This document shows positions 1-64,000 of a stretch of DNA of 64,000 bases, piece by piece. The notes under the pieces are model-generated. The model was not told the DNA's origin. It worked only from the letters and a program-made list of their open reading frames with translations, and made no database searches. The stretch covers positions 1-64,000 of the forward strand of contig NZ_KB822613.1 in assembly GCF_000364625.1 (NCBI RefSeq), in the 5' to 3' direction. Each line of letters starts with the position of its first letter. Position 1 is the first letter of the stretch. Source of the stretch: Pseudomonas thermotolerans DSM 14292. Lineage in GTDB: Bacteria; Pseudomonadota; Gammaproteobacteria; Pseudomonadales; Pseudomonadaceae. A program made the position numbers and the translations under genes.

Positions 1-2
1 GC

Positions 3-161
3 CAAATGCCCGTGGACAACTGGCACGAACTGATCGGCGATCCAACCCTGGCCGACGCCATCCTCGACCGCCTGGTGCACAACGCCTACCGGATCAACCT
101 CAAGGGCGAATCGATGAGAAAGCGGGTGAAGAAATTGACGACACCGGGCACCTCAGACTAA
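3..161 (+). CDS. istB: IstB-type ATP-binding protein of an IS21-family element, C-terminal fragment
   Basis: The frame is open from the window edge to TAA and encodes the last 52 residues of an IstB helper ATPase. The stretch [20 protein letters not shown] followed by a basic tail (RMRKR-like, then KRVKK) is the typical IstB C-terminus. In IS21-family elements IstB assists the IstA transposase in target choice and strand transfer. The N-terminal and Walker motifs lie outside the window, so I cannot tell whether the copy is intact. It reads towards the repeat-rich right end of the element, as expected for the second gene of an istAB pair. Confidence 0.85.
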
Positions 162-197
162 CAATGCAACCCCTGCGTCGCTGCGCTCCGACTGCCC

Positions 198-289
198 GGC
201 CGGATGGCCGTGGAACAGGTGGCCAGATGGCCGTGGAATGCCTGGCCAGATGAGAGCGGACTGGGTGGCCGGATGGCGTGGAATCCGCA
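198..289. repeat. Four tandem 23-bp terminal repeats of the IS21-type element
   Basis: Units start at 198, 221, 244 and 267, exactly 23 bp apart, and share GGCC(A/G)GATGGCCGTGGAA. Unit 3 is the most diverged (GATGAGAGCGGA in the middle) and unit 4 lacks one C. Multiple internal repeats at the ends are the known transposase-binding sites of this IS family. Confidence 0.8.
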
Positions 290-353
290 GGTTATAAGAA
301 AACCCGGCCATATTCAGTCGTCGCAATCACTTGCTTTTGAGTCCTTTCATTAG

Positions 354-1262
354 ATGAATTCATCCTCGCGCCCTTTCGAATGGTTATTAGAGAACCTGGA
401 AGTCGAGACCAGCGTCTTCCATGTCGGCCGTTACTGCGGTGGCTGGCAGGCCAGCACCAGCGGTATGGCGCGGGCCAGCTTCCATCTGCTGCTGCACGGC
501 GACTGCTGGCTGCACCGCGACGACGATGGCTCCAGCACCGCGCTGCGCGAGGGCGATGCGGTCTTCCTGCTCAGTGACCTGCCCTATCGACTGTCCAGCG
601 AGGCCCAGGCGGCGGGCGCCCGGCACAGCCCCCGCCCGGCCATGCAAGCGCTGGCCGTCGGGCAGGCCGAGGGTACCGGGCTGGTCTGCGGCTTCTTCCA
701 CTTCCGTCCGGGGCTGAGCAGTCTGATCCTCGAGGCGTTGCCCAAGGTGCTGGTGCTGCGCGTCGGCGATCCGGGCAGCAGCGCGGCGCGCCGTCTATTC
801 GAACTGATCCTCGCTGAATGCACCCGCCCTGCCGGACCTTCGGCCATGCTGCTGGAACGCCTCAGCCAGCTGCTGTTCCTCTACGTGCTGCGCGAACAGG
901 GTCAGGTGGGCGACCTCGGCGGCCTGCTCGGTCTGGCCCGCAATCCGCAATTCGCCCCGCTTCTGGAGGCACTGATCGCCGAACCGGGCCGGGCCTGGAA
1001 CCTCGCCGAGATGGCCGTGCTCACCGGCCTCTCCCGCTCGGCCTTCTGCAAGCGCTTCCAGGAACTGGCCGGCACCTCGCCGGGCCAGGTGCTGCTCGGC
1101 CTGCGCGTTCGCCAGGCCTGCCGCTTGCTGCGCCAGGGCCAGCCGGTGGCCGAGGTGGCCGAGGCGGTCGGCTACCAGTCGGTGGCCGCCTTCACCCGGG
1201 CCTTCGCCAAGCTCACCAGCATCCTGCCGGGCGCCTTCCGCAAGCAGTACGCCACCGGGTAA
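354..1262 (+). CDS. AraC-family transcriptional regulator with N-terminal cupin domain
   Basis: The protein is 302 aa. Residues 1 to about 190 look like the cupin-type AraC sensor domain: a His-containing segment (FHLLLHGDCWLH), then an acidic turn and EGDAVFLLSDLPYRL. The last ~100 residues carry the two helix-turn-helix motifs of the AraC/XylS DNA-binding domain (WNLAEMAVLTGLSRSAFCKR and PVAEVAEAVGYQSVAAFTRA). The target and ligand cannot be read from the sequence; the only gene next to it is the convergent acetyltransferase. Only 64 bp separate the start from the insertion sequence, so its native promoter may be lost or replaced. The start has no clear ribosome-binding site, and an internal start is possible. 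Confidence 0.85.
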   Translation: MNSSSRPFEWLLENLEVETSVFHVGRYCGGWQASTSGMARASFHLLLHGDCWLHRDDDGSSTALREGDAVFLLSDLPYRLSSEAQAAGARHSPRPAMQALAVGQAEGTGLVCGFFHFRPGLSSLILEALPKVLVLRVGDPGSSAARRLFELILAECTRPAGPSAMLLERLSQLLFLYVLREQGQVGDLGGLLGLARNPQFAPLLEALIAEPGRAWNLAEMAVLTGLSRSAFCKRFQELAGTSPGQVLLGLRVRQACRLLRQGQPVAEVAEAVGYQSVAAFTRAFAKLTSILPGAFRKQYATG

Positions 1263-1268
1263 CAGCGC

Positions 1269-2231
1269 TCAGGCGTCGTCGGAAGCGGACTGCCGGCCGC
1301 ACTCCTGCTGCAGACTGGCCTGGGTGACGCTGCTGCCCGGCGGCACGCTGCGGGTGATCCATACGTTGCCGCCGATGGTCGAACCGGCGCCGATGGTGAT
1401 GCGGCCGAGAATGGTCGCCCCAGCATAGATCACCACGTCGTCCTCGACGATCGGGTGGCGCGGCTGGCCTTTCAGGAGTTGGCCCTGCTCGTCGCTCTCG
1501 AAGCGCTTGGCCCCCAGGGTCACCGCCTGGTAGAGGCGCACCCGCTCGCCGATGATCGCCGTCTCGCCTATGACCACGCCGGTGCCGTGGTCGATGAAGA
1601 AGCTGCCGCCGATCTGAGCGCCTGGGTGGATGTCGATGCCGGTGGCCGAGTGGGCCAGTTCGGCGATGATCCGCGCCAGCAGCGGCAGGCCGGCGCAGTA
1701 CAGGTGATGGGCGATGCGGTGGTGAATCACCGCCAGCACGCCCGGGTAGCAGAGCAGCACCTCGTCGACGCTGCGAGCCGCCGGGTCCCCCTTGTAGGCG
1801 GCGATCACGTCGCTGTCGAGCAGCCGGCGCATGGCCGGCAGGGCCTCGGCGAACTCCCGCACCAGGTGCTCGGCCCGGGTATCGACGTCGCCCTCATCAC
1901 GCCGCGCCTGGCGGGCCGCATAGCGCAGCTCCAGACGGGCCTGCTCGTAGAGACTGTCCAGGGCCTGCTTCAGGGTAAGGGCGACGTACTGCTCCTCGCA
2001 GGCATGACGCAGGTCCTCCGGTCCCAAGCGCATCGGAAAGAGCGCCCCGCAGAGGTCGGTGACGAAGGTCTGCACCACCGCCGGCGACGGCAGCTCGCGA
2101 TCAGCCTCGCTGTTGCGGCCGGTGCGCTTGCGCCAGTCCTGGCGTGCCTCGCGCAGTTGCTGGGTAACCTGGGCCAGCGGCCAACGGCTCGCCAGCTGAT
2201 CGGGAGAGAGCTTGTAAGGCATGGAAGTCAT
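1269..2231 (-). CDS. epsC: Serine O-acetyltransferase, EpsC type
   Basis: The 320-aa protein acetylates L-serine from acetyl-CoA, the first step of cysteine synthesis. The C-terminal half is a left-handed beta-helix of hexapeptide repeats (GIDIHPGAQIGGSFFIDHGT, GVVIGETAIIGERVRLYQAV), with the catalytic His-Asp pair in HSATGIDIHPGA and FFIDHGTG. The N-terminal ~120 residues are a helical extension typical of the longer EpsC subgroup and absent from short CysE forms. It converges with the AraC-type gene with a 6-bp gap. Translation could also begin at the fourth codon (position 2222). It is probably cytosolic. Confidence 0.92.
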   Translation of the reverse strand: MTSMPYKLSPDQLASRWPLAQVTQQLREARQDWRKRTGRNSEADRELPSPAVVQTFVTDLCGALFPMRLGPEDLRHACEEQYVALTLKQALDSLYEQARLELRYAARQARRDEGDVDTRAEHLVREFAEALPAMRRLLDSDVIAAYKGDPAARSVDEVLLCYPGVLAVIHHRIAHHLYCAGLPLLARIIAELAHSATGIDIHPGAQIGGSFFIDHGTGVVIGETAIIGERVRLYQAVTLGAKRFESDEQGQLLKGQPRHPIVEDDVVIYAGATILGRITIGAGSTIGGNVWITRSVPPGSSVTQASLQQECGRQSASDDA

Positions 2232-2477
2232 GGCCCTGGATCAGTGCGAAGACCCGGAAGGATACCGCCTGGCTCCCGGCACGCCAGCAGTTTTTAGCTA
2301 TGAAGGGCACCCGGGCCGCTCAGACTCTGAACAGTCGTAGCGCTCAGGTCCCACCCTTCCTCCCGCCTGTCCGCCGCCTGAACGGACGCAGCCGTCTTCG
2401 ACAGAATCGCGGAACAGCGCGTGCCGAACGGCCGGAGAACTCGGGCAAGGCATCGCGTCAGCCTCCCCTCCAAAACG

Positions 2478-2502
2478 AAAGGGGCAGCTCTCGCTGCCCC
2501 TT
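2478..2502 (-). terminator. Factor-independent terminator of ppiD
   Basis: A GGGGCAGC/GCTGCCCC stem with a 4-nt loop is followed on the minus strand by CTTTCGTTTT, 24 bp after the ppiD stop. The rest of 2232-2525, between epsC and ppiD, shows no convincing small gene. Confidence 0.8.
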
Positions 2503-2525
2503 GGCTCGGCCTCGCCGACCCCGGC

Positions 2526-4397
2526 CTACTTGCGCTCGATCTCCGCGCTGCGCTCCAGCTCGCGGCGGAAGGCGGAGAAGTCCTGCTGACCGCTGCGCGA
2601 AGCCAGGAACTGGCGATACATCTCGCGCTCGTCCTCGGCCAGCTCGTCATCCGGCTCGCTGACGCCCTTCAGCTGCAGGATCACGTAGTCGCCGTTGGCC
2701 AGAGCCACGCCAGCGAAGGTCGGCTTACCGTCCACCGGACGCGGCATGCGGAACAGGGTCTGCAGCACCACGGGCTCCACACCTTCCTGGCTGCGGGTCG
2801 CTGCTTCAATCTGCTGCCAGGTCTGGCCACCGGCGGCCTGCTCGACCGGGGTCTTGTCCTCGCGCAGACCGGCCAGGAGCTTCTCGCCTTCGCTACGCGC
2901 CTGCTCGGCGGCGCGCTTCTCGACCAGTTGCTCGCGAATGCTGGCCGCGACCTGCTCGAAGGGCAGTTGCTCGGGCTTCCGGTGCTCCTTCACCCGCAGC
3001 ACCACGGCGGTGTCCGGATCCAGCTCCAGGAGGTTGCTGTTGGCGCCATCCTCCAGCACTTCCGGGCTGTAGGCGGCCTGGATCACCTGGTTGTTGGCGG
3101 TCAACCCCTCCCCTCCCTCACGCCCGAACGGTGCCGAGATCTGTACCTGGAGACCGAGCTCCTGGGCCGGCTGGGCCAGGTCGGACGCTTCGAAGGCGGC
3201 GTCCTCGAGAGCCTTGCTGGCCTCGACGAAACGCTGCTCGACCTGCTGGGCCTTAAGCTCGCGGACCAGTTTGTCCTTCAGGCTGTCGAAGCTGGGTACT
3301 TCCGGCGCCTGCACGTCCAGCAGCTTGATCAAGTGCCAGCCGTATTCGCTACGCACCGGCTGGGACACCTCGCCTTTCTTGAGCGCATACAGGGCGGTCT
3401 CGAACTCGCTGTCGTACACGCCGGGACCAGCGAAGCCCAGCTCGCCGCCGTTGTCGGCCGAACCTGGGTCCTCGGAGAACTCCTTGGCCAGGGCTGCGAA
3501 GTCCTTGCCCTCGTCGAGCTGTTTGCGGATCTCCTCGATCTTCGCCTTGGCCTGAGCCTCGTCGACCTTGTCGTTCACCTCGACGAGGATGTGCGCGGCA
3601 TTGCGCTGCTCGGCCAGATTGGCGATCTCCCGCTGGTAGAGCGCTTGCAGCTCCTCGTCGCTGACCTCGACCTTGTCGAAGAAGGCGTCCTTCTTCAGTT
3701 CGACGTACTCGATGACCACCTGCTCGGGACTCATGTACTGGGCACTGTGCTCGTCGTAGTAGGCCTTGACCTCATCGTCGGAAACCTCGGCGTGCGCCTT
3801 GTCAGCCTTGACGGTGAGGCTGGCGAAGTCGCGGGTCTGGCGTTCCAGCCGGGCGAAGGAGCGGACTTCCTCGTCGGTGACGAAGCCGCTGCCGGCAATC
3901 CCGGCACGCAGCTGGGCGATCAGCATTTCCTGCTCAAGCATCTGGCGGAACTGCAAACGGGTGTAACCCATCTGGCGGATCACCTGATCGTACTTGTCGA
4001 CGCTGAACTGGCCGTTCACCTGGAATTCCGGCGTCTGCAGGATCACCTGATCGAGCGCTTGCTGGGAAAACACGAAATCCGCATCGTTGGCGCTCTGCAG
4101 CAGCAGCTTGCGCTCGATCAGCCCCTTCAGCGCAGCCTCGCGCAGCAGTTTGTCGTCGAGGCGGGAAACGTCGAAATCCTTGCCCAGACGCTGGATGAGC
4201 TGGCGACGCTGCATGTCCACAGCCTGGCTCAGCTCGTTCTGGGTGATTTCCTCACCGTTGACCTCTGCCGCGACCTGGGTGTTGTTCACCGTGTTGATGA
4301 TCGCGTCGAAGCCAGTCAAGGCCAGCAGGACGACAATGACCCCGATGATGGTCTTGGCGATCCAGCCTTGAGAATTATCCCTGATGTTCTGCAGCAT
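2526..4397 (-). CDS. ppiD: PpiD, membrane-anchored periplasmic chaperone with parvulin domain
   Basis: The 623-aa protein has one N-terminal transmembrane anchor (about residues 13-33, WIAKTIIGVIVVLLALTGF) and a large periplasmic part. A SurA-like chaperone region follows the anchor. A parvulin domain lies around 265-355 (NAAHILVEVNDKVDEAQAK, then GGELGFAGPGVYDSEFETAL and YGWHLIKLLDV), and a C-terminal PpiC-like domain closes the protein. PpiD assists proteins leaving the Sec translocon; the first parvulin domain of family members is often catalytically inactive, which I cannot decide here. It is the last gene of the clp-lon-hupB block, with its own terminator. Confidence 0.95.
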   Translation of the reverse strand: MLQNIRDNSQGWIAKTIIGVIVVLLALTGFDAIINTVNNTQVAAEVNGEEITQNELSQAVDMQRRQLIQRLGKDFDVSRLDDKLLREAALKGLIERKLLLQSANDADFVFSQQALDQVILQTPEFQVNGQFSVDKYDQVIRQMGYTRLQFRQMLEQEMLIAQLRAGIAGSGFVTDEEVRSFARLERQTRDFASLTVKADKAHAEVSDDEVKAYYDEHSAQYMSPEQVVIEYVELKKDAFFDKVEVSDEELQALYQREIANLAEQRNAAHILVEVNDKVDEAQAKAKIEEIRKQLDEGKDFAALAKEFSEDPGSADNGGELGFAGPGVYDSEFETALYALKKGEVSQPVRSEYGWHLIKLLDVQAPEVPSFDSLKDKLVRELKAQQVEQRFVEASKALEDAAFEASDLAQPAQELGLQVQISAPFGREGGEGLTANNQVIQAAYSPEVLEDGANSNLLELDPDTAVVLRVKEHRKPEQLPFEQVAASIREQLVEKRAAEQARSEGEKLLAGLREDKTPVEQAAGGQTWQQIEAATRSQEGVEPVVLQTLFRMPRPVDGKPTFAGVALANGDYVILQLKGVSEPDDELAEDEREMYRQFLASRSGQQDFSAFRRELERSAEIERK

Positions 4398-4463
4398 GCT
4401 TTGCCCCCGAAAACGGCTGAAACGACAGCACAGCCGCGGAGTGTAGGTAGGTCCAAATATGAG

Positions 4464-4487
4464 AAAGGCGCATCCGAGGATGCGCCT
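4464..4487 (-). terminator. Terminator of hupB
   Basis: The perfect inverted repeat AAGGCGCATC/GATGCGCCTT with a 4-nt loop lies between hupB and ppiD. The minus-strand transcript ends in a short T-rich run (CTTTCTC), so the terminator is moderate in strength. Confidence 0.65.
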
Positions 4488-4608
4488 TCGATTTTACTGC
4501 TGGAGCGGTCGAGTCACGTATCAGCGGAACTCGGGGCCGAGCGTCGACCGACTAGTTGCCGCTCCATGCCCAGGCGAGCCTGGCAGGGCTAGGCCCGAAG
4601 AGCGCCTA

Positions 4609-4881
4609 TCAGTTGACGGCGTCCTTCAGGGCTTTACCGGCTTTGAAGCCCGGGATCTTGGCAGCAGCGATATTGATCGGCTTGCCGGTCTGCGGGTTAC
4701 GACCAGTGCGGGCGGCGCGCTCTTTGACGGAGAAAGTGCCAAAACCAACCAGTACTACGGAGTCACCGGCCTTCAGAGCACCAGTAACGGATTCGATTAC
4801 TGCATCCAGCGCACGGCCAGCGACAGCTTTCGGGATATCAGCAGATGCAGCGATGGCATCAATCAGTTCCGACTTGTTCAC
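4609..4881 (-). CDS. hupB: Nucleoid protein HU-beta
   Basis: The 90-aa product starts [18 protein letters not shown] and carries the HU signature [20 protein letters not shown] with the DNA-intercalating Arg-Asn-Pro arm. I chose the GTG at 4879-4881 because an AGGGG ribosome-binding site lies just upstream and because the protein then has the family's normal length; upstream extension would add about 27 non-homologous residues. HU bends and compacts DNA. It sits between lon and ppiD with a strong promoter of its own (4974-5003). Confidence 0.96.
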
Positions 4882-4973
4882 TCTAAGTCCCCTTATTCCT
4901 GTTGAGTTGTTTCTTAATTTTTGGTGTAAGCAAAGCGGGCGCCGAATGGCCTGCCGCCCCAAATAAGAGCCGC

Positions 4974-5003
4974 TTTATAACAAGCCCCTGAAAAATGTGT
5001 CAA
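4974..5003 (-). promoter_or_regulatory. Sigma70 promoter of hupB
   Basis: On the minus strand TTGACA (4998-5003) and TATAAA (4974-4979) are separated by 18 bp. The match to consensus is near perfect, as expected for an abundant protein. It lies about 93 bp upstream of the hupB GTG. Confidence 0.75.
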
Positions 5004-5016
5004 GGAAGCCCCCCAG

Positions 5017-7413
5017 CTAATGCGTGCTGATTCGCTCCTTGGAGTCAGACTCGCGCTTGTCATCCTTTGCAACCATCTCCGGAGCCGCATCAGGCAAGGG
5101 CTCCGGGGCGTATTGCAGCGCAATTTGCAGGACCTCGTCAATCCATTTAACCGGTTTAATCTGCAGATCTTGCTTAATATTTTCGGGAATTTCCTTCAGA
5201 TCCCGAACATTTTCTTCGGGAATGATCACAGTCTTGATTCCGCCCCGATGCGCGGCCAGCAATTTTTCTTTCAAACCGCCAATTGCCAGCACTTGGCCAC
5301 GTAGGGTGATCTCCCCGGTCATGGCCACGTCGGCGCGGACCGGAATCTGCGTCAGAGCGGAAACCACCGCCGTGCACATGCCGATACCGGCGCTGGGACC
5401 ATCCTTTGGCGTGGCCCCTTCCGGCATGTGGATGTGAATGTCGCGCTTCTCGTGGAAATCCACTGGAATCCCCAGGCTCTGCGCTCGGCTTCGCACTACG
5501 GTGAGCGCCGCGGTGATCGACTCGACCATCACGTCCCCCAGCGAGCCGGTCTTGATCAGCTGGCCCTTCCCAGGCACCACGGCGGCCTCGATGGTCAGCA
5601 GCTCGCCGCCCACCTGGGTCCAGGCCAGGCCGGTGACCTGGCCGATCTGGTCCTGCTGCTCAGCCAGACCGTAGCGGTACTTGCGCACGCCGAGGAAGTG
5701 CTCCAGCGAGTCCGGGGTCACAGTCACCTTGAAGCGCTTCTCGCTGGCGTGCTCCTTGACCGCCTTGCGGCAGACCTTGGCGATCTGCCGCTCCAGACCA
5801 CGCACGCCCGCCTCGCGGGTGTAGTAGCGGATGATATCGCGGATCGCCGCCGGCTCGAACTCCAGCTCTCCCTTCTTCAGGCCGCTGGCCTGGGTCTGCT
5901 TGGGCACCAAGTACTTGACGGCGATGTTGACCTTCTCGTCCTCGGTGTAGCCCGGCAAGCGGATCACCTCCATGCGGTCCAGCAGCGGCGCCGGGATGTT
6001 CATGGAGTTGGCGGTGCACAGGAACATCACATCCGACAGGTCGTAGTCGACCTCCAGGTAATGGTCGTTGAAGCTGTGGTTCTGCTCGGGATCGAGCACC
6101 TCGAGTAGCGCCGAGGCGGGATCGCCGCGCATGTCCTGGCCCATCTTGTCGATCTCGTCGAGCAGGAACAGCGGATTGCGCACGCCGACCTTGCTCATCT
6201 TCTGGATCAGCCGGCCCGGCATGGATCCGATGTAGGTGCGCCGATGGCCACGGATCTCGGCCTCGTCACGCACGCCGCCGAGAGCCATGCGCACGAATTT
6301 GCGGTTGGTAGCGCGGGCGATGGACTCGGCCAGCGAGGTCTTGCCCACGCCAGGCGGGCCGACCAGGCAGAGCACCGGCCCCTTGAGCTTCTTCACCCGT
6401 TTCTGCACGGCAAGGTATTCGAGGATGCGCTCCTTGACCTCTTCCAGGCCATAGTGATCGGCATCCAGGATGGATTCGGCGCGGGTCAGGTCGAAGCGCA
6501 CCTTGGTCTCGGCCTTCCAAGGAACGTTCACCAGCCAGTCGATGTAGGAGCGTACCACCGTGGCTTCCGCCGACATCGGCGACATCTGCTTGAGCTTGTT
6601 CAGCTCGGCCTGGGCCTTGGCATAGGCCTCCTTGCTCATGCCCGCTGCCTCGATGCGCTTCTTCAGCTCCTCAAGCTCGCTGTGGCCTTCGTCGCCGTCA
6701 CCCAGCTCCTTCTGGATGGCCTTGATCTGCTCGTTCAGGTAGTACTCGCGCTGGCTACGCTCCATCTGCTTCTTGACGCGGCCACGGATGCGCTTTTCCA
6801 CCTGCAGCAGATCAATCTCGGTATCCAGCAGGGCCAGAACGTGCTCGACCCGCGCGGTCAGGTCGGTGATCTCGAGAATTTCCTGTTTCTGCTCGATTTT
6901 TAGCGCCATGTGCGCCGCCATGGTATCCACTAGGCGGCCGGGCTCGTCGATGCTGTTCAGAGACGATAGCACCTCGCTGGGCACCTTCTTGCCCAGTTGC
7001 ACGTATTGCTCGAACTGACCGAGCAGGCTGCGGACGAACACCTCGGCCTCCCGTTCGGAGACCTCCGGTTCGTCAACCAGCGAAACCTCGACGCGGTAGT
7101 GACCGTCCGCCTCGATGAAGCGCTCAATGGCCGCACGCTGCTCACCTTCGACCAGCACCTTCACGGTACCGTCCGGCAACTTGAGAAGCTGCAGCACAGT
7201 GGCCACGGTGCCTACGCGATAGAGCGCATCCTCGCCGGGATCGTCATCGGCCGGGTTCCTTTGCGCCACCAGCAGAATTTGCTTGTCGCCGGTCATCGCA
7301 GCTTCCAGGGCTTCGATCGACTTCTCGCGGCCGACGAACAGCGGGATGACCATGTGAGGGTAGACCACCACATCACGCAGCGGCAAAAGAGGCAATTCGA
7401 CTGTTGTCTTCAT
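5017..7413 (-). CDS. lon: ATP-dependent protease La (Lon)
   Basis: This is the 798-aa cytosolic AAA+ serine protease. Domains in order: substrate-binding N-domain ([20 protein letters not shown]), coiled coil near residue 200-260, AAA+ module with Walker [10 protein letters not shown] and Walker B FLLDEIDK, and the protease domain with catalytic Ser in [10 protein letters not shown] and Lys in [10 protein letters not shown]. The start is the ATG at 7411-7413 ([10 protein letters not shown]), which gives the family's usual length; a longer frame exists upstream but adds unrelated residues. A heat-shock-like promoter sits upstream. It degrades misfolded and regulatory proteins, including SulA, whose gene is also in this window. 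Confidence 0.97.
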
Positions 7414-7470
7414 GATTTCGGCTCTACGGCGGCCTTTCGGCCGTGGATGTCTGGGCACTGCCCTTGCCCC

Positions 7471-7502
7471 TAAGATGGAGGCAGGGGCAGGAAAAAACAA
7501 GC
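7471..7502 (-). promoter_or_regulatory. Possible heat-shock (sigma32-type) promoter of lon
   Basis: On the minus strand a GCTTG-TT element (7496-7502) is followed about 14 bp later by CCTCCATCTTA (7471-7481), resembling the CTTGAA and CCCCAT-T elements of sigma32 promoters. The match is partial. Confidence 0.4.
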
Positions 7503-7518
7503 ATTCAGATCGGAAATG

Positions 7519-7544
7519 AAAAGGGGCCCATCAAGGGCCCCTTT
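7519..7544 (-). terminator. Terminator of clpX
   Basis: GGGGCCC and GGGCCCC arms around a 4-5 nt loop are followed on the minus strand by TTTTC, 16 bp after the clpX stop. It separates clpX from the lon promoter. Confidence 0.8.
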
Positions 7545-7560
7545 GCGGTCGGGTGGACGA

Positions 7561-8841
7561 TCAGGCCTCCGGCGCCGCCTTTGCGGGCTGTTCGCTGTTC
7601 TCGTAGATCAGCAGCGGCTTGGAGGTCCCGGCGATTACGCTCTCGTCGATCACCACCCTGCTAACCCCGCTCTGCGAGGGAATGTCGTACATGGTATCCA
7701 GCAGCACCCCCTCGAGGATCGACCGCAGGCCGCGAGCGCCGGTCTTGCGTTCCAGGGCACGACGCGCTACCGCGCGCAGGGCGTCCGGACGGAACTCCAG
7801 CTCGACACCTTCCATTTCGAACAGCTTGGCGTACTGCTTGGTCAGCGCGTTCTTCGGTTCGGTGAGGATCTGCACCAGAGCAGCCTCGTCCAGCTCGTCC
7901 AGAGTGGCGATGACCGGCAGACGACCGACGAACTCGGGGATCAGGCCGAACTTGACCAGATCGTCCGGTTCCACCTGACGCAGGGATTCGCCGACCTTCT
8001 TGCCCAGATCGGGGCTGCGAACCTCGGCATTGAAACCGATGCCACCCTTGCTGGAACGGTTCTGGATGACCTTTTCCAGACCGGAGAAGGCGCCACCGCA
8101 AATGAACAGGATGTTGCGGGTATCGACCTGCAGGAACTCCTGCTGCGGGTGCTTGCGGCCGCCCTGCGGCGGTACCGAAGCCACGGTGCCTTCGATCAGC
8201 TTGAGCAGAGCCTGCTGCACGCCCTCACCGGAAACGTCGCGGGTGATCGACGGGTTGTCCGACTTGCGGGAAATCTTGTCGATCTCGTCGATGTAGACGA
8301 TGCCCATCTGGGCCTTCTCCACATCGTAGTCGCACTTCTGCAGAAGCTTCTGGATGATGTTCTCGACGTCCTCACCCACGTAGCCGGCCTCGGTCAGGGT
8401 CGTGGCATCGGCGATGGTGAACGGGACGTTGAGCAAACGGGCCAGGGTTTCCGCGAGCAGCGTCTTGCCCGAGCCGGTGGGACCGATCAGCAGGATGTTG
8501 CTTTTGCCGAGCTCGACGTCGTCCTTCTTGTCGCGCTGGTTGAGACGCTTGTAGTGGTTGTAAACCGCCACCGCCAGGATCTTCTTGGCGCGCTCCTGAC
8601 CGATGACATATTGATCGAGGATGCTGCTGATTTCCTTGGGCGCGGGAAGTTTGTGCGCGTTGCTTTCGGCCTGGGCTTCCTGCACCTCCTCGCGGATGAT
8701 GTCGTTGCACAGGTCGACGCACTCGTCGCAGATAAAGACCGAGGGGCCGGCAATCAACTTGCGTACTTCGTGCTGGCTTTTGCCGCAGAAAGAGCAATAG
8801 AGCAGTTTGCCGTTGTCCTCGCCGTTGCGGGTATCAGTCAT
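7561..8841 (-). CDS. clpX: ClpX, unfoldase subunit of the ClpXP protease
   Basis: The 426-aa AAA+ unfoldase has an N-terminal zinc-binding domain (CSFCGKSQ and CDECVDLC), Walker [11 protein letters not shown], Walker [10 protein letters not shown], and the IGF loop (GGIGFNAEV) that docks on ClpP. I chose the ATG giving [12 protein letters not shown], which yields the family length; an in-frame ATG 45 bp upstream adds unrelated residues. It lies 107 bp downstream of clpP on the same strand, so the two are probably co-transcribed or read through from tig-clpP. It recognises and unfolds tagged substrates such as SsrA-labelled proteins. Confidence 0.97.
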
Positions 8842-8912
8842 TCGATCAATCCAATCCGGTAGGCTTGAAACACAAGATGAAGGCAAATGCGGGCATTTTC
8901 AAGCCCGCGCAA

Positions 8913-8933
8913 CGGCCGGCAGGCAGCCGGCCG
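8913..8933 (-). other. GC-rich hairpin in the clpP-clpX spacer
   Basis: CGGCCGGC and GCCGGCCG pair around a 5-nt loop. No T run follows, so it is more likely an attenuator, processing site or partial terminator between clpP and clpX than a full stop. Confidence 0.5.
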
Positions 8934-8948
8934 CGTGGGATTGACGGT

Positions 8949-9593
8949 TTAGCCGACGATCTGACGACGGGTCAGAACCTGGTCGATGAGTCCGTATTTC
9001 ACCGCCTCTTCACCGCTCATGAAGTTGTCGCGGTCGGTATCCTTCGCGATCACTTCGATCGGCTGGTTGCAGTGATGGGCGAGAATCCGGTTCAGGCGCT
9101 CACGGATGGTGAGGATCTCCCGGGCGTGGATCTCGATGTCCGAGGCCTGGCCCTGGAAGCCGCCCAGTGGCTGGTGGATCATCATCCGCGAGTGCGGCAA
9201 GCAGTAGCGCTTGCCGGCGGCACCACCGGCCAGCAACAGGGCCCCCATACTGCAGGCCTGACCGATGCAGATGGTCGATACGTCCGGCTTGATGAACTGC
9301 ATGGTGTCGTAGATCGACATGCCCGCGGTCACCGAACCACCCGGCGAATTGATGTACAGGTGGATGTCCTTGTCCGGATTCTCAGCCTCAAGGAACAGCA
9401 ACTGAGCCACGACCAGGTTGGCCATGTAGTCCTCGACCGGGCCGACCAGGAAGATCACCCGCTCCTTCAACAGACGGGAGTAGATGTCATAGGCGCGTTC
9501 GCCGCGAGCAGACTGCTCGATCACCATGGGCACCAGACCGCCGGCGGCCTGGATATCGGGCATTTGCTGCATGTGGAGGGGGTTACGGGACAT
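8949..9593 (-). CDS. clpP: ClpP, peptidase subunit of Clp proteases
   Basis: The 214-aa serine peptidase forms the tetradecameric chamber used by ClpX and ClpA. The catalytic Ser is in [14 protein letters not shown] and the His in [14 protein letters not shown], with the Asp further on. The segment [20 protein letters not shown] is diagnostic. The start MSRNPLHM is chosen by length and family similarity; an ATG nine codons upstream is in frame, and a GGGAG lies between the two. The short N-terminal propeptide is presumably removed autocatalytically. It follows tig on the same strand. Confidence 0.96.
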
Positions 9594-9632
9594 GTCGTGC
9601 GATCGCTCCCTAGTTTTCATGTCTCAGATACG

Positions 9633-9660
9633 CATAAGCCAGCACGGAGGCTGGCTTATG
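9633..9660 (-). other. 11-bp perfect hairpin between tig and clpP
   Basis: CATAAGCCAGC and GCTGGCTTATG flank a 6-nt loop in the 90-bp spacer. It has the stem of a terminator but no T run, so it may limit read-through from tig or stabilise the tig mRNA end. Confidence 0.6.
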
Positions 9661-9683
9661 GTGTGCTCTAACAGCGGTTGGGG

Positions 9684-10994
9684 TCAGTCGGCTTTCGGAG
9701 CCTCAGCCGGCTTAACCGCTTCCTCGTAAGAAACCTGCTTGTCGGTCACTTGGGCCTTCTGCAGGACAGTATCTACAACTTGCTCTTCCAGCACAACCGA
9801 GCGCACCTCATTCAGCTGCTGCTCGTTCTTGTAGTACCAGGCCACTACCTGCTCGGGCTCCTGGTAGGCCGAGGCCATTTCCTCGATCAGCTCGCGAACG
9901 CGGGCTTCATCCGGCTTCAGCTCGTACTGCTTGACCACCTCGGCAACGATCAGACCCAGCACCACGCGACGCTTGGCCTGCTCCTCGAACAGCTCGGCCG
10001 GCAGCTGATCCGGCTTGATGCTGCCACCGAACTGCTGAACGGCCTGAACGCGCAGACGGTTCACCTCGTTGCTGACCAGCGCCTTCGGCACTTCGATCGG
10101 GTTGGCGGCCAGCAGACCTTCCATGACCTGATTCTTCACCTTGGACTTGATGGCCTGGCGCAGCTCGCGCTCCATGTTTTTGGACACTTCGGCGCGGAAG
10201 CCTTCCAGACCACCCTCCTTGATGCCGAACAGGGCGAAGAATTCGTCGTTCAGCTCGGGCAGCTTGGGTTCGGCAACGCTGTTGACGGTGACTGTGAACT
10301 GGGCAGCCTTGCCGGCCAGATCCAGGTTCTGGTAGTCGGCCGGGAAAGTCAGCTCCAGCACGCGCTCCTCACCGGCCTTGGCGCCGACCAGACCTTCTTC
10401 GAAGCCCGGGATCATGCGACCGGAGCCCAGCACCAAGGTGGTGCCCTTGGCGGAACCGCCGGCGAAGGCTTCGCCGTCGATCTTGCCGACGAAATCGATG
10501 TTCAGTTGATCGCCGTTCTGGGCCTCACGCTCGACCGTCTCGAAACGGGTGTTCTGCTTGCGCAGGATCTCCAGCATGTTGTCGACGTCAGCGTCCTTCA
10601 CTTCGGCCTGCAGACGCTCGACGGTGATGCCTTCGAAACCGGCCACCTGGAACTCGGGGAAGACCTCGAAGGTAGCGACGTATTCCAGGTCCTTGCCCTT
10701 CTCGAAGGTCTTCGGCTCGACGGACGGAGCACCGGCCGGGTTCAGTTTCTGGGCGACGATGGCCTCGTAGAAGGTTTCCTGGATCAGGTCGTTCAGAGCT
10801 TCCTGACGAGCGGCACCTTCATAGCGCTGGCGAATGACGCTCATGGGCACCTTGCCCGGGCGGAAACCCGGGATCTTGGCGCGGCGGGCAGTCTGCTGCA
10901 GACGCTTGTTGACTTCGGTCTCGATACGCTCGGCAGGAACGCCGACGGTCATGCGACGCTCAAGAGCAGAAGTGTTTTCAACAGAAACTTGCAT
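9684..10994 (-). CDS. tig: Trigger factor, ribosome-associated chaperone
   Basis: The 436-aa protein holds nascent chains at the ribosome exit. The N-terminal ribosome-binding domain contains the signature loop [12 protein letters not shown]. The FKBP-type prolyl isomerase domain (about 160-245) reads [20 protein letters not shown] and [20 protein letters not shown], and the C-terminal helical arms end in a Lys/Pro-rich tail. It is the first gene of the tig-clpP-clpX block, a chaperone-protease arrangement widespread in proteobacteria, with a good sigma70 promoter at 11054-11082. Confidence 0.96.
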
Positions 10995-11053
10995 GGATAT
11001 TCCTCATTGCACAGACGTTAGCCGGCCTTACCAGCCCCAGATCAAGGGCAAGC

Positions 11054-11082
11054 ATTCTAGTGGCTGATTTCGCAGAAGTCAC
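11054..11082 (-). promoter_or_regulatory. Sigma70 promoter of tig
   Basis: On the minus strand GTGACT (11077-11082) and TAGAAT (11054-11059) are 17 bp apart, about 60 bp upstream of the tig ATG. Confidence 0.6.
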
Positions 11083-11182
11083 CTGCTGGACACAGGCCGA
11101 CCGACAGAGGCTACAGACCGCTGCTCCCAGCACATCAAGGTACCTTGGCAGCCCCAACACCCCATTCAGGAGGAATGAAGCA

Positions 11183-11806
11183 ATGGACCTGTATCAACAA
11201 GCCCAAGCACTGGTGGACGACAATCGACTCACTGCCGTTATCTCTGCAGTAGTGACAATGCTTTCCCTGCTTCCAAAGCTACTCTCGCCCCTATTCAAAA
11301 CCCTCCAGACGCATAGCTGGCAGCCTGCGCGCAAAACTTTTGAGCAATTAAAAAGCCTGCGCTCCAGCACATCCAACAACCCCGAGCTCAATCAGTACCT
11401 TGAAAAAGCCATTGAGCTAGAAGCCTTCCGATTAGCCTCCGGCATCTCCACCAGCGAAGCAAAAATGAAATTTTTGCTTCGCCTAGCCCAAGACGGCACC
11501 TGGACCAAGCAGCAGCTGAGGCTCCTCTGCAAGCACATCGAGATTCCAGAGGGCAGCACAGAGCCCCGACTAGCAATCAGCACCTTCGACAAGATGACAG
11601 CCGCTTGGAGCGCCATCGCAGCCATGGTCATTTGCGCAGCAGGCTCAACAGTTTTCGTCGTCTCAGCCTACCAATTCAGCCTTAAAGGACTGATTACCGG
11701 CGCAGGCAGCCTGGCGATCAGCCTTACTCTCGGGCGCTTCGTCGTAGACGACTATCTCAGCTACAGAATTGCCCGCCGCACACAAACCCTAATGCAACAC
11801 AGGTGA
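11183..11806 (+). CDS. Unknown membrane protein with two C-terminal transmembrane segments
   Basis: I do not recognise this 207-aa protein. The ATG at 11183 is preceded by a perfect AGGAGG nine bases upstream, which decides the start. The N-terminal ~130 residues are mixed helical and charged (DLYQQAQALVDDNRLTAVIS; LEKAIELEAFRLASGISTSE). A hydrophobic hairpin follows: about residues 137-160 (WSAIAAMVICAAGSTVFVVS) and 166-188 (LITGAGSLAISLTLGRFVVD), then a short basic tail. Codon use differs from every neighbour: many A- or T-ending codons (AAA, CAA, TTA) and lower GC by eye. It lies between tig and a tRNA operon, a position that is variable in relatives, which suggests horizontal acquisition. 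No integrase or attachment repeat is visible. Confidence 0.8.
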   Translation: MDLYQQAQALVDDNRLTAVISAVVTMLSLLPKLLSPLFKTLQTHSWQPARKTFEQLKSLRSSTSNNPELNQYLEKAIELEAFRLASGISTSEAKMKFLLRLAQDGTWTKQQLRLLCKHIEIPEGSTEPRLAISTFDKMTAAWSAIAAMVICAAGSTVFVVSAYQFSLKGLITGAGSLAISLTLGRFVVDDYLSYRIARRTQTLMQHR

Positions 11807-11821
11807 ACACCTTCCTTTAAC

Positions 11822-11850
11822 GAAAAAAGGCAGCCCCGAGGCTGCCTTTT
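11822..11850. terminator. Bidirectional terminator between the unknown membrane gene and the tRNA operon
   Basis: AAAAAAGGCAGCC and GGCTGCCTTTT pair around CCGA. A T run follows on the plus strand and the A run gives one on the minus strand, so it can end both convergent transcripts. Confidence 0.85.
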
Positions 11851-11924
11851 CGTGCCCGCCGTTCCCCAAACGCTCCCGCTCAACGGCGAGCTTGGGAAAA
11901 AGCCCTTTAAAACAGGCGGTTAGA

Positions 11925-12009
11925 TGGTGCGGACGGAGAGACTCGAACTCTCACACCTTGCGGCGCCAGAACCTAAATCTGGTGTGTCTACCAATTCCAC
12001 CACGTCCGC
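11925..12009 (-). tRNA. tRNA-Leu, anticodon TAG
   Basis: The minus strand folds into an 85-nt class II tRNA with a GCGGACG/CGTCCGC acceptor stem, a long variable arm, the T-loop GTTCGAGTC and an encoded CCA end. The anticodon loop TTTAGGT gives TAG, reading CUN leucine codons. It is the last gene of the Arg-His-Leu tRNA operon. Confidence 0.95.
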
Positions 12010-12063
12010 AGAACTATCCCCAAAGCAAGACGCCAGGCATGAACCTGGCGTCTTGGGAAAAGA

Positions 12064-12139
12064 TGGGGTGGACGATGGGAATCGAACCCACGACAACAGG
12101 AATCACAATCCTGCGCTCTACCAACTGAGCTACGCCCAC
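12064..12139 (-). tRNA. tRNA-His, anticodon GTG
   Basis: The minus strand folds with a GTGGGCG/CGTCCAC acceptor stem, anticodon loop TTGTGAT and encoded CCA. A G precedes the 5' end and a C is the discriminator, the G-1:C73 pair specific to histidine tRNA; counting it the gene ends at 12140. Confidence 0.95.
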
Positions 12140-12173
12140 CATATTGCATTGCACCGCTTGCTGAACTGCCGAA

Positions 12174-12250
12174 TGGCGCACCCGGCAGGACTCGAACCTG
12201 CGACCATCCGCTTAGAAGGCGGATGCTCTATCCAGCTGAGCTACGGGCGC
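12174..12250 (-). tRNA. tRNA-Arg, anticodon TCT
   Basis: The minus strand folds with a GCGCCCG acceptor (one G-T pair), D-arm AGCTCAGCTGGATAGAGC, anticodon loop CTTCTAA giving TCT, T-loop GTTCGAGTC and an encoded CCA end. It reads AGA/AGG arginine codons and is first in the operon. Confidence 0.95.
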
Positions 12251-12367
12251 TCAGTCATCGGCACTTCGGTTGAAGCACAGATTAAAAGCTCTGGCCAACG
12301 CAAATCAAAAAATCGATTCGCACCCGCCTTCTAACCCAGCGCTAGCCGTGCTCGACAAGCGGGGCGC

Positions 12368-12396
12368 ATCATAAAGGGGCCCATGCTGGGCGTCAA
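12368..12396 (-). promoter_or_regulatory. Strong sigma70 promoter of the tRNA operon, GC-rich discriminator
   Basis: On the minus strand TTGACG (12391-12396) and TATGAT (12368-12373) are exactly 17 bp apart, followed by GCGCCCCGC. A GC-rich discriminator is the hallmark of stable-RNA promoters subject to ppGpp/DksA control. It lies about 118 bp upstream of tRNA-Arg. Confidence 0.8.
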
Positions 12397-12530
12397 CCAT
12401 AAAATGCAAAAAAATCAGCGAGATAAATAAGTTACGGGAAAAACCGACCCTCCCCGCCTTTGCCCACCCGGCCGGGCATGCGAGAATGCGCGTCCTTTTT
12501 CATTCCTTTCCAAATGGTTAGCCACGCGTC

Positions 12531-13385
12531 ATGACCGCACAACTGATTGACGGCAAAGCGATCGCCGCCAACCTTCGCCAGCAGATCGCCCAGCGCGTCG
12601 CCGAGCGTCGCCAGCAGGGCCTGCGCGCCCCCGGCCTGGCCGTAATCCTGGTGGGCAACGACCCGGCCTCCCAGGTCTACGTCTCGCACAAGCGTAAGGA
12701 TTGCGAGGAGGTGGGCTTCGTTTCCCAGGCCTACGACCTGCCGGCCAGCACCACCCAGCAGGAACTGAGCGACCTGATCGATCGCCTCAACGACGACCCA
12801 AACATCGACGGCATCCTCGTCCAGCTGCCGCTGCCCGCCCACCTGGACGCCTCGCAGCTGCTTGAGCGCATCCGCCCGGACAAGGACGTGGACGGCTTCC
12901 ACCCCTACAACATTGGCCGTCTGGCCCAGCGCATCCCGCTGCTGCGCCCCTGCACCCCGAAGGGCATCATGACCCTGCTGAACAGCACCGGCCTGGACTT
13001 GTACGGACTGAACGCCGTGGTCGTCGGCGCCTCCAACATCGTCGGCCGCCCCATGGCCCTGGAGCTGCTGCTGGCCGGCTGCACCGTAACCGTCACCCAC
13101 CGTTTCACCAAGGACCTGGCCAGCCACGTGGCCAATGCCGACCTGCTGGTCGTGGCCGTCGGCAAGCCCGGTCTGGTCAAGGGCGAATGGATCAAGCCCG
13201 GCGCCGTGGTGATCGACGTCGGCATCAACCGCCAGGCAGACGGCAAGCTGGTGGGCGACGTGGTCTACGAGACCGCCCGCGAGCGCGCCAGCTGGATCAC
13301 TCCGGTCCCGGGCGGCGTCGGCCCCATGACCCGTGCCTGTCTGCTGGAGAACACTCTCTACGCCGCCGAACAGCTGCACGCCTGA
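12531..13385 (+). CDS. folD: FolD, bifunctional methylenetetrahydrofolate dehydrogenase/cyclohydrolase
   Basis: The 284-aa cytosolic enzyme interconverts 5,10-methylene-THF, methenyl-THF and 10-formyl-THF with NADP. The catalytic segment [14 protein letters not shown] contains the Tyr and Lys of the cyclohydrolase site. [12 protein letters not shown] and the Rossmann motif [17 protein letters not shown] followed by the family signature PGGVGPMT complete the picture. It is transcribed away from the tRNA operon and ends in its own terminator, so it is probably monocistronic. Confidence 0.97.
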
Positions 13386-13405
13386 GGCGCATCCCCGAAA
13401 CGAAG

Positions 13406-13430
13406 AAAGGCCGCATCAGCGGCCTTTTTA
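13406..13430 (+). terminator. Terminator of folD
   Basis: AAAGGCCGC and GCGGCCTTTTTA pair around ATCA, 20 bp after the folD stop, with a T run. It also separates folD from the convergent cysS. Confidence 0.85.
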
Positions 13431-13463
13431 TCTGGTTTATCTGGCAGCCAAGAATCGCCTGCC

Positions 13464-14849
13464 CTACTCCGCCAGGCGCCAGGTAGTGCCGCCCTTGCCG
13501 TCCTCCAGCACCACCCCCATGGCAGCGAGCTGGTCACGGATGCGGTCGGACTCTGCCCAGTTCTTCGCCGCGCGAGCCTCGAGGCGCGCCTGGATCAGCG
13601 CTTCCACCTGGACAGCGTCCACCTTGCCGGCGGCGCCGGCCTGCAGGAAGGCCTCGGGCTCCAACTGCAGCACGCCGAGCAGCCCGCCCAGGGCTTTGAG
13701 GCGCGCCGCCAGAGCGGCCGCCGCCTGGAGATCGCTGTCGCGCAGACGGTTGATCTCACGGACCATCTCGAACAGCACTGCGCAGGCTTCCGGGGTGTTG
13801 AAGTCGTCGTCCATGGCCGCGGCGAAGCGCTCGACGAACGCCTCACCACCGGCCGGCGCGACCGCTGGCAAGCCCTTCAGGGCATGGTAGAAGCGCTCCA
13901 GGGCACCCTTGGCCTCGCGCAGGCTGTCCTCGGAATAGTTGATCGGGCTGCGGTAGTGGCTGGACACCAGCAGATAGCGCACCACCTCGGGGTGGTACTT
14001 CTCCAGCACCTCGCGGATGGTGAAGAAGTTGCCCAGGCTCTTGGACATCTTCTCGCCGTCCACGCGCACCGCGCCGGCGTGCATCCAGGTCGAGGCGTAC
14101 GGCTTGCCGGTGGCAGCCTCGCTCTGCGCGATCTCGTTCTCGTGGTGCGGGAACACCAGATCAGGGCCGCCGCCGTGGATGTCGAAGGTCTCGCCCAGGC
14201 AGCAGGTGGACATCACCGAGCATTCGATGTGCCAGCCAGGGCGGCCGGGGCCCCAGGGCGACTGCCAGCTCGGCTCGCCGGGCTTGGCGCCTTTCCAGAG
14301 CACGAAGTCCAGAGGATCTTCCTTGATTTCGTCCACCTCGATGCGCGCGCCGATCTTCAGATCCTCGATCTTCTTGCGCGACAGCTTGCCGTAGCCGGCG
14401 AACCTGCCAACCCGGTAGTAGACGTCGCCGTTGCCGGGGGCATAGGCGTAGCCCTTGTCGATCAGGGTCTGGATCATCGCGAACATGCCGTCGATGTGCT
14501 GGGTAGCCCGCGGCTCGATGTCCGGACGCAGCACATTGAGGCGTGCCTCGTCCTCGTGCATGGCGGCGATCATGCGTTCGACCAGCGCCTCGAACGGCTC
14601 ACCGTTCTCGTTGGCGCGGCGGATGATCTTGTCGTCGATGTCGGTGATGTTGCGCACGTAGGTCAACTGGTAACCGCTATGCCGCAGCCAGCGGGCGATC
14701 ACGTCGAAGGCCACCATCACCCGGGCATGCCCGATGTGACAGAAGTCGTAGACGGTCATGCCGCACACGTACATGCGCACCTGGTTGTCGACCAAGGGCT
14801 TGAAGGCCTCCTTGGCCTTGCTCAGGGTGTTGTAGATCGTCAGCGCCAT
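13464..14849 (-). CDS. cysS: Cysteinyl-tRNA synthetase
   Basis: The 461-aa class I synthetase has the HIGH motif (CHIGHARVM), the KMSKS motif ([10 protein letters not shown]), and the zinc-binding Cys/His residues (CGMTVYD, then [21 protein letters not shown]). C-terminal DALR and anticodon-binding regions are present, so the protein is full length. Its ATG overlaps the glnS stop by one base (TAATG), which implies translational coupling with glnS. Confidence 0.97.
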
Positions 14850-16531
14850 TATTGGCCACCCCAGGAGTCACGCAGAGTCACGGTACGGTTGAACACCGGC
14901 GCGCCCGGCTTGCTGTCCTTCAGGTCAGCGCAGAAGTAGCCCTCGCGCTCAAACTGGAAGCGATCCTCAGGCTGCGCCTGAGCCAGCGACGGCTCGGCGC
15001 GGCAGCCCTTGAGGACCACCAGGGAATTCGGGTTGATGTTGTCGAGGAAGCTGCCGCCCTCCTCGGCCTTTTCCGGGTTCGGCGAGCGGAACAGGCGGTC
15101 GTACAGGCGCACCTCGCACTCGATGCTGCCGTTCACCGGCACCCAGTGGATCACCCCCTTGACCTTGCGGCCCACCGGGTTGTTGCCCAGGGTATCCGGG
15201 TCATAGGAGCAGCGCAGCTCGACGACATTGCCAGCGGCATCCCTGATCACCTCGTCGGCACGGATCACGTAGCTGCCGCGCAGACGCACCTCGCCGCCGG
15301 GCACCAGGCGCTTGTAGCCGGGCGGCGGGTTTTCCTCGAAGTCGCTGGCGTCGATGAATATCTCGCGGGAGAACGGCAGCACGCGCACGCCCATGTCCTG
15401 CTTGGGGTGGCGCGGCAGCTCGAGGTTCTCCACCTGGCCTTCCGGGTAGTTGCTGATCACCACCTTGAGCGGGCGCAGCACGCACATGGCGCGCGGCGCG
15501 GTGGCGTCCAGGTGGTCGCGGATGGCGAACTCCAGCATGCCGATGTCCACCACGCCACCGGCGCGGTTGACGCCGATCATCTCGCAGAAGTTGCGGATCG
15601 ATTCCGGGGTGTAGCCGCGGCGGCGGTAGCCGGACAGGGTGGACATGCGCGGGTCGTCCCAGCCGTCCACGTGCCCCTCGTCCACCAGTTGCTTGAGCTT
15701 GCGCTTGCTGGTGATGGTGTAGTTCAGGTTGAGCCGGGCGAACTCGTACTGGCGCGGCTTGCAGGGCACCGGCAGGTTCTCCAGGAACCATTCGTAGAGG
15801 GGCCGGTGATCCTCGAACTCCAAGGTGCAGATTGAATGGGTGATGCCCTCGATGGCGTCCGACTGCCCGTGGGTGAAGTCGTAGCTCGGGTAGATACACC
15901 ACTTGTCGCCGGTCTGGTGGTGATGGGCGTGACGGATGCGATAGAGGATGGGGTCGCGCAGGTTCATGTTCGGCGACGCCATGTCAATCTTCGCGCGCAG
16001 CGACTTGGAGCCGTCGGGGAACTCGCCGGCCTTCATGCGCTGGAACAGGTCAAGGTTCTCCTCCACCGAACGGTCGCGGTACGGGCTGTTGCGCCCCGGT
16101 TCGGTGAGGGTACCGCGGTACTCACGCATCTCCTCCGGCGACAGGTCGCAGACGAAGGCCTTGCCGGCGCGGATCAGGTACAGCGCCCACTCGTAGAGCT
16201 GGTCGAAATAGTCCGAGGCGAAGCGCACCTCGCCAGCCCAGTGGAAGCCCAGCCACTTCACGTCGCGCTTGATGGCGTCGATGTACTCCTGGTCTTCCTT
16301 GGCTGGGTTGGTGTCGTCGAAGCGCAGGTGGCAGTCGCCGCCGAACTCCTCGGCCAGGCCGAAGTTCAGGCAGATGCTCTTGGCATGGCCGATGTGCAGG
16401 TAGCCGTTCGGCTCCGGCGGAAAGCGGGTGACGATCTTGGTGTGTTTGCCAGACTCCAGGTCGGCCTGGACGATCGGGCGCAGGAAGTTGGCGGCGGCGT
16501 TGGGCTTGGGATCGACAGTGGGCTTGCTCAT
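14849..16531 (-). CDS. glnS: Glutaminyl-tRNA synthetase
   Basis: The 560-aa class I synthetase charges tRNA-Gln directly. Motifs: [15 protein letters not shown] (HIGH), TITSKRKL (KMSKS equivalent), and a two-barrel anticodon-binding C-terminus starting near residue 345. The N-terminal helper domain of eukaryotic forms is absent, as usual in bacteria. It is the promoter-proximal gene of the glnS-cysS operon, divergent from ppiB across a 122-bp spacer. Confidence 0.97.
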
Positions 16532-16653
16532 GGGATCCTTGATGGTGCTAGTGCAGCGACTCAGGGTAGGCCGCTAAAGTCAAAGCGCTTATCATAGCCG
16601 AAGCTGTCAACCCCCTGACAGGCCTTCGATTTTCCCGACAGAGCGATTCCACC

Positions 16654-17151
16654 ATGATCAAACTGCACACCAACTACGGCGTAATCACCCTGCAACTGTT
16701 CGCCGACAAGGCCCCGGAAACCGTGGCCAACTTCGAGGAGTACGTGAAGGCCGGTCACTACGACAACACCATCTTTCACCGGGTGATCAACAACTTCATG
16801 ATCCAGGGCGGCGGTTTCGAGCCCGGCATGAAGCAGAAGGCGACCCGTGCGCCGATCAAGAACGAGGCCAACAACGGTCTGTCCAACAAGGTCGGCACCA
16901 TCGCCATGGCCCGCACCATGGAGCCCCACTCGGCCAGCGCTCAGTTCTTCATCAACGTCGCCGACAACACCTTCCTCGACCACAGCGCGCCCACCGTCCA
17001 GGGCTGGGGCTACGCAGTGTTCGGCGAAGTGGTCGACGGCATGGACGTGGTCAACAAGATCAAGGCCGTGCCTACCACCATGCGCGCCGGCCACCAGGAC
17101 GTGCCGGTGGACGACGTAGTCATCGAGAAGGCCGAAATCGTCGCCGAGTAA
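16654..17151 (+). CDS. ppiB: PpiB, cytosolic cyclophilin-type peptidyl-prolyl isomerase
   Basis: The 165-aa protein is a single cyclophilin domain without a signal peptide. The catalytic segment is [15 protein letters not shown], with conserved [17 protein letters not shown] and [15 protein letters not shown]. It catalyses Xaa-Pro isomerisation in the cytosol. lpxH starts 4 bp after its stop, so the two form an operon. Confidence 0.96.
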
Positions 17152-17155
17152 CCCG

Positions 17156-17881
17156 ATGATCCTGCTGATCTCCGATCTGCACCTGGAAGAGAAACGCCCG
17201 GACATCACCCGGGCGTTTCTGCATTTCCTCGACACCCGCGCCCGCCAGGCCGAGGCGCTGTACATCCTCGGCGACTTCTTCGAGGTGTGGATCGGCGACG
17301 ACGCCATGAGCCCCTTTCAGCGCCGGATCGCCCAGGCCCTGCACGCCCTGAGCGAGACCGGCACGCGCATCTATCTGATGCACGGCAACCGCGACTTCCT
17401 GATCGGTCGCGACTTCTGCCGCGCGGCCGGCTGCACCCTGCTCGCCGACCCGACCCGGGTGGAGCTGAACGGCGAGCCGGTATTGCTGATGCACGGTGAC
17501 AGCCTGTGTACCCGCGACCTGGGCTACATCCGCCTGCGCCGCTGGCTGCGCAACCCGCTGTCCCTCTGGCTCCTCCGCCACCTGCCACTCGCCACCCGCC
17601 AGAAGCTAGCCCGCAAGCTACGCCAGGAAAGCCGCGCGCAGACCCGCATGAAAGCCAGCGAGATCACCGACGTGACGCCCGAGGAAGTACCGCGGGTGAT
17701 GGCCGCCCACGGCGTGCGTACCCTGATCCACGGCCACACCCACCGCCCGGCCATCCATCGACTGGAGGTCGAGGGCCAGCCCGCGCAGCGCATCGTGCTC
17801 GGCGACTGGGACAGGCAGGGCTGGGCCCTGCAAGTGGACGACCAAGGGGGCTTCCACCAGACGCCCTTCGCCCTCGACTGA
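17156..17881 (+). CDS. lpxH: LpxH, UDP-2,3-diacylglucosamine pyrophosphatase
   Basis: The 241-aa peripheral membrane enzyme makes lipid X in lipid A synthesis. It is a calcineurin-type metallophosphoesterase with all metal motifs: [31 protein letters not shown] and HGHTHRPA. Length is normal. It follows ppiB at 4 bp, a conserved pairing in pseudomonads. Confidence 0.96.
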
Positions 17882-17923
17882 GCGTCCCGCCAGGCGCCTC
17901 CCACTAAAAAGGAGACCGTCGCC

Positions 17924-18526
17924 TCAGGCAGCCACGCCGCTGTGGAAACGGAACTCCTCGTCGGGGGTGAGGATGGCGTCGCGCTCCACCTGGGCGAAGA
18001 ACGCCACTCGCTCGTCGATGGGCTCCTCTGCGTACTGACGGGCCAGCGCCAGGTAGCCCTGGTAGTGGCGCGCCTCGGACTTCAGCAGCGAGCGGTAGAA
18101 GCTGCCCAGCTCCTCGTCCAGGTACGGCGCCAGCCGGTAAAAGCGCTCGCAGGAGCGCGCCTCGATGAAGGCGCCGACGATCAGGGTATCCACCAGCTTG
18201 TGCGGTTCGCCACTGCGGATGTGCTTGTGCAGGCGCTGAGCGTAGAGCGCCGCGGTGACCGGCCGGTAGCGAATGCCGCGCTTCTCCATCAGCGCCGCCA
18301 CCTGCTCGAAGTGGCGCAGCTCCTCCCGCGCCAGGCGCGACATGCGGTACTGCAGGTCGGCCTTCTCCACGTAGCGGAACAGCAGGGTCAGCGCCGTGGA
18401 AGCCGCCTTCTTCTCGCAGTTGGCGTGATCGATCAGCAGCAGCTCCTCGTTCGCCAGCGCCTGGGCGATCCAGGCATCCGGGGTCGGACAGAGCAGGAAG
18501 GATTCGATTTCCGGAATCAGGGACAT
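17924..18526 (-). CDS. miaE: tRNA-(ms2io6A)-hydroxylase, MiaE type
   Basis: The 200-aa diiron enzyme hydroxylates the isopentenyl side chain of ms2i6A at position 37 of tRNAs reading UNN codons. The ferritin-like four-helix bundle shows the expected carboxylate/His ligands in LANEELLLIDHANCEKKA, REELRHFEQV, EARSCERFY and SEARHYQGYL. It is convergent with lpxH and probably monocistronic. Confidence 0.92.
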   Translation of the reverse strand: MSLIPEIESFLLCPTPDAWIAQALANEELLLIDHANCEKKAASTALTLLFRYVEKADLQYRMSRLAREELRHFEQVAALMEKRGIRYRPVTAALYAQRLHKHIRSGEPHKLVDTLIVGAFIEARSCERFYRLAPYLDEELGSFYRSLLKSEARHYQGYLALARQYAEEPIDERVAFFAQVERDAILTPDEEFRFHSGVAA

Positions 18527-18677
18527 GGAGCTAGGGCCGTATGGTCGGAAGGCTGGGCATTATACGAATGCCGGCCGACAGGACCAGCGCCGGCAATTGA
18601 TCCAGCTCAAGAGTCATTCCCCCCACCAGCAACTACAGTTGTAGCTGGCATCGCAATGCTCAGGGAGGCGTCCGAAC

Positions 18678-19541
18678 ATGCAAGCAATACGCAGCATTCT
18701 GGTGGTAATGGAACCCGATCAGCCGGAAAGTCTCGCTCTGCGGAGAGCCAAGCTGATCGCCAGCGTCACCCAGTCGCACCTGCACCTGCTGGCCTGCGAC
18801 AAGAAGCATGACCACTCGGCCTATCTGGACGAAATCAGTGCCGGCCTCCAGGAGGAAGGCTACAGCGTCTCCAGTCAGCAGGCCTGGCACGAATCCCTGC
18901 ACGAAACCATCATTACCGTCCAGCAGGCCGAGGGATGCGGCCTGGTGATCAAACATCACCGCCCGGACAGCCCATTGAAAAAGGCCCTGCTCACCCCGGA
19001 CGACTGGAAGCTGCTGCGCTACTGCCCGTCCCCGGTGCTGATGGTGAAGACCGATCGGCTCTGGAGCGGCGGCACCATTCTCGCCGCGGTGGACGTCGGC
19101 AACTCCGACAGCGAACATCGCAGCCTGCACGCCGCCATCATCAGCCATGCCTACGACATCGCCAGCCTGGCCAAGGCTCAGCTGCACGTGGTCTCCGCCC
19201 ACCCCTCGCCGATGCTCTCCGCCGCCGACCCGGTGTTCCAGCGCAAGGAGACCATCGAGGCGCGCTACCGCGAACAGTGCAAGAGTTTCCAGGCCGAATA
19301 CGGCTTCAGCGACGAGCAGCTGCATATAGAGGAAGGTCCGGCCGACGTGCTGATTCCCTACGTGGCCGGCAAGCTTGGCGCGGTGGTCACGGTGATAGGC
19401 ACGGTAGCGCGCACCGGACTGTCCGGGGTACTGATGGGCAATACCGCCGAAGTGGTGCTGGATACCCTGGAAAGCGACGTACTGGTCCTCAAGCCCGACG
19501 AAGTCATCGATCACCTGGAGAAGCTGGTCGCCCTGCGCTAG
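18678..19541 (+). CDS. Tandem-domain universal stress protein (UspE-like)
   Basis: The 287-aa protein carries two UspA domains. The first starts IRSILVVMEPDQPESLAL and is degenerate; the second (from about residue 135) ends in GAVVTVIGTVARTGLSGVLM, which fits the G-x2-G-x9-G(S/T) nucleotide loop only in part. In pseudomonads proteins of this type are induced under oxygen limitation and stasis; no Anr box was evident here. An AGGGAGG ribosome-binding site lies 9 bp before the ATG. It is convergent with the DUF1289 gene. Confidence 0.9.
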   Translation: MQAIRSILVVMEPDQPESLALRRAKLIASVTQSHLHLLACDKKHDHSAYLDEISAGLQEEGYSVSSQQAWHESLHETIITVQQAEGCGLVIKHHRPDSPLKKALLTPDDWKLLRYCPSPVLMVKTDRLWSGGTILAAVDVGNSDSEHRSLHAAIISHAYDIASLAKAQLHVVSAHPSPMLSAADPVFQRKETIEARYREQCKSFQAEYGFSDEQLHIEEGPADVLIPYVAGKLGAVVTVIGTVARTGLSGVLMGNTAEVVLDTLESDVLVLKPDEVIDHLEKLVALR

Positions 19542-19565
19542 CGGCAGCCCCACCGACCGGGTCGA

Positions 19566-20042
19566 TCAGACCCGGCTGTCCACGCCCTCGCGGAGGAATT
19601 TCGGCGCGATGTAGCGTTCGTAGTGAGCTTCGGAAAGCAGGAAGAACTCCCGATCGATGGCATCGCGCAGCTCCACCAGCGAACAGCGACGGAACTCCGG
19701 CAACAATGCCACGCCATAGGCCTCCAGCTGGGTGATCTGCCGCGCGCCGCGGGCGATCAGTTGGTAGGCCCAGCAATAGGGCGACTGCTCGGGCACGAAA
19801 CGGATGCCGTGCAGCTCCAGCTTGCCGCGCAGGCGCCCGGCGTCGAACACGTCCAGCTTGTCCTGCACCACCTGGATCAGCAGGTATTCGAGGCGCTGCC
19901 AGACCGCCCGCTTCTCCTCCTCGCGATACAGGTTCCAGTTCACCACCTCGTGATGGAAGCGCTTGCAGCCGCGACAGACCAGGTCGCCGTAGACGGTGGA
20001 GCAGAGGCCGACGCAGGGCGTCTTGATGCGCGTGACGGACAT
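19566..20042 (-). CDS. DUF1289-family protein with N-terminal cysteine cluster
   Basis: The 158-aa protein begins with the DUF1289 motif PCVGLCSTVYGDLVCRGCKR, four cysteines likely to bind zinc or an iron-sulfur cluster, followed by FHHEVVNWNLYREEEKRAVW. The C-terminal ~90 residues are helical and charged. The biochemical function of the family is not established. It is divergent from acnB across a 398-bp spacer. Confidence 0.88.
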   Translation of the reverse strand: MSVTRIKTPCVGLCSTVYGDLVCRGCKRFHHEVVNWNLYREEEKRAVWQRLEYLLIQVVQDKLDVFDAGRLRGKLELHGIRFVPEQSPYCWAYQLIARGARQITQLEAYGVALLPEFRRCSLVELRDAIDREFFLLSEAHYERYIAPKFLREGVDSRV

Positions 20043-20131
20043 GGCGGGATAGGGAATCGACAGGTGAAACAGGCCGGCATCTTAGCCCTTTGTCTAAGGA
20101 GGGTCACCCCGCATCGGGTGGGGGTTTTGGC

Positions 20132-20160
20132 TTAACTTTGCCCTTCCTTTCCAGTAGAAT
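20132..20160 (+). promoter_or_regulatory. Likely sigma70 promoter of acnB
   Basis: TTAACT (20132-20137) and TAGAAT (20155-20160) are 17 bp apart. If used, transcription starts near 20167 and the acnB leader is about 275 nt, containing the whole nested inverted repeat at 20192-20325. Confidence 0.5.
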
Positions 20161-20191
20161 CCCCCCGCCTCTAGAGGCGCCGATGTCCGTA

Positions 20192-20325
20192 AGAAGCTGT
20201 TTTCAAAGCGTCACGAGCACAGTTTTCTCCAGCAGGAGCACGTTGGCGCCGGATCTCCTTCCGGGTCCTGCGCGCCAACCCCGTCCACCCGCCCCTGTAA
20301 GCGTAAAACTTTGAAAACAGCTTCT
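20192..20325. repeat. Nested inverted-repeat element in the acnB leader
   Basis: Outer arms AGAAGCTGTTTTCAAAG (20192-20208) and its perfect complement CTTTGAAAACAGCTTCT (20309-20325) are 17 bp each and enclose 100 bp. Inside are a perfect 8-bp pair GTTGGCGC/GCGCCAAC (20242-20249, 20272-20279), an inner CCGGA/TCCGG hairpin (20249-20253, 20260-20264) and a small CTCC-AGCA-GGAG hairpin (20228-20238). The shape fits a MITE with terminal inverted repeats or a branched structured leader RNA. I see no target-site duplication and no second copy in the window. Confidence 0.8.
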
Positions 20326-20440
20326 GGATGGGGCCACTGAAACCATCGTTCCCCGCCCATAAGGCGATGGCGCGGATGTGTTTAGCGGTTCCCGAACGCG
20401 TCCCGGACACCCGTTGGGACCACTGATGAGGGTAATAACT

Positions 20441-23050
20441 GTGCTTGAAGCCTATCGCAAACACGTTGAAGAGCGTGCCGCTCAGGGCATCCCGCCCCAG
20501 CCGCTGAACGCCGAACAAACCGCAGGTCTGGTCGAGCTGCTGAAGAATCCCCCGGCCGGCGAGGAAGCCTATCTCGTCGACCTGATCACCAACCGCGTTC
20601 CGCCGGGTGTGGACGAGGCCGCCTACGTCAAGGCCGGTTTCCTCTCCGCGATTGCCAAGGGCGAAGCCAGTTCCCCGCTGATCGACAAGAAGCGCGCCGT
20701 CGAGCTGCTCGGCACCATGCAGGGCGGTTACAACATCGCCACCCTGGTCGACCTGCTGGACAACGCCGAACTGGCTGACGTGGCTGCCGAGCAGCTCAAG
20801 CACACCCTGCTGATGTTCGACGCCTTCCACGACGTGGCCGATAAAGCCAAGGCCGGCAACGCCGCCGCCAAGGCCGTGCTGCAGTCCTGGGCCGACGGCG
20901 AGTGGTTCACCGCCCGTCCGGCCGTACCGGAGAAGATCACCCTGACCGTGTTCAAGGTGCCCGGCGAAACCAACACCGACGACCTCTCCCCTGCTCCGGA
21001 CGCCTGGTCCCGCCCGGACATCCCGCTGCACGCCCTGGCCATGCTGAAGATGCCCCGCGACGGCATCCAGCCCGACCAGCCGGGCTCCATTGGCCCGCTG
21101 AAGCAGATCGAAGCCGCCAAGGCCAAGGGCTACCCGGTTGCCTACGTCGGCGACGTGGTCGGTACCGGTTCTTCCCGCAAGTCCGCCACCAACTCCGTGC
21201 TGTGGTTCTTCGGTGACGACATCCCCTACGTGCCGAACAAGCGCGCCGGTGGCTTCTGCTTCGGCACCAAGATCGCCCCGATCTTCTACAACACCATGGA
21301 AGACGCCGGCGCCCTGCCGATCGAATTCGACTGCACCAACCTGGCCATGGGCGACGTCATCGACGTGTACCCGACCAAGGGCGAAGTGCGCCGTCATGAC
21401 ACCGACGAGCTGGTCACCACCTTCCAGCTGAAGACCGACGTGCTGCTGGACGAAGTCCGCGCCGGCGGCCGTATCCCGCTGATCATCGGCCGTGGTCTGA
21501 CCGAGAAGGCTCGTGCAGCCCTGGGCCTGCCGCCGTCCACCCTGTTCAAGAAGCCGCAGGCTCCGGCCGACAGCGGTAAGGGCTTCACCCTGGCCCAGAA
21601 GATCGTCGGCCGCGCCTGTGGTCTGCCGGAAGGCCAGGGCGTGCGCCCGGGCACCTACTGCGAGCCGAAGATGACCACCGTCGGTTCCCAGGACACCACC
21701 GGCCCGATGACCCGCGACGAGCTGAAGGACCTGGCCTGCCTGGGCTTCTCCGCCGACCTGGTGATGCAGTCCTTCTGCCACACCGCGGCCTATCCGAAGC
21801 CGATCGACGTCAAGACCCACCACACCCTGCCGGACTTCATCATGACCCGCGGCGGCGTGTCCCTGCGTCCGGGCGACGGCATCATCCACAGCTGGCTGAA
21901 CCGCATGCTGCTGCCGGACACCGTGGGTACCGGCGGTGACTCCCACACCCGCTTCCCGATCGGTATCTCCTTCCCGGCCGGTTCCGGTCTGGTGGCCTTC
22001 GCCGCGGCTACCGGCGTGATGCCGCTGGACATGCCGGAGTCGGTTCTGGTGCGCTTCAAGGGCAAGATGCAGCCCGGCATCACTCTGCGTGACCTGGTGC
22101 ATGCCATCCCCTACTACGCCATCCAGCAGGGTCTGCTGACCGTCGAGAAGAAGGGCAAGAAGAACATCTTCTCCGGCCGCATCCTCGAGATCGAAGGTCT
22201 GGAAAACCTGACCGTGGAGCAGGCGTTCGAACTGTCCGACGCCTCCGCCGAACGTTCCGCCGCCGGCTGCACCATCAAGCTGTCGAAGGAATCGATCGCC
22301 GAGTACCTGAAGTCCAACATCACCATGCTGCGCTGGATGATCAGCGAAGGCTACGGCGACGCCCGTACCCTGGAGCGCCGCGCCCAGGCCATGGAAGCCT
22401 GGCTGGCCAACCCGCAACTGCTGGAAGCCGACAAGGACGCCGAATACGCTGCGGTCATCGAGATCGACCTGGCCGAGGTCAAGGAGCCCGTGCTGTGCGC
22501 CCCGAACGACCCGGACGACGCCCGCCTGCTGTCGCAGGTCGCCGGCGACAAGATCGACGAGGTGTTCATCGGTTCCTGCATGACCAACATCGGTCACTTC
22601 CGCGCGGCCGGCAAACTGCTCGAGAAGGTCAAGGGCGGCATCCCGACCCGTCTCTGGCTGGCTCCGCCGACCAAGATGGACCAGCATCAGCTGGTCGAGG
22701 AAGGCTTCTACGGCATCTACGGCAAGGCCGGCGCACGCATGGAAATGCCGGGCTGCTCGCTGTGCATGGGTAACCAGGCTCGCGTGCAGACCGGTGCAAC
22801 CGTGGTCTCCACCTCCACCCGTAACTTCCCGAACCGTCTGGGCGACTCCACCAACGTGTACCTGGCCTCCGCCGAACTGGCAGCGGTCGCCTCGATTCTC
22901 GGCAAGCTGCCGACCGTCGAGGAGTACATGGCCTACGCGAAGGATATCGACAGCATGTCTGCCGACATCTACCGCTACCTGAGCTTCGACCAGATCGCCG
23001 AGTACCGGGAAGCGGCCGAGAAGGCCAAGATCCCGGTCGTTCAGGCCTGA
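20441..23050 (+). CDS. acnB: Aconitate hydratase B
   Basis: The 869-aa TCA-cycle enzyme isomerises citrate to isocitrate via cis-aconitate and probably also hydrates 2-methyl-cis-aconitate. The HEAT-like N-terminal domain of AcnB precedes the swivel and the catalytic domains. Cluster cysteines are in [16 protein letters not shown] and [12 protein letters not shown] chose the GTG at 20441 (LEAYRKH), preceded by GAGG, because it gives the family length; an upstream in-frame ATG adds 21 unrelated residues. The long leader carries the nested inverted repeat. A terminator follows, so it is monocistronic. Confidence 0.97.
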
Positions 23051-23066
23051 GTCTTGCGGTAATCGG

Positions 23067-23095
23067 AAAAGCCCCGCCCTGTGCGGGGCTTTTTC
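23067..23095 (+). terminator. Terminator of acnB
   Basis: AAAAGCCCCGC and GCGGGGCTTTTTC pair around a short loop, with a T run, 17 bp after the stop. Confidence 0.9.
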
Positions 23096-23214
23096 TTGGT
23101 AACGGCCATTCACGGCCCGGCTCGCCGACTTGCCGGCCGACAACCAGCAACTAGTGCCTCCGGGAGAAGCCAGAGCACTGAGTCGCCCCTTTTTCCCACG
23201 GACCACCACCAGCC

Positions 23215-23230
23215 TGGCATATCGCTTGCT
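23215..23230 (+). promoter_or_regulatory. Sigma54-type (-24/-12) promoter upstream of nasS
   Basis: TGGCATATCGCTTGCT matches the sigma54 consensus TGGCACG-N4-TTGCW at all invariant positions (GG and GC exactly 12 apart). It lies 123 bp before the nasS ATG. No clear NtrC palindrome (GCAC...GTGC) is visible close upstream. The rest of the spacer 23096-23352 holds no gene. Confidence 0.6.
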
Positions 23231-23352
23231 TGCTGAGCACCAGCAACACCTTCTCCAACGGCGGGGGAGGCTTCTGGACGACGGCGTCGCTTCCTGCCAT
23301 CACTAGCGTGACGGCCGGGAGGGCGCTTTTTTGCCTTGCAGGCGGACCAGCG

Positions 23353-24567
23353 ATGAGCGAATACGACAATCCCCGCAGCGATGCCCTGGCCTGGGTGGCC
23401 GGCTCCGATGCCCCGGAGAAGAGCAGCCTGGAAATCGGCTTCATGCCGCTGACCGACTCGGCTTCGCTGATAGTCGCGGCGACCCAGGGCTTCGCCCAGC
23501 CCTACGGCCTGACCCTCAATCTGCGCCGTCAGGCCTCCTGGGCGACCCTGCGCGACAAGCTCCTGGCAGGCGAGCTGGACGCCGCGCAGATGCTCTACGG
23601 CCAGGTCTACGGCATTCACCTGGGGATCGGTGGGCCGGCCGCCGAGATGACCATCCTCATGGGCCTGAACCAGAACGGCCAGGCCATCAACCTCTCCGAG
23701 CCGCTGCGCCAGGCTGGAGTGACCCATCCCGAAGCGCTGACCAAGAGCGTGCACCAGGAAGGCGCACGCCTGACCTTCGCGCAGACCTTCCCCACCGGCA
23801 CCCACGCCATGTGGCTGTACTACTGGCTGGCCGCCCATGGCATCCACCCTCTGCAGGACGTGGCCAGCGTGGTGGTGCCGCCGCCGCAGATGGTCGCTCA
23901 CCTGCAGGCCGGACGCATCGACGGCTTCTGCGCCGGTGGCCCCTGGGGCGCTCTGGCCATCGAGCAGGGTCAGGGCTTCACCATCGCCACCAGCCAGCAG
24001 ATCTGGGCGGACCACCCGGAGAAGGTCCTCGGCGTCACCCGCGAGTTCGTCGAGCGCTATCCGAACACCACCCGCGCCATGATCCAGGCAGTGCTGGAAG
24101 CCAGCCGCTTCATCGACGCCGACGAGGAGAACCGCCGCAGCACCGCCCAACTGATCAGCGGCCGCGACTACCTGGACGCGCCGCTCGCGGCGATCCTGCC
24201 GCGCTTCCTCGGCCAGTACCGCGACGGTCTCGGCAACGCCTGGCAGGATGCCCACCGGCTACGCTTCTTCGCCGACGGCGAAGCCACCCTGCCCTGGCTG
24301 TCCGACGGCATCTGGTTCATGACCCAGTTCCGCCGCTGGGGCCTGCTGCGCGAGGACCCGGACTACTTCGGCGTGGCCCGCCGCATCCACCAGCTGGATC
24401 TGTACCGCGAGGCCGCCGGGGCCCTCGGCATCGCCGTGGCGAACGAGCCCATGCGCAGCGCCACCCTGCTCGATGGCAGCCGCTGGGACGGCAGCGACCC
24501 GGCTGGCTACGCACGCAGCTTCGCCATCCACGCAGGCGACGCGTGCGCCGCGAGCACCGCCCACTGA
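23353..24567 (+). CDS. nasS: NasS, nitrate/nitrite sensor protein (NrtA/CmpA-like)
   Basis: The 404-aa protein resembles the periplasmic nitrate-binding proteins NrtA/CmpA but has no signal peptide, as expected for the cytosolic sensor NasS. Characteristic stretches are IGFMPLTDSASLIVAATQG, LYGQVYGIHLGIGGPAAEM and GRIDGFCAGGPWGALAIEQ. In the known system NasS sequesters NasT until nitrate or nitrite binds. I start at the ATG giving MSEYDNPRSD; upstream codons look non-coding. nasT follows after 18 bp. A sigma54-like promoter precedes it. Confidence 0.92.
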   Translation: MSEYDNPRSDALAWVAGSDAPEKSSLEIGFMPLTDSASLIVAATQGFAQPYGLTLNLRRQASWATLRDKLLAGELDAAQMLYGQVYGIHLGIGGPAAEMTILMGLNQNGQAINLSEPLRQAGVTHPEALTKSVHQEGARLTFAQTFPTGTHAMWLYYWLAAHGIHPLQDVASVVVPPPQMVAHLQAGRIDGFCAGGPWGALAIEQGQGFTIATSQQIWADHPEKVLGVTREFVERYPNTTRAMIQAVLEASRFIDADEENRRSTAQLISGRDYLDAPLAAILPRFLGQYRDGLGNAWQDAHRLRFFADGEATLPWLSDGIWFMTQFRRWGLLREDPDYFGVARRIHQLDLYREAAGALGIAVANEPMRSATLLDGSRWDGSDPAGYARSFAIHAGDACAASTAH

Positions 24568-24585
24568 CGCCCGGGGACGCGCACG

Positions 24586-25164
24586 ATGCTACGCATTCTC
24601 CTCATCAACGACACGGCGAAGAAGGTCGGCCGTCTGAAGAACGCCCTGGTCGAGGCCGGCTTCGAGGTGATCGACGAGCCCGGGCTGGTCATCGACCTGC
24701 CGCAGCGCGTCGAGGCCCTGCACCCGGACGTCATCCTCATCGACACCGAATCCCCCGGCCGTGACGTCATGGAACAGGTGGTGCTGGTCAGCCGTGACCG
24801 GCCGCGGCCCATCGTGATGTTCACCGACGACCACGATCCCAAGGTGATGCGCCAGGCCATCCAGGCCGGGGTCAGCGCCTACATCGTCGAGGGCATCCAG
24901 ACCGAGCGCCTGCAGCCGATCCTCGACGTGGCCATCGCCCGCTTCGAGAGCGACCAGGCCCTGCGCGCCCAGCTCCAGGCTCGCGAGCAGCAGCTCGCAG
25001 AGCGCAAGCGCATCGAGTTGGCCAAGGGCCTGCTGATGAAGATGAAGCAATGCGGCGAGGAAGAGGCCTACACCCTGATGCGCCGCCAGGCCATGAGCCG
25101 CCAGCAGAAGCTGATCCAGGTGGCCGAACAGGTCATCGCCATGCACGAGATGCTCGGCCACTGA
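24586..25164 (+). CDS. nasT: NasT, ANTAR-domain antiterminator
   Basis: The 192-aa protein has an N-terminal receiver-like domain (LRILLINDTAKKVGRLKNAL; the acidic phosphorylation region is degenerate) and a C-terminal ANTAR RNA-binding domain (ERKRIELAKGLLMKMKQCGE then AYTLMRRQAMSRQQKLIQVA). NasT frees nitrate-assimilation mRNAs from leader termination by binding paired hexaloop hairpins. In this window the usual targets (nasA, nirB) are not downstream; alaC follows instead. It is co-transcribed with nasS. Confidence 0.93.
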   Translation: MLRILLINDTAKKVGRLKNALVEAGFEVIDEPGLVIDLPQRVEALHPDVILIDTESPGRDVMEQVVLVSRDRPRPIVMFTDDHDPKVMRQAIQAGVSAYIVEGIQTERLQPILDVAIARFESDQALRAQLQAREQQLAERKRIELAKGLLMKMKQCGEEEAYTLMRRQAMSRQQKLIQVAEQVIAMHEMLGH

Positions 25165-25302
25165 GCAGCGCCGACCGGGAGCACTGCTGAGGTCCGTCCT
25201 GGCCCTCGACAGGCCTGCCTGGCAGGCGTATGGTGCGCTCCTGGCCAGGCCCTGGCCAACGTCGCTCGGACGGTTCCGGGCGCTTACGTGCATGAGGAAA
25301 TC

Positions 25303-26541
25303 ATGGCTGAGAACGCCAAGCGCCGCTTTGCGCGCATCGATCGTCTCCCCCCCTACGTTTTCAACATCACCGCCGAACTGAAGATGGCCGCCCGCCGCCG
25401 CGGTGAGGACATCATCGACTTCAGCATGGGCAACCCCGACGGCGCCACCCCGCCGCACATCGTCGAGAAGCTCTGCACTACCGCGCAGCGCGGCGACACC
25501 CACGGCTACTCCAGCTCCCGCGGCATCCCGCGCCTGCGTCGGGCCATCGCCAACTGGTACCGCGAGCGCTACGCCGTGGACATCGACCCGGAAAGCGAGG
25601 CCATCGTCACCATCGGCTCCAAGGAAGGCCTGGCACACCTGATGCTGGCCACCCTGGAACATGGCGACACCGTGCTGGTGCCCAACCCCAGCTACCCGAT
25701 CCACATCTACGGCGCAGTGATCGCCGGCGCCCAGGTGCGCTCGGTGCCGCTGATCCCCGGCGTGGACTTCTTCGCCGAGCTGGAACGGGCGATCCGCGAG
25801 TCCATTCCGAAGCCGAAGATGATGATCCTCGGCTTCCCCTCCAACCCCACCGCGCAGTGCGTGGAGCTGGACTTCTTCGAACGCGTGGTAGCCCTCGCCA
25901 GGCAGTACGGCGTGCTGGTGGTCCATGACCTGGCCTATGCCGACATCGTCTACGACGGCTGGAAGGCGCCGTCGATCATGCAGGTACCGGGCGCCAAGGA
26001 CATCGCCGTGGAATTCTTCACCCTGTCGAAGAGCTACAACATGGCCGGCTGGCGCATCGGCTTCATGGTCGGCAACCAGGAGCTGGTGGCCGCCCTCGCG
26101 CGGATCAAGAGCTACCACGACTACGGCACCTTCACCCCGCTGCAGGTGGCCGCCATAGCCGCCCTGGAAGGCGACCAGCAGTGCGTGCTGGATATCGCCG
26201 AACAGTACCGCCAGCGCCGCAACGTACTGGTCAAAGGCCTCCACGAGGCCGGCTGGATGGTCGAGAATCCCAAGGCCTCCATGTACGTCTGGGCGAAGAT
26301 CCCCGAGCCCTACGCGCACCTGGGCTCCCTGGAGTTCGCCAAGAAGCTGCTGGCCGAGGCCAAGGTCTGCGTATCGCCGGGCATCGGCTTCGGCGACTAC
26401 GGCGACGACCACGTGCGCTTCGCGCTGATCGAGAACCAGGACCGCATCCGCCAGGCGGTGCGCGGCATCAAGGCGATGTTCCGCGCCGACGGCCTGCTGC
26501 CGCCCGGCAAGCCGCGCAAGGCCCACGCCGAGGCAAGGTAA
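25303..26541 (+). CDS. alaC: Alanine transaminase AlaC
   Basis: The 412-aa PLP enzyme of fold type I transfers amino groups between glutamate and pyruvate. The PLP lysine is in [16 protein letters not shown]; other motifs are [32 protein letters not shown] and [14 protein letters not shown]. The ATG at 25303 ([12 protein letters not shown]) is chosen because GAGGAA lies right upstream; an in-frame ATG is 15 bp earlier. It follows nasT by 138 bp. The spacer holds two GC hairpins but none with NasT-type hexaloops. Confidence 0.9.
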
Positions 26542-26552
26542 GCCCCGCCCTC

Positions 26553-26576
26553 GCGGCCCCTCCCCGGAGGGGCCGC
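26553..26576 (+). terminator. GC-rich hairpin after alaC
   Basis: GCGGCCCCTCC and GGAGGGGCCGC pair around a 2-nt gap. No T run follows, so termination is probably weak or Rho-assisted. Confidence 0.5.
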
Positions 26577-26704
26577 CCTGTCAAGAGCCTCAGCGCTCCG
26601 AGTGCCTAGCACCTTCTCAGGACATTTCTCCTTCCAAAGACCCATTTCCGCCGCCTCGTCCTTCGGTATCGAATGTCTCCACCGAATCGACAACGAAGCG
26701 AGCC

Positions 26705-28771
26705 ATGTCCAGACGTCTGCCCCTGCTTCCCGCCCTACTCTGCGTGCCCTTCGCCGCCGCGGAGACCGACCTTTCCCTCGATCCCTTGGTAATCAGCGGC
26801 TCGCGCAGCGAGGCCGCGGGCTTCGACCTGCCGTTCTCGGTGGACAGCCTGGAGCGCCGGCAGATCAGCGAGGGCCAACCCGGCATCAACGCCTCGGAAG
26901 TGCTGCAGCGGGTTCCCGGCCTGGTGGTGCAGAACCGCCAGAACTACGCCCAAGACCTGCAGATTTCCTCGCGCGGCTTTGGCAGCCGGGCCACCTTCGG
27001 AGTGCGCGGCATCAAGCTGATCGCCGACGGCATCCCGGCCAGCACCCCGGACGGCCAGGGCCAGGCGGCCACCTTCGACCTGGACACCGCCGAACGCATC
27101 GAGGTGCTGCGCGGGCCCATGGCCACCCTCTACGGCAGTAACTCGGGCGGGGTGATCCAGCTCTTCTCCCGGGACGGCGAAGGCCCGCTGCAGCTCTCCG
27201 GCGGCAGCGCCTTCGGCAGCGACGGCCTGCGCAAGGAGCGCCTGAGCGCCGAGGGCGGCAACGGGCAGGCCGGCTTCATCCTCGACCGTTCGCGGCTGGA
27301 CACCGACGGCTACCGCGACCACAGCGCCGCCTGGCGCGAGCAAAACTTCGCCAAGCTGCACATCGATCCCGACGAGGACAGCCGTCTGGCGCTGATCTAC
27401 AGCGACCTCAACCAGCAGAGCGACGACCCCCTGGGGCTCACCTGGGATGCCTACCGCCGTGACCCGCGCTCGGTGGCGGCGGTCGCCGAGCAGTTCGACA
27501 CCCGCAAGAGCATCGACCACCGCCAGCTGGGCCTCAACTACGAACGCTACTTCGGCGCGGCGCGCCTGCAGGCCAGCCTCTACGGCGGCACCCGGCGGGT
27601 GGTGCAGTACCAGTCGATTCCCCGCGGCCCGCAGGCGGCGTCCAGCCATGCCGGCGGGGTGATCGACTTCGAGCGCGAATTCCACGGCGGCAGCCTGCGC
27701 TGGCTGCAACCGGTGACGGCGCTGCCCGGCGACTTCGAGTGGATCCTCGGCGTCGACTACGACTTCAGCGAGGACGACCGCCAAGGCTACGAGAACTTCG
27801 CCGGCGCCCGCCAGGGCATCAAGGGCCGCCTGCGCCGCGACGAGATCGACACGGTCACCAGCCTCGACCCCTACCTGCAGGCCAACTGGCGCCTCGGCGA
27901 CTGGACCCTGCAGGCCGGCCTGCGCCACAACCAGATGAAAGCCGAGGTGGACGACAAGTTCCTCGCCAACGGCGACGACAGCGGCAGCCGCACCTACCGC
28001 AAGACCACCCCGGCCCTCGGCGTGATGTATGCCTTCACCCCCGATTTGCACGGTTATCTGAGCGCCGGCAAGGGCTTCGAGACGCCGACCATGAGCGAGC
28101 TGGCCTACTCGCCCGGCGGCGGCTTCAACCTGGAGCTGGATGCCTCCAGCAGCACCCAGTACGAAGCCGGCCTCAAGGCACGGCTCGGCGAAGGCACCCG
28201 GCTCAACGCCGCGCTGTTCCAGATCCGCACCGAGGACGAGCTGGTCGTGGCCGCCGCCTCCGGAGGCCGCACCACCTACCAGAACGCTGCGCGCACCCTA
28301 CGCCAGGGCTTCGAGCTGGCCATCGACAGCCAGTGGAGCGAGCAGTGGAGCACCACCCTGGCCTACACCCGGCTATCCGCCACCTACGATGACGATTTCA
28401 CCAGCAACGGCCGCACCATCGCCAAGGGCCGGCACCTGCCCGGAGTACCCGGCACCACCCTGTACGGCGAGCTGGCCTGGCGCCCGCGCGAGGGCATCAG
28501 CAGCGCCATCGAGGGGCTGTACCGCAGCAAGGTCTACGTCGAGGACAGCAACCAGGAGCGCCCGGCCCCCGGCTACGCGGTGTTCAACTGGCGTACCCGC
28601 CTAGAGCAGCAACTGGGCCCCTGGACCTTCGGCCAGACCCTGCGCATCGACAACCTGTTCGACCGCGAGTACATCGGCTCGGTCATCGTCGCCGACGGCA
28701 ACGGCCGCTATTACGAGCCGGCGCCAGGGCGCAACTGGTACGCGGGGCTGGATCTGGCCTACTGCTTCTGA
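26705..28771 (+). CDS. TonB-dependent outer-membrane receptor, PqqU/YncD-like
   Basis: The 688-aa protein has a short signal peptide (MSRRLPLLPALLCVPFAAA), a TonB-box-like segment (LDPLVISGS), a plug domain and a 22-strand barrel ending in an aromatic residue (DLAYCF). The plug reads QNRQNYAQDLQISSRGFG and GIPASTPDGQGQ, which closely recalls E. coli YncD, now known as the pyrroloquinoline quinone receptor PqqU. This substrate is an inference from the plug only. There is no Fur-box-like sequence upstream, which argues against a siderophore receptor. It is monocistronic with a terminator behind it. Confidence 0.85.
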   Translation: MSRRLPLLPALLCVPFAAAETDLSLDPLVISGSRSEAAGFDLPFSVDSLERRQISEGQPGINASEVLQRVPGLVVQNRQNYAQDLQISSRGFGSRATFGVRGIKLIADGIPASTPDGQGQAATFDLDTAERIEVLRGPMATLYGSNSGGVIQLFSRDGEGPLQLSGGSAFGSDGLRKERLSAEGGNGQAGFILDRSRLDTDGYRDHSAAWREQNFAKLHIDPDEDSRLALIYSDLNQQSDDPLGLTWDAYRRDPRSVAAVAEQFDTRKSIDHRQLGLNYERYFGAARLQASLYGGTRRVVQYQSIPRGPQAASSHAGGVIDFEREFHGGSLRWLQPVTALPGDFEWILGVDYDFSEDDRQGYENFAGARQGIKGRLRRDEIDTVTSLDPYLQANWRLGDWTLQAGLRHNQMKAEVDDKFLANGDDSGSRTYRKTTPALGVMYAFTPDLHGYLSAGKGFETPTMSELAYSPGGGFNLELDASSSTQYEAGLKARLGEGTRLNAALFQIRTEDELVVAAASGGRTTYQNAARTLRQGFELAIDSQWSEQWSTTLAYTRLSATYDDDFTSNGRTIAKGRHLPGVPGTTLYGELAWRPREGISSAIEGLYRSKVYVEDSNQERPAPGYAVFNWRTRLEQQLGPWTFGQTLRIDNLFDREYIGSVIVADGNGRYYEPAPGRNWYAGLDLAYCF

Positions 28772-28788
28772 ACGGCGGCCTCGAACGG

Positions 28789-28816
28789 TAAAAGGGCGCC
28801 CCAGGGCGCCTTTTTA
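28789..28816 (+). terminator. Terminator of the TonB-dependent receptor gene
   Basis: AAAAGGGCGCC and GGCGCCTTTTTA pair around a 4-nt loop, with a T run, 18 bp after the stop. Confidence 0.9.
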
Positions 28817-28947
28817 CTGCGCACGCCCCTCCCAGCCAGAGCATGGCAGGAGCGTGCAGGGATCATCGCGGCAGAGAAAACTCCGGCAAGGCCAAGCGCC
28901 ACACAGGCCATAGCCGGGACATGCCGGTATGGCGCGCCCCGCCAGGC

Positions 28948-30192
28948 TCACTCGTAGCGCAGGGCCTCGGCCGGCTGCACCTGTGCCGCGCGCCAGGATG
29001 GATAGAGGGTGGCCAGGAAGCTCAGGGTCAGGGCCGCCAGGCAGATCAGCAGCACGTCCAGGGCCTGCAGGTCGGACGGCAGGTTGCTGACGAAGTAGAC
29101 GTCCGAGCTGAAGATCTGCCGGCCGCTCAGGCGCTCCAGCCAGCCAACCAGCTCGCTGACGTTGAGCGCGGCGATCACCCCGAGCAGCGCGCCGACGCTG
29201 GTGCCGATCACCCCGATGATCGAGCCCTGGACCATGAAGGTGGCCATCACATGCCCCGGGGTGGCGCCCAGAGTACGCAGGATGGCAATGTCGGCACGCT
29301 TGTCGGAAACCACCATGATCAGCGTGGCGATGATGTTGAAGGCCGCCACCGCGACGATCAGCAGCAGCAACAGGCCGATCATGGTCTTCTCCATCTTCAT
29401 CGCGCTGAACAAGCTGCCCTGGGTCTGGGTCCAGTCGCTGGCCTTGTAGCCCTCGCCGAGCTGCGCGGCGACGGTCCTAGCCACCTCGGGGGCCTGGTAG
29501 AGGTCCTTGACCGCCAGGCGCACGCCCTGCACCTGGCCGGACGCCAGGCGCTGGATGCTGGCCGCGTCGGCGACGTGAATCAGCGCCAGGTTGCCGTCCA
29601 GCTCGGCCCCCACCTTGAACACCGCGACCACGCTCAGGCGCTGCATGCGCGGGGTGATGCCGCCGGGCACCGAGCTGGGCTCGGGGACGATCAGGGTCAG
29701 CTTGTCGCCGACGTTGACCCGGAAGCGTCGCGCGCTGATCTCGCCGAGCACCACGCCGAACTCGCCGGGCTTCAGGTCCTCCAGACGGCCCTGGACGATG
29801 TGCCGGCCGATGCTCGACACCCTCTCCTCCTCGGCCGGGTCTATGCCGTTGACCTGCACCGACTGCATGGCGCCACGGTAGGAGAGCATGCCGTCCAGCT
29901 CGGCGAAAGGCGCCGCGCCCAGCACCTGCGGGTGGCGCTCGGCCAGCGCGGCCACCGCCCGCCAGTCGTCCAGACCCTTGCCGTGACCGAGGGTGACGTG
30001 CGGCACGGTGCCGAGGATCCGCGAGCTCATTTCCTTCTGGAAGCCGTTCATCACCGAAAGCACCACGATCATCGCCAGCACGCCCAGGGCCAGGCCGATC
30101 ATCGAGGTCAGCGAGATGAACGAGATGTAGTGGTTGCGACGCTTGGCCCGCGTGTAGCGGCTGCCGATGAACAGGGGGATGGGCCGGAACAT
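28948..30192 (-). CDS. lolE: LolE-type permease of the lipoprotein-releasing ABC transporter
   Basis: The 414-aa inner-membrane protein has one N-terminal membrane segment ([20 protein letters not shown]), a large periplasmic domain and three C-terminal membrane segments with the MacB/FtsX-type core. It extracts mature lipoproteins from the inner membrane and hands them to LolA. It is a paralogue of the first gene of the operon (shared ends such as [20 protein letters not shown]), and I assign E by operon position only. Its ATG overlaps the lolD stop by one base. Confidence 0.9.
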   Translation of the reverse strand: MFRPIPLFIGSRYTRAKRRNHYISFISLTSMIGLALGVLAMIVVLSVMNGFQKEMSSRILGTVPHVTLGHGKGLDDWRAVAALAERHPQVLGAAPFAELDGMLSYRGAMQSVQVNGIDPAEEERVSSIGRHIVQGRLEDLKPGEFGVVLGEISARRFRVNVGDKLTLIVPEPSSVPGGITPRMQRLSVVAVFKVGAELDGNLALIHVADAASIQRLASGQVQGVRLAVKDLYQAPEVARTVAAQLGEGYKASDWTQTQGSLFSAMKMEKTMIGLLLLLIVAVAAFNIIATLIMVVSDKRADIAILRTLGATPGHVMATFMVQGSIIGVIGTSVGALLGVIAALNVSELVGWLERLSGRQIFSSDVYFVSNLPSDLQALDVLLICLAALTLSFLATLYPSWRAAQVQPAEALRYE

Positions 30193-30875
30193 CAGGCGGC
30201 CACCAGCTTGCCGTCCTCCAGGCGGAGGATGCGATCCATCTGCCGGGCCAGCTCGGGGTCGTGGGTGACCACCAGGAAGGCGGTATCCGAAGCGCTACTC
30301 AGCTCGCGCATCAGCTCCTGGATACCCTGCGCGGTGTGGTGGTCGAGGTTGCCGGTGGGCTCGTCGAGCAGCACCAGCCCGGGGCGGTTGACCAGTGCCC
30401 GGGCGATGGCCACGCGCTGGCGCTCGCCACCGGACAGCTCGGCCGGCTTGTGGTCCAGGCGGTGCTTGAGGCCGACCCGTTCGAGCAGTGCGGTGGCCCG
30501 CTGGCGCGCCTCGGGGATCGGCGTCCTGCCGATCAGCAGCGGCATGCAGACGTTCTCCAGGGCGGTGAACTCCGGCAGCAGGTGGTGGAACTGGTAAACG
30601 AAGCCGAGCTTCTCGTTGCGCAGCAGGCCGCGGGCCTTCTCGCTGAGCGCCGAGAGCTCCTGACCGGCCAGCCAGACGCTGCCGTGGGTCGGTGTGTCGA
30701 GGCCGCCGAGCATATTCAGCAATGTGCTCTTGCCCGAGCCGGAGCTGCCGACGATGGCCACCCGCTCGCCGGCATGCAGCTCCAGGTCGAGACCAGCCAG
30801 CACGGTCACCGATTGCGGGCCCTCGTCGTAGCTCTTGCCCAGGTTGCGGCAGCTGAGGACGACTTGCTTACTCAT
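30192..30875 (-). CDS. lolD: LolD, ATPase of the lipoprotein-releasing system
   Basis: The 227-aa ABC ATPase has Walker [13 protein letters not shown], the LolD-specific region around [16 protein letters not shown], signature [15 protein letters not shown] and Walker [13 protein letters not shown]. The start giving [16 protein letters not shown] is preferred and overlaps the lolC end by 8 bp. It powers the LolC/LolE permeases at the inner membrane; all three genes overlap, so they are translated from one mRNA. Confidence 0.95.
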
Positions 30876-32118
30876 AACGTAACGCCTCCGCGGGCTGGGT
30901 ACGCGCGGCACGCCAGGCCGGATAGAGAGTGGCGAGGAAACTGAGGATCAGTGCCGCAGCGCAGACCAGGATCACGTCCTCGCTCTGCACCTGCGACGGC
31001 AGGTAGTCGATGAAGTAGACGTCGGCATTCAGGAACTGGATGCCCAGCAGGCGCTCCAAGCCGGCGATCCAGTCGCTGACGTTGAGCGCGGCGAGAATGC
31101 CCAGCGCGCCGCCGAGCAGGGTGCCGACCACGCCGATCACCGTGCCCTGGACCATGAAGATGCGCATGATCTGCCCGGGCGTGGCGCCCAGGGTGCGCAG
31201 GATGGCGATGTCGCCCTTCTTGTCGGTGACCACCATGACCAGGGTGGAGATGATGTTGAAAGCCGCCACCGCGACGATCAGCAGCAGCAGTAGGCCGATC
31301 ATGGTCTTCTCCATGCGGATCGCCTGGTACAGGTTGCCGTGCGAGCGAGTCCAGTCGCGGGCGTAGAAGTCCTGGCCACCCAGACGCTGGGCCAGCTCCC
31401 AGGCGATGCGCGGGGCTTGGAACAGGTCGTCGAACTTCAGGCGCAGACCCTGCACCTGCCCGGGCTGCCAGCGCTGCAGGCGTGCCACGTCGTGGAGGTT
31501 GGCCAGCGCCACGTGACCATCGATCTCGCCTGCGCCGACGTGGAAGATCCCCGCCACGGTGAAACGCTTCAGGCGCGGGAAGATGCCCGCCGGAGTCACC
31601 GAGGCCTCGGGGGCGACGAAGGTAACCTTGTCGCCGACGCCGACCCCCAGCCTGGCCGCCGCGCGGTCGCCGAGGAGGATACGGAAGCCCCCCTCCTCCA
31701 GCGCCTCCAGGCCGCCCTCGCGGAAAAAGTCGCCGATGATCGACACCTTGGGCTCTTCCGCCGGGTCGACGGCGTTGATCAGCACCTTCTGCACCTGACC
31801 CTCGTTGGTCAGCAGGCCCTGGATCTGCGTGAAGGGCGCCACCGCCACCACCTGCGGCTGGCGGCGCACCTGGTCCGCCAACGCACGCCAGTCGCCGATG
31901 GGCGTGGGCGATTCCACGGTGGCGTGTGGCACCATGCCCAGCACCCGGGCGCGCATCTCGCGGTCGAAGCCGTTCATCACCGAGAGCACCAGGATCATCA
32001 CCAGCACGCCGAGGGCGAGGCCGATCATCGAGGTCAGGGAAATGAACGAAACGAAGTGACTGCGGCGCTTGGCGCGCGTGTAGCGGGCGCCGATGAAGAC
32101 GGACAGAGGTCTGAACAT
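30868..32118 (-). CDS. lolC: LolC-type permease of the lipoprotein-releasing ABC transporter
   Basis: The 416-aa protein has the same layout as lolE: an N-terminal membrane segment ([20 protein letters not shown]), a periplasmic domain and three C-terminal segments (e.g. [20 protein letters not shown]). The first gene of the lolCDE operon is assigned LolC by order; sequence alone does not settle C against E for me. It is divergent from the PilZ gene across 99 bp, which must hold both promoters. Confidence 0.9.
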
Positions 32119-32217
32119 TGGGGAATTCGATTCGCCGGCGGAAAGAGGGAACGTCCTTGTGGCGGGGCCTGACGGCCGGCCCTAAACTCTGACCACCAAC
32201 GCAGTCATGGGTTCGCC

Positions 32218-32790
32218 ATGTCGATTGAAGACGTAGATGATCGCCGCGAATACTACCGCATCGAGGATAGGATCGCACTGCAATTCCGCGTGCTGGAGGA
32301 GGACGCGGCCAGGACCGGCGCAGCCCCGGACGGAGATGCGGCGCTGTTCGCGCTGCTCAGCGAACTGCATGCCCTGGACTACGAGTCCCAGCACCTGCTG
32401 CGGCATATCGGCGAGCGCGATCGCAAGCTGGCCGGCTACCTGAAGATCGTCAACAGGCGCATCGACCTGCTCGGCCAGGCCCTGGCCCAGCGCCTGCTCG
32501 GCGAGCTCGGGGAACCGCAGCCGGTGGTGCTCTCCGAAGGCGGGCTGAGCTTCTCCAGCGCGCAGCCGGTTGCCGTCGGCAGCCGCCTGGCCCTCAAGCT
32601 GGTGCTGATGCCCCAGGCCCTCGGCCTACAGCTGCGCGCCGTTGTGATCCATTGCCAGCCGCGGGACGACGGCGGCTATACCATCGGCACCGCCTTCGAG
32701 CATCTGAGCGACGCGCAGCGCCAGCTACTGGCCCGTCACATCCTGCAGAAACAGGCGCTGGAGCGTCGCCAGGCCCGTCAGCCATCCTGA
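32218..32790 (+). CDS. PilZ-domain protein with a divergent c-di-GMP motif
   Basis: The 190-aa cytosolic protein has the PilZ RxxxR motif at residues 14-18 (RIEDR), a helical insert of about 80 residues, and the second motif at 104-109 as VLSEGG where the usual form is (D/N)xSxxG. The first acidic or amide residue is thus Val. The arrangement, RxxxR far from SxxG, is that of a PilZ domain with an inserted helical region. Binding of c-di-GMP is uncertain. A small secreted protein and a phosphodiesterase gene follow closely, suggesting one operon. Confidence 0.85.
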   Translation: MSIEDVDDRREYYRIEDRIALQFRVLEEDAARTGAAPDGDAALFALLSELHALDYESQHLLRHIGERDRKLAGYLKIVNRRIDLLGQALAQRLLGELGEPQPVVLSEGGLSFSSAQPVAVGSRLALKLVLMPQALGLQLRAVVIHCQPRDDGGYTIGTAFEHLSDAQRQLLARHILQKQALERRQARQPS

Positions 32791-32805
32791 TCTGGAGCTT
32801 CGGCC

Positions 32806-33117
32806 ATGCCGCTGTCACGAATCCTGCTTCTGTTCATGCTGCTCGCCCCGACGTCCATCCGGGCGGATACCCTGACCATTCCCGTCGGCCAGCAGGGCCC
32901 GGCGAACACTCCCCTGCCGGCCCGCGGCGAAACCCAGCGCGCCGTGCTGGAGCGCTTCGGTCTCGCCGACGAGGAACACGCACCGGTCGGCCAGCCGCCG
33001 ATCACCCGCTGGGACTATCGGGATTTCAGCGTCTATTTCGAGAGCGGCCGGGTGATCGACAGCGTCATCCACCACCGGCCACGCCATCTTCCCGTACGTT
33101 CCGAGGAGTCCCAGTGA
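32806..33117 (+). CDS. Small secreted protein of unknown function
   Basis: The 103-aa product starts with a clear signal peptide (SRILLLFMLLAPTSIRA, cut probably after ADT or RA). The mature part holds a stretch RAVLERFGLADEEHAP followed by TRWDYRDFSVYFESGRVIDS, which recalls the short BamE/SmpA-type fold, but this is only a resemblance. It starts 15 bp after the PilZ gene and its TGA overlaps the GTG of the next gene, so it is translationally coupled to the glycerophosphodiesterase. It is probably periplasmic. Confidence 0.8.
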   Translation: MPLSRILLLFMLLAPTSIRADTLTIPVGQQGPANTPLPARGETQRAVLERFGLADEEHAPVGQPPITRWDYRDFSVYFESGRVIDSVIHHRPRHLPVRSEESQ

Positions 33118-33833
33118 CACTGATCTACGGCCATCGCGGCGCCAAGGGCGAAGCCCCGGAAAACACCCTGGCCAGTTTCCAGCAGTGCCTAAAGCACGAC
33201 GTTCGGCGCTGCGAGCTGGACCTGCACCTATCCCGCGACGGCGAGTTGATGGTGATCCACGACCCGACGCTGAAGCGCACCACCGGGCTGCGTGGCAAGG
33301 TCGCCGAGCACGCCGCCGCCGACCTGGTGCGCTACGACGCCCGCCAAGGCGGCCCCGGCTGGCCACACCCCTGCCCCATCCCGCGGCTCGCCGAGCTGTT
33401 CGAGAAGTGCCCCTTCGAGCACTGGCAGCTGGAAGTGAAGAGCGCCTCGCGGGACCGCGCGGCACGCACCGTGCTGGCGATCCGGGAACTGGTCAGCGAA
33501 TACGGGCTGGCCGACAGGGTCACCGTCACCTCCAGCTCGCGGGTGGTGCTGCGCGCCCTCGCCGAGCTGACCCCGCAGCTGGCCCGCGGCCTGGTGGCCG
33601 AGTACGCCTGGCTGGATCCCATCAAGGTGGCGCAGAACCACGGCTGCCACCTGCTGGCGCTGAACTGGACGCTGTGTACCCCGGAACGCCTGCTCAAGGC
33701 GCAGAGGCAGGGCCTGCACGTCTCGGTGTGGACGGTCAACGAACCGGCGCTGATGCGCCGGCTCGCCGACTTCGGGGTGGACAGCCTGATCACCGACTTC
33801 CCCGGTCTGGCGGTGCGCACCCTCAGGCAATGA
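33114..33833 (+). CDS. Glycerophosphodiester phosphodiesterase family protein
   Basis: The 239-aa GDPD barrel shows the catalytic HRGAKGEAPENTLASF and the metal/substrate residues in ELDLHLSRDGELMVIHD, then PCPIPRLAELFE, WQLEVKS and VWTVNEP near the end. No signal peptide is present, so it is of the cytosolic UgpQ type, cleaving glycerophosphodiesters to glycerol-3-phosphate. The GTG at 33114 is chosen: GAGGAG lies 6 bp upstream and it overlaps the previous stop (GTGA). Confidence 0.92.
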   Translation: MTLIYGHRGAKGEAPENTLASFQQCLKHDVRRCELDLHLSRDGELMVIHDPTLKRTTGLRGKVAEHAAADLVRYDARQGGPGWPHPCPIPRLAELFEKCPFEHWQLEVKSASRDRAARTVLAIRELVSEYGLADRVTVTSSSRVVLRALAELTPQLARGLVAEYAWLDPIKVAQNHGCHLLALNWTLCTPERLLKAQRQGLHVSVWTVNEPALMRRLADFGVDSLITDFPGLAVRTLRQ

Positions 33834-33846
33834 ACGGCACCCCGGC

Positions 33847-33870
33847 CGCCCCTCGCTGCCGAGGGGCGCA
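33847..33870. terminator. GC hairpin between the convergent GDPD gene and sthA
   Basis: CCCCTCG and CGAGGGG pair around a 4-nt loop just after the GDPD stop. There is no T run. The rest of the spacer to 33969 has no supported gene. Confidence 0.45.
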
Positions 33871-33969
33871 GGCCCGCCTGTCAGAAGCTCTCCCGGTTCG
33901 GCCAGCGCCAGCTACGGGAGTTGCCGAAGAAGTCCTCTCCGACCGGCTCAGGCCACCGGCCGGAGCCGC

Positions 33970-35364
33970 TCAAAAAAGCCGGTTGAGCCCGTCGAACGCC
34001 GCCACGCGGTACGCCTCGGCCATGGTCGGGTAATTGAAGGTAGTGTTGACGAAGTACTTGAGGGTATTCGCCTCGCCCTTCTGGTTCATGATCGCCTGGC
34101 CGATGTGGACGATCTCCGAGGCCTGGTAGCCGAAGCAGTGCACCCCCAGCACTTCCAGGGTCTCGCGGTGGAAGAGGATCTTCAGCATGCCCACCGGCTC
34201 GCTGGAGATCTGCGCGCGGGCCATACCCTTGAAGAACGCCTTGCCTACCTCGTAGGGGATCTTCGCGCGGGTCAGCTCCTGCTCGGTCTTACCGATCGAG
34301 CTGATCTCCGGAATGGTGTAGATGCCGGTCGGCACGTCATCGATGAAGCGCCAGCTGTCGTGCTCGGCGATGTTGCCGGCAGCCGAGCGGCCCTGATCGT
34401 AGGCGGCGCTGGCCAGGCTCGGCCAGCCGATCACGTCGCCGGCGGCGTAGATGTTCGGCACCGAGGTGCGGTAGTGCTGGTCCACCTCGATCTGCCCGCG
34501 GCTGTTGACCTCGATGCCGATGTTCTCCAGCCCCAGCTGGTCGGTGTTGCCGGTACGCCCGTTGCACCACAGCAGGGCATCGGCCTTGATCTTCTTGCCG
34601 GACTTCAGGTGCAGGATCACCCCGTTGTCGAGCCCCTCGATGCGCTCGTACTCCTCGTTGTGGCGGATCAGCACGTTCTGGTTGCGCAGGTGGTAGCTAA
34701 GCGCGTCGGAGATCTCACTGTCGAGGAAGCTGAGCAACTGGTCGCGGTTGTTGATCAGGTCCACCAGCACGCCCAGGCCGCTGAAGATCGAGGCGTATTC
34801 GCTGCCGATCACCCCGGCGCCGTAGATGATCAACCGGCGCGGCGTGTGGGTCAGGCTGAGGATGGTGTCGCTGTCGTAGACGCGCGGGTGGTTGAAGTCC
34901 ACGTCGGCCGGGCGGTAGGGGCGCGAGCCGGTGGCGATGATCACCTGCTTGGCCACCAGCTTCTCCACCGCGCCGTTGTTGCAGACCACCTCGATGGTGT
35001 GTTCGTCAGCGAAGCTGGCGGTACCGAAGAACACGTCGATGCGGTTATGGGCATAGTAGCCGGTGCGCGAGGCGACCTGCTTGGCGATCACCTTCTCGGC
35101 GCTCTTCAGAACGTCGGGGAAGGAGAACCAGCGCGGCTCGCCGATCTGGCGGAACAGCGGGTTGGTGTTGTACTGCATGATCTGCCGCACCGAGTGACGC
35201 AGCGCCTTGGACGGAATGGTGCCGAGGTGCGTGCAGTTGCCACCGACCTCGCGACGCTTGTCCACCACGGCCACCTTCAGGCCGCTCTTGGAGGCGTTCA
35301 TCGCCGCGCCTTCCCCGGCCGGTCCCGAGCCGAGCACCACCACATCGTAATTGTAGACAGCCAT
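33970..35364 (-). CDS. sthA: Soluble pyridine nucleotide transhydrogenase
   Basis: The 464-aa flavoprotein moves hydride between NADPH and NAD. The FAD-binding Rossmann motif is [18 protein letters not shown], the second nucleotide motif [17 protein letters not shown], and the C-terminal dimerisation domain ends [15 protein letters not shown]. The disulfide cysteine pair of related lipoamide dehydrogenases is replaced: [15 protein letters not shown] keeps only one, as is normal for Sth. The start giving MAVYNYDVV has AGGAG 5 bp upstream; a longer frame exists. A striking palindrome (35477-35503) lies upstream. Confidence 0.96.
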
Positions 35365-35476
35365 GCTTACTCCTTCAGAACGGGCCACGGGCTCTGCCAT
35401 GGCATTGCCGCGGCTCCCGCCACGGCCAGTGATTTCGTTGCGCCTACCCGGCTCATCCAGCCAGCTTAGCCGGGGC

Positions 35477-35503
35477 ACCAAGCGCTGCACATTAGCGCTT
35501 GGT
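35477..35503. promoter_or_regulatory. 20-bp (10+10) palindrome between apbE and sthA
   Basis: ACCAAGCGCT (35477-35486) and AGCGCTTGGT (35494-35503) are perfect complements separated by GCACATT. It lies 113-139 bp upstream of the sthA ATG and 53-79 bp after the apbE stop, and has no T run. An operator for sthA, or an RNA hairpin ending apbE, are both possible. Confidence 0.55.
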
Positions 35504-35555
35504 CGTGGGGTAGGCGAGTTTTCTTGCCACTACAAGGCGTCGCCAGTGGCAGCGC

Positions 35556-36563
35556 TTAAGGGACGGCTCCCGCCTCCAGACGCTGGAAAGCCTCACTCGC
35601 CTCCGTGACGAAACCGTCCGCCCCCCGCCGCACGAACAGCGCGGCGATCCCCTGCTCCTCCGCGAAGGCCAGACCGCGTTGCGGCCCCAGCACCATCAGC
35701 AGGGTGGACAGGCCGTCGGCGACCAGCGCCGAGCGGTCCACCACGGTCACCGAGGCCAGATCGTGGGCCACGGGCGCGCCGCTGCGTGGGTCCAGGGTGT
35801 GGGAATAGCGCCTGCCGTCCACCTCGAAGTAGTTGCGGTAGTCCCCCGAGGTGGACAGTCCGTAGCCGTCCAGGGCCAGCACCCGCTGGGCCACGCGGCG
35901 ATCGTCGCGTGGCGCCTCGATGGCCACCCGCCAGGGCGAACCATCCGCCTTGCGGCCACGCACCTTGAGCTCGCCGGTGACGTCCAGCAGGTAGCTGTCC
36001 ACGCCCAGCGCCTCCAGCCGCGCGGCGATGCGCTCCACCGCATGACCGGCAGCGATGCTGTCGAAGTCCAGCTGCAGGGCGGTGGCCTTGCACAGGCGCT
36101 CGCCCTCGAGGCGCAGCTGGCGGTAGCCGATCTGCGTCCTGGCCGCAGCGATCTCCTGCGCCGACGGAACCCGCTCGCCCCGCGACTGCGGGCCGAAGCC
36201 CCACAGCTCGCGCAGCGGCTCGACGGTGAGGTCGAAAGCGCCCTCGCTGCGTTCGGCCAGTTCGGCGCCGAAGCGCACCAGCGCCCGCACCGTCGCCGGT
36301 GCCGCGGCACAGGCCCCGGCCGGCAGTTGATTGAAGCGCGACACCCAGGAGTCGCTGCGCCAGGTGGAGAACTGCGCGTCCACCTCGGCAAGGATCGCCT
36401 CCACCTCGGCCTTCAGCCGGGCCCGTTCGGGCACGCCGCCGCCGGCGAGGTACTTGAGCGAATAGCGACTCCCCATGGTCGGCCCGCCGAACTCCTCGAC
36501 CGGCCGGCCGCAGCCGGTCAGCACGAGGCCCAGCATCAGCAGTGCAAGCCAGGCGCGCGACAT
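35556..36563 (-). CDS. apbE: ApbE-type FAD:protein FMN transferase (lipoprotein)
   Basis: The 335-aa protein has a lipoprotein signal peptide (MLGLVLTGCG; lipobox LTGC) and the ApbE core: GPTMGSRYSLKY, DLTVEPLRELWGFGP, IAAGHAVERI, DVTGELKVRG and HTLDPRSGAP. It attaches FMN to threonine of targets such as NqrB, NqrC or RnfG in the periplasm. The ATG at 36563 has GAGGG upstream; an ATG 18 bp earlier is in frame. In P. aeruginosa the neighbouring genes are the nqr operon, which is absent here. Confidence 0.93.
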   Translation of the reverse strand: MSRAWLALLMLGLVLTGCGRPVEEFGGPTMGSRYSLKYLAGGGVPERARLKAEVEAILAEVDAQFSTWRSDSWVSRFNQLPAGACAAAPATVRALVRFGAELAERSEGAFDLTVEPLRELWGFGPQSRGERVPSAQEIAAARTQIGYRQLRLEGERLCKATALQLDFDSIAAGHAVERIAARLEALGVDSYLLDVTGELKVRGRKADGSPWRVAIEAPRDDRRVAQRVLALDGYGLSTSGDYRNYFEVDGRRYSHTLDPRSGAPVAHDLASVTVVDRSALVADGLSTLLMVLGPQRGLAFAEEQGIAALFVRRGADGFVTEASEAFQRLEAGAVP

Positions 36564-36585
36564 CTTCACCCTCTTCCACAATGCG

Positions 36586-36609
36586 AAACGGGAGCCGAAG
36601 CTCCCGTTT
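36586..36609 (-). terminator. Terminator of gap with UUCG tetraloop
   Basis: AAACGGGAGC and GCTCCCGTTT pair around CGAA, which reads TTCG in the minus-strand transcript, a very stable tetraloop. TTTCG follows. It separates gap from apbE. Confidence 0.75.
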
Positions 36610-36624
36610 GCAAGTGCACCGCGA

Positions 36625-38067
36625 TCAGCGCGGGAAGGCAGGCGGGTTGACCCCGGCCATCTCTTCCATCACGCGCACCACCTGGCAGCTGTAGCCGAAC
36701 TCGTTGTCGTACCAGACGTAGAGCACGACACGGTTGTCGTTGCAGATGGTCGCCTCGGCGTCCACCACGCCGGCGTAGCGGGAGCCAACGAAGTCGGTGG
36801 ATACCACTTCCTGGGACTGCACGAAGTCGATCTGCTTGTGCAGCTCGGAGTGCATGGCCATCTGGCGCAGGTACTCGTTGATCTCCTCGCGGCTGGTGGC
36901 CTTCTCCAGGTTCAGGTTGAGGATGGCCATGGACACGTTCGGAGTGGGCACGCGGATGGCGTTGCCGGTCAGCTTGCCCTTGAGCTCCGGCAGGGCCTTG
37001 GCCACGGCCTTGGCGGCACCGGTCTCGGTCAGCACCATGTTCAGCGGAGCGCTGCGGCCACGGCGGCTGCCCTTGTGGAAGTTGTCGATCAGGTTCTGGT
37101 CGTTGGTGTAGGAGTGAACGGTCTCGACGTGGCCGTTCTGGATGCCGAAGCGATCGTTGACCGCCTTGAGCACCGGCACGATGGCGTTGGTGGTGCAGGA
37201 CGCGGCGGAGATGATCTTGTCGTCCGGGGTGATGTCGCCGTGGTTGATACCGTGGACGATGTTCTTCAGCTCGCCCTTGCCCGGCGCGGTGAGGATCACA
37301 CGGGCGATGCCCGGGCACTTCAGGTGCTGACCGAGCCCCTCGGCGTCACGCCACTTGCCGGTATTGTCGACCAGCAGGGCGTTCTTGATGCCGTACTGGG
37401 TGTAATCGACGGAAGCCGGGTCGTTGGAGTAGATCACCTGGATCAGGTTGCCGTTGGCGATGATGGCGTTGTTTTCCTCGTCCACGGTGATGGTGCCTTC
37501 GAACGGGCCGTGCACCGAGTCACGGCGCAGCAGGCTGGCACGCTTGGAGAGGTCGTTCTCGGCGCCCTTGCGGACCACGATGGCACGCAGACGCAGGCCG
37601 TCACCGCCGCCGGTCTTCTCGATCAGGATACGCGCCAGCAGGCGACCGATGCGCCCGAAACCGTAGAGCACTACGTCGGTGCCTTCGCGTTTGACGCCGT
37701 TCTGCTTGCCGGTGACCTCGGCCAGCTCGTCCTTGACGAACTGCTCCAGGCTGCGGCCGTTGCCCTGGGCGTGGAACTTGGCAACCATCTTGCCCAAGTC
37801 GACGGAGGCGGCGCCCAGCTTGAGCTCGCTCATGGTCTTGAGAATGGCGTAGGAGTCGTGGACAGAGAGCTCGTCGCCCAGACGGTGGCGGGCGAAGCGG
37901 TGGGCTTTGAGGATGGCGATCACCGAGCGGTTGATCAGGCCACGGCCGTAGATCGAGGTCACCACGTTGTTGTTGCGGTAGAGCTGGCCAATCAACGGAA
38001 TCATCGCTTCCGCGAGGGCTTCACGATCGATCCACTCACCGAGACACTGGTCGGGCTTCTGGGTCAC
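36625..38067 (-). CDS. gap: Glyceraldehyde-3-phosphate dehydrogenase with N-terminal extension
   Basis: The 480-aa protein has the GAPDH core from about residue 125 (YGFGRIGRLLARIL), the catalytic Cys in SAASCTTNAIVPVLKA, and GSRRGRSAPLNMVLTETGAA and YDNEFGYSCQVVR near the end. About 120 extra residues precede the core (QLYRNNNVVTSIYGRGLINR), found in the long pseudomonad GAPDH. I chose the GTG at 38065-38067 because GGAAGG lies 8 bp upstream; an ATG 18 bp earlier lacks such a site. It probably serves gluconeogenesis. It is divergent from mfd. Confidence 0.9.
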   Translation of the reverse strand: MTQKPDQCLGEWIDREALAEAMIPLIGQLYRNNNVVTSIYGRGLINRSVIAILKAHRFARHRLGDELSVHDSYAILKTMSELKLGAASVDLGKMVAKFHAQGNGRSLEQFVKDELAEVTGKQNGVKREGTDVVLYGFGRIGRLLARILIEKTGGGDGLRLRAIVVRKGAENDLSKRASLLRRDSVHGPFEGTITVDEENNAIIANGNLIQVIYSNDPASVDYTQYGIKNALLVDNTGKWRDAEGLGQHLKCPGIARVILTAPGKGELKNIVHGINHGDITPDDKIISAASCTTNAIVPVLKAVNDRFGIQNGHVETVHSYTNDQNLIDNFHKGSRRGRSAPLNMVLTETGAAKAVAKALPELKGKLTGNAIRVPTPNVSMAILNLNLEKATSREEINEYLRQMAMHSELHKQIDFVQSQEVVSTDFVGSRYAGVVDAEATICNDNRVVLYVWYDNEFGYSCQVVRVMEEMAGVNPPAFPR

Positions 38068-38223
38068 GGGCAGTACCTTCCACATGTAGGAGCTGAAAAA
38101 AGGGGCTACATTATGCCGACGCGCCAATACGGCGGCAATCGCCACCAGCATCGAGACTGACAGCAGCTCCCCCGGATAGTTACAATCCGCCGGTCCTTTT
38201 TTCCGACCAGAGCCACGTCTGCC

Positions 38224-41200
38224 GTGCCCGTACTGCGTCTCCCCCCCTTGCCGGCCGGCGCCGGCAAGCAACACTGGGGCAATCTGCCCGGTGCCGCCCA
38301 GTCCCTGGCCATCGCCGAGGCCGCCAGCGCCGCCCGGCGCTTCACCCTGCTGCTCACCGCAGACAGCCAAAGCGCTGAGCGCCTGGAGCAGGAGCTACGC
38401 TTCTTCGCCCCGGAACTGCCGGTGCTGCACTTCCCGGACTGGGAAACCCTGCCCTACGACCTGTTCTCGCCGCACCAGGACATCATCTCCCAGCGCGTCG
38501 CCACCCTCTATCAGCTGCCACAGCTGAGCCACGGCGTGCTGGTGGTGCCGATCAGCACCGCCCTGCACCGCCTGGCGCCGACCCGCTTCCTGCTCGGCTC
38601 CAGCCTGGTCCTGGACGTCGGCCAGAAGCTCGACGTGGAGGAGATGCGCCTGCGCCTGGAGGCCGCCGGCTACCGCTGCGTGGAGACCGTCTACGAACAC
38701 GGCGAGTTCGCCGTGCGCGGCGCGCTGATCGACCTCTTCCCGATGGGCAGCGACACGCCCTTCCGCATCGACCTGTTCGACGACGAGATCGAGAGCCTGC
38801 GCACCTTCGACCCGGAGACCCAGCGCTCCGTCGACAAGGTGGAGTCCATCCGCCTGCTGCCGGCTCGGGAGTTCCCCCTGGACAAGAAGGCGGTCAGCGA
38901 CTTCCGCGGCCGCTTCCGCGAGCGTTTCGACGTCGACTTCCGCCGCTGCCCCATCTACCAGGATCTTTCCAGCGGCATCACCCCGGCCGGCATCGAGTAC
39001 TACCTGCCGCTGTTCTTCGAGGAAACCGCCACCCTGTTCGACTACCTGCCGGCCGACACCCAGGTGTTCTCCCTGCCGGGCATCGAACAGGCCGCCGAGA
39101 ACTTCTGGAGCGACGCCCGGCAGCGCTACGAGGACCGCCGCGTGGACCCCGAGCGGCCGCTGCTGCCGCCGATGGAGATCTTCCTGCCGGTGGAGGACTG
39201 CTTCGCCCGGCTGAAGAACTGGCCGCGGGTGGTTGTCACCCAGGAGGACCTCGAGAGCGGCGTCGGCCGCGAACGCTTCTCCGCCCGTCCGCTGCCCGAC
39301 CTGGCGATCCAGGCCAAGGCCAGCGAGCCGCTCGCCGCGCTGCGCCGCTTCCTCGAGGAATACTCCGGCCGCGTGCTGTTCAGCGCCGAGTCCGCCGGAC
39401 GCCGCGAGGTGCTCCTGGAGCTGCTCGCGCGCCTCAAGCTGAAGCCGAAGGAAGTCTCCGGTTGGCCGGAATTCGTCGCCGGCAGCGAGCGGCTGGCGAT
39501 CTGCATCGCCCCACTGGACGAGGGCCTGCTGTTCGACGAGCTGGCGCTGATCGCGGAAAGCCCGCTGTTCGGCCAGCGCGTCATGCAGCGCCGACGCCGC
39601 GAGAAGGGCCGCGACGCTGGGGAGAACGTCATCCGCAACCTCGCCGAGCTGCGCGAGGGCGCGCCGGTGGTGCACATCGACCACGGCGTCGGCCGCTACC
39701 TGGGCCTGGTGACCATGGAGTTCGACGGCCAGGCCGCCGAATTCCTCGCCCTGCAGTACGCCGACGACGCCAAGCTCTACGTGCCGGTCTCCAGCCTGCA
39801 CCTGATCGCCCGCTACACCGGCAGTGACGACGCCTTGGCGCCGCTGCACCGGCTCGGCTCGGAGCAGTGGCAGAAGGCCAAACGCAAGGCCGCCGAGCAG
39901 GTCCGCGACGTGGCCGCTGAGCTGCTCGACATCTACGCCCGGCGCGCCGCCCGGCAGGGCTTCGCCTTCACCGACCCGAAGGCCGACTACGAAACCTTCG
40001 CCGCCGGCTTCCCGTTCGAGGAGACGCCGGACCAGCAGGCAGCCATCGACGCGGTACGCGCCGACATGCTCTCTGGCAAGCCGATGGACCGTCTGGTCTG
40101 CGGCGACGTCGGCTTCGGCAAGACCGAGGTGGCGATGCGCGCCGCCTTCATCGCCGTGCACAGCGGCAAGCAGGTGGCGGTGCTGGTGCCCACTACCCTG
40201 CTCGCCCAGCAGCACTACAACAGCTTCCGCGACCGCTTCGCCGACTGGCCGGTGAAGGTGGAAGTGATGAGCCGCTTCAAGACCGCCAAGGAGGTGGACG
40301 AAGCCATCAGCCGCCTCGCCTCCGGTGACATCGACATCGTCATCGGCACTCACAAGCTGCTCCAGGACGAGGTGCGCTTCAAGAACCTCGGCCTGGTGAT
40401 CATCGACGAGGAACACCGCTTCGGGGTGCGCCAGAAGGAGCAGCTCAAGGCCCTGCGCAGCGAGGTGGACATCCTCACCCTGACCGCCACGCCCATCCCG
40501 CGCACCCTGAACATGGCGGTCTCCGGCATGCGCGACTTGTCGATCATCGCCACCCCGCCGGCGCGCCGCCTGTCGGTGCGCACCTTCGTGATGGAGGCCA
40601 ACAAGCCGACCATCCGCGAGGCGCTGCTGCGCGAGCTGCTGCGCGGCGGTCAGGTCTACTACCTGCACAACGACGTGAAGACCATCGAGAAGTGCGCCGC
40701 CGAGCTGGCCGAGCTGGTCCCCGAGGCGCGCATCGGCATCGGCCACGGGCAGATGCGCGAGCGGGACCTCGAGCAGGTGATGAGCGACTTCTACCACAAG
40801 CGCTTCAACGTACTGGTGGCCTCCACCATCATCGAGACCGGCATCGACGTGCCGAGCGCCAACACCATCATCATCGAGCGCGCCGACAAGTTCGGCCTGG
40901 CCCAGCTGCACCAGCTGCGCGGCCGGGTCGGGCGCAGCCACCACCAGGCCTACGCCTACCTGCTCACCCCGCCGCGCCGGCAGATGACCGAGGACGCCCA
41001 GAAGCGCCTGGAAGCCATCGCCAACGCCCAGGACCTCGGCGCCGGCTTCGTGCTGGCCACCCACGACCTGGAGATCCGCGGCGCCGGCGAACTGCTCGGC
41101 GAGGGCCAGAGCGGGCAGATCCAGGCAGTGGGCTTCACCCTCTACATGGAAATGCTCGAGCGCGCGGTCAAGGCCATCCAGAAGGGCGAGCAGCCCAACC

Positions 41201-41664
41201 TGGAGCAGCCTCTGGGCGGCGGCCCGGAAATCAATCTGCGGGTGCCGGCGCTGATCCCCGAAGACTACCTGCCCGACGTGCACGCCCGCCTGATCCTCTA
41301 CAAGCGCATTGCCAACGCCGCCGACGAGGAGGCCCTGAAGGAGCTGCAGGTGGAAATGATCGACCGCTTCGGCCTGCTCCCCGAGCCGACCCGCAACCTG
41401 ATGCGCCTCACCCTACTCAAGCTGCAGGCCGACCGACTCGGCATCCGCAAGGTGGACGCCGGCCCGCAGGGCGGCCGCATCGAGTTCGCCCAGGACACCT
41501 GCGTCGACCCGCTGACCCTGATCAAGCTGATTCAAAGCGCGCCGAATCGTTACAAGTTCGAGGGCGCCACCCTGTTCAAATTCCAGGTCCCCATGGAGCG
41601 TCCGGAGGATCGCTTCAATACACTGGAGGCCCTGTTCGAACGTCTCACCACGCCATCCACCTAG
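38224..41664 (+). CDS. mfd: Mfd, transcription-repair coupling factor
   Basis: The 1146-aa SF2 translocase removes RNA polymerase stalled at lesions and recruits UvrA. The UvrB-like N-terminal module contains FPDWETLPYDLFSPHQDIIS; an RNA-polymerase-interacting domain follows near 480-560 (HIDHGVGRYLGLVTMEFDGQ); the RecG-like motor has Walker A CGDVGFGKTEVAMRAA and DEEH box IIDEEHRFGV; the TRG motif and a C-terminal regulatory domain close the protein. Translation starts at GTG (38224). csiV follows after 12 bp, so they may be co-transcribed. Confidence 0.97.
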   Translation: MPVLRLPPLPAGAGKQHWGNLPGAAQSLAIAEAASAARRFTLLLTADSQSAERLEQELRFFAPELPVLHFPDWETLPYDLFSPHQDIISQRVATLYQLPQLSHGVLVVPISTALHRLAPTRFLLGSSLVLDVGQKLDVEEMRLRLEAAGYRCVETVYEHGEFAVRGALIDLFPMGSDTPFRIDLFDDEIESLRTFDPETQRSVDKVESIRLLPAREFPLDKKAVSDFRGRFRERFDVDFRRCPIYQDLSSGITPAGIEYYLPLFFEETATLFDYLPADTQVFSLPGIEQAAENFWSDARQRYEDRRVDPERPLLPPMEIFLPVEDCFARLKNWPRVVVTQEDLESGVGRERFSARPLPDLAIQAKASEPLAALRRFLEEYSGRVLFSAESAGRREVLLELLARLKLKPKEVSGWPEFVAGSERLAICIAPLDEGLLFDELALIAESPLFGQRVMQRRRREKGRDAGENVIRNLAELREGAPVVHIDHGVGRYLGLVTMEFDGQAAEFLALQYADDAKLYVPVSSLHLIARYTGSDDALAPLHRLGSEQWQKAKRKAAEQVRDVAAELLDIYARRAARQGFAFTDPKADYETFAAGFPFEETPDQQAAIDAVRADMLSGKPMDRLVCGDVGFGKTEVAMRAAFIAVHSGKQVAVLVPTTLLAQQHYNSFRDRFADWPVKVEVMSRFKTAKEVDEAISRLASGDIDIVIGTHKLLQDEVRFKNLGLVIIDEEHRFGVRQKEQLKALRSEVDILTLTATPIPRTLNMAVSGMRDLSIIATPPARRLSVRTFVMEANKPTIREALLRELLRGGQVYYLHNDVKTIEKCAAELAELVPEARIGIGHGQMRERDLEQVMSDFYHKRFNVLVASTIIETGIDVPSANTIIIERADKFGLAQLHQLRGRVGRSHHQAYAYLLTPPRRQMTEDAQKRLEAIANAQDLGAGFVLATHDLEIRGAGELLGEGQSGQIQAVGFTLYMEMLERAVKAIQKGEQPNLEQPLGGGPEINLRVPALIPEDYLPDVHARLILYKRIANAADEEALKELQVEMIDRFGLLPEPTRNLMRLTLLKLQADRLGIRKVDAGPQGGRIEFAQDTCVDPLTLIKLIQSAPNRYKFEGATLFKFQVPMERPEDRFNTLEALFERLTTPST

Positions 41665-41676
41665 AAGGACCGATCC

Positions 41677-42198
41677 ATGCGCATGTTCCGCTCCCTGGCC
41701 CTGTTACTTGCCCTGTTCGCCCCGCCGGCCCTGGCCGACGCCCTCTACCAGGTCGAGCTGGTCATCTTCCGCCAGGCCGGCGATCCGGTCCCCGCCAGCC
41801 AGCCGGCGCCGGACGACTGGGCCGGCGGCGCGCCCTCGATCGCCGGCAACGAACGGGCCACCAGCCTGGACGAGGCCGTCGCCAGACTGACCCCGGACAA
41901 CGGTTACAAGGTGCTGCTGCACAAAGCCTGGATACAGACCATCTCCGCCGTGCCAAACAGCGTCGCGGTGAGCACCGGCGAGGCCCGCTTCGGCCACTAT
42001 CCGGTGGAAGGCACCCTGAGCATGAGCTTGAACCGCGTCACCGAGGCCAACCTGGACTTCTGGATCAACCAGTTCGACGCCCACGGCCTGCTCACCAGCA
42101 GCGAGCGCCTGAAGCAGAGCGCCCGCCTGAAGAACGGCGAGCTCACCTACCTCGACCACTCCAACCTCGGCGTGCTGATCAAGATCGTGCCGATGTAA
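41677..42198 (+). CDS. csiV: CsiV-family envelope protein
   Basis: The 173-aa protein has a signal peptide (FRSLALLLALFAPPALA) and the CsiV core starting YQVELVIFRQAG and ending YLDHSNLGVLIKIVPM. CsiV in Vibrio helps the peptidoglycan polymerase activator function; in pseudomonads it sits after mfd. It probably acts in the periplasm. AAGGA lies 8 bp before the ATG. Its TAA shares one base with the next start (TAATG), so the helicase gene is translationally coupled. Confidence 0.9.
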   Translation: MRMFRSLALLLALFAPPALADALYQVELVIFRQAGDPVPASQPAPDDWAGGAPSIAGNERATSLDEAVARLTPDNGYKVLLHKAWIQTISAVPNSVAVSTGEARFGHYPVEGTLSMSLNRVTEANLDFWINQFDAHGLLTSSERLKQSARLKNGELTYLDHSNLGVLIKIVPM

Positions 42199-44828
42199 TG
42201 AGCGATTTGCCGGCATTCGCCGCGCGCCTGCGCGAACTGCCCTGGCGTGACGCCTTCGACAGCGGCGCCCTGGAGCGCGGCCGAGGCTACGCCCGCCAAG
42301 GCCGGGCACGGATCCTACGGCTGGAGAGTGGTCAACTGGTCAGCCGCTGCCAGGGCTCGGCCAGCGAGTATACCCAGCGCATCCGCCTCGGCCGCCACGG
42401 CGAGCCGGTGGTGGGCTTCTGCAGCTGCCCGGTTGGCTACAACTGCAAGCACGTGGTGGCCGCTCTCCTCCAGCTGCTGGAGGCGCCCGCACCGGTGGCG
42501 GCCAGCCCGGAGCGGCGCATCGACGACCTGCCGCCCACGCCGGTGCTGAGCCTCGGCAGCCTGACCTTCAGCCACTACGACCCGCGCTCCCGACGCATGC
42601 TGCTCGGCCAACATCACCGCGCCGGACTGGCCTTCGACTACGCCGGCCGCCGGGTGCACGGCAAGCCACATCACGATCCGCACCTTCACCTGGAGCGCGA
42701 CGGCGAGGCTATCTGCATCGTTCGCCAGCTGGCCGCCGAACAGCTCCTGCGCAAGCATCTGCAAGCCCTCGGCTTCCGCGTCGCCCTGCGGCAGAGCCAG
42801 GCGCTGCCGGCCAACGCCGGGGAAATGTTCGAGCTGCCCGACCAGGACGCCTGGCTGCGCTTCGTCCGCGAGCAACTGCCAGCGTTGCGCGAACAGGGCT
42901 GGCAGATCGACATCCGCCCGGGCTTCGCCTATGACCTGACCCCGGTCGACGGCTGGTACGCCGAGGTGGACGAGGCCCCCGAACTCCAGTGGTTCGATCT
43001 GGAGCTGGGGATCATCGTCGACGGCCAGCGCATCAGCCTGCTACCGGTGCTACTGCGCCTGATCCGCAGTACCCCGGAACTGTTCAGTCCGCAGCACCTG
43101 GCCCAGCGCGGCGACGACGAGCTGTTGCTGGTACAGCTCGACGCCCAGCGCAGCAGCGACGGCCAGGCCCTGCAGGTGATGCTGCCCTACGGCCGCCTCA
43201 AGCCGGTACTGGCCACCCTCGGCGAGCTGTACCTGCGCGAACCCGTCAACGAGCCGCGGCTGCGCCTGGCCACCCCGGACGCCGCACGACTCGGCGAACT
43301 GGACGGTCTGGACCTGGAGTGGCGCGGCGGCGAGCGCCTGCGCGCGTTCGCCCACAAGCTGCGCGCCGGCGGCCAGGCCCGGGTCTGCGCTCCCGCCGGC
43401 CTCAAGGCCCGGCTGCGTCCCTACCAACTGGAGGGCCTGAGCTGGATGCAGACCCTCCGCGAGCTGGAAGCCGGCGGCGTGCTCGGCGACGACATGGGCC
43501 TCGGCAAGACCCTGCAGAGCCTCGCCCACCTGCTCACCGAGAAGCGCGCCGGGCGCCTCGACCGCCCAGCCCTGGTAGTCATGCCCACCAGTCTGATCTC
43601 CAACTGGCAGGACGAGGCGGCACGCTTCGCCCCCGAGCTTCGCGTCCTAGCCCTCTACGGCCCGCAGCGGCACCGCGACTTCGCCAGGCTGGCCGAGCAC
43701 GATCTCCTGCTGACCACCTACGCCCTGCTGCCGCGGGACCTCGAGCGGCTGCGCGAGCAGCCCCTGCACCTGCTGATCCTCGACGAGGCGCAGCACATCA
43801 AGAATCCCGCCAGCAAGGCCGCCCAGGCCGTCCGCCAGCTCCAAGCCCGACAGCGTCTGTGCCTGACCGGCACGCCATTGGAGAACCATCTGGGCGAGCT
43901 CTGGTCGCTGTTCCACTTCCTGATGCCCGGCTGGCTGGGCGACGCCCGGGAATTCACCAGGAACTACCGTACGCCCATCGAGAAGCACGGCGACCTGGCC
44001 CGCCTCGCCCACCTCAAGGCGCGCATCCGCCCCTTCCTGCTACGCCGCAAGAAGGAGGACGTGGCCAGAGAGCTGCCGGCCAAGAGCGAGATCGTCCACT
44101 GGGTGGAACTCAACGACACCCAGCGCGACCTCTACGAGACCGTGCGTCTGGCCATGGACCGCAAGGTTCGCGAGGAGATCGAGCGCAAGGGCCTGGCACG
44201 CAGCCAGATCGTCATCCTCGAGGCCCTGCTCAAGCTGCGACAGGTTTGCTGCGACCTGCGCCTGGTCAAGGACGATCTCCCGTCGCGACGCGGCGCCAGC
44301 CATTCCAGCAAGCTGGAAAGCCTGCTGGAGATGCTCGACGAGCTGCTCGCCGAGGGCCGTCGAGTGCTGCTGTTCTCACAGTTCACTTCGATGCTTGCTC
44401 TGATCGAGGAGGAACTGCAACAGCGGCACATCCCCTACGTGTCCCTGACCGGCGCAACCCAGGACCGACGCACCCCAGTGGAGCGCTTCCAGAGCGGTGC
44501 GGTGCCGCTGTTCCTGATCAGCCTCAAGGCCGGCGGCACCGGTCTCAACCTGACCGCAGCGGACACCGTGATCCACTACGATCCCTGGTGGAACCCGGCC
44601 GCGGAGAGTCAGGCCACCGACCGCGCCTACCGCATCGGCCAGGACAAGCCGGTGTTCGTCTACAAGCTGATCGCCCGCGGCACCGTGGAAGAGAAGATCC
44701 AGCAACTGCAGCAGCGCAAGGCGAGCCTCGCCGCCGGCGTGCTGGAAGGCGGCGGCAAGGCCGACTGGCGCCTGAGCGCCGAGGACATCGACGCCCTCTT
44801 CGCCCCCCTGCCCGGCCGACGCCGCTAG
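42198..44828 (+). CDS. SNF2-family helicase-like ATPase with N-terminal SWIM zinc finger
   Basis: The 876-aa protein has a SWIM finger near residues 70-92 (CSCPVGYNCKH, CxCx5-6CxH), a variable middle part, and a bacterial SNF2 motor from about 415: DDMGLGKTLQSLAHL, LLILDEAQHIKNP, LCLTGTPLENHLGELW, ARIRPFLLRRKKEDV, then VLLFSQFTSMLALIEE, LISLKAGGTGLNLTAA and TDRAYRIGQDKPVFVYKL. SNF2 proteins translocate on dsDNA; bacterial examples such as RapA-type or HepA proteins act on RNA polymerase, but this SWIM subgroup is uncharacterised. The start overlaps the csiV stop by one base. Confidence 0.93.
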   Translation: MSDLPAFAARLRELPWRDAFDSGALERGRGYARQGRARILRLESGQLVSRCQGSASEYTQRIRLGRHGEPVVGFCSCPVGYNCKHVVAALLQLLEAPAPVAASPERRIDDLPPTPVLSLGSLTFSHYDPRSRRMLLGQHHRAGLAFDYAGRRVHGKPHHDPHLHLERDGEAICIVRQLAAEQLLRKHLQALGFRVALRQSQALPANAGEMFELPDQDAWLRFVREQLPALREQGWQIDIRPGFAYDLTPVDGWYAEVDEAPELQWFDLELGIIVDGQRISLLPVLLRLIRSTPELFSPQHLAQRGDDELLLVQLDAQRSSDGQALQVMLPYGRLKPVLATLGELYLREPVNEPRLRLATPDAARLGELDGLDLEWRGGERLRAFAHKLRAGGQARVCAPAGLKARLRPYQLEGLSWMQTLRELEAGGVLGDDMGLGKTLQSLAHLLTEKRAGRLDRPALVVMPTSLISNWQDEAARFAPELRVLALYGPQRHRDFARLAEHDLLLTTYALLPRDLERLREQPLHLLILDEAQHIKNPASKAAQAVRQLQARQRLCLTGTPLENHLGELWSLFHFLMPGWLGDAREFTRNYRTPIEKHGDLARLAHLKARIRPFLLRRKKEDVARELPAKSEIVHWVELNDTQRDLYETVRLAMDRKVREEIERKGLARSQIVILEALLKLRQVCCDLRLVKDDLPSRRGASHSSKLESLLEMLDELLAEGRRVLLFSQFTSMLALIEEELQQRHIPYVSLTGATQDRRTPVERFQSGAVPLFLISLKAGGTGLNLTAADTVIHYDPWWNPAAESQATDRAYRIGQDKPVFVYKLIARGTVEEKIQQLQQRKASLAAGVLEGGGKADWRLSAEDIDALFAPLPGRRR

Positions 44829-44834
44829 ACGCCC

Positions 44835-46611
<1,777 letters not shown>

Positions 46612-46627
46612 GGGAGAAAAGGTCCTT

Positions 46628-47152
46628 TCAAGCAAGTGGCGCCGTCAGCCACTGCGGGCACGGCGCTTCTTCGATGTTCACAGGGCAATGGACGGGGACG
46701 CGCGGAAAGAGTTCCAGCAGGTCGGCATTGCGCAGGCGGATGCAGCCATGGGACAGAGGGACGCCGAGGGGCTCGGTGTCTGGCGTGCCATGCAGGTAGA
46801 TGTAGCGGCGGAAGGTATCCACCTCCCCCAGCCTGTTGCGGCCCGGCTCGCAGCCGCTGAGCCAGAGGATACGGGTGAGGATCCAGTCACGTCCGGGATG
46901 CTGCGCGTGCAGCTCCGGGGTCCAGACCTCGCCGGTCCAGCGCCGGCCACGCAGCACCGCGCCGAGCGGCAGCCCCTCGCCGATCCTGGCGCGTACCTGA
47001 TGGCGCCCCCGCGGGGTGCAGCCGGAGCCATTGCGTTCGCCGGGACCATTCAACGCCGTGGAAACCGGCAGACGCAGCACCAACTGGCCGTCGGCGAATC
47101 CATACAGGCGCTGATCGGCCAGGGAAATATGCAGCAGATCAAGAGTTCGCAT
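46628..47152 (-). CDS. Leaderless YkuD-domain enzyme, L,D-transpeptidase/carboxypeptidase family
   Basis: The 174-aa protein is almost wholly a YkuD catalytic domain: the N-terminus has the beta-rich start LHISLADQRLYGFADGQLVL, the catalytic motif is SHGCIRLRNADLL (Cys nucleophile) with upstream His in YLHGTPD. There is no signal peptide or membrane segment, so it should stay in the cytosol. That setting, directly before nagZ, suits an LD-carboxypeptidase of the ElsL type that trims recycled tetrapeptides rather than a periplasmic cross-linker. The activity is inferred. Confidence 0.85.
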   Translation of the reverse strand: MRTLDLLHISLADQRLYGFADGQLVLRLPVSTALNGPGERNGSGCTPRGRHQVRARIGEGLPLGAVLRGRRWTGEVWTPELHAQHPGRDWILTRILWLSGCEPGRNRLGEVDTFRRYIYLHGTPDTEPLGVPLSHGCIRLRNADLLELFPRVPVHCPVNIEEAPCPQWLTAPLA

Positions 47153-47203
47153 GGGCGGCTAGCTTAGCCGATCGGCCTGGCGCCGCCCACCGCGGGAGAG
47201 AAT

Positions 47204-47911
47204 TCAGACCTTGGCAGGCTGCGTGGTCGAGGGTTTGCGTGGCTTGAGCTGGGCGCTGGCTAGGGTCTCGTCGGTGACCGCACTCTCCGCGCGCATCCCG
47301 GCGGCGAGGAACGGCACCATCAGGCGCATCACCTGCTCGATGGAGGTGTTCACGCCGAAATCGTTCTCGGCGATGGCGCGCAGCGCCTTGATGCCGGACA
47401 TGCTGAAGGCCGCGGCGCCGAGCATGAAGTGAATGCGCCAGAACAACTCGATCGGCGGGATGCGCGGCGCGGCGTCCTGGATGAGCACCATGTAGCGACG
47501 GAACACCTTGCCGTAGACGTCTTCCAGGTAGCGGCGCAAGTGGCCCTGGCTCTGGCTGAAGGCTAGCCCCAGAAGGCGCATGAAGATGGAAAGGTCGTTG
47601 CCGCTGCGCGGCTTCACCGCCATAGCCTGCTCGACGAGAATCTCCAGCAGCTCTTCCAGGCTCGCCTTGTAGTCGGCGTTGGCCTGGCGGCGATCCAGCT
47701 CCTTCTCGAGGCTGGCACAGAAGGGGCCGAGGAAGCGCGAGAACACCGCCTGGATCAGTGCCTTCTTGGAACCGAAATGGTAGTTGACCGCCGCCAGGTT
47801 GACTCCGGCCTTGCTGGTGATCAGGCGCAGCGAGGTTTCCGCGAACCCCTTTTCGGCGAACAACTGTTCCGCTGCGTCGAGGATCCGCTCGACGGTCTCA
47901 GACTGGGCCAT
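47204..47911 (-). CDS. psrA: PsrA, TetR-family fatty-acid-responsive regulator
   Basis: The 235-aa protein has the TetR helix-turn-helix at the N-terminus (AEQLFAEKGFAETSLRLITS, AGVNLAAVNYHFGSKKALIQ) and a helical ligand domain. In P. aeruginosa PsrA represses itself and fadBA and activates rpoS; long-chain acyl compounds release it. Two overlapping operator-like boxes sit 17-44 bp before its ATG, as expected for autorepression, and similar boxes precede fadBA in this window. It is divergent from lexA. Confidence 0.95.
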   Translation of the reverse strand: MAQSETVERILDAAEQLFAEKGFAETSLRLITSKAGVNLAAVNYHFGSKKALIQAVFSRFLGPFCASLEKELDRRQANADYKASLEELLEILVEQAMAVKPRSGNDLSIFMRLLGLAFSQSQGHLRRYLEDVYGKVFRRYMVLIQDAAPRIPPIELFWRIHFMLGAAAFSMSGIKALRAIAENDFGVNTSIEQVMRLMVPFLAAGMRAESAVTDETLASAQLKPRKPSTTQPAKV

Positions 47912-47927
47912 GACGACTTACACCTAA

Positions 47928-47955
47928 CAAACACTCGTTTCAAACATATGTTTTG
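47928..47955 (-). promoter_or_regulatory. Two overlapping PsrA operator boxes
   Basis: CAAACACTCGTTTC (47928-47941) fits the published (G/C)AAAC-N2-4-GTTT(G/C) box exactly. A second CAAAC-ATAT-GTTTTG (47941-47955) starts on the last base of the first and carries one extra T. Confidence 0.75.
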
Positions 47956-48106
47956 ACCACTCGCATTGTCAAGCAAAGCCCGGGGACTTTGTTGCCGCGA
48001 ATCGCGAATGACGCATGCAAGACGCCAGCCAGCGGTAATAAGTAACAGCCGCTCGCCAGGCGGTCGCTGCGTGCCGAGCGGCATGGGGATTGCCAAGCCC
48101 AGAGCA

Positions 48107-48141
48107 CTGTATATAATTCCAGTCACTGTATAAAAAAACAG
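48107..48141 (+). promoter_or_regulatory. Two LexA (SOS) boxes before lexA
   Basis: CTGTATATAATTCCAG (48107-48122) and CTGTATAAAAAAACAG (48126-48141) both fit CTG-N10-CAG with an AT-rich core, 3 bp apart, ending 9 bp before the lexA ATG. The double box predicts tight autorepression. Confidence 0.9.
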
Positions 48142-48150
48142 AGTCAAGCC

Positions 48151-48762
48151 ATGCTGAAACTGACGCCGCGACAAGCCGAGATCCTCGCCTTCATCAAGCG
48201 TTGCCTGGAAGACAACGGCTATCCCCCGACCCGCGCCGAAATCGCCCAGGAACTTGGCTTCAAGTCCCCCAACGCTGCCGAGGAACACCTCAAGGCACTG
48301 GCCCGCAAGGGGGCCATCGAGATGACCCCCGGCGCCTCGCGCGGCATCCGCGTGCCCGGCTTCGAGCCCGGCCACAGCGAGGAGGATGGTCTCCCCGTCA
48401 TCGGCCGAGTCGCCGCCGGCGCTCCCATCCTGGCGCAGGCGAACATCGAGGAATCCTGCCGGATCAACCCCGACTTCTTCCACCCCCCGGCCGACTACCT
48501 GCTGCGAGTACGCGGCATGAGCATGAAGGACATCGGCATCCTCGACGGCGACCTGCTCGCCGTGCACAGCACCCGTGAGGCACGCAACGGTCAGGTGGTG
48601 GTGGCCCGCCTGGACGACGAGGTCACGGTGAAACGCTTCAAGCGCGAGGGCGACAAGGTCTGGCTGATCGCCGAAAACCCCGAATTCGCGCCCATCGAAG
48701 TGGATCTGAGAACCCAGAACCTGGTGATCGAAGGCTTGAGTGTCGGCGTCATCCGCCGCTAA
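48151..48762 (+). CDS. lexA: LexA, SOS repressor and self-cleaving protease
   Basis: The 203-aa protein has the winged-helix DNA-binding domain ([40 protein letters not shown]), the Ala-Gly cleavage site in [11 protein letters not shown], the catalytic Ser in [16 protein letters not shown] and Lys in DEVTVKRFK. RecA filaments trigger cleavage and induction of DNA repair. sulA starts 10 bp downstream and shares the transcript. Confidence 0.97.
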
Positions 48763-48772
48763 AGGAGTTCCC

Positions 48773-49243
48773 ATGCAGTTCCCGCAGTCGCTGGGACGTA
48801 CCCAGCTCCCGCTGCTCGATGCCTTCCTGGCGCAACCGGCCGTCCTCTTCGACGAGGCGCCTGCCCCTCTCCCGGTCGACGAACCGGACACCTTCAGCGA
48901 GCTGACGCTGCGCGGCGCTGCCGGCAACCGCCTGCACCTGCTGGCGCCGATCCTGCGGGAGCTGAGCGACAATCAGGACGCCCGCTGGCTGACCCTGATC
49001 GCCCCGCCCGACAGCCTGACTCTGAACTGGCTGCGCAAGATCGGCCTGAACCGTGAACGCATCCTGATCCTCCAGCCGCGCCGCGGCCAGACGCCGCTGG
49101 ACCTCGCTTGCGAGGCCCTGCGCCTGGGCCGCAGCCACACCGTGGTGAGCTGGCTGCAACCACTGCACGCACCGGCACGCCGCCTGCTGGCCGCGGCGGC
49201 CAGCGAAGGCAATGCCCAGAGCCTGAACATCAGTCTGACTTGA
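48773..49243 (+). CDS. sulA: SulA, SOS-induced cell division inhibitor
   Basis: The 156-aa protein matches the pseudomonad SulA family; the central segment RWLTLIAPPDSLTLNWLRKI and the C-terminal SHTVVSWLQPLHAPARRLLA are recognisable. SulA blocks FtsZ polymerisation and is removed by Lon, encoded elsewhere in this window. AAAGGAG overlaps the lexA stop region and sets the ATG at 48773, so lexA-sulA is an SOS operon, as in P. aeruginosa. Confidence 0.92.
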   Translation: MQFPQSLGRTQLPLLDAFLAQPAVLFDEAPAPLPVDEPDTFSELTLRGAAGNRLHLLAPILRELSDNQDARWLTLIAPPDSLTLNWLRKIGLNRERILILQPRRGQTPLDLACEALRLGRSHTVVSWLQPLHAPARRLLAAAASEGNAQSLNISLT

Positions 49244-49272
49244 TCGAACCGCCGAAAGCTCGGCATCCCCTT

Positions 49273-49297
49273 GGCACACGGATGTGCCATCCTTTTT
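49273..49297 (+). terminator. Terminator of lexA-sulA
   Basis: GGCACA and TGTGCC pair around CGGA, followed by ATCCTTTTTC, 29 bp after the sulA stop. Confidence 0.75.
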
Positions 49298-49466
49298 CTC
49301 CCCTCCTGCCCCCTACGCACAAGTCACGACCGGATCCAGAATGCCGGAATCGGCGTCCGTCTGGTCAGGGCATGGCATTGCCCTCGTGAAGCTCGTGGCG
49401 GAACGCGATGGTCGAATCGGACTGCAGAAAGCCGACAGTCTTCGCATACCTGACGGCAAGCGGGAT

Positions 49467-49487
49467 GGCAGGCCCGGAACGCCTGCC
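49467..49487 (-). other. Hairpin after the 79-aa conserved protein gene
   Basis: GGCAGGC and GCCTGCC pair around a 7-nt loop, 11 bp beyond the gene's stop on the minus strand; no T run. The remainder of 49298-49466 shows nothing I can support. Confidence 0.45.
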
Positions 49488-49497
49488 AGTCAGCGCA

Positions 49498-49737
49498 TCA
49501 GTGCAGGACGCGCGGACCGTCCTCTTCGTCGTGCTCGAAGTCGCCCTCGGCCAGGCGGCCGGCCATCTGCACGCCGACGTTGAGCATGGCCTTGGCGACT
49601 TCCACGTGGTAGCCCTGCAGGAAGGCCTTGGCATCGCTGGAGAACTCCAGGGTCACCAGAGCCTCTTCGTCCTCGGCGCGGCGCAGGGCGATGCGACCAT
49701 CCGGCAGTTCAACGATTTCGAGAAAGGAAGTGGACAT
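49498..49737 (-). CDS. Small conserved acidic protein of unknown function
   Basis: The 79-aa protein reads MSTSFLEIVELPDGRIALRR, then an acidic stretch, and ends EGDFEHDEEDGPRVLH. It has no signal peptide, membrane segment or known motif. It corresponds by position to a conserved hypothetical in P. aeruginosa between sulA and topA. Together with the next gene upstream it may form a two-gene unit. Function unknown. Confidence 0.8.
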   Translation of the reverse strand: MSTSFLEIVELPDGRIALRRAEDEEALVTLEFSSDAKAFLQGYHVEVAKAMLNVGVQMAGRLAEGDFEHDEEDGPRVLH

Positions 49738-49800
49738 TCGGAATCTCCAGAAAATGCTGGGTGCGGCCGGCTTCGCCGGGCGCAGTGTCAGACAACCAAC

Positions 49801-50319
49801 TCAGCACTCACTGAGCGATTCGCGGAAACGCAGCACCAGCTGCTTGAGCTGCTGACGCCATTCCTCGAGGGTCTCGCGCGCCAGCGGCGGCGCCTCCTCG
49901 TCCAGGCTCACCGACTGGATCAGCGGCAGCGCAGGATCCACCTTGGCTGTCTTCGGCGCCCGGGGCGGCTGGAAGAGCGCGGCATGGGCGGCCAGCAGTT
50001 GGGCCAGCCAGGTTTCCGGCTGCTGCACCAGCTCGAGCAGCTCGGCCAGCTCGGGGGTCGGCGTGGCCTCCAGCACCGCCGGGGAGAGCAGCAGCTCGAC
50101 GCGCGGTACCCCAGCCTGGGGCAGGCGGTAGTAGCCGGCCACCTCGTGGCACAGGCCAAGCACCGCGCCGTAAAGGTGGAACAACGCCGCCTCGCGCTCG
50201 GCCTGAACCAGCGCCGGGACATTCATGGCCTGCCCCTCCTCCGCCCTCTTCCAGGCCTCGAGCGCCAGACCGGCGAAATAGATCTTCTGGTTGGTGCGGG
50301 TATAGAGTTCGTGGGCCAT
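49801..50319 (-). CDS. Conserved helical protein of unknown function (DUF6586-like)
   Basis: The 172-aa protein is predicted mostly helical (MAHELYTRTNQKIYFAGLAL, EREAALFHLYGAVLGLCHEV) with no signal peptide. The N-terminal Tyr/Asn/Gln-rich start and the C-terminal WRQQLKQLVLRFRESLSEC are typical of a family found next to topA in pseudomonads. Function is not known. It is 63 bp upstream of the 79-aa gene on the same strand, so they are likely co-transcribed. Confidence 0.82.
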   Translation of the reverse strand: MAHELYTRTNQKIYFAGLALEAWKRAEEGQAMNVPALVQAEREAALFHLYGAVLGLCHEVAGYYRLPQAGVPRVELLLSPAVLEATPTPELAELLELVQQPETWLAQLLAAHAALFQPPRAPKTAKVDPALPLIQSVSLDEEAPPLARETLEEWRQQLKQLVLRFRESLSEC

Positions 50320-50396
50320 CGCCGTGCCCTCCAGAACGAATTGGGTTCACTATACGCGCACCGGCGGACCTGCCGGCACGCGTTCATCCGGTCGCC

Positions 50397-52997
50397 TCAG
50401 CGCTTGTCCTCGACCTTCCACTGCTTACCGTCGTAGAAGGCGCGCCAGCCGGTGGGCTTGCCGTCCACCTCGGACTGCACGTACTGCTCCCTGGTCTTGC
50501 GGCTGAATCGGATGACCGCCGGGCGGCCTTCCGGGTCGCGCTGCGGCGCTTCCAGCAGATAGTGGTACTTGGGATCCAGCTCGTCGCGGTGCGGCAGCAG
50601 CTCGATCACCAGCGGCGCGCGGGTCTCGCGGTTCTTCGGGAACTGGCTGGCGGCCAGGAACAGACCGGAGGCGCCGTCACGCAGCACGTAGATGTCGTCG
50701 ACCTTCTCGCACTTCAGTTCGGGCATGCGGATAGGATCGATCTTCGGCGGCGCCGCCTCGCCGTTCTTCAGCAGCTTGCGGGTGTTCTTGCAGGTCGGGT
50801 TGGTGCAACCGAAGAACTTGCCGAAGCGCCCGGTCTTCAGCTGCATCTCGCTGCCGCACTTGTCGCATTCCAGGCTCGGGCCCTCGTAGCCCTTGATGCG
50901 GTAGTGGCCGTGCTCGATCTCGTAGCCCGCGCAGTCCGGGTTGTTGCCGCAGATGTGCAGCTTGCGGGTCTCATCGAGCAGGTAGGCATCCATCGCCGTG
51001 GTACAGATCGGACAACGTCGCTTGCCAAGCAGTACCCGGGATTCCGATTCGCCCTCGTCGTCGGCTGCAATCTCGTCGCCGGGGATCAGGTTGATGGTCG
51101 CCTTGCAGCGTTCCTTGGGCGGCAGGCTGTAGCCGGAGCAGCCGAGGAACACCCCGGTGGAGGCGGTGCGAATCATCATCGGCCGGCCGCACTCGCGGCA
51201 GGGAATGTCGGTAGGGGTCGGCAGGTTGGCGCGCATACCGTCATTGGCCGCCTCGGCCTGCTCCAGCTTGCGCTTGAAGTCGGCGTAGAACTCGTCGAGC
51301 AGGTTCTTCCACTCCCGGGCACCCTGGGCTACGTCGTCCAGATGCTCCTCCATGCGCGCGGTGAAGCCGTAGTCCATCAGGTTGGCGAAGCTCTCGTTGA
51401 GCCGCTCGGTGACGATGTCGCCCATCTTCTCAGCGTAGAAGCGCCGGTTGTGCACGGTGACGTAGCCGCGCTCCTGGATGGTGGAGATGATCGCCGCATA
51501 GGTGGACGGCCGGCCGATGCCGCGCTTCTCCAGCTCCTTGACCAGGCTGGCTTCCGAATAGCGGGCCGGCGGCTTGGTGAAGTGCTGGCTGGGGTCGAGC
51601 TCGAGCAGCTTGAGGCTTTCGCCCTCGCGCATGTCCGGCAGCACGTCGTCCTCGCCGGGCTTGCTCTGCTGCGGCAGCACCCTGGTGTAGCCGTCGAACT
51701 TGAGGATGCGGCCCTTGGCGCGCAGCTCGAACTCGCCGGCCTGCACGGTGACGCTGGTGGACAGGTATTCCGCCGGGGTCATCTGGCAAGCCACGAACTG
51801 GCGCCAGATCAGCTCGTAGAGGCGCTCGGCATCACGCTCCATGCCGGTTAGCTGGCCGGGGCGCAGGTTGACGTCGGAGGGACGGATCGCCTCGTGGGCC
51901 TCCTGAGCGCCCTCCTTGCTCGCATAGAAATTGGGCTTGGCGGGCAGATACTTCTGGCCGAACTCGCTCTCGATGAACCCGCGCGCCATGTTCAGGGCGT
52001 CCTGCGACAGGTTGGTCGAGTCGGTACGCATATAGGTGATGTAGCCGGCCTCGTAGAGGCGCTGAGCCATCATCATGGTCTTCTTCACGCCGAAGCCTAG
52101 GCGGTTGCTGGCCGCCTGCTGCAGGGTCGAGGTGATGAAGGGCGCCGAGGGCCGGCTGCTGGTCGGCTTGTCCTCGCGCTTGGTCACGCGGTAGCTGGAG
52201 GCCTTGAGCTTTTCCAGGGCGGCCATGGCCTGGGCCTCGTTCAAGGGTTTGAAGGCCTCGCCGTTCTGTCGTGCGACCTCGAATCGCGCCTTGTCGCCAC
52301 GGGCGGTCGCCAGGTCGGCGTGCACCTCCCAGTATTCTTCGGGGATGAAGGCGCGAATTTCCTTCTCGCGCTCCACCACCAGCTTCACCGCCACCGACTG
52401 CACGCGGCCGGCGGACAGGCCGCGGGAGATCTTCTGCCAGAGCAGCGGCGAGACCATGTAGCCCACCACGCGGTCGAGGAAACGACGCGCCTGCTGGGCG
52501 TTGACGCGGTTGATGTCCAGCTCGCCGGGCTTGGCGAAGGCCTCCTGGATGGCCTTCTTGGTGATCTCGTTGAACACCACGCGCTTGTAGCGGCTATCGT
52601 CGCCGCCGATGGCCTCGCGCAGGTGCCAGGCGATGGCCTCCCCTTCGCGGTCCAAGTCGGTGGCGAGGTAGATGGTGTCGGCATCCTTGGCCAGGCGCTT
52701 GAGCTCCTCGATGACCTTCTCCTTGCCGGGAAGGATCTCGTAGTGGGCCTGCCAGCCGTTCTCCGGGTCCACGCCCATGCGTGCGAACAACTGGCGCTTG
52801 GCCTTTTCCTTGGCGGACAGGGCCTTCTCTTCGGCCGCCTTGCCGCGCTTGGCCGGGGCCTTGGCGGCGCCCGATCCACTGGTCGGCAGGTCACGGATAT
52901 GGCCGATGCTCGACTTCACCACGTACTGGCTGCCCAGGTACTTGTTGATGGTCTTGGCCTTGGCCGGGGATTCCACGATGACCAGCGATTTGCCCAT
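50397..52997 (-). CDS. topA: DNA topoisomerase I
   Basis: The 866-aa type IA topoisomerase relaxes negative supercoils. The TOPRIM domain contains [13 protein letters not shown], the active-site Tyr is in [14 protein letters not shown], and three C-terminal zinc fingers are visible (CRECGRPM...[18 protein letters not shown]...[15 protein letters not shown]...CTNPTCKN). The start [15 protein letters not shown] has AGGA about 11 bp upstream. A long in-frame extension upstream is not used. The sigma70 promoter at 53189-53218 gives a leader of about 180 nt. Confidence 0.97.
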
Positions 52998-53188
52998 GGA
53001 TCGGAAAATTCCTGAGTTGGAGAAATGAAAGGCGGGATACCGGGGAAACTGACGCGTTTCGAGCGAGCCGGACAAGGCGGGAAAGGCCGGAACAGTGCAG
53101 CCTGAAAGCCCAGGCGAACATTCCGGAACCCTTTTCCTTGCCTGATGCGGACGCGGTTGGAGCGAGACAGGTTCCCGAAAGGCACCGC

Positions 53189-53218
53189 TATATATAGTGG
53201 CGAGCGAGTCGAGGTCAA
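53189..53218 (-). promoter_or_regulatory. Sigma70 promoter of topA
   Basis: On the minus strand TTGACC (53213-53218) precedes a TATATATA tract (53189-53196) giving a TATATA -10 with a 16- or 18-bp spacer. The -10 lies in a 16-bp near-palindrome, CCGCTATATATAGTGG (53185-53200). The spacer 52998-53230 holds no gene. Confidence 0.55.
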
Positions 53219-53230
53219 GGTCGGCGCGCG

Positions 53231-53467
53231 TCAGCGGCCTCCCAGCGGGGACTCCTCGGCCCGTACCAAAGCAAAGCGCGGCACCGCCTGCCCGTCCACC
53301 TCGACGCTTTCCAGGAACATGCTCAGCGGTCGTACCCAGAGGCCGTAGTCGCCGTACAGAGCCTGGTAGACCACCACCTCCTCCTCGGTCTCGGAATGCC
53401 GGGCCGTGCCGAACACCCGGTATTCGGGGCCCTTGTAGTGACGGTAGAGGCCGGGTTGCAGGGACAT
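53231..53467 (-). CDS. DUF1653-family small protein
   Basis: The 78-aa protein carries the DUF1653 core: [40 protein letters not shown] and a closing ALV-R. It is a compact SH3-like fold without a signal peptide. The family's function is unknown. It is transcribed towards topA and lies between topA and fadA. Confidence 0.9.
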
Positions 53468-53495
53468 GGATCGCTCTCCTGATCGCTGGGTGGTG

Positions 53496-53526
53496 AAAAA
53501 CGAAAACCGGGGCGCTAGGCCCCGGT
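53496..53526 (-). terminator. Terminator of fadBA
   Basis: ACCGGGGC and GCCCCGGT pair around a 5-nt loop, and the minus-strand transcript continues TTTTCGTTTTT, 20 bp after the fadA stop. Confidence 0.85.
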
Positions 53527-53545
53527 CTTCCCCTCTCCTGGCGCG

Positions 53546-54736
<1,191 letters not shown>

Positions 54737-54740
54737 TCAA

Positions 54741-56888
<2,148 letters not shown>

Positions 56889-57046
56889 CAACTGATCTCC
56901 ACGGTATGGAAGCTGGACTTGTTACACGTCAGACGCCGTAGGCAACGGAAAATCCCGACGCAGAGCCTTCGAGAATAGTCCCATTACCCCGGCACACCCG
57001 CCGACGCGATATTCGGACGCCGATGAAGGCGAGCGCTCCCGACTGG

Positions 57047-57073
57047 CAAACGCTCATTTCATACGCCCGTTTG
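57047..57073 (-). promoter_or_regulatory. Two overlapping degenerate PsrA-type boxes upstream of fadB
   Basis: CAAACGCTCATTTC (57047-57060) and CATACGCCCGTTTG (57060-57073) each match (G/C)AAAC-N4-GTTT(G/C) with one mismatch and share one base, the same geometry as at psrA. The wider spacer 56889-57317 otherwise contains a CAGTCCC/GGGACT hairpin (57175-57193) and no gene. Confidence 0.65.
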
Positions 57074-57220
57074 ATTTGGGTGCGCACACCTTCGGGGAAA
57101 AGCTCGTGATTGTCAATCTTGACCGTTGGCGAACTGCCGGGGAAAGGAAAACCGCCAGGCTGATGAGCCGCCATCAGTCCCGTCGATGGGACTCTGGACG
57201 AGACGTGACGAATTTGTCGA

Positions 57221-57249
57221 TTGCGGTCACGAAATCTCACGGGTACATT
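57221..57249 (+). promoter_or_regulatory. Weak sigma70 promoter candidate for the 268-aa secreted protein
   Basis: TTGCGG (57221-57226) and TACATT (57244-57249) are 17 bp apart, 69 bp before the ATG. Two mismatches in each hexamer make it tentative. Confidence 0.35.
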
Positions 57250-57317
57250 CGTACAAGAACGCCGAGCCACGGCGGATAACAATAAGAATTCCCTGCTAGG
57301 GATGCGGAGTTGTACCC

Positions 57318-58124
57318 ATGACAAGACGTCTGCTGGCTCTCACGCTGGTCGCCCTGTTCCTGTATTTCTCCCCCACTGCCAACGCCGACACCGGCGAAGA
57401 CCTCCACAGGCTGCACCAGCTACGCCTCGCAGCCCAGAAGACCCTGGGCGACTTCTACATGTTCAACGGCATGGAGGGCGATCAGCGCTATGCGCAGAAG
57501 ATCGACGAAGCCCTGCAGGCGGCCCATGGCTACCTGCAGCAGATCGGCGCCATGCCCGGCGACGCCTCGCGCGCCCTGCGCGAACGTCTGGACGAGCAAT
57601 GGGCGGGCTACGAGTCCGCTCTCAACGTGCTGATCGGCCAGATCCGCAACCGGGGCTATCCGGAGCTGCAGCTGATCGCCGACCTGGCCGAGCGCAACCA
57701 GCAGCTGATGGAGCTGAGTGGCGAGCTGTACGAGCGGATCCAGCAGGAAAGCGGCAAGCCGGTGCCGCCACTGACCCAGCAGAGCCGCGCGCAGAGCCTG
57801 CTGATGCAGGCCATCGCGGTGGACTACGCCTCGCGCAGCGCCTCGGTGGGCGGCTCCTTCTTCGGCAACCCGGAGTCTGTGCGGCCGATCGATGAACTGG
57901 CCCGGGAGTTCGCCGGGCAACTGGAACGCATGACGAAGGCGCCGCAGAACAGCCCGCAGATCGCCCGGGACCTGGATAGCGTCAGCACCAAGTGGCGCTA
58001 CATCGAAAAGTCCCTGCGGAACTACAACCAGAACAGCGTCCCATTCCTGGTCAACAAGTACTCGGACAGCATCATCGAGGAACTGGAAACGGTTGCACAG
58101 CAGTACGCGGTCGCCAACCTCTGA
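57318..58124 (+). CDS. Secreted helical protein of unknown function
   Basis: The 268-aa protein begins with a signal peptide (LLALTLVALFLYFSPTANA, cut near ADT). The mature part is nearly all helical and charged, without cysteines or membrane segments; recognisable stretches are LRLAAQKTLGDFYMFNGMEG and VSTKWRYIEKSLRNYNQNSV followed by VPFLVNKYSDSIIEELE. It recalls the helical sensor part of type IV pilus chemotaxis receptors only loosely. Probably periplasmic; I do not recognise the function. It is divergent from fadBA. Confidence 0.8.
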   Translation: MTRRLLALTLVALFLYFSPTANADTGEDLHRLHQLRLAAQKTLGDFYMFNGMEGDQRYAQKIDEALQAAHGYLQQIGAMPGDASRALRERLDEQWAGYESALNVLIGQIRNRGYPELQLIADLAERNQQLMELSGELYERIQQESGKPVPPLTQQSRAQSLLMQAIAVDYASRSASVGGSFFGNPESVRPIDELAREFAGQLERMTKAPQNSPQIARDLDSVSTKWRYIEKSLRNYNQNSVPFLVNKYSDSIIEELETVAQQYAVANL

Positions 58125-58169
58125 GGGCACTCACGGCGGGCCTGCAACTGCCCGCTCCTCCGGGGTCGA

Positions 58170-58607
58170 TCAAGCCAGTGCGTCGAGCAGCGCGGCGATG
58201 CGGCGCAGGGTTTCGGCGTCGCCCCGTTCGCCCCAGTAGAGGGCGATCATCTGGCGATCCGCCTCGATCTTGTAGACATCCGCCGGCAGGCTGGCCAGGT
58301 GCTGGGCCAAGGTCTCATCCGTGCAGGGCTCGCCCCACTGGCTCACCCAGCGGCCGGCTTCCGGCTGCCAGTAGCACCAGGCGTCGGCGTGGCCGCTGCG
58401 GCGCGCCCGGGAGTACTGCGGGCAGGGGCTGGGCGGCGGGCCGGGCATCCAGTGCGGCCAGTCCTGCCGCGCCAGGTGCATGGCCAGGCCCATGCGTCGC
58501 GCCTCCAGGCGCAGGTTCATGCGCGCGTTCTGCCGCGCCGAGGGGCGCAGCCAGACCAGCGGGCTGAGCAGCAGAAAGAGCAGCGCGAGGATTATCCATG
58601 GGGCCAT
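58170..58607 (-). CDS. Membrane-anchored protein of unknown function
   Basis: The 145-aa protein has one N-terminal membrane segment (MAPWIILALLFLLLSPLVWL) followed by a basic region (RPSARQNARMNLRLEARR) and a cytosolic or periplasmic tail rich in Trp and Pro (DWPHWMPGPPPSPC). The layout resembles YajC but the sequence does not, and Pseudomonas homologues have sometimes been mislabelled so. Function unknown. Convergent with the 268-aa secreted protein. Confidence 0.75.
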   Translation of the reverse strand: MAPWIILALLFLLLSPLVWLRPSARQNARMNLRLEARRMGLAMHLARQDWPHWMPGPPPSPCPQYSRARRSGHADAWCYWQPEAGRWVSQWGEPCTDETLAQHLASLPADVYKIEADRQMIALYWGERGDAETLRRIAALLDALA

Positions 58608-58693
58608 CGGGGGAATTCCGCTGGCAAAAGACTGTTCAGGGCGGCGATGATGGCCATACTTGAATGCAACGACCCACCTTTCGAGGAACTTCC

Positions 58694-59134
58694 ATGACCT
58701 ATCGGCACATTCTGGTCGCGACCGACCTTTCCGAGGAATGCCACCCGCTGATGGAGCGCGCCCAGGCCCTGGCCCAGGCCACCGGCGCGCGGCTGTCGCT
58801 GGTGCACGTCATCGAACCCATGGCGATGGCCTTCGGCGGCGACGTGCCCATGGACCTGTCGCTGCTCCAGCAGCAGCAGTTCGATCAGGCCCGCGAACGC
58901 CTGGACAGCTTCGCCGGACGCTACCCCGAGCTGACCCCGGACAACCGCCACCTGGTCTACGGCCAACCGCGCCAGGAAATCCACCGCCTGGCCTCCGAAC
59001 AGGGCTGCGACCTGGTCATCGTCGGCAGCCACGGCCGCCACGGCCTGGCCCTGCTGCTCGGCTCCACGGCCAACGACGTGCTGCATGGCGCACCCTGCGA
59101 TGTCCTGGCCGTACGCCTGAAGAAACCCGAGTGA
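58694..59134 (+). CDS. Universal stress protein, UspA family
   Basis: The 146-aa single-domain protein starts MTYRHILVATDLSEECHPLM and carries the ATP-binding loop GSHGRHGLALLLGSTANDVL, fitting G-x2-G-x9-G(S/T). It therefore likely binds ATP. The ATG at 58694 has GAGG 9 bp upstream; an in-frame start ten codons earlier is less likely. It is convergent with the downstream Cys-containing protein across a strong hairpin. Confidence 0.92.
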   Translation: MTYRHILVATDLSEECHPLMERAQALAQATGARLSLVHVIEPMAMAFGGDVPMDLSLLQQQQFDQARERLDSFAGRYPELTPDNRHLVYGQPRQEIHRLASEQGCDLVIVGSHGRHGLALLLGSTANDVLHGAPCDVLAVRLKKPE

Positions 59135-59142
59135 CGGCCGCA

Positions 59143-59175
59143 CGGCTGCGCTCCAGTGCCCCCGGAGCGCAGCCG
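59143..59175. terminator. 12-bp-stem hairpin between convergent genes
   Basis: CGGCTGCGCTCC and GGAGCGCAGCCG pair perfectly around a 9-nt loop. There is no T run, but stem strength and position between two converging genes suggest bidirectional termination. Confidence 0.6.
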
Positions 59176-59190
59176 CCCGACTGAAACGGA

Positions 59191-59877
59191 TCATTCCAGG
59201 GATTCGCCGGCGCTCATCACCAGCGGGCGGATCTTCTGCAGCTGCGTCTCCAGTGAATAGGTGATGCTCGAGGACATCGAGAAGAAGGTCAGGAAGGCCT
59301 TGAGGTTCGAGTCGCCCTCGCAGGTGTCGTGAATCCGCTGCCAGAACGCCTGGTTGACCAGTTGCAGCTGCTGGAACACCCGCACCAGGCCCTTCAGCTC
59401 CCAGTCCGGGCGGCGCCCCTCGCGCAGGTTGAAGTACTGCCGCGCCAGGTACAGGGACACCGCGCGCAGCACGAACTCCTGGTTGCTGGCGAACGGCAGG
59501 TGGTTGTGGGCCATGGGCTTGAGCTTGGCAAGCATCGGGCAGGCGCTGGTGGCCATGATCACTCCAAGCAGCGCACGCAGCCCCTCCTCCAGACCGGTTT
59601 CCTTGTGGTAGTCACGCTCCGGGGTGCGCACCCAGACGCTGGCGCGCTGGAAGGCCGGCAGACCGCGAAAGTCCTCGATCACCCGGTGCAGGTCGAGGGC
59701 CGCCGGGCAGTGACTGTACTCCTCGCGGCCGAGCGGACAGTTGCTGCACTGCTGGTACTCCAAACGCGTCCAGGCCGGTGCGGCGGGGATCCGCTCGCGG
59801 TCGTAGACGCGCTCCAGCTCGATGCGGTAATTGAACTCGTAATCGCCGCCCAGGCTGATGCGGTACTCGATGGCCAT
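59191..59877 (-). CDS. Cysteine-motif protein of unknown function (DUF6901-like)
   Basis: The 228-aa protein begins MAIEYRISLGGDYEFNYRIE with a beta-rich first ~45 residues, then CSNCPLGREEYSHC (CxxC-x9-C) before PAALDLHRVIEDF, and a helical C-terminal half without membrane segments. The three cysteines and following His could bind zinc or an iron-sulfur cluster. Its GAGGAG ribosome-binding site overlaps the uup stop, so it is coupled to uup. Function unknown. Confidence 0.82.
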   Translation of the reverse strand: MAIEYRISLGGDYEFNYRIELERVYDRERIPAAPAWTRLEYQQCSNCPLGREEYSHCPAALDLHRVIEDFRGLPAFQRASVWVRTPERDYHKETGLEEGLRALLGVIMATSACPMLAKLKPMAHNHLPFASNQEFVLRAVSLYLARQYFNLREGRRPDWELKGLVRVFQQLQLVNQAFWQRIHDTCEGDSNLKAFLTFFSMSSSITYSLETQLQKIRPLVMSAGESLE

Positions 59878-59888
59878 TCCCCGTCTCC

Positions 59889-61802
59889 TCAACCTTCCAG
59901 TTCGGCCCAGCGCTCGAGCATGGCGTCCAGCTCCTCCTGCAGCTCCTGCAGGCGCTGCAGCGCGGCGGCGGTCTCGCTGGCCGGCCGCTGGTAGAAGGCC
60001 GGATCGGTGACCTCGGCATTCAGCGCGGCGATCTTCGCCTCCTGTTCCTCGATCAGCCCCGGCAGCGCTTCCAGCTCGCGCTGCAGCTTGTAGCTGAGCT
60101 TCTTCTTCGCGGGCTGCTCCTTGGCGGCGCTTTCGGCCCCGGCCGGAGCGGGCGCAGCGGCCGGTTTCTCGGGCTTCTCGACCTTTTCTTCGACCACCCC
60201 GAGGAGGCTCGGCGAACCGCCCTGGCGCAGCCAGTCCTGATAGCCGCCGACGTACTCGCGCACCCGGCCCCGGCCTTCGAACACCAGGGTGCTGGTCACC
60301 ACGTTGTCGAGGAAGGCCCGGTCGTGGCTGACCATCAGTACGGTACCGGGGAACTCCAGCAGGACTTCTTCCAGCAATTCGAGGGTTTCCACGTCCAGAT
60401 CGTTGGTCGGCTCGTCCAGCACCAGCAGGTTGGCCGGCTTGCTGAACAGCTTGGCGAGCAACAGGCGTGCCCGTTCGCCGCCGGACAGCGCCTTGACCGG
60501 GGTACGGGCACGCTGCGGACTGAACAGGAAATCGCCGAGATAGCTGAGCACGTGACGGTTCTGGCCATTGATGCTGATGAAGTCGCGGCCCTCGGCAATG
60601 TTGTCGATCACCGTCTTCTCGGGTTCCAGCTGGTGACGCAACTGGTCGAAATAAGCCACTTCCAGTCGCGTGCCGATCTCGATGCGCCCCTCAGTCGGCT
60701 GCAGCTCGCCGAGCAACAGCTTGAGCAGGGTGGTCTTGCCGGACCCGTTGGCGCCGAGCAGGCCGATACGGTCGCCGCGCTGGAGGATCAGGGAGAAGTC
60801 GTCGATCAGCTTGGGGCCGCCCGGGTGGGCGAAGCTGACGTGCTCGGCGACGATCACCTGCTTGCCGGACTTCTCCGCAGCCTCCAGCTGGATACTGGCC
60901 TTGCCCTGCCGCTCGCGACGCTCGGCGCGCTCCATGCGCATCGCCTTGAGAGCGCGCACGCGGCCCTCGTTGCGGGTGCGACGGGCCTTGATGCCCTGGC
61001 GGATCCAGGCCTCTTCCTGGGCCAGCTTCTTGTCGAACAGAGCGTTGGCGGCTTCCTCGGCAGCCAGCTGCTGTTCCTTGTGGACCAGAAAGCTGGCGTA
61101 GTCACCGTTCCAGTCGATCAGGTGGCCGCGGTCCAGCTCGAGGATACGGGTCGCCAGGTTCTGCAGGAAGGCACGGTCGTGGGTGATGAACAGCACCGCA
61201 CCGTTGAAGCCGAGCAGCGCCTCCTCCAGCCAGGCGATGGCACCGATGTCCAGGTGGTTGGTCGGCTCGTCGAGGAGCAGCAGGTCCGGCTCGGAGACCA
61301 GCGCCTGGGCCAGCAGCACGCGCCGCCGCCAGCCTCCGGAAAGCTCGGCCAGGATTTTGTCGGCCGGCAGCTGCAGGCGGCTCAGGATGCTTTCCACCAA
61401 CTGCTGCAGACGCCAGCCGTCGCGAGCCTCGAGGGCCTGCTGGACGCGGGTCAGCTTGGCCAGGTCGTCGTCGGAGCGGATGTGCTGGCTCAGGTGGTGG
61501 TATTCGGCGAGCAGCGCGCCCACCTCGGCCAAGCCCTCGGCCACCACGTCGAACACCGTGCGCTGGTCGGCGGCCGGCAGCTCCTGGGGCAGTTCGCCGA
61601 TCTTTAGCCCGGGCGCGCGCCAGATCTCGCCGTCGTCGGCTTGCTGGTCGCCCTTGACCAGACGCAGCAGACTGGACTTGCCGGTGCCGTTGCGGCCGAT
61701 GATGCAGACCCGTTCGCCACGAGCAATCTGCCAGGACACCCGGTCCAGCAAGGGCATGGCGCCGTAGGCCAGGGATACGTCGGTGAACTTGAGCAGGGTC
61801 AT
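59889..61802 (-). CDS. uup: Uup, ABC-F family ATPase
   Basis: The 637-aa protein has two ABC domains without membrane segments: Walker A GRNGTGKSSLLR and GANGSGKTTLLK, signatures LSGGWRRRVLLA and LSGGERARLLLA, Walker B LLLLDEPTNHLD and LLVLDEPTNDLD. The linker of ~80 residues and the C-terminal coiled coil (after an Ala/Pro-rich hinge near 545-570) are typical of Uup, which acts on ribosomes and branched DNA intermediates. GGAGG lies 6 bp before the ATG. The next gene is coupled downstream. Confidence 0.95.
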   Translation of the reverse strand: MTLLKFTDVSLAYGAMPLLDRVSWQIARGERVCIIGRNGTGKSSLLRLVKGDQQADDGEIWRAPGLKIGELPQELPAADQRTVFDVVAEGLAEVGALLAEYHHLSQHIRSDDDLAKLTRVQQALEARDGWRLQQLVESILSRLQLPADKILAELSGGWRRRVLLAQALVSEPDLLLLDEPTNHLDIGAIAWLEEALLGFNGAVLFITHDRAFLQNLATRILELDRGHLIDWNGDYASFLVHKEQQLAAEEAANALFDKKLAQEEAWIRQGIKARRTRNEGRVRALKAMRMERAERRERQGKASIQLEAAEKSGKQVIVAEHVSFAHPGGPKLIDDFSLILQRGDRIGLLGANGSGKTTLLKLLLGELQPTEGRIEIGTRLEVAYFDQLRHQLEPEKTVIDNIAEGRDFISINGQNRHVLSYLGDFLFSPQRARTPVKALSGGERARLLLAKLFSKPANLLVLDEPTNDLDVETLELLEEVLLEFPGTVLMVSHDRAFLDNVVTSTLVFEGRGRVREYVGGYQDWLRQGGSPSLLGVVEEKVEKPEKPAAAPAPAGAESAAKEQPAKKKLSYKLQRELEALPGLIEEQEAKIAALNAEVTDPAFYQRPASETAAALQRLQELQEELDAMLERWAELEG

Positions 61803-62016
61803 GGATGCCTCCGGAAACAGGAGGCGGATTCTACCCGAAGCCACGCCTCCATTGGTCCTTCCACCGCTCGCCGACGGCCGCAACCAGCTGTTTTTTCGGG
61901 GATTGCCAGGCGCGCAACGGTGCTTCCTCCGGGTCCGGGCAACGGCTAAGCTAGTCACCAGCGATGCCCGACAACCGTGCATCCCTCAGTCGCCTGTCTG
62001 AATTTCCGGAAGTCCC

Positions 62017-63948
62017 ATGCGCGGTCGCCTGCTCCTCCTGCTGTCCTGCTTCACCCTCTCCTCCGCCCTGGCCGTCACCAGCGTCCAGGCCGCCAGTCTG
62101 GCCCAGCAACGCCTGTACTACACCGAAGCCAAGCGCGCCCTGGCCAAGGGCGACGCCGGCCCCTACCGGCGCTATGCCGCGGCGCTCGCCGACTACCCCC
62201 TGGAGCCGCACCTGGCCTACGACGAGCTGACCGCCCGGCTGAAGACCGCCAGCAACGCGGAGATCGAGAAGTTCCTCACCGAGCACGGCGACCTGCCACA
62301 GATCAACTGGATGAAGCTGCGCTGGCTGCGCTGGTTGGCCGAGCGCGGCGACTGGAAGACCTTCCTCGACTATTACGACCCGCAGATGAACTTCACCGAG
62401 CTGGACTGCCTGTACGGCCAGTACCAGCTCAGCCACGGTCTGATCGAAGAGGGTAACGCCACCGCCGAGAAGCTCTGGCTGGTCGGCAAATCCCAGCCGG
62501 AAGCCTGCGACACCCTGTTCCGCATGTGGAGCAGCCACGGCCTGCTCACCGAGGAAAAGCGCTGGCAACGCGCCAAGCTGGCCGCCGAGGCCCGCAACTA
62601 CGGACTGGCCAGCTACCTGGCCAAGGGCCTGGCGACCCGCGCAGTGGAAGGCCAGCTGCTGGTGGAGGTGGCCCAGAAGCCGCAGCTGCTCAGTCAGACC
62701 GCCCGTTTCGCCCCGGCCACCCAGGCCATGGCCGACGTGGTGGGTCTCGGCCTGCGCCGCCTGGCCCGTCAGGATCCGGAGAAGGCCCTCGGCCTGCTCG
62801 ACCTCTACAGCAAGCGCATGCCCTTCTCCGCCGAGGAGAAGGTAGCCATCGCCCGGGAGATCGGCCTGACCTTGGCGCGACGCTTCGATGCCCGCGCCCT
62901 GCCGGTGATGGCCGAGTACGATCCGGAGCTACGCGACAACACCGTCAGCGAATGGCGCATGCGCCTGCTGCTGCGCCTCGGCCGCTGGAACGACGCCTAC
63001 CAGCTGAGCCGCCAACTGCCCACAGAGCTCGCCGACACCAGCCGCTGGCGCTACTGGCAGGCGCGCAGCCTGCAGCTGGCCCAGCCCAACAGCCGGGAAC
63101 CGATCGCCCTCTACCAGCCGGTGGCCCGGGAGCGTGACTTCTACGGCTTCATGGCCGCCGATCAGATCAAGACCCCCTACCGCCTCAACCACAAGCCCCT
63201 GGCCCTGGATCCCAAGGTGGTGCAGCGGGTGCGCAGTACCGCCGGCATCCGCCGTGCCCTGGAGTTTTACGCCCGCGGCGAGATCGTCGACGCCCGCCGC
63301 GAGTGGTACCACGTCAGCCGCCTGTTCGACCGCGAGGAGCTGGTCGCCCAGGCGCGTCTGGCCTACGAGATGGACTGGTACTTCCCGGCCATCCGCTCGA
63401 TCAGCCAGGCCCAGTACTGGGACGACCTGGAGGTGCGCTTCCCCATGGCCTACCAGTCGATCCTTCAGCGCGAGGCGCGCAACCGCGGCCTGCACTCCAG
63501 CTGGGTGTTCGCCATCACCCGCCAGGAGAGCGCCTTCATGGCCGACGCCCGCTCCGGTGCCGGCGCCCTCGGCCTGATGCAGCTGATGCCGGCCACCGCC
63601 AAGGAGACCGCACGACGCTTCAGAATTCCGCTCAGCTCGCCGCAGCAGGTGCTGGCTCCGGAGAAGAACATCCAGCTCGGTGCCGCCTACCTGAGCCAGG
63701 TGCACGGCCAGTTCAACGGCAACCGCATCCTTGCCTCGGCCGCCTACAACGCCGGCCCCGGCCGCGTGCGCCAGTGGCTGCGCGGCGCCAGCCACCTGAG
63801 CTACGACGTCTGGGTGGAAAGCATTCCCTTCGATGAGACCCGCCAGTACGTGCAGAACGTGCTGACCTACGCGGTGATCTACGGCCAGAAGCTCAACGCC
63901 CCGCAGCCGCTGGTGGAGTGGCACGAGCGCTACTTCGACGGTCTCTGA
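62017..63948 (+). CDS. slt: Soluble lytic murein transglycosylase
   Basis: The 643-aa periplasmic enzyme cleaves the MurNAc-GlcNAc bond of peptidoglycan to give anhydro products. A signal peptide (LLLLLSCFTLSSALAVTSVQA) is followed by the long superhelical U-domain and the linker domain; the C-terminal goose-lysozyme-like domain has catalytic Glu in FAITRQESAFMADARS, then GALGLMQLMPATA and ASAAYNAGPGRVRQWL. Its products feed the NagZ recycling path also encoded here. It is divergent from uup. Confidence 0.96.
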   Translation: MRGRLLLLLSCFTLSSALAVTSVQAASLAQQRLYYTEAKRALAKGDAGPYRRYAAALADYPLEPHLAYDELTARLKTASNAEIEKFLTEHGDLPQINWMKLRWLRWLAERGDWKTFLDYYDPQMNFTELDCLYGQYQLSHGLIEEGNATAEKLWLVGKSQPEACDTLFRMWSSHGLLTEEKRWQRAKLAAEARNYGLASYLAKGLATRAVEGQLLVEVAQKPQLLSQTARFAPATQAMADVVGLGLRRLARQDPEKALGLLDLYSKRMPFSAEEKVAIAREIGLTLARRFDARALPVMAEYDPELRDNTVSEWRMRLLLRLGRWNDAYQLSRQLPTELADTSRWRYWQARSLQLAQPNSREPIALYQPVARERDFYGFMAADQIKTPYRLNHKPLALDPKVVQRVRSTAGIRRALEFYARGEIVDARREWYHVSRLFDREELVAQARLAYEMDWYFPAIRSISQAQYWDDLEVRFPMAYQSILQREARNRGLHSSWVFAITRQESAFMADARSGAGALGLMQLMPATAKETARRFRIPLSSPQQVLAPEKNIQLGAAYLSQVHGQFNGNRILASAAYNAGPGRVRQWLRGASHLSYDVWVESIPFDETRQYVQNVLTYAVIYGQKLNAPQPLVEWHERYFDGL

Positions 63949-64000
63949 TCCTACGTGCCGGGGATGCACGCATCCCCGGATGAACCCTGGCGTCGCCCTA

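Follow-up and report, generated by a model that had tools for sequence, protein, structure and literature searches.

The block at 20192–20325 of the window, by which we mean the whole 64,000-nucleotide stretch of Pseudomonas thermotolerans DSM 14292 analyzed here, is very probably the core of a conserved, structured, cis-regulatory leader of acnB that is found family-wide, as judged by sequence comparison. The whole explanation that we put forward, in which this family-wide leader RNA acts in cis as a bistable translational switch on acnB, has in our estimate somewhat better than even prospects, and the chances that the leader works by masking the ribosome site, as modeled, are about even. Within the genus the switch is a supported model, computed from fold and duplex energies. 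The switch model leaves the fixed sequence of both strands of the outer helix unaccounted for, and this fixity argues for a reader, a protein first of all.

A nested inverted repeat between the predicted acnB promoter and start

The gene downstream of the block is an open frame on the forward strand (20441–23050) for aconitate hydratase B. Its product scores 1558.9 bits against the NCBIfam model TIGR00117 (cut-off 1287.2), and homologous N-termini follow the leader in relatives. A sigma-70-like consensus scan found one site, TTAACT-17-TAGAAT at 20132–20160 on the same strand, where 0.2 were expected in shuffles, and TAGAAT and CTTA are kept in the consensus of 90 aligned leaders; from the -10 box of this predicted promoter we infer a transcript start at about 20167. 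The ribosome binding site (20425–20447) comprises the Shine-Dalgarno (SD) sequence GAGGG at 20428–20432, the GTG start at 20441 and the segment i' (AACTGTGCTTG, 20437–20447).

The earlier note had described a 17-bp perfect outer repeat enclosing a second perfect 8-bp stem between a predicted acnB promoter and the gene's start, and both repeats were found there, between the promoter-like site and the GTG. The outer arms, AGAAGCTGTTTTCAAAG (20192–20208) and CTTTGAAAACAGCTTCT (20309–20325), are perfectly complementary over 17 bp and constitute the helix P1, with pairing that continues, at 81%, out to 31 nt. Within it, the inner stem, GTTGGCGC (20242–20249) with GCGCCAAC (20272–20279), is perfect over 8 bp and corresponds to the helix P3 of the repeat search and structure counts. 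The region 20188–20330 folds at -56.0 kcal/mol, against -37.1 (SD 3.3) in 200 dinucleotide shuffles (z = -5.7), none of which was as low, and the opposite strand likewise gave a z of -5.7 with 0/200 shuffles as low.

The remaining elements, all on the forward strand, are arranged around these two helices. An internal-loop strand, CGTCACGAGCACAGTT (20209–20224), follows the 5' arm of P1, is invariant in 69/69 aligned leaders up to CAGT, and contains segment i (20214–20224), a complement of 20437–20447 that was assessed in duplex tests and of which 9 bp were found by the repeat search. On the 3' side, the loop strand GCGTAAAA (20301–20308), also invariant in 69/69, leads into the 3' arm. The helix P2, drawn from structure counts and placed by eye, is represented by the remnants CAGG (20233–20236) and CCTG (20294–20297); it is badly formed in the P. 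thermotolerans leader and better in relatives. A further hairpin, P4 (GTCCC...GGGAC, 20400–20420), stands directly before the SD, and a short one, P0 (GCCT CTAG AGGC, 20167–20178), lies at the predicted 5' end of the transcript, with similar ones visible in many relatives; alignment folding of the leaders gave no consensus structure for P0.

The leader is conserved at acnB across the family

The region 20145–20440 matches 197 of the 199 same-genus genomes searched, the source genome included, and the two genomes without a leader match (G069 and G133) have no acnB match either. Ninety of the 197 matching loci served as the same-genus comparison set, and 69 of the 84 distinct ones make up alignment A1. 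In this alignment 62 of 163 columns are invariant, and the 30-mer GAAGCTGTTTTCAAAGCGTCACGAGCACAG is identical in 90/90 same-genus loci fetched, where the core of the P1 5' arm is likewise unchanged. A leader peptide or attenuator was considered and rejected, as the frame through P1 ends at differing points, the upstream ATG is missing in several leaders and the 30-mer contains no synonymous variation.

A covariance model, R1, built from the 69 aligned leaders matches 126 of 148 family genomes in 17 of 19 genera, own included. Twenty family genomes without an R1 match were listed, 16 of which belong to one genus (g5); eight genomes that were read, seven from g5 and G200 from g3, have acnB and lack P1. 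Another three genomes without an R1 match (G235, G272 and G309) have no acnB match, and G279, which gave weak R1 matches only, possesses the leader with an insert between the P1 arms. AcnB residues 1–208 had no match at E 1e-10 in G069, G133, G235, G272 and G309, and three of these five family genomes are less than 90% complete. Among 40 further loci fetched at model matches, acnB lies just downstream in 36 and the other four are weak matches; strong model matches stood before acnB in every context read. A pattern scan of named genomes yielded at least 80 loci, with acnB recognized by pattern in 71 and apparently present, on reading, in three more, and among the matches listed the remaining loci comprise five at a record edge and one chance match in a Bacteroidales contig.

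Beyond the family, a wider search matched 16 of 293 genomes, 13 of them within the family (own included), and the stretches fetched around the matches in the three outside it (G513, G525 and G571) contain no acnB. A second wider search matched 3 of 369 genomes, one of them outside the family (G645), with no acnB there. Matches outside the family are weak and away from acnB.

Within its own assembly (75 contigs, 3.75 Mb) the block is present in a single copy; the search returned this place and the two arms matching one another, other matches being of 26 bp or less. The earlier note had proposed a search for further copies in this genome and in relatives. The extra matches that were read in relatives are weak and are not leaders, and beside them stand one in G204:C4, itself weak, and a third one in G224. 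Among the extra matches read, that in G154:C14 was considered as a leader and rejected, being a dispersed hairpin element. No match to the block was found in plasmids or in viral contigs, the two collections covered. A look for empty sites in the g5 and g3 leaders that lack P1 gave sequences not alignable through P1 by eye. Three of the seven g5 leaders read (L193, L195 and L197, each before acnB) carry a GGGAAGCACTGAATAA inverted repeat that looks like a small insertion and is absent from the other four.

Inner helices covary and the outer helix is nearly fixed

In P2 and P3, counted on a plain MAFFT alignment of the 69 leaders, there are 82 double-changed cells, compared with a mean of 24.6 (SD 5.0) over 500 shuffles and with no more than 24 in any slid control, a count that leans in its own favor because the structure was drawn from the alignment on which it was counted. 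Pairs with a double change number 12, a figure that is less telling because two slid controls reach 10. P4 covaries as well, with swaps of U-A to C-G and of C-G to G-C over 63 distinct sequences. Covariation, which the earlier note had offered as a check on the arms, is found in P2, P3 and P4; P1 itself hardly varies.

The near-fixity of P1 was quantified over 130 family-wide leaders, which were chosen by a pattern holding much of P1, so that its invariance is partly by construction. Within the first 13 pairs only two positions vary, by a change of A to G on the 5' arm in five leaders and on the 3' arm in 55; both changes keep G-U pairs in the sense RNA and would give mismatches in an antisense RNA. 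Pair 14 is broken in three of the 130 leaders, and the G-C of pair 16 is replaced by A-U in three and by G-U in one, all of them from genus g7. Of 142 loci offered, 12 were skipped, namely four without acnB (L186–L189) and eight acnB leaders without P1 (seven g5, one g3), and no leader with an altered P1 is among them. P1 is also kept where the interior differs or is shorter (L172–L178, L181–L185 and L200–L202), and the outer length, confined to 122–140 bp among the 90 same-genus leaders, spans 74–258 bp among 40 others. Helices of conserved RNAs normally swap pairs. A helix that is near-invariant over 13–16 bp is unusual, and because both of its strands are fixed, something probably reads both.

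Complementarity to the ribosome site and two computed folds

The segment immediately inside P1, CGAGCACAGU(U), complements (A)ACUGUGCUUG around the GUG; in the window the two match at 11 positions, including a single G-U. A second segment, CCCUCAUC, complements the SD region in 75/90 same-genus leaders, counted as CC[CT]TCATC between the arms; the leader of P. thermotolerans itself lacks it. When the comparison was slid along the leader, the first segment was the strongest ribosome-site complement in 47/90 same-genus leaders. For 42 of the 43 remaining leaders, the best window begins between 57 and 82 nt downstream of where P1 starts, which in most of these is the site of CCCUCAUC. Once the latter site is left out, the first segment ranks highest in 83/90 (median -21.1 versus -16.0 kcal/mol). 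Measured against dinucleotide shuffles, its pairing attains p ≤ 0.01 in 52/90 same-genus leaders and misses this level in 38/90.

In the other genera the first segment is strongest in 22/40 leaders and its pairing attains p ≤ 0.05 in 23/40. The pairing is no better than in shuffles (p > 0.05) in 17/40, all of which have P1, among them g19, six of the seven g18 leaders and three of the four from g7. In the AT-rich genus g13 both partners have changed and the pairing is kept in four of four leaders (L172–L175, p 0.007 to 0.033); by eye, one pair is swapped between L172 and L174 and one is broken in L173. Leaders without P1 (seven from g5, one from g3) likewise conserve the SD and the start region GTGCTTGAAGC, and hence the conservation of both needs no pairing. 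Codon 2 of acnB (20444–20446) is CTT in 128 of the 130 P1-bearing leaders, a count for which the extraction pattern permitted few alternatives. It is also CTT in the eight leaders without P1 (seven g5, one g3), so the early coding sequence seems to be fixed for a reason besides leader pairing.

Two folds were compared by their ensemble energies, one with P1 forced and the other, closed fold with P1 prevented by holding six bases of the 5' arm unpaired; these energies ignore pseudoknots, proteins and ligands. Among the 90 same-genus leaders the P1 fold minus the closed fold comes to -1.8 kcal/mol at the median (5–95% range, -5.3 to +2.9), and the P1 fold is favored by a median of 6.3 kcal/mol in 40 other-genus leaders and also in the P. 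thermotolerans leader (-113.7 versus -111.0). In the same-genus medians the start codon is paired at 1.00 in the closed fold versus 0.77 in the P1 fold, and SD pairing changes little, from 0.80 to 0.66. When one leader (L030) was folded at growing lengths, P1 formed once the 3' arm had been made and then persisted. A leader that would be bistable within the genus fits these calculations.

The earlier note had left open a structured leader RNA and a transposase-less element, and the former is supported by the conserved place of the block, the covarying inner helices and the complementarity to the ribosome site.

Discussion

The proposed switch would operate between the two computed folds. With P1, P2 and P3 formed, the anti-start segment would be held in the internal loop and the ribosome site would be freer, and with P1 opened the segment would pair with the SD and GUG and translation would be shut. 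The balance between the folds would be set by a factor recognizing P1 together with its loop. In this scheme P1 and the conserved loop do the sensing, and the anti-start segment provides the output. Candidate factors would be cluster-free AcnB or a small molecule of the citrate-isocitrate step, and we regard each of these effector classes, taken singly, as unlikely. P1 and the start-codon pairing could also coexist as a pseudoknot, which would give control of the opposite sign. Aconitase B, an iron-sulfur enzyme, acts near the beginning of the citric acid cycle. A leader present in 126 of 148 family genomes, with no Rfam match and unnamed in the papers searched, would be a new layer of control on the aconitase step in bacteria that have been much studied.

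One other reading is that the leader is a site for a sequence-reading protein, most simply apo-AcnB on its own mRNA, with P1 as the protein site and the ribosome-site pairing secondary; we consider this unlikely. P1 is conserved on both strands beyond the needs of pairing, and it is kept where its loop is replaced (g13, g18 and g7) or, in L192, interrupted by an insert. The obvious candidate is AcnB, since the E. coli apo-protein is reported to bind its own mRNA, at the 3' UTR (PMC7821165, in the portion available), and since the element is found with acnB alone. E. coli AcnB also enriched RNA fragments in SELEX, although the targets were poorly defined stem-loops by U-rich stretches, the binding was rather unspecific, and the acnB 3' UTR was not enriched, as far as the accessible part of that report goes (PMC10380284). 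No Rfam family matched the leader, and acnB occurs without P1 in eight genomes (seven from g5, one from g3), both of which count against a protein site.

About equally improbable is a metabolite riboswitch, with P1, P2, P3 and the conserved loop as the aptamer and the ribosome-site pairing as the expression platform. The loop strands CGTCACGAGCACAGT and GCGTAAAAC are invariant beside covarying helices in same-genus leaders, the two folds are close in energy, and a single metabolic gene is associated, all of which would suit such an element. However, the closing helix of riboswitches generally covaries and P1 hardly does, and in g7 and g18 the loop strands have changed while P1 is kept. Moreover, a metabolite screen that included P. 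aeruginosa (TPP and FMN) does not name acnB or aconitase in its main text, as a word search showed (PMC5876405).

A further influence on acnB acts in trans. Under low iron PrrF lowers acnB expression in P. aeruginosa, according to the sections consulted of PMC2851614, and the PrrF gene in the P. thermotolerans genome contains CUCCUCAUCAG, a visible complement of the acnB SD. The action of PrrF on acnB, as described there, may explain the conservation of the SD, and judging by these complementarities the closed fold of the leader and PrrF would compete for one site.

Somewhat less probable than a protein site or a riboswitch is an origin of the leader by domestication of an inserted, dispersed hairpin element, in which P1 would be the old terminal repeat kept for regulation. 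The weak matches L137 (G571) and L151 (G154, same genus) are dispersed hairpin copies, L136 (G513) is by eye a short hairpin with the same end, and L137 begins AGAAGCTGTTTCATAACGTCACGAGC / AGAAGCTGTTTCATAACGTCACGAGCG, close to the leader. The left end of the hairpin family resembles P1 of the leader plus CGTCACGAGC, and the family was found in 89/119 same-genus genomes. A look-alike with its own inverted repeat also lies, by eye, inside the leader loop of L192 (G279), where P1 is intact. A profile of 26 copies gave 19 matches on 130 related leaders versus 44 on 2,600 simple shuffles, and several of these matches are in register with P1. However, the best profile score on leaders was 5.0 bits (E 0.21), compared with 13.0 on a shuffle, and the P. 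thermotolerans genome has no match to the hairpin family at E 1e-5. The family's ends also vary between copies, and the leader look-alikes may therefore be picks from very many. Given these weak profile scores, the descent of the leader from a hairpin element is a suggestion only, and such an element is a possible ancestor. As observations on the hairpin family itself (L327–L356, L137 and L151), its copies share a core GAGCGAAGGTNAGGCAAG ... CCGAGCGCAG, their terminal repeats vary from one copy to the next, the two of any single copy looking complementary, and by eye several are embedded in palindromic, terminator-like flanks.

The boldest combination of these ideas, which we hold to be improbable, is that a hairpin element captured early in Pseudomonadaceae became the acnB switch, with its fixed helix read directly by aconitase as a bacterial 5' counterpart of the iron-responsive element. 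If true, an aconitase-read helix would couple cluster loss or citrate flux to masking of the ribosome site. Less likely still is a DNA-level role, in which a regulator would bind the arms as a pair of inverted sites and form a DNA loop at the acnB promoter. The fixed sequence of the two arms and their place downstream of the promoter would suit this, but every change in the first 13 pairs keeps pairing in the sense RNA, the outer length differs greatly among leaders (122–140 bp in the genus and 74–258 bp in the 40 other-genus ones), and the inner helices covary. Finally, a present-day MITE without a regulatory role, the other reading in the earlier note, can be dismissed, for although the terminal inverted repeats by which MITEs are recognized are present, and are perfect around a non-coding core, a single copy in its own genome is not a current MITE, and the block occupies one locus across the family with strong matches only at acnB where the context was read and with the sequence of P1 fixed.

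Comparison with known systems

Searches of Rfam 15 returned no match to the leader at the gathering threshold, the hit below it being a 13-bit match to a lncRNA model (E 2), and neither a known riboswitch family nor an iron-responsive-element model, a class that Rfam includes, matched it. In the open literature, with subscription journals and supplements outside its scope, no acnB leader RNA appeared in titles or the starts of abstracts among the matches listed, and six motif strings occur in no paper there. Within the open literature searched, the leader is thus apparently undescribed.

In the dispersed, MITE-like hairpins of Pseudomonas a CGTMRCGAGC-like motif comes after the inverted repeats of many copies; these hairpins are multi-copy with variable repeats, unlike the leader, on which their profile scores are weak. 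Translational riboswitches and other anti-SD leader switches can cover the SD and start codon by an alternative pairing. The acnB leader shares with them its 5' position, nested helices, an invariant internal loop and, as computed, an alternative pairing that could cover SD and start, but differs from them in that its P1 is nearly fixed and in that it is found in one family, before one gene only. Eukaryotic iron-responsive elements are structured regulatory RNAs bound by aconitase and are a further point of comparison for the putative AcnB site.

PrrF, like the leader, acts on acnB, but it does so in trans, and on the available part of its description it could explain the SD and not P1 or the anti-start segment (PMC2851614). 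The autoregulation of E. coli acnB through its 3' UTR likewise involves an aconitase mRNA with a structured regulatory element, as far as the part of that report used here describes it (PMC7821165); in Pseudomonas the element lies instead in the 5' leader and is a candidate protein site only. Comparable in setting are the structured RNAs of a 2010 catalog, which places icd in Pseudomonas and sucA-II in Pseudomonadales and in whose main text a word search found neither acnB nor aconitase (PMC2864571). As the entries seen there describe them, the icd and sucA-II leaders are, like the acnB leader, conserved leaders of citric-acid-cycle genes in Pseudomonas or its order.
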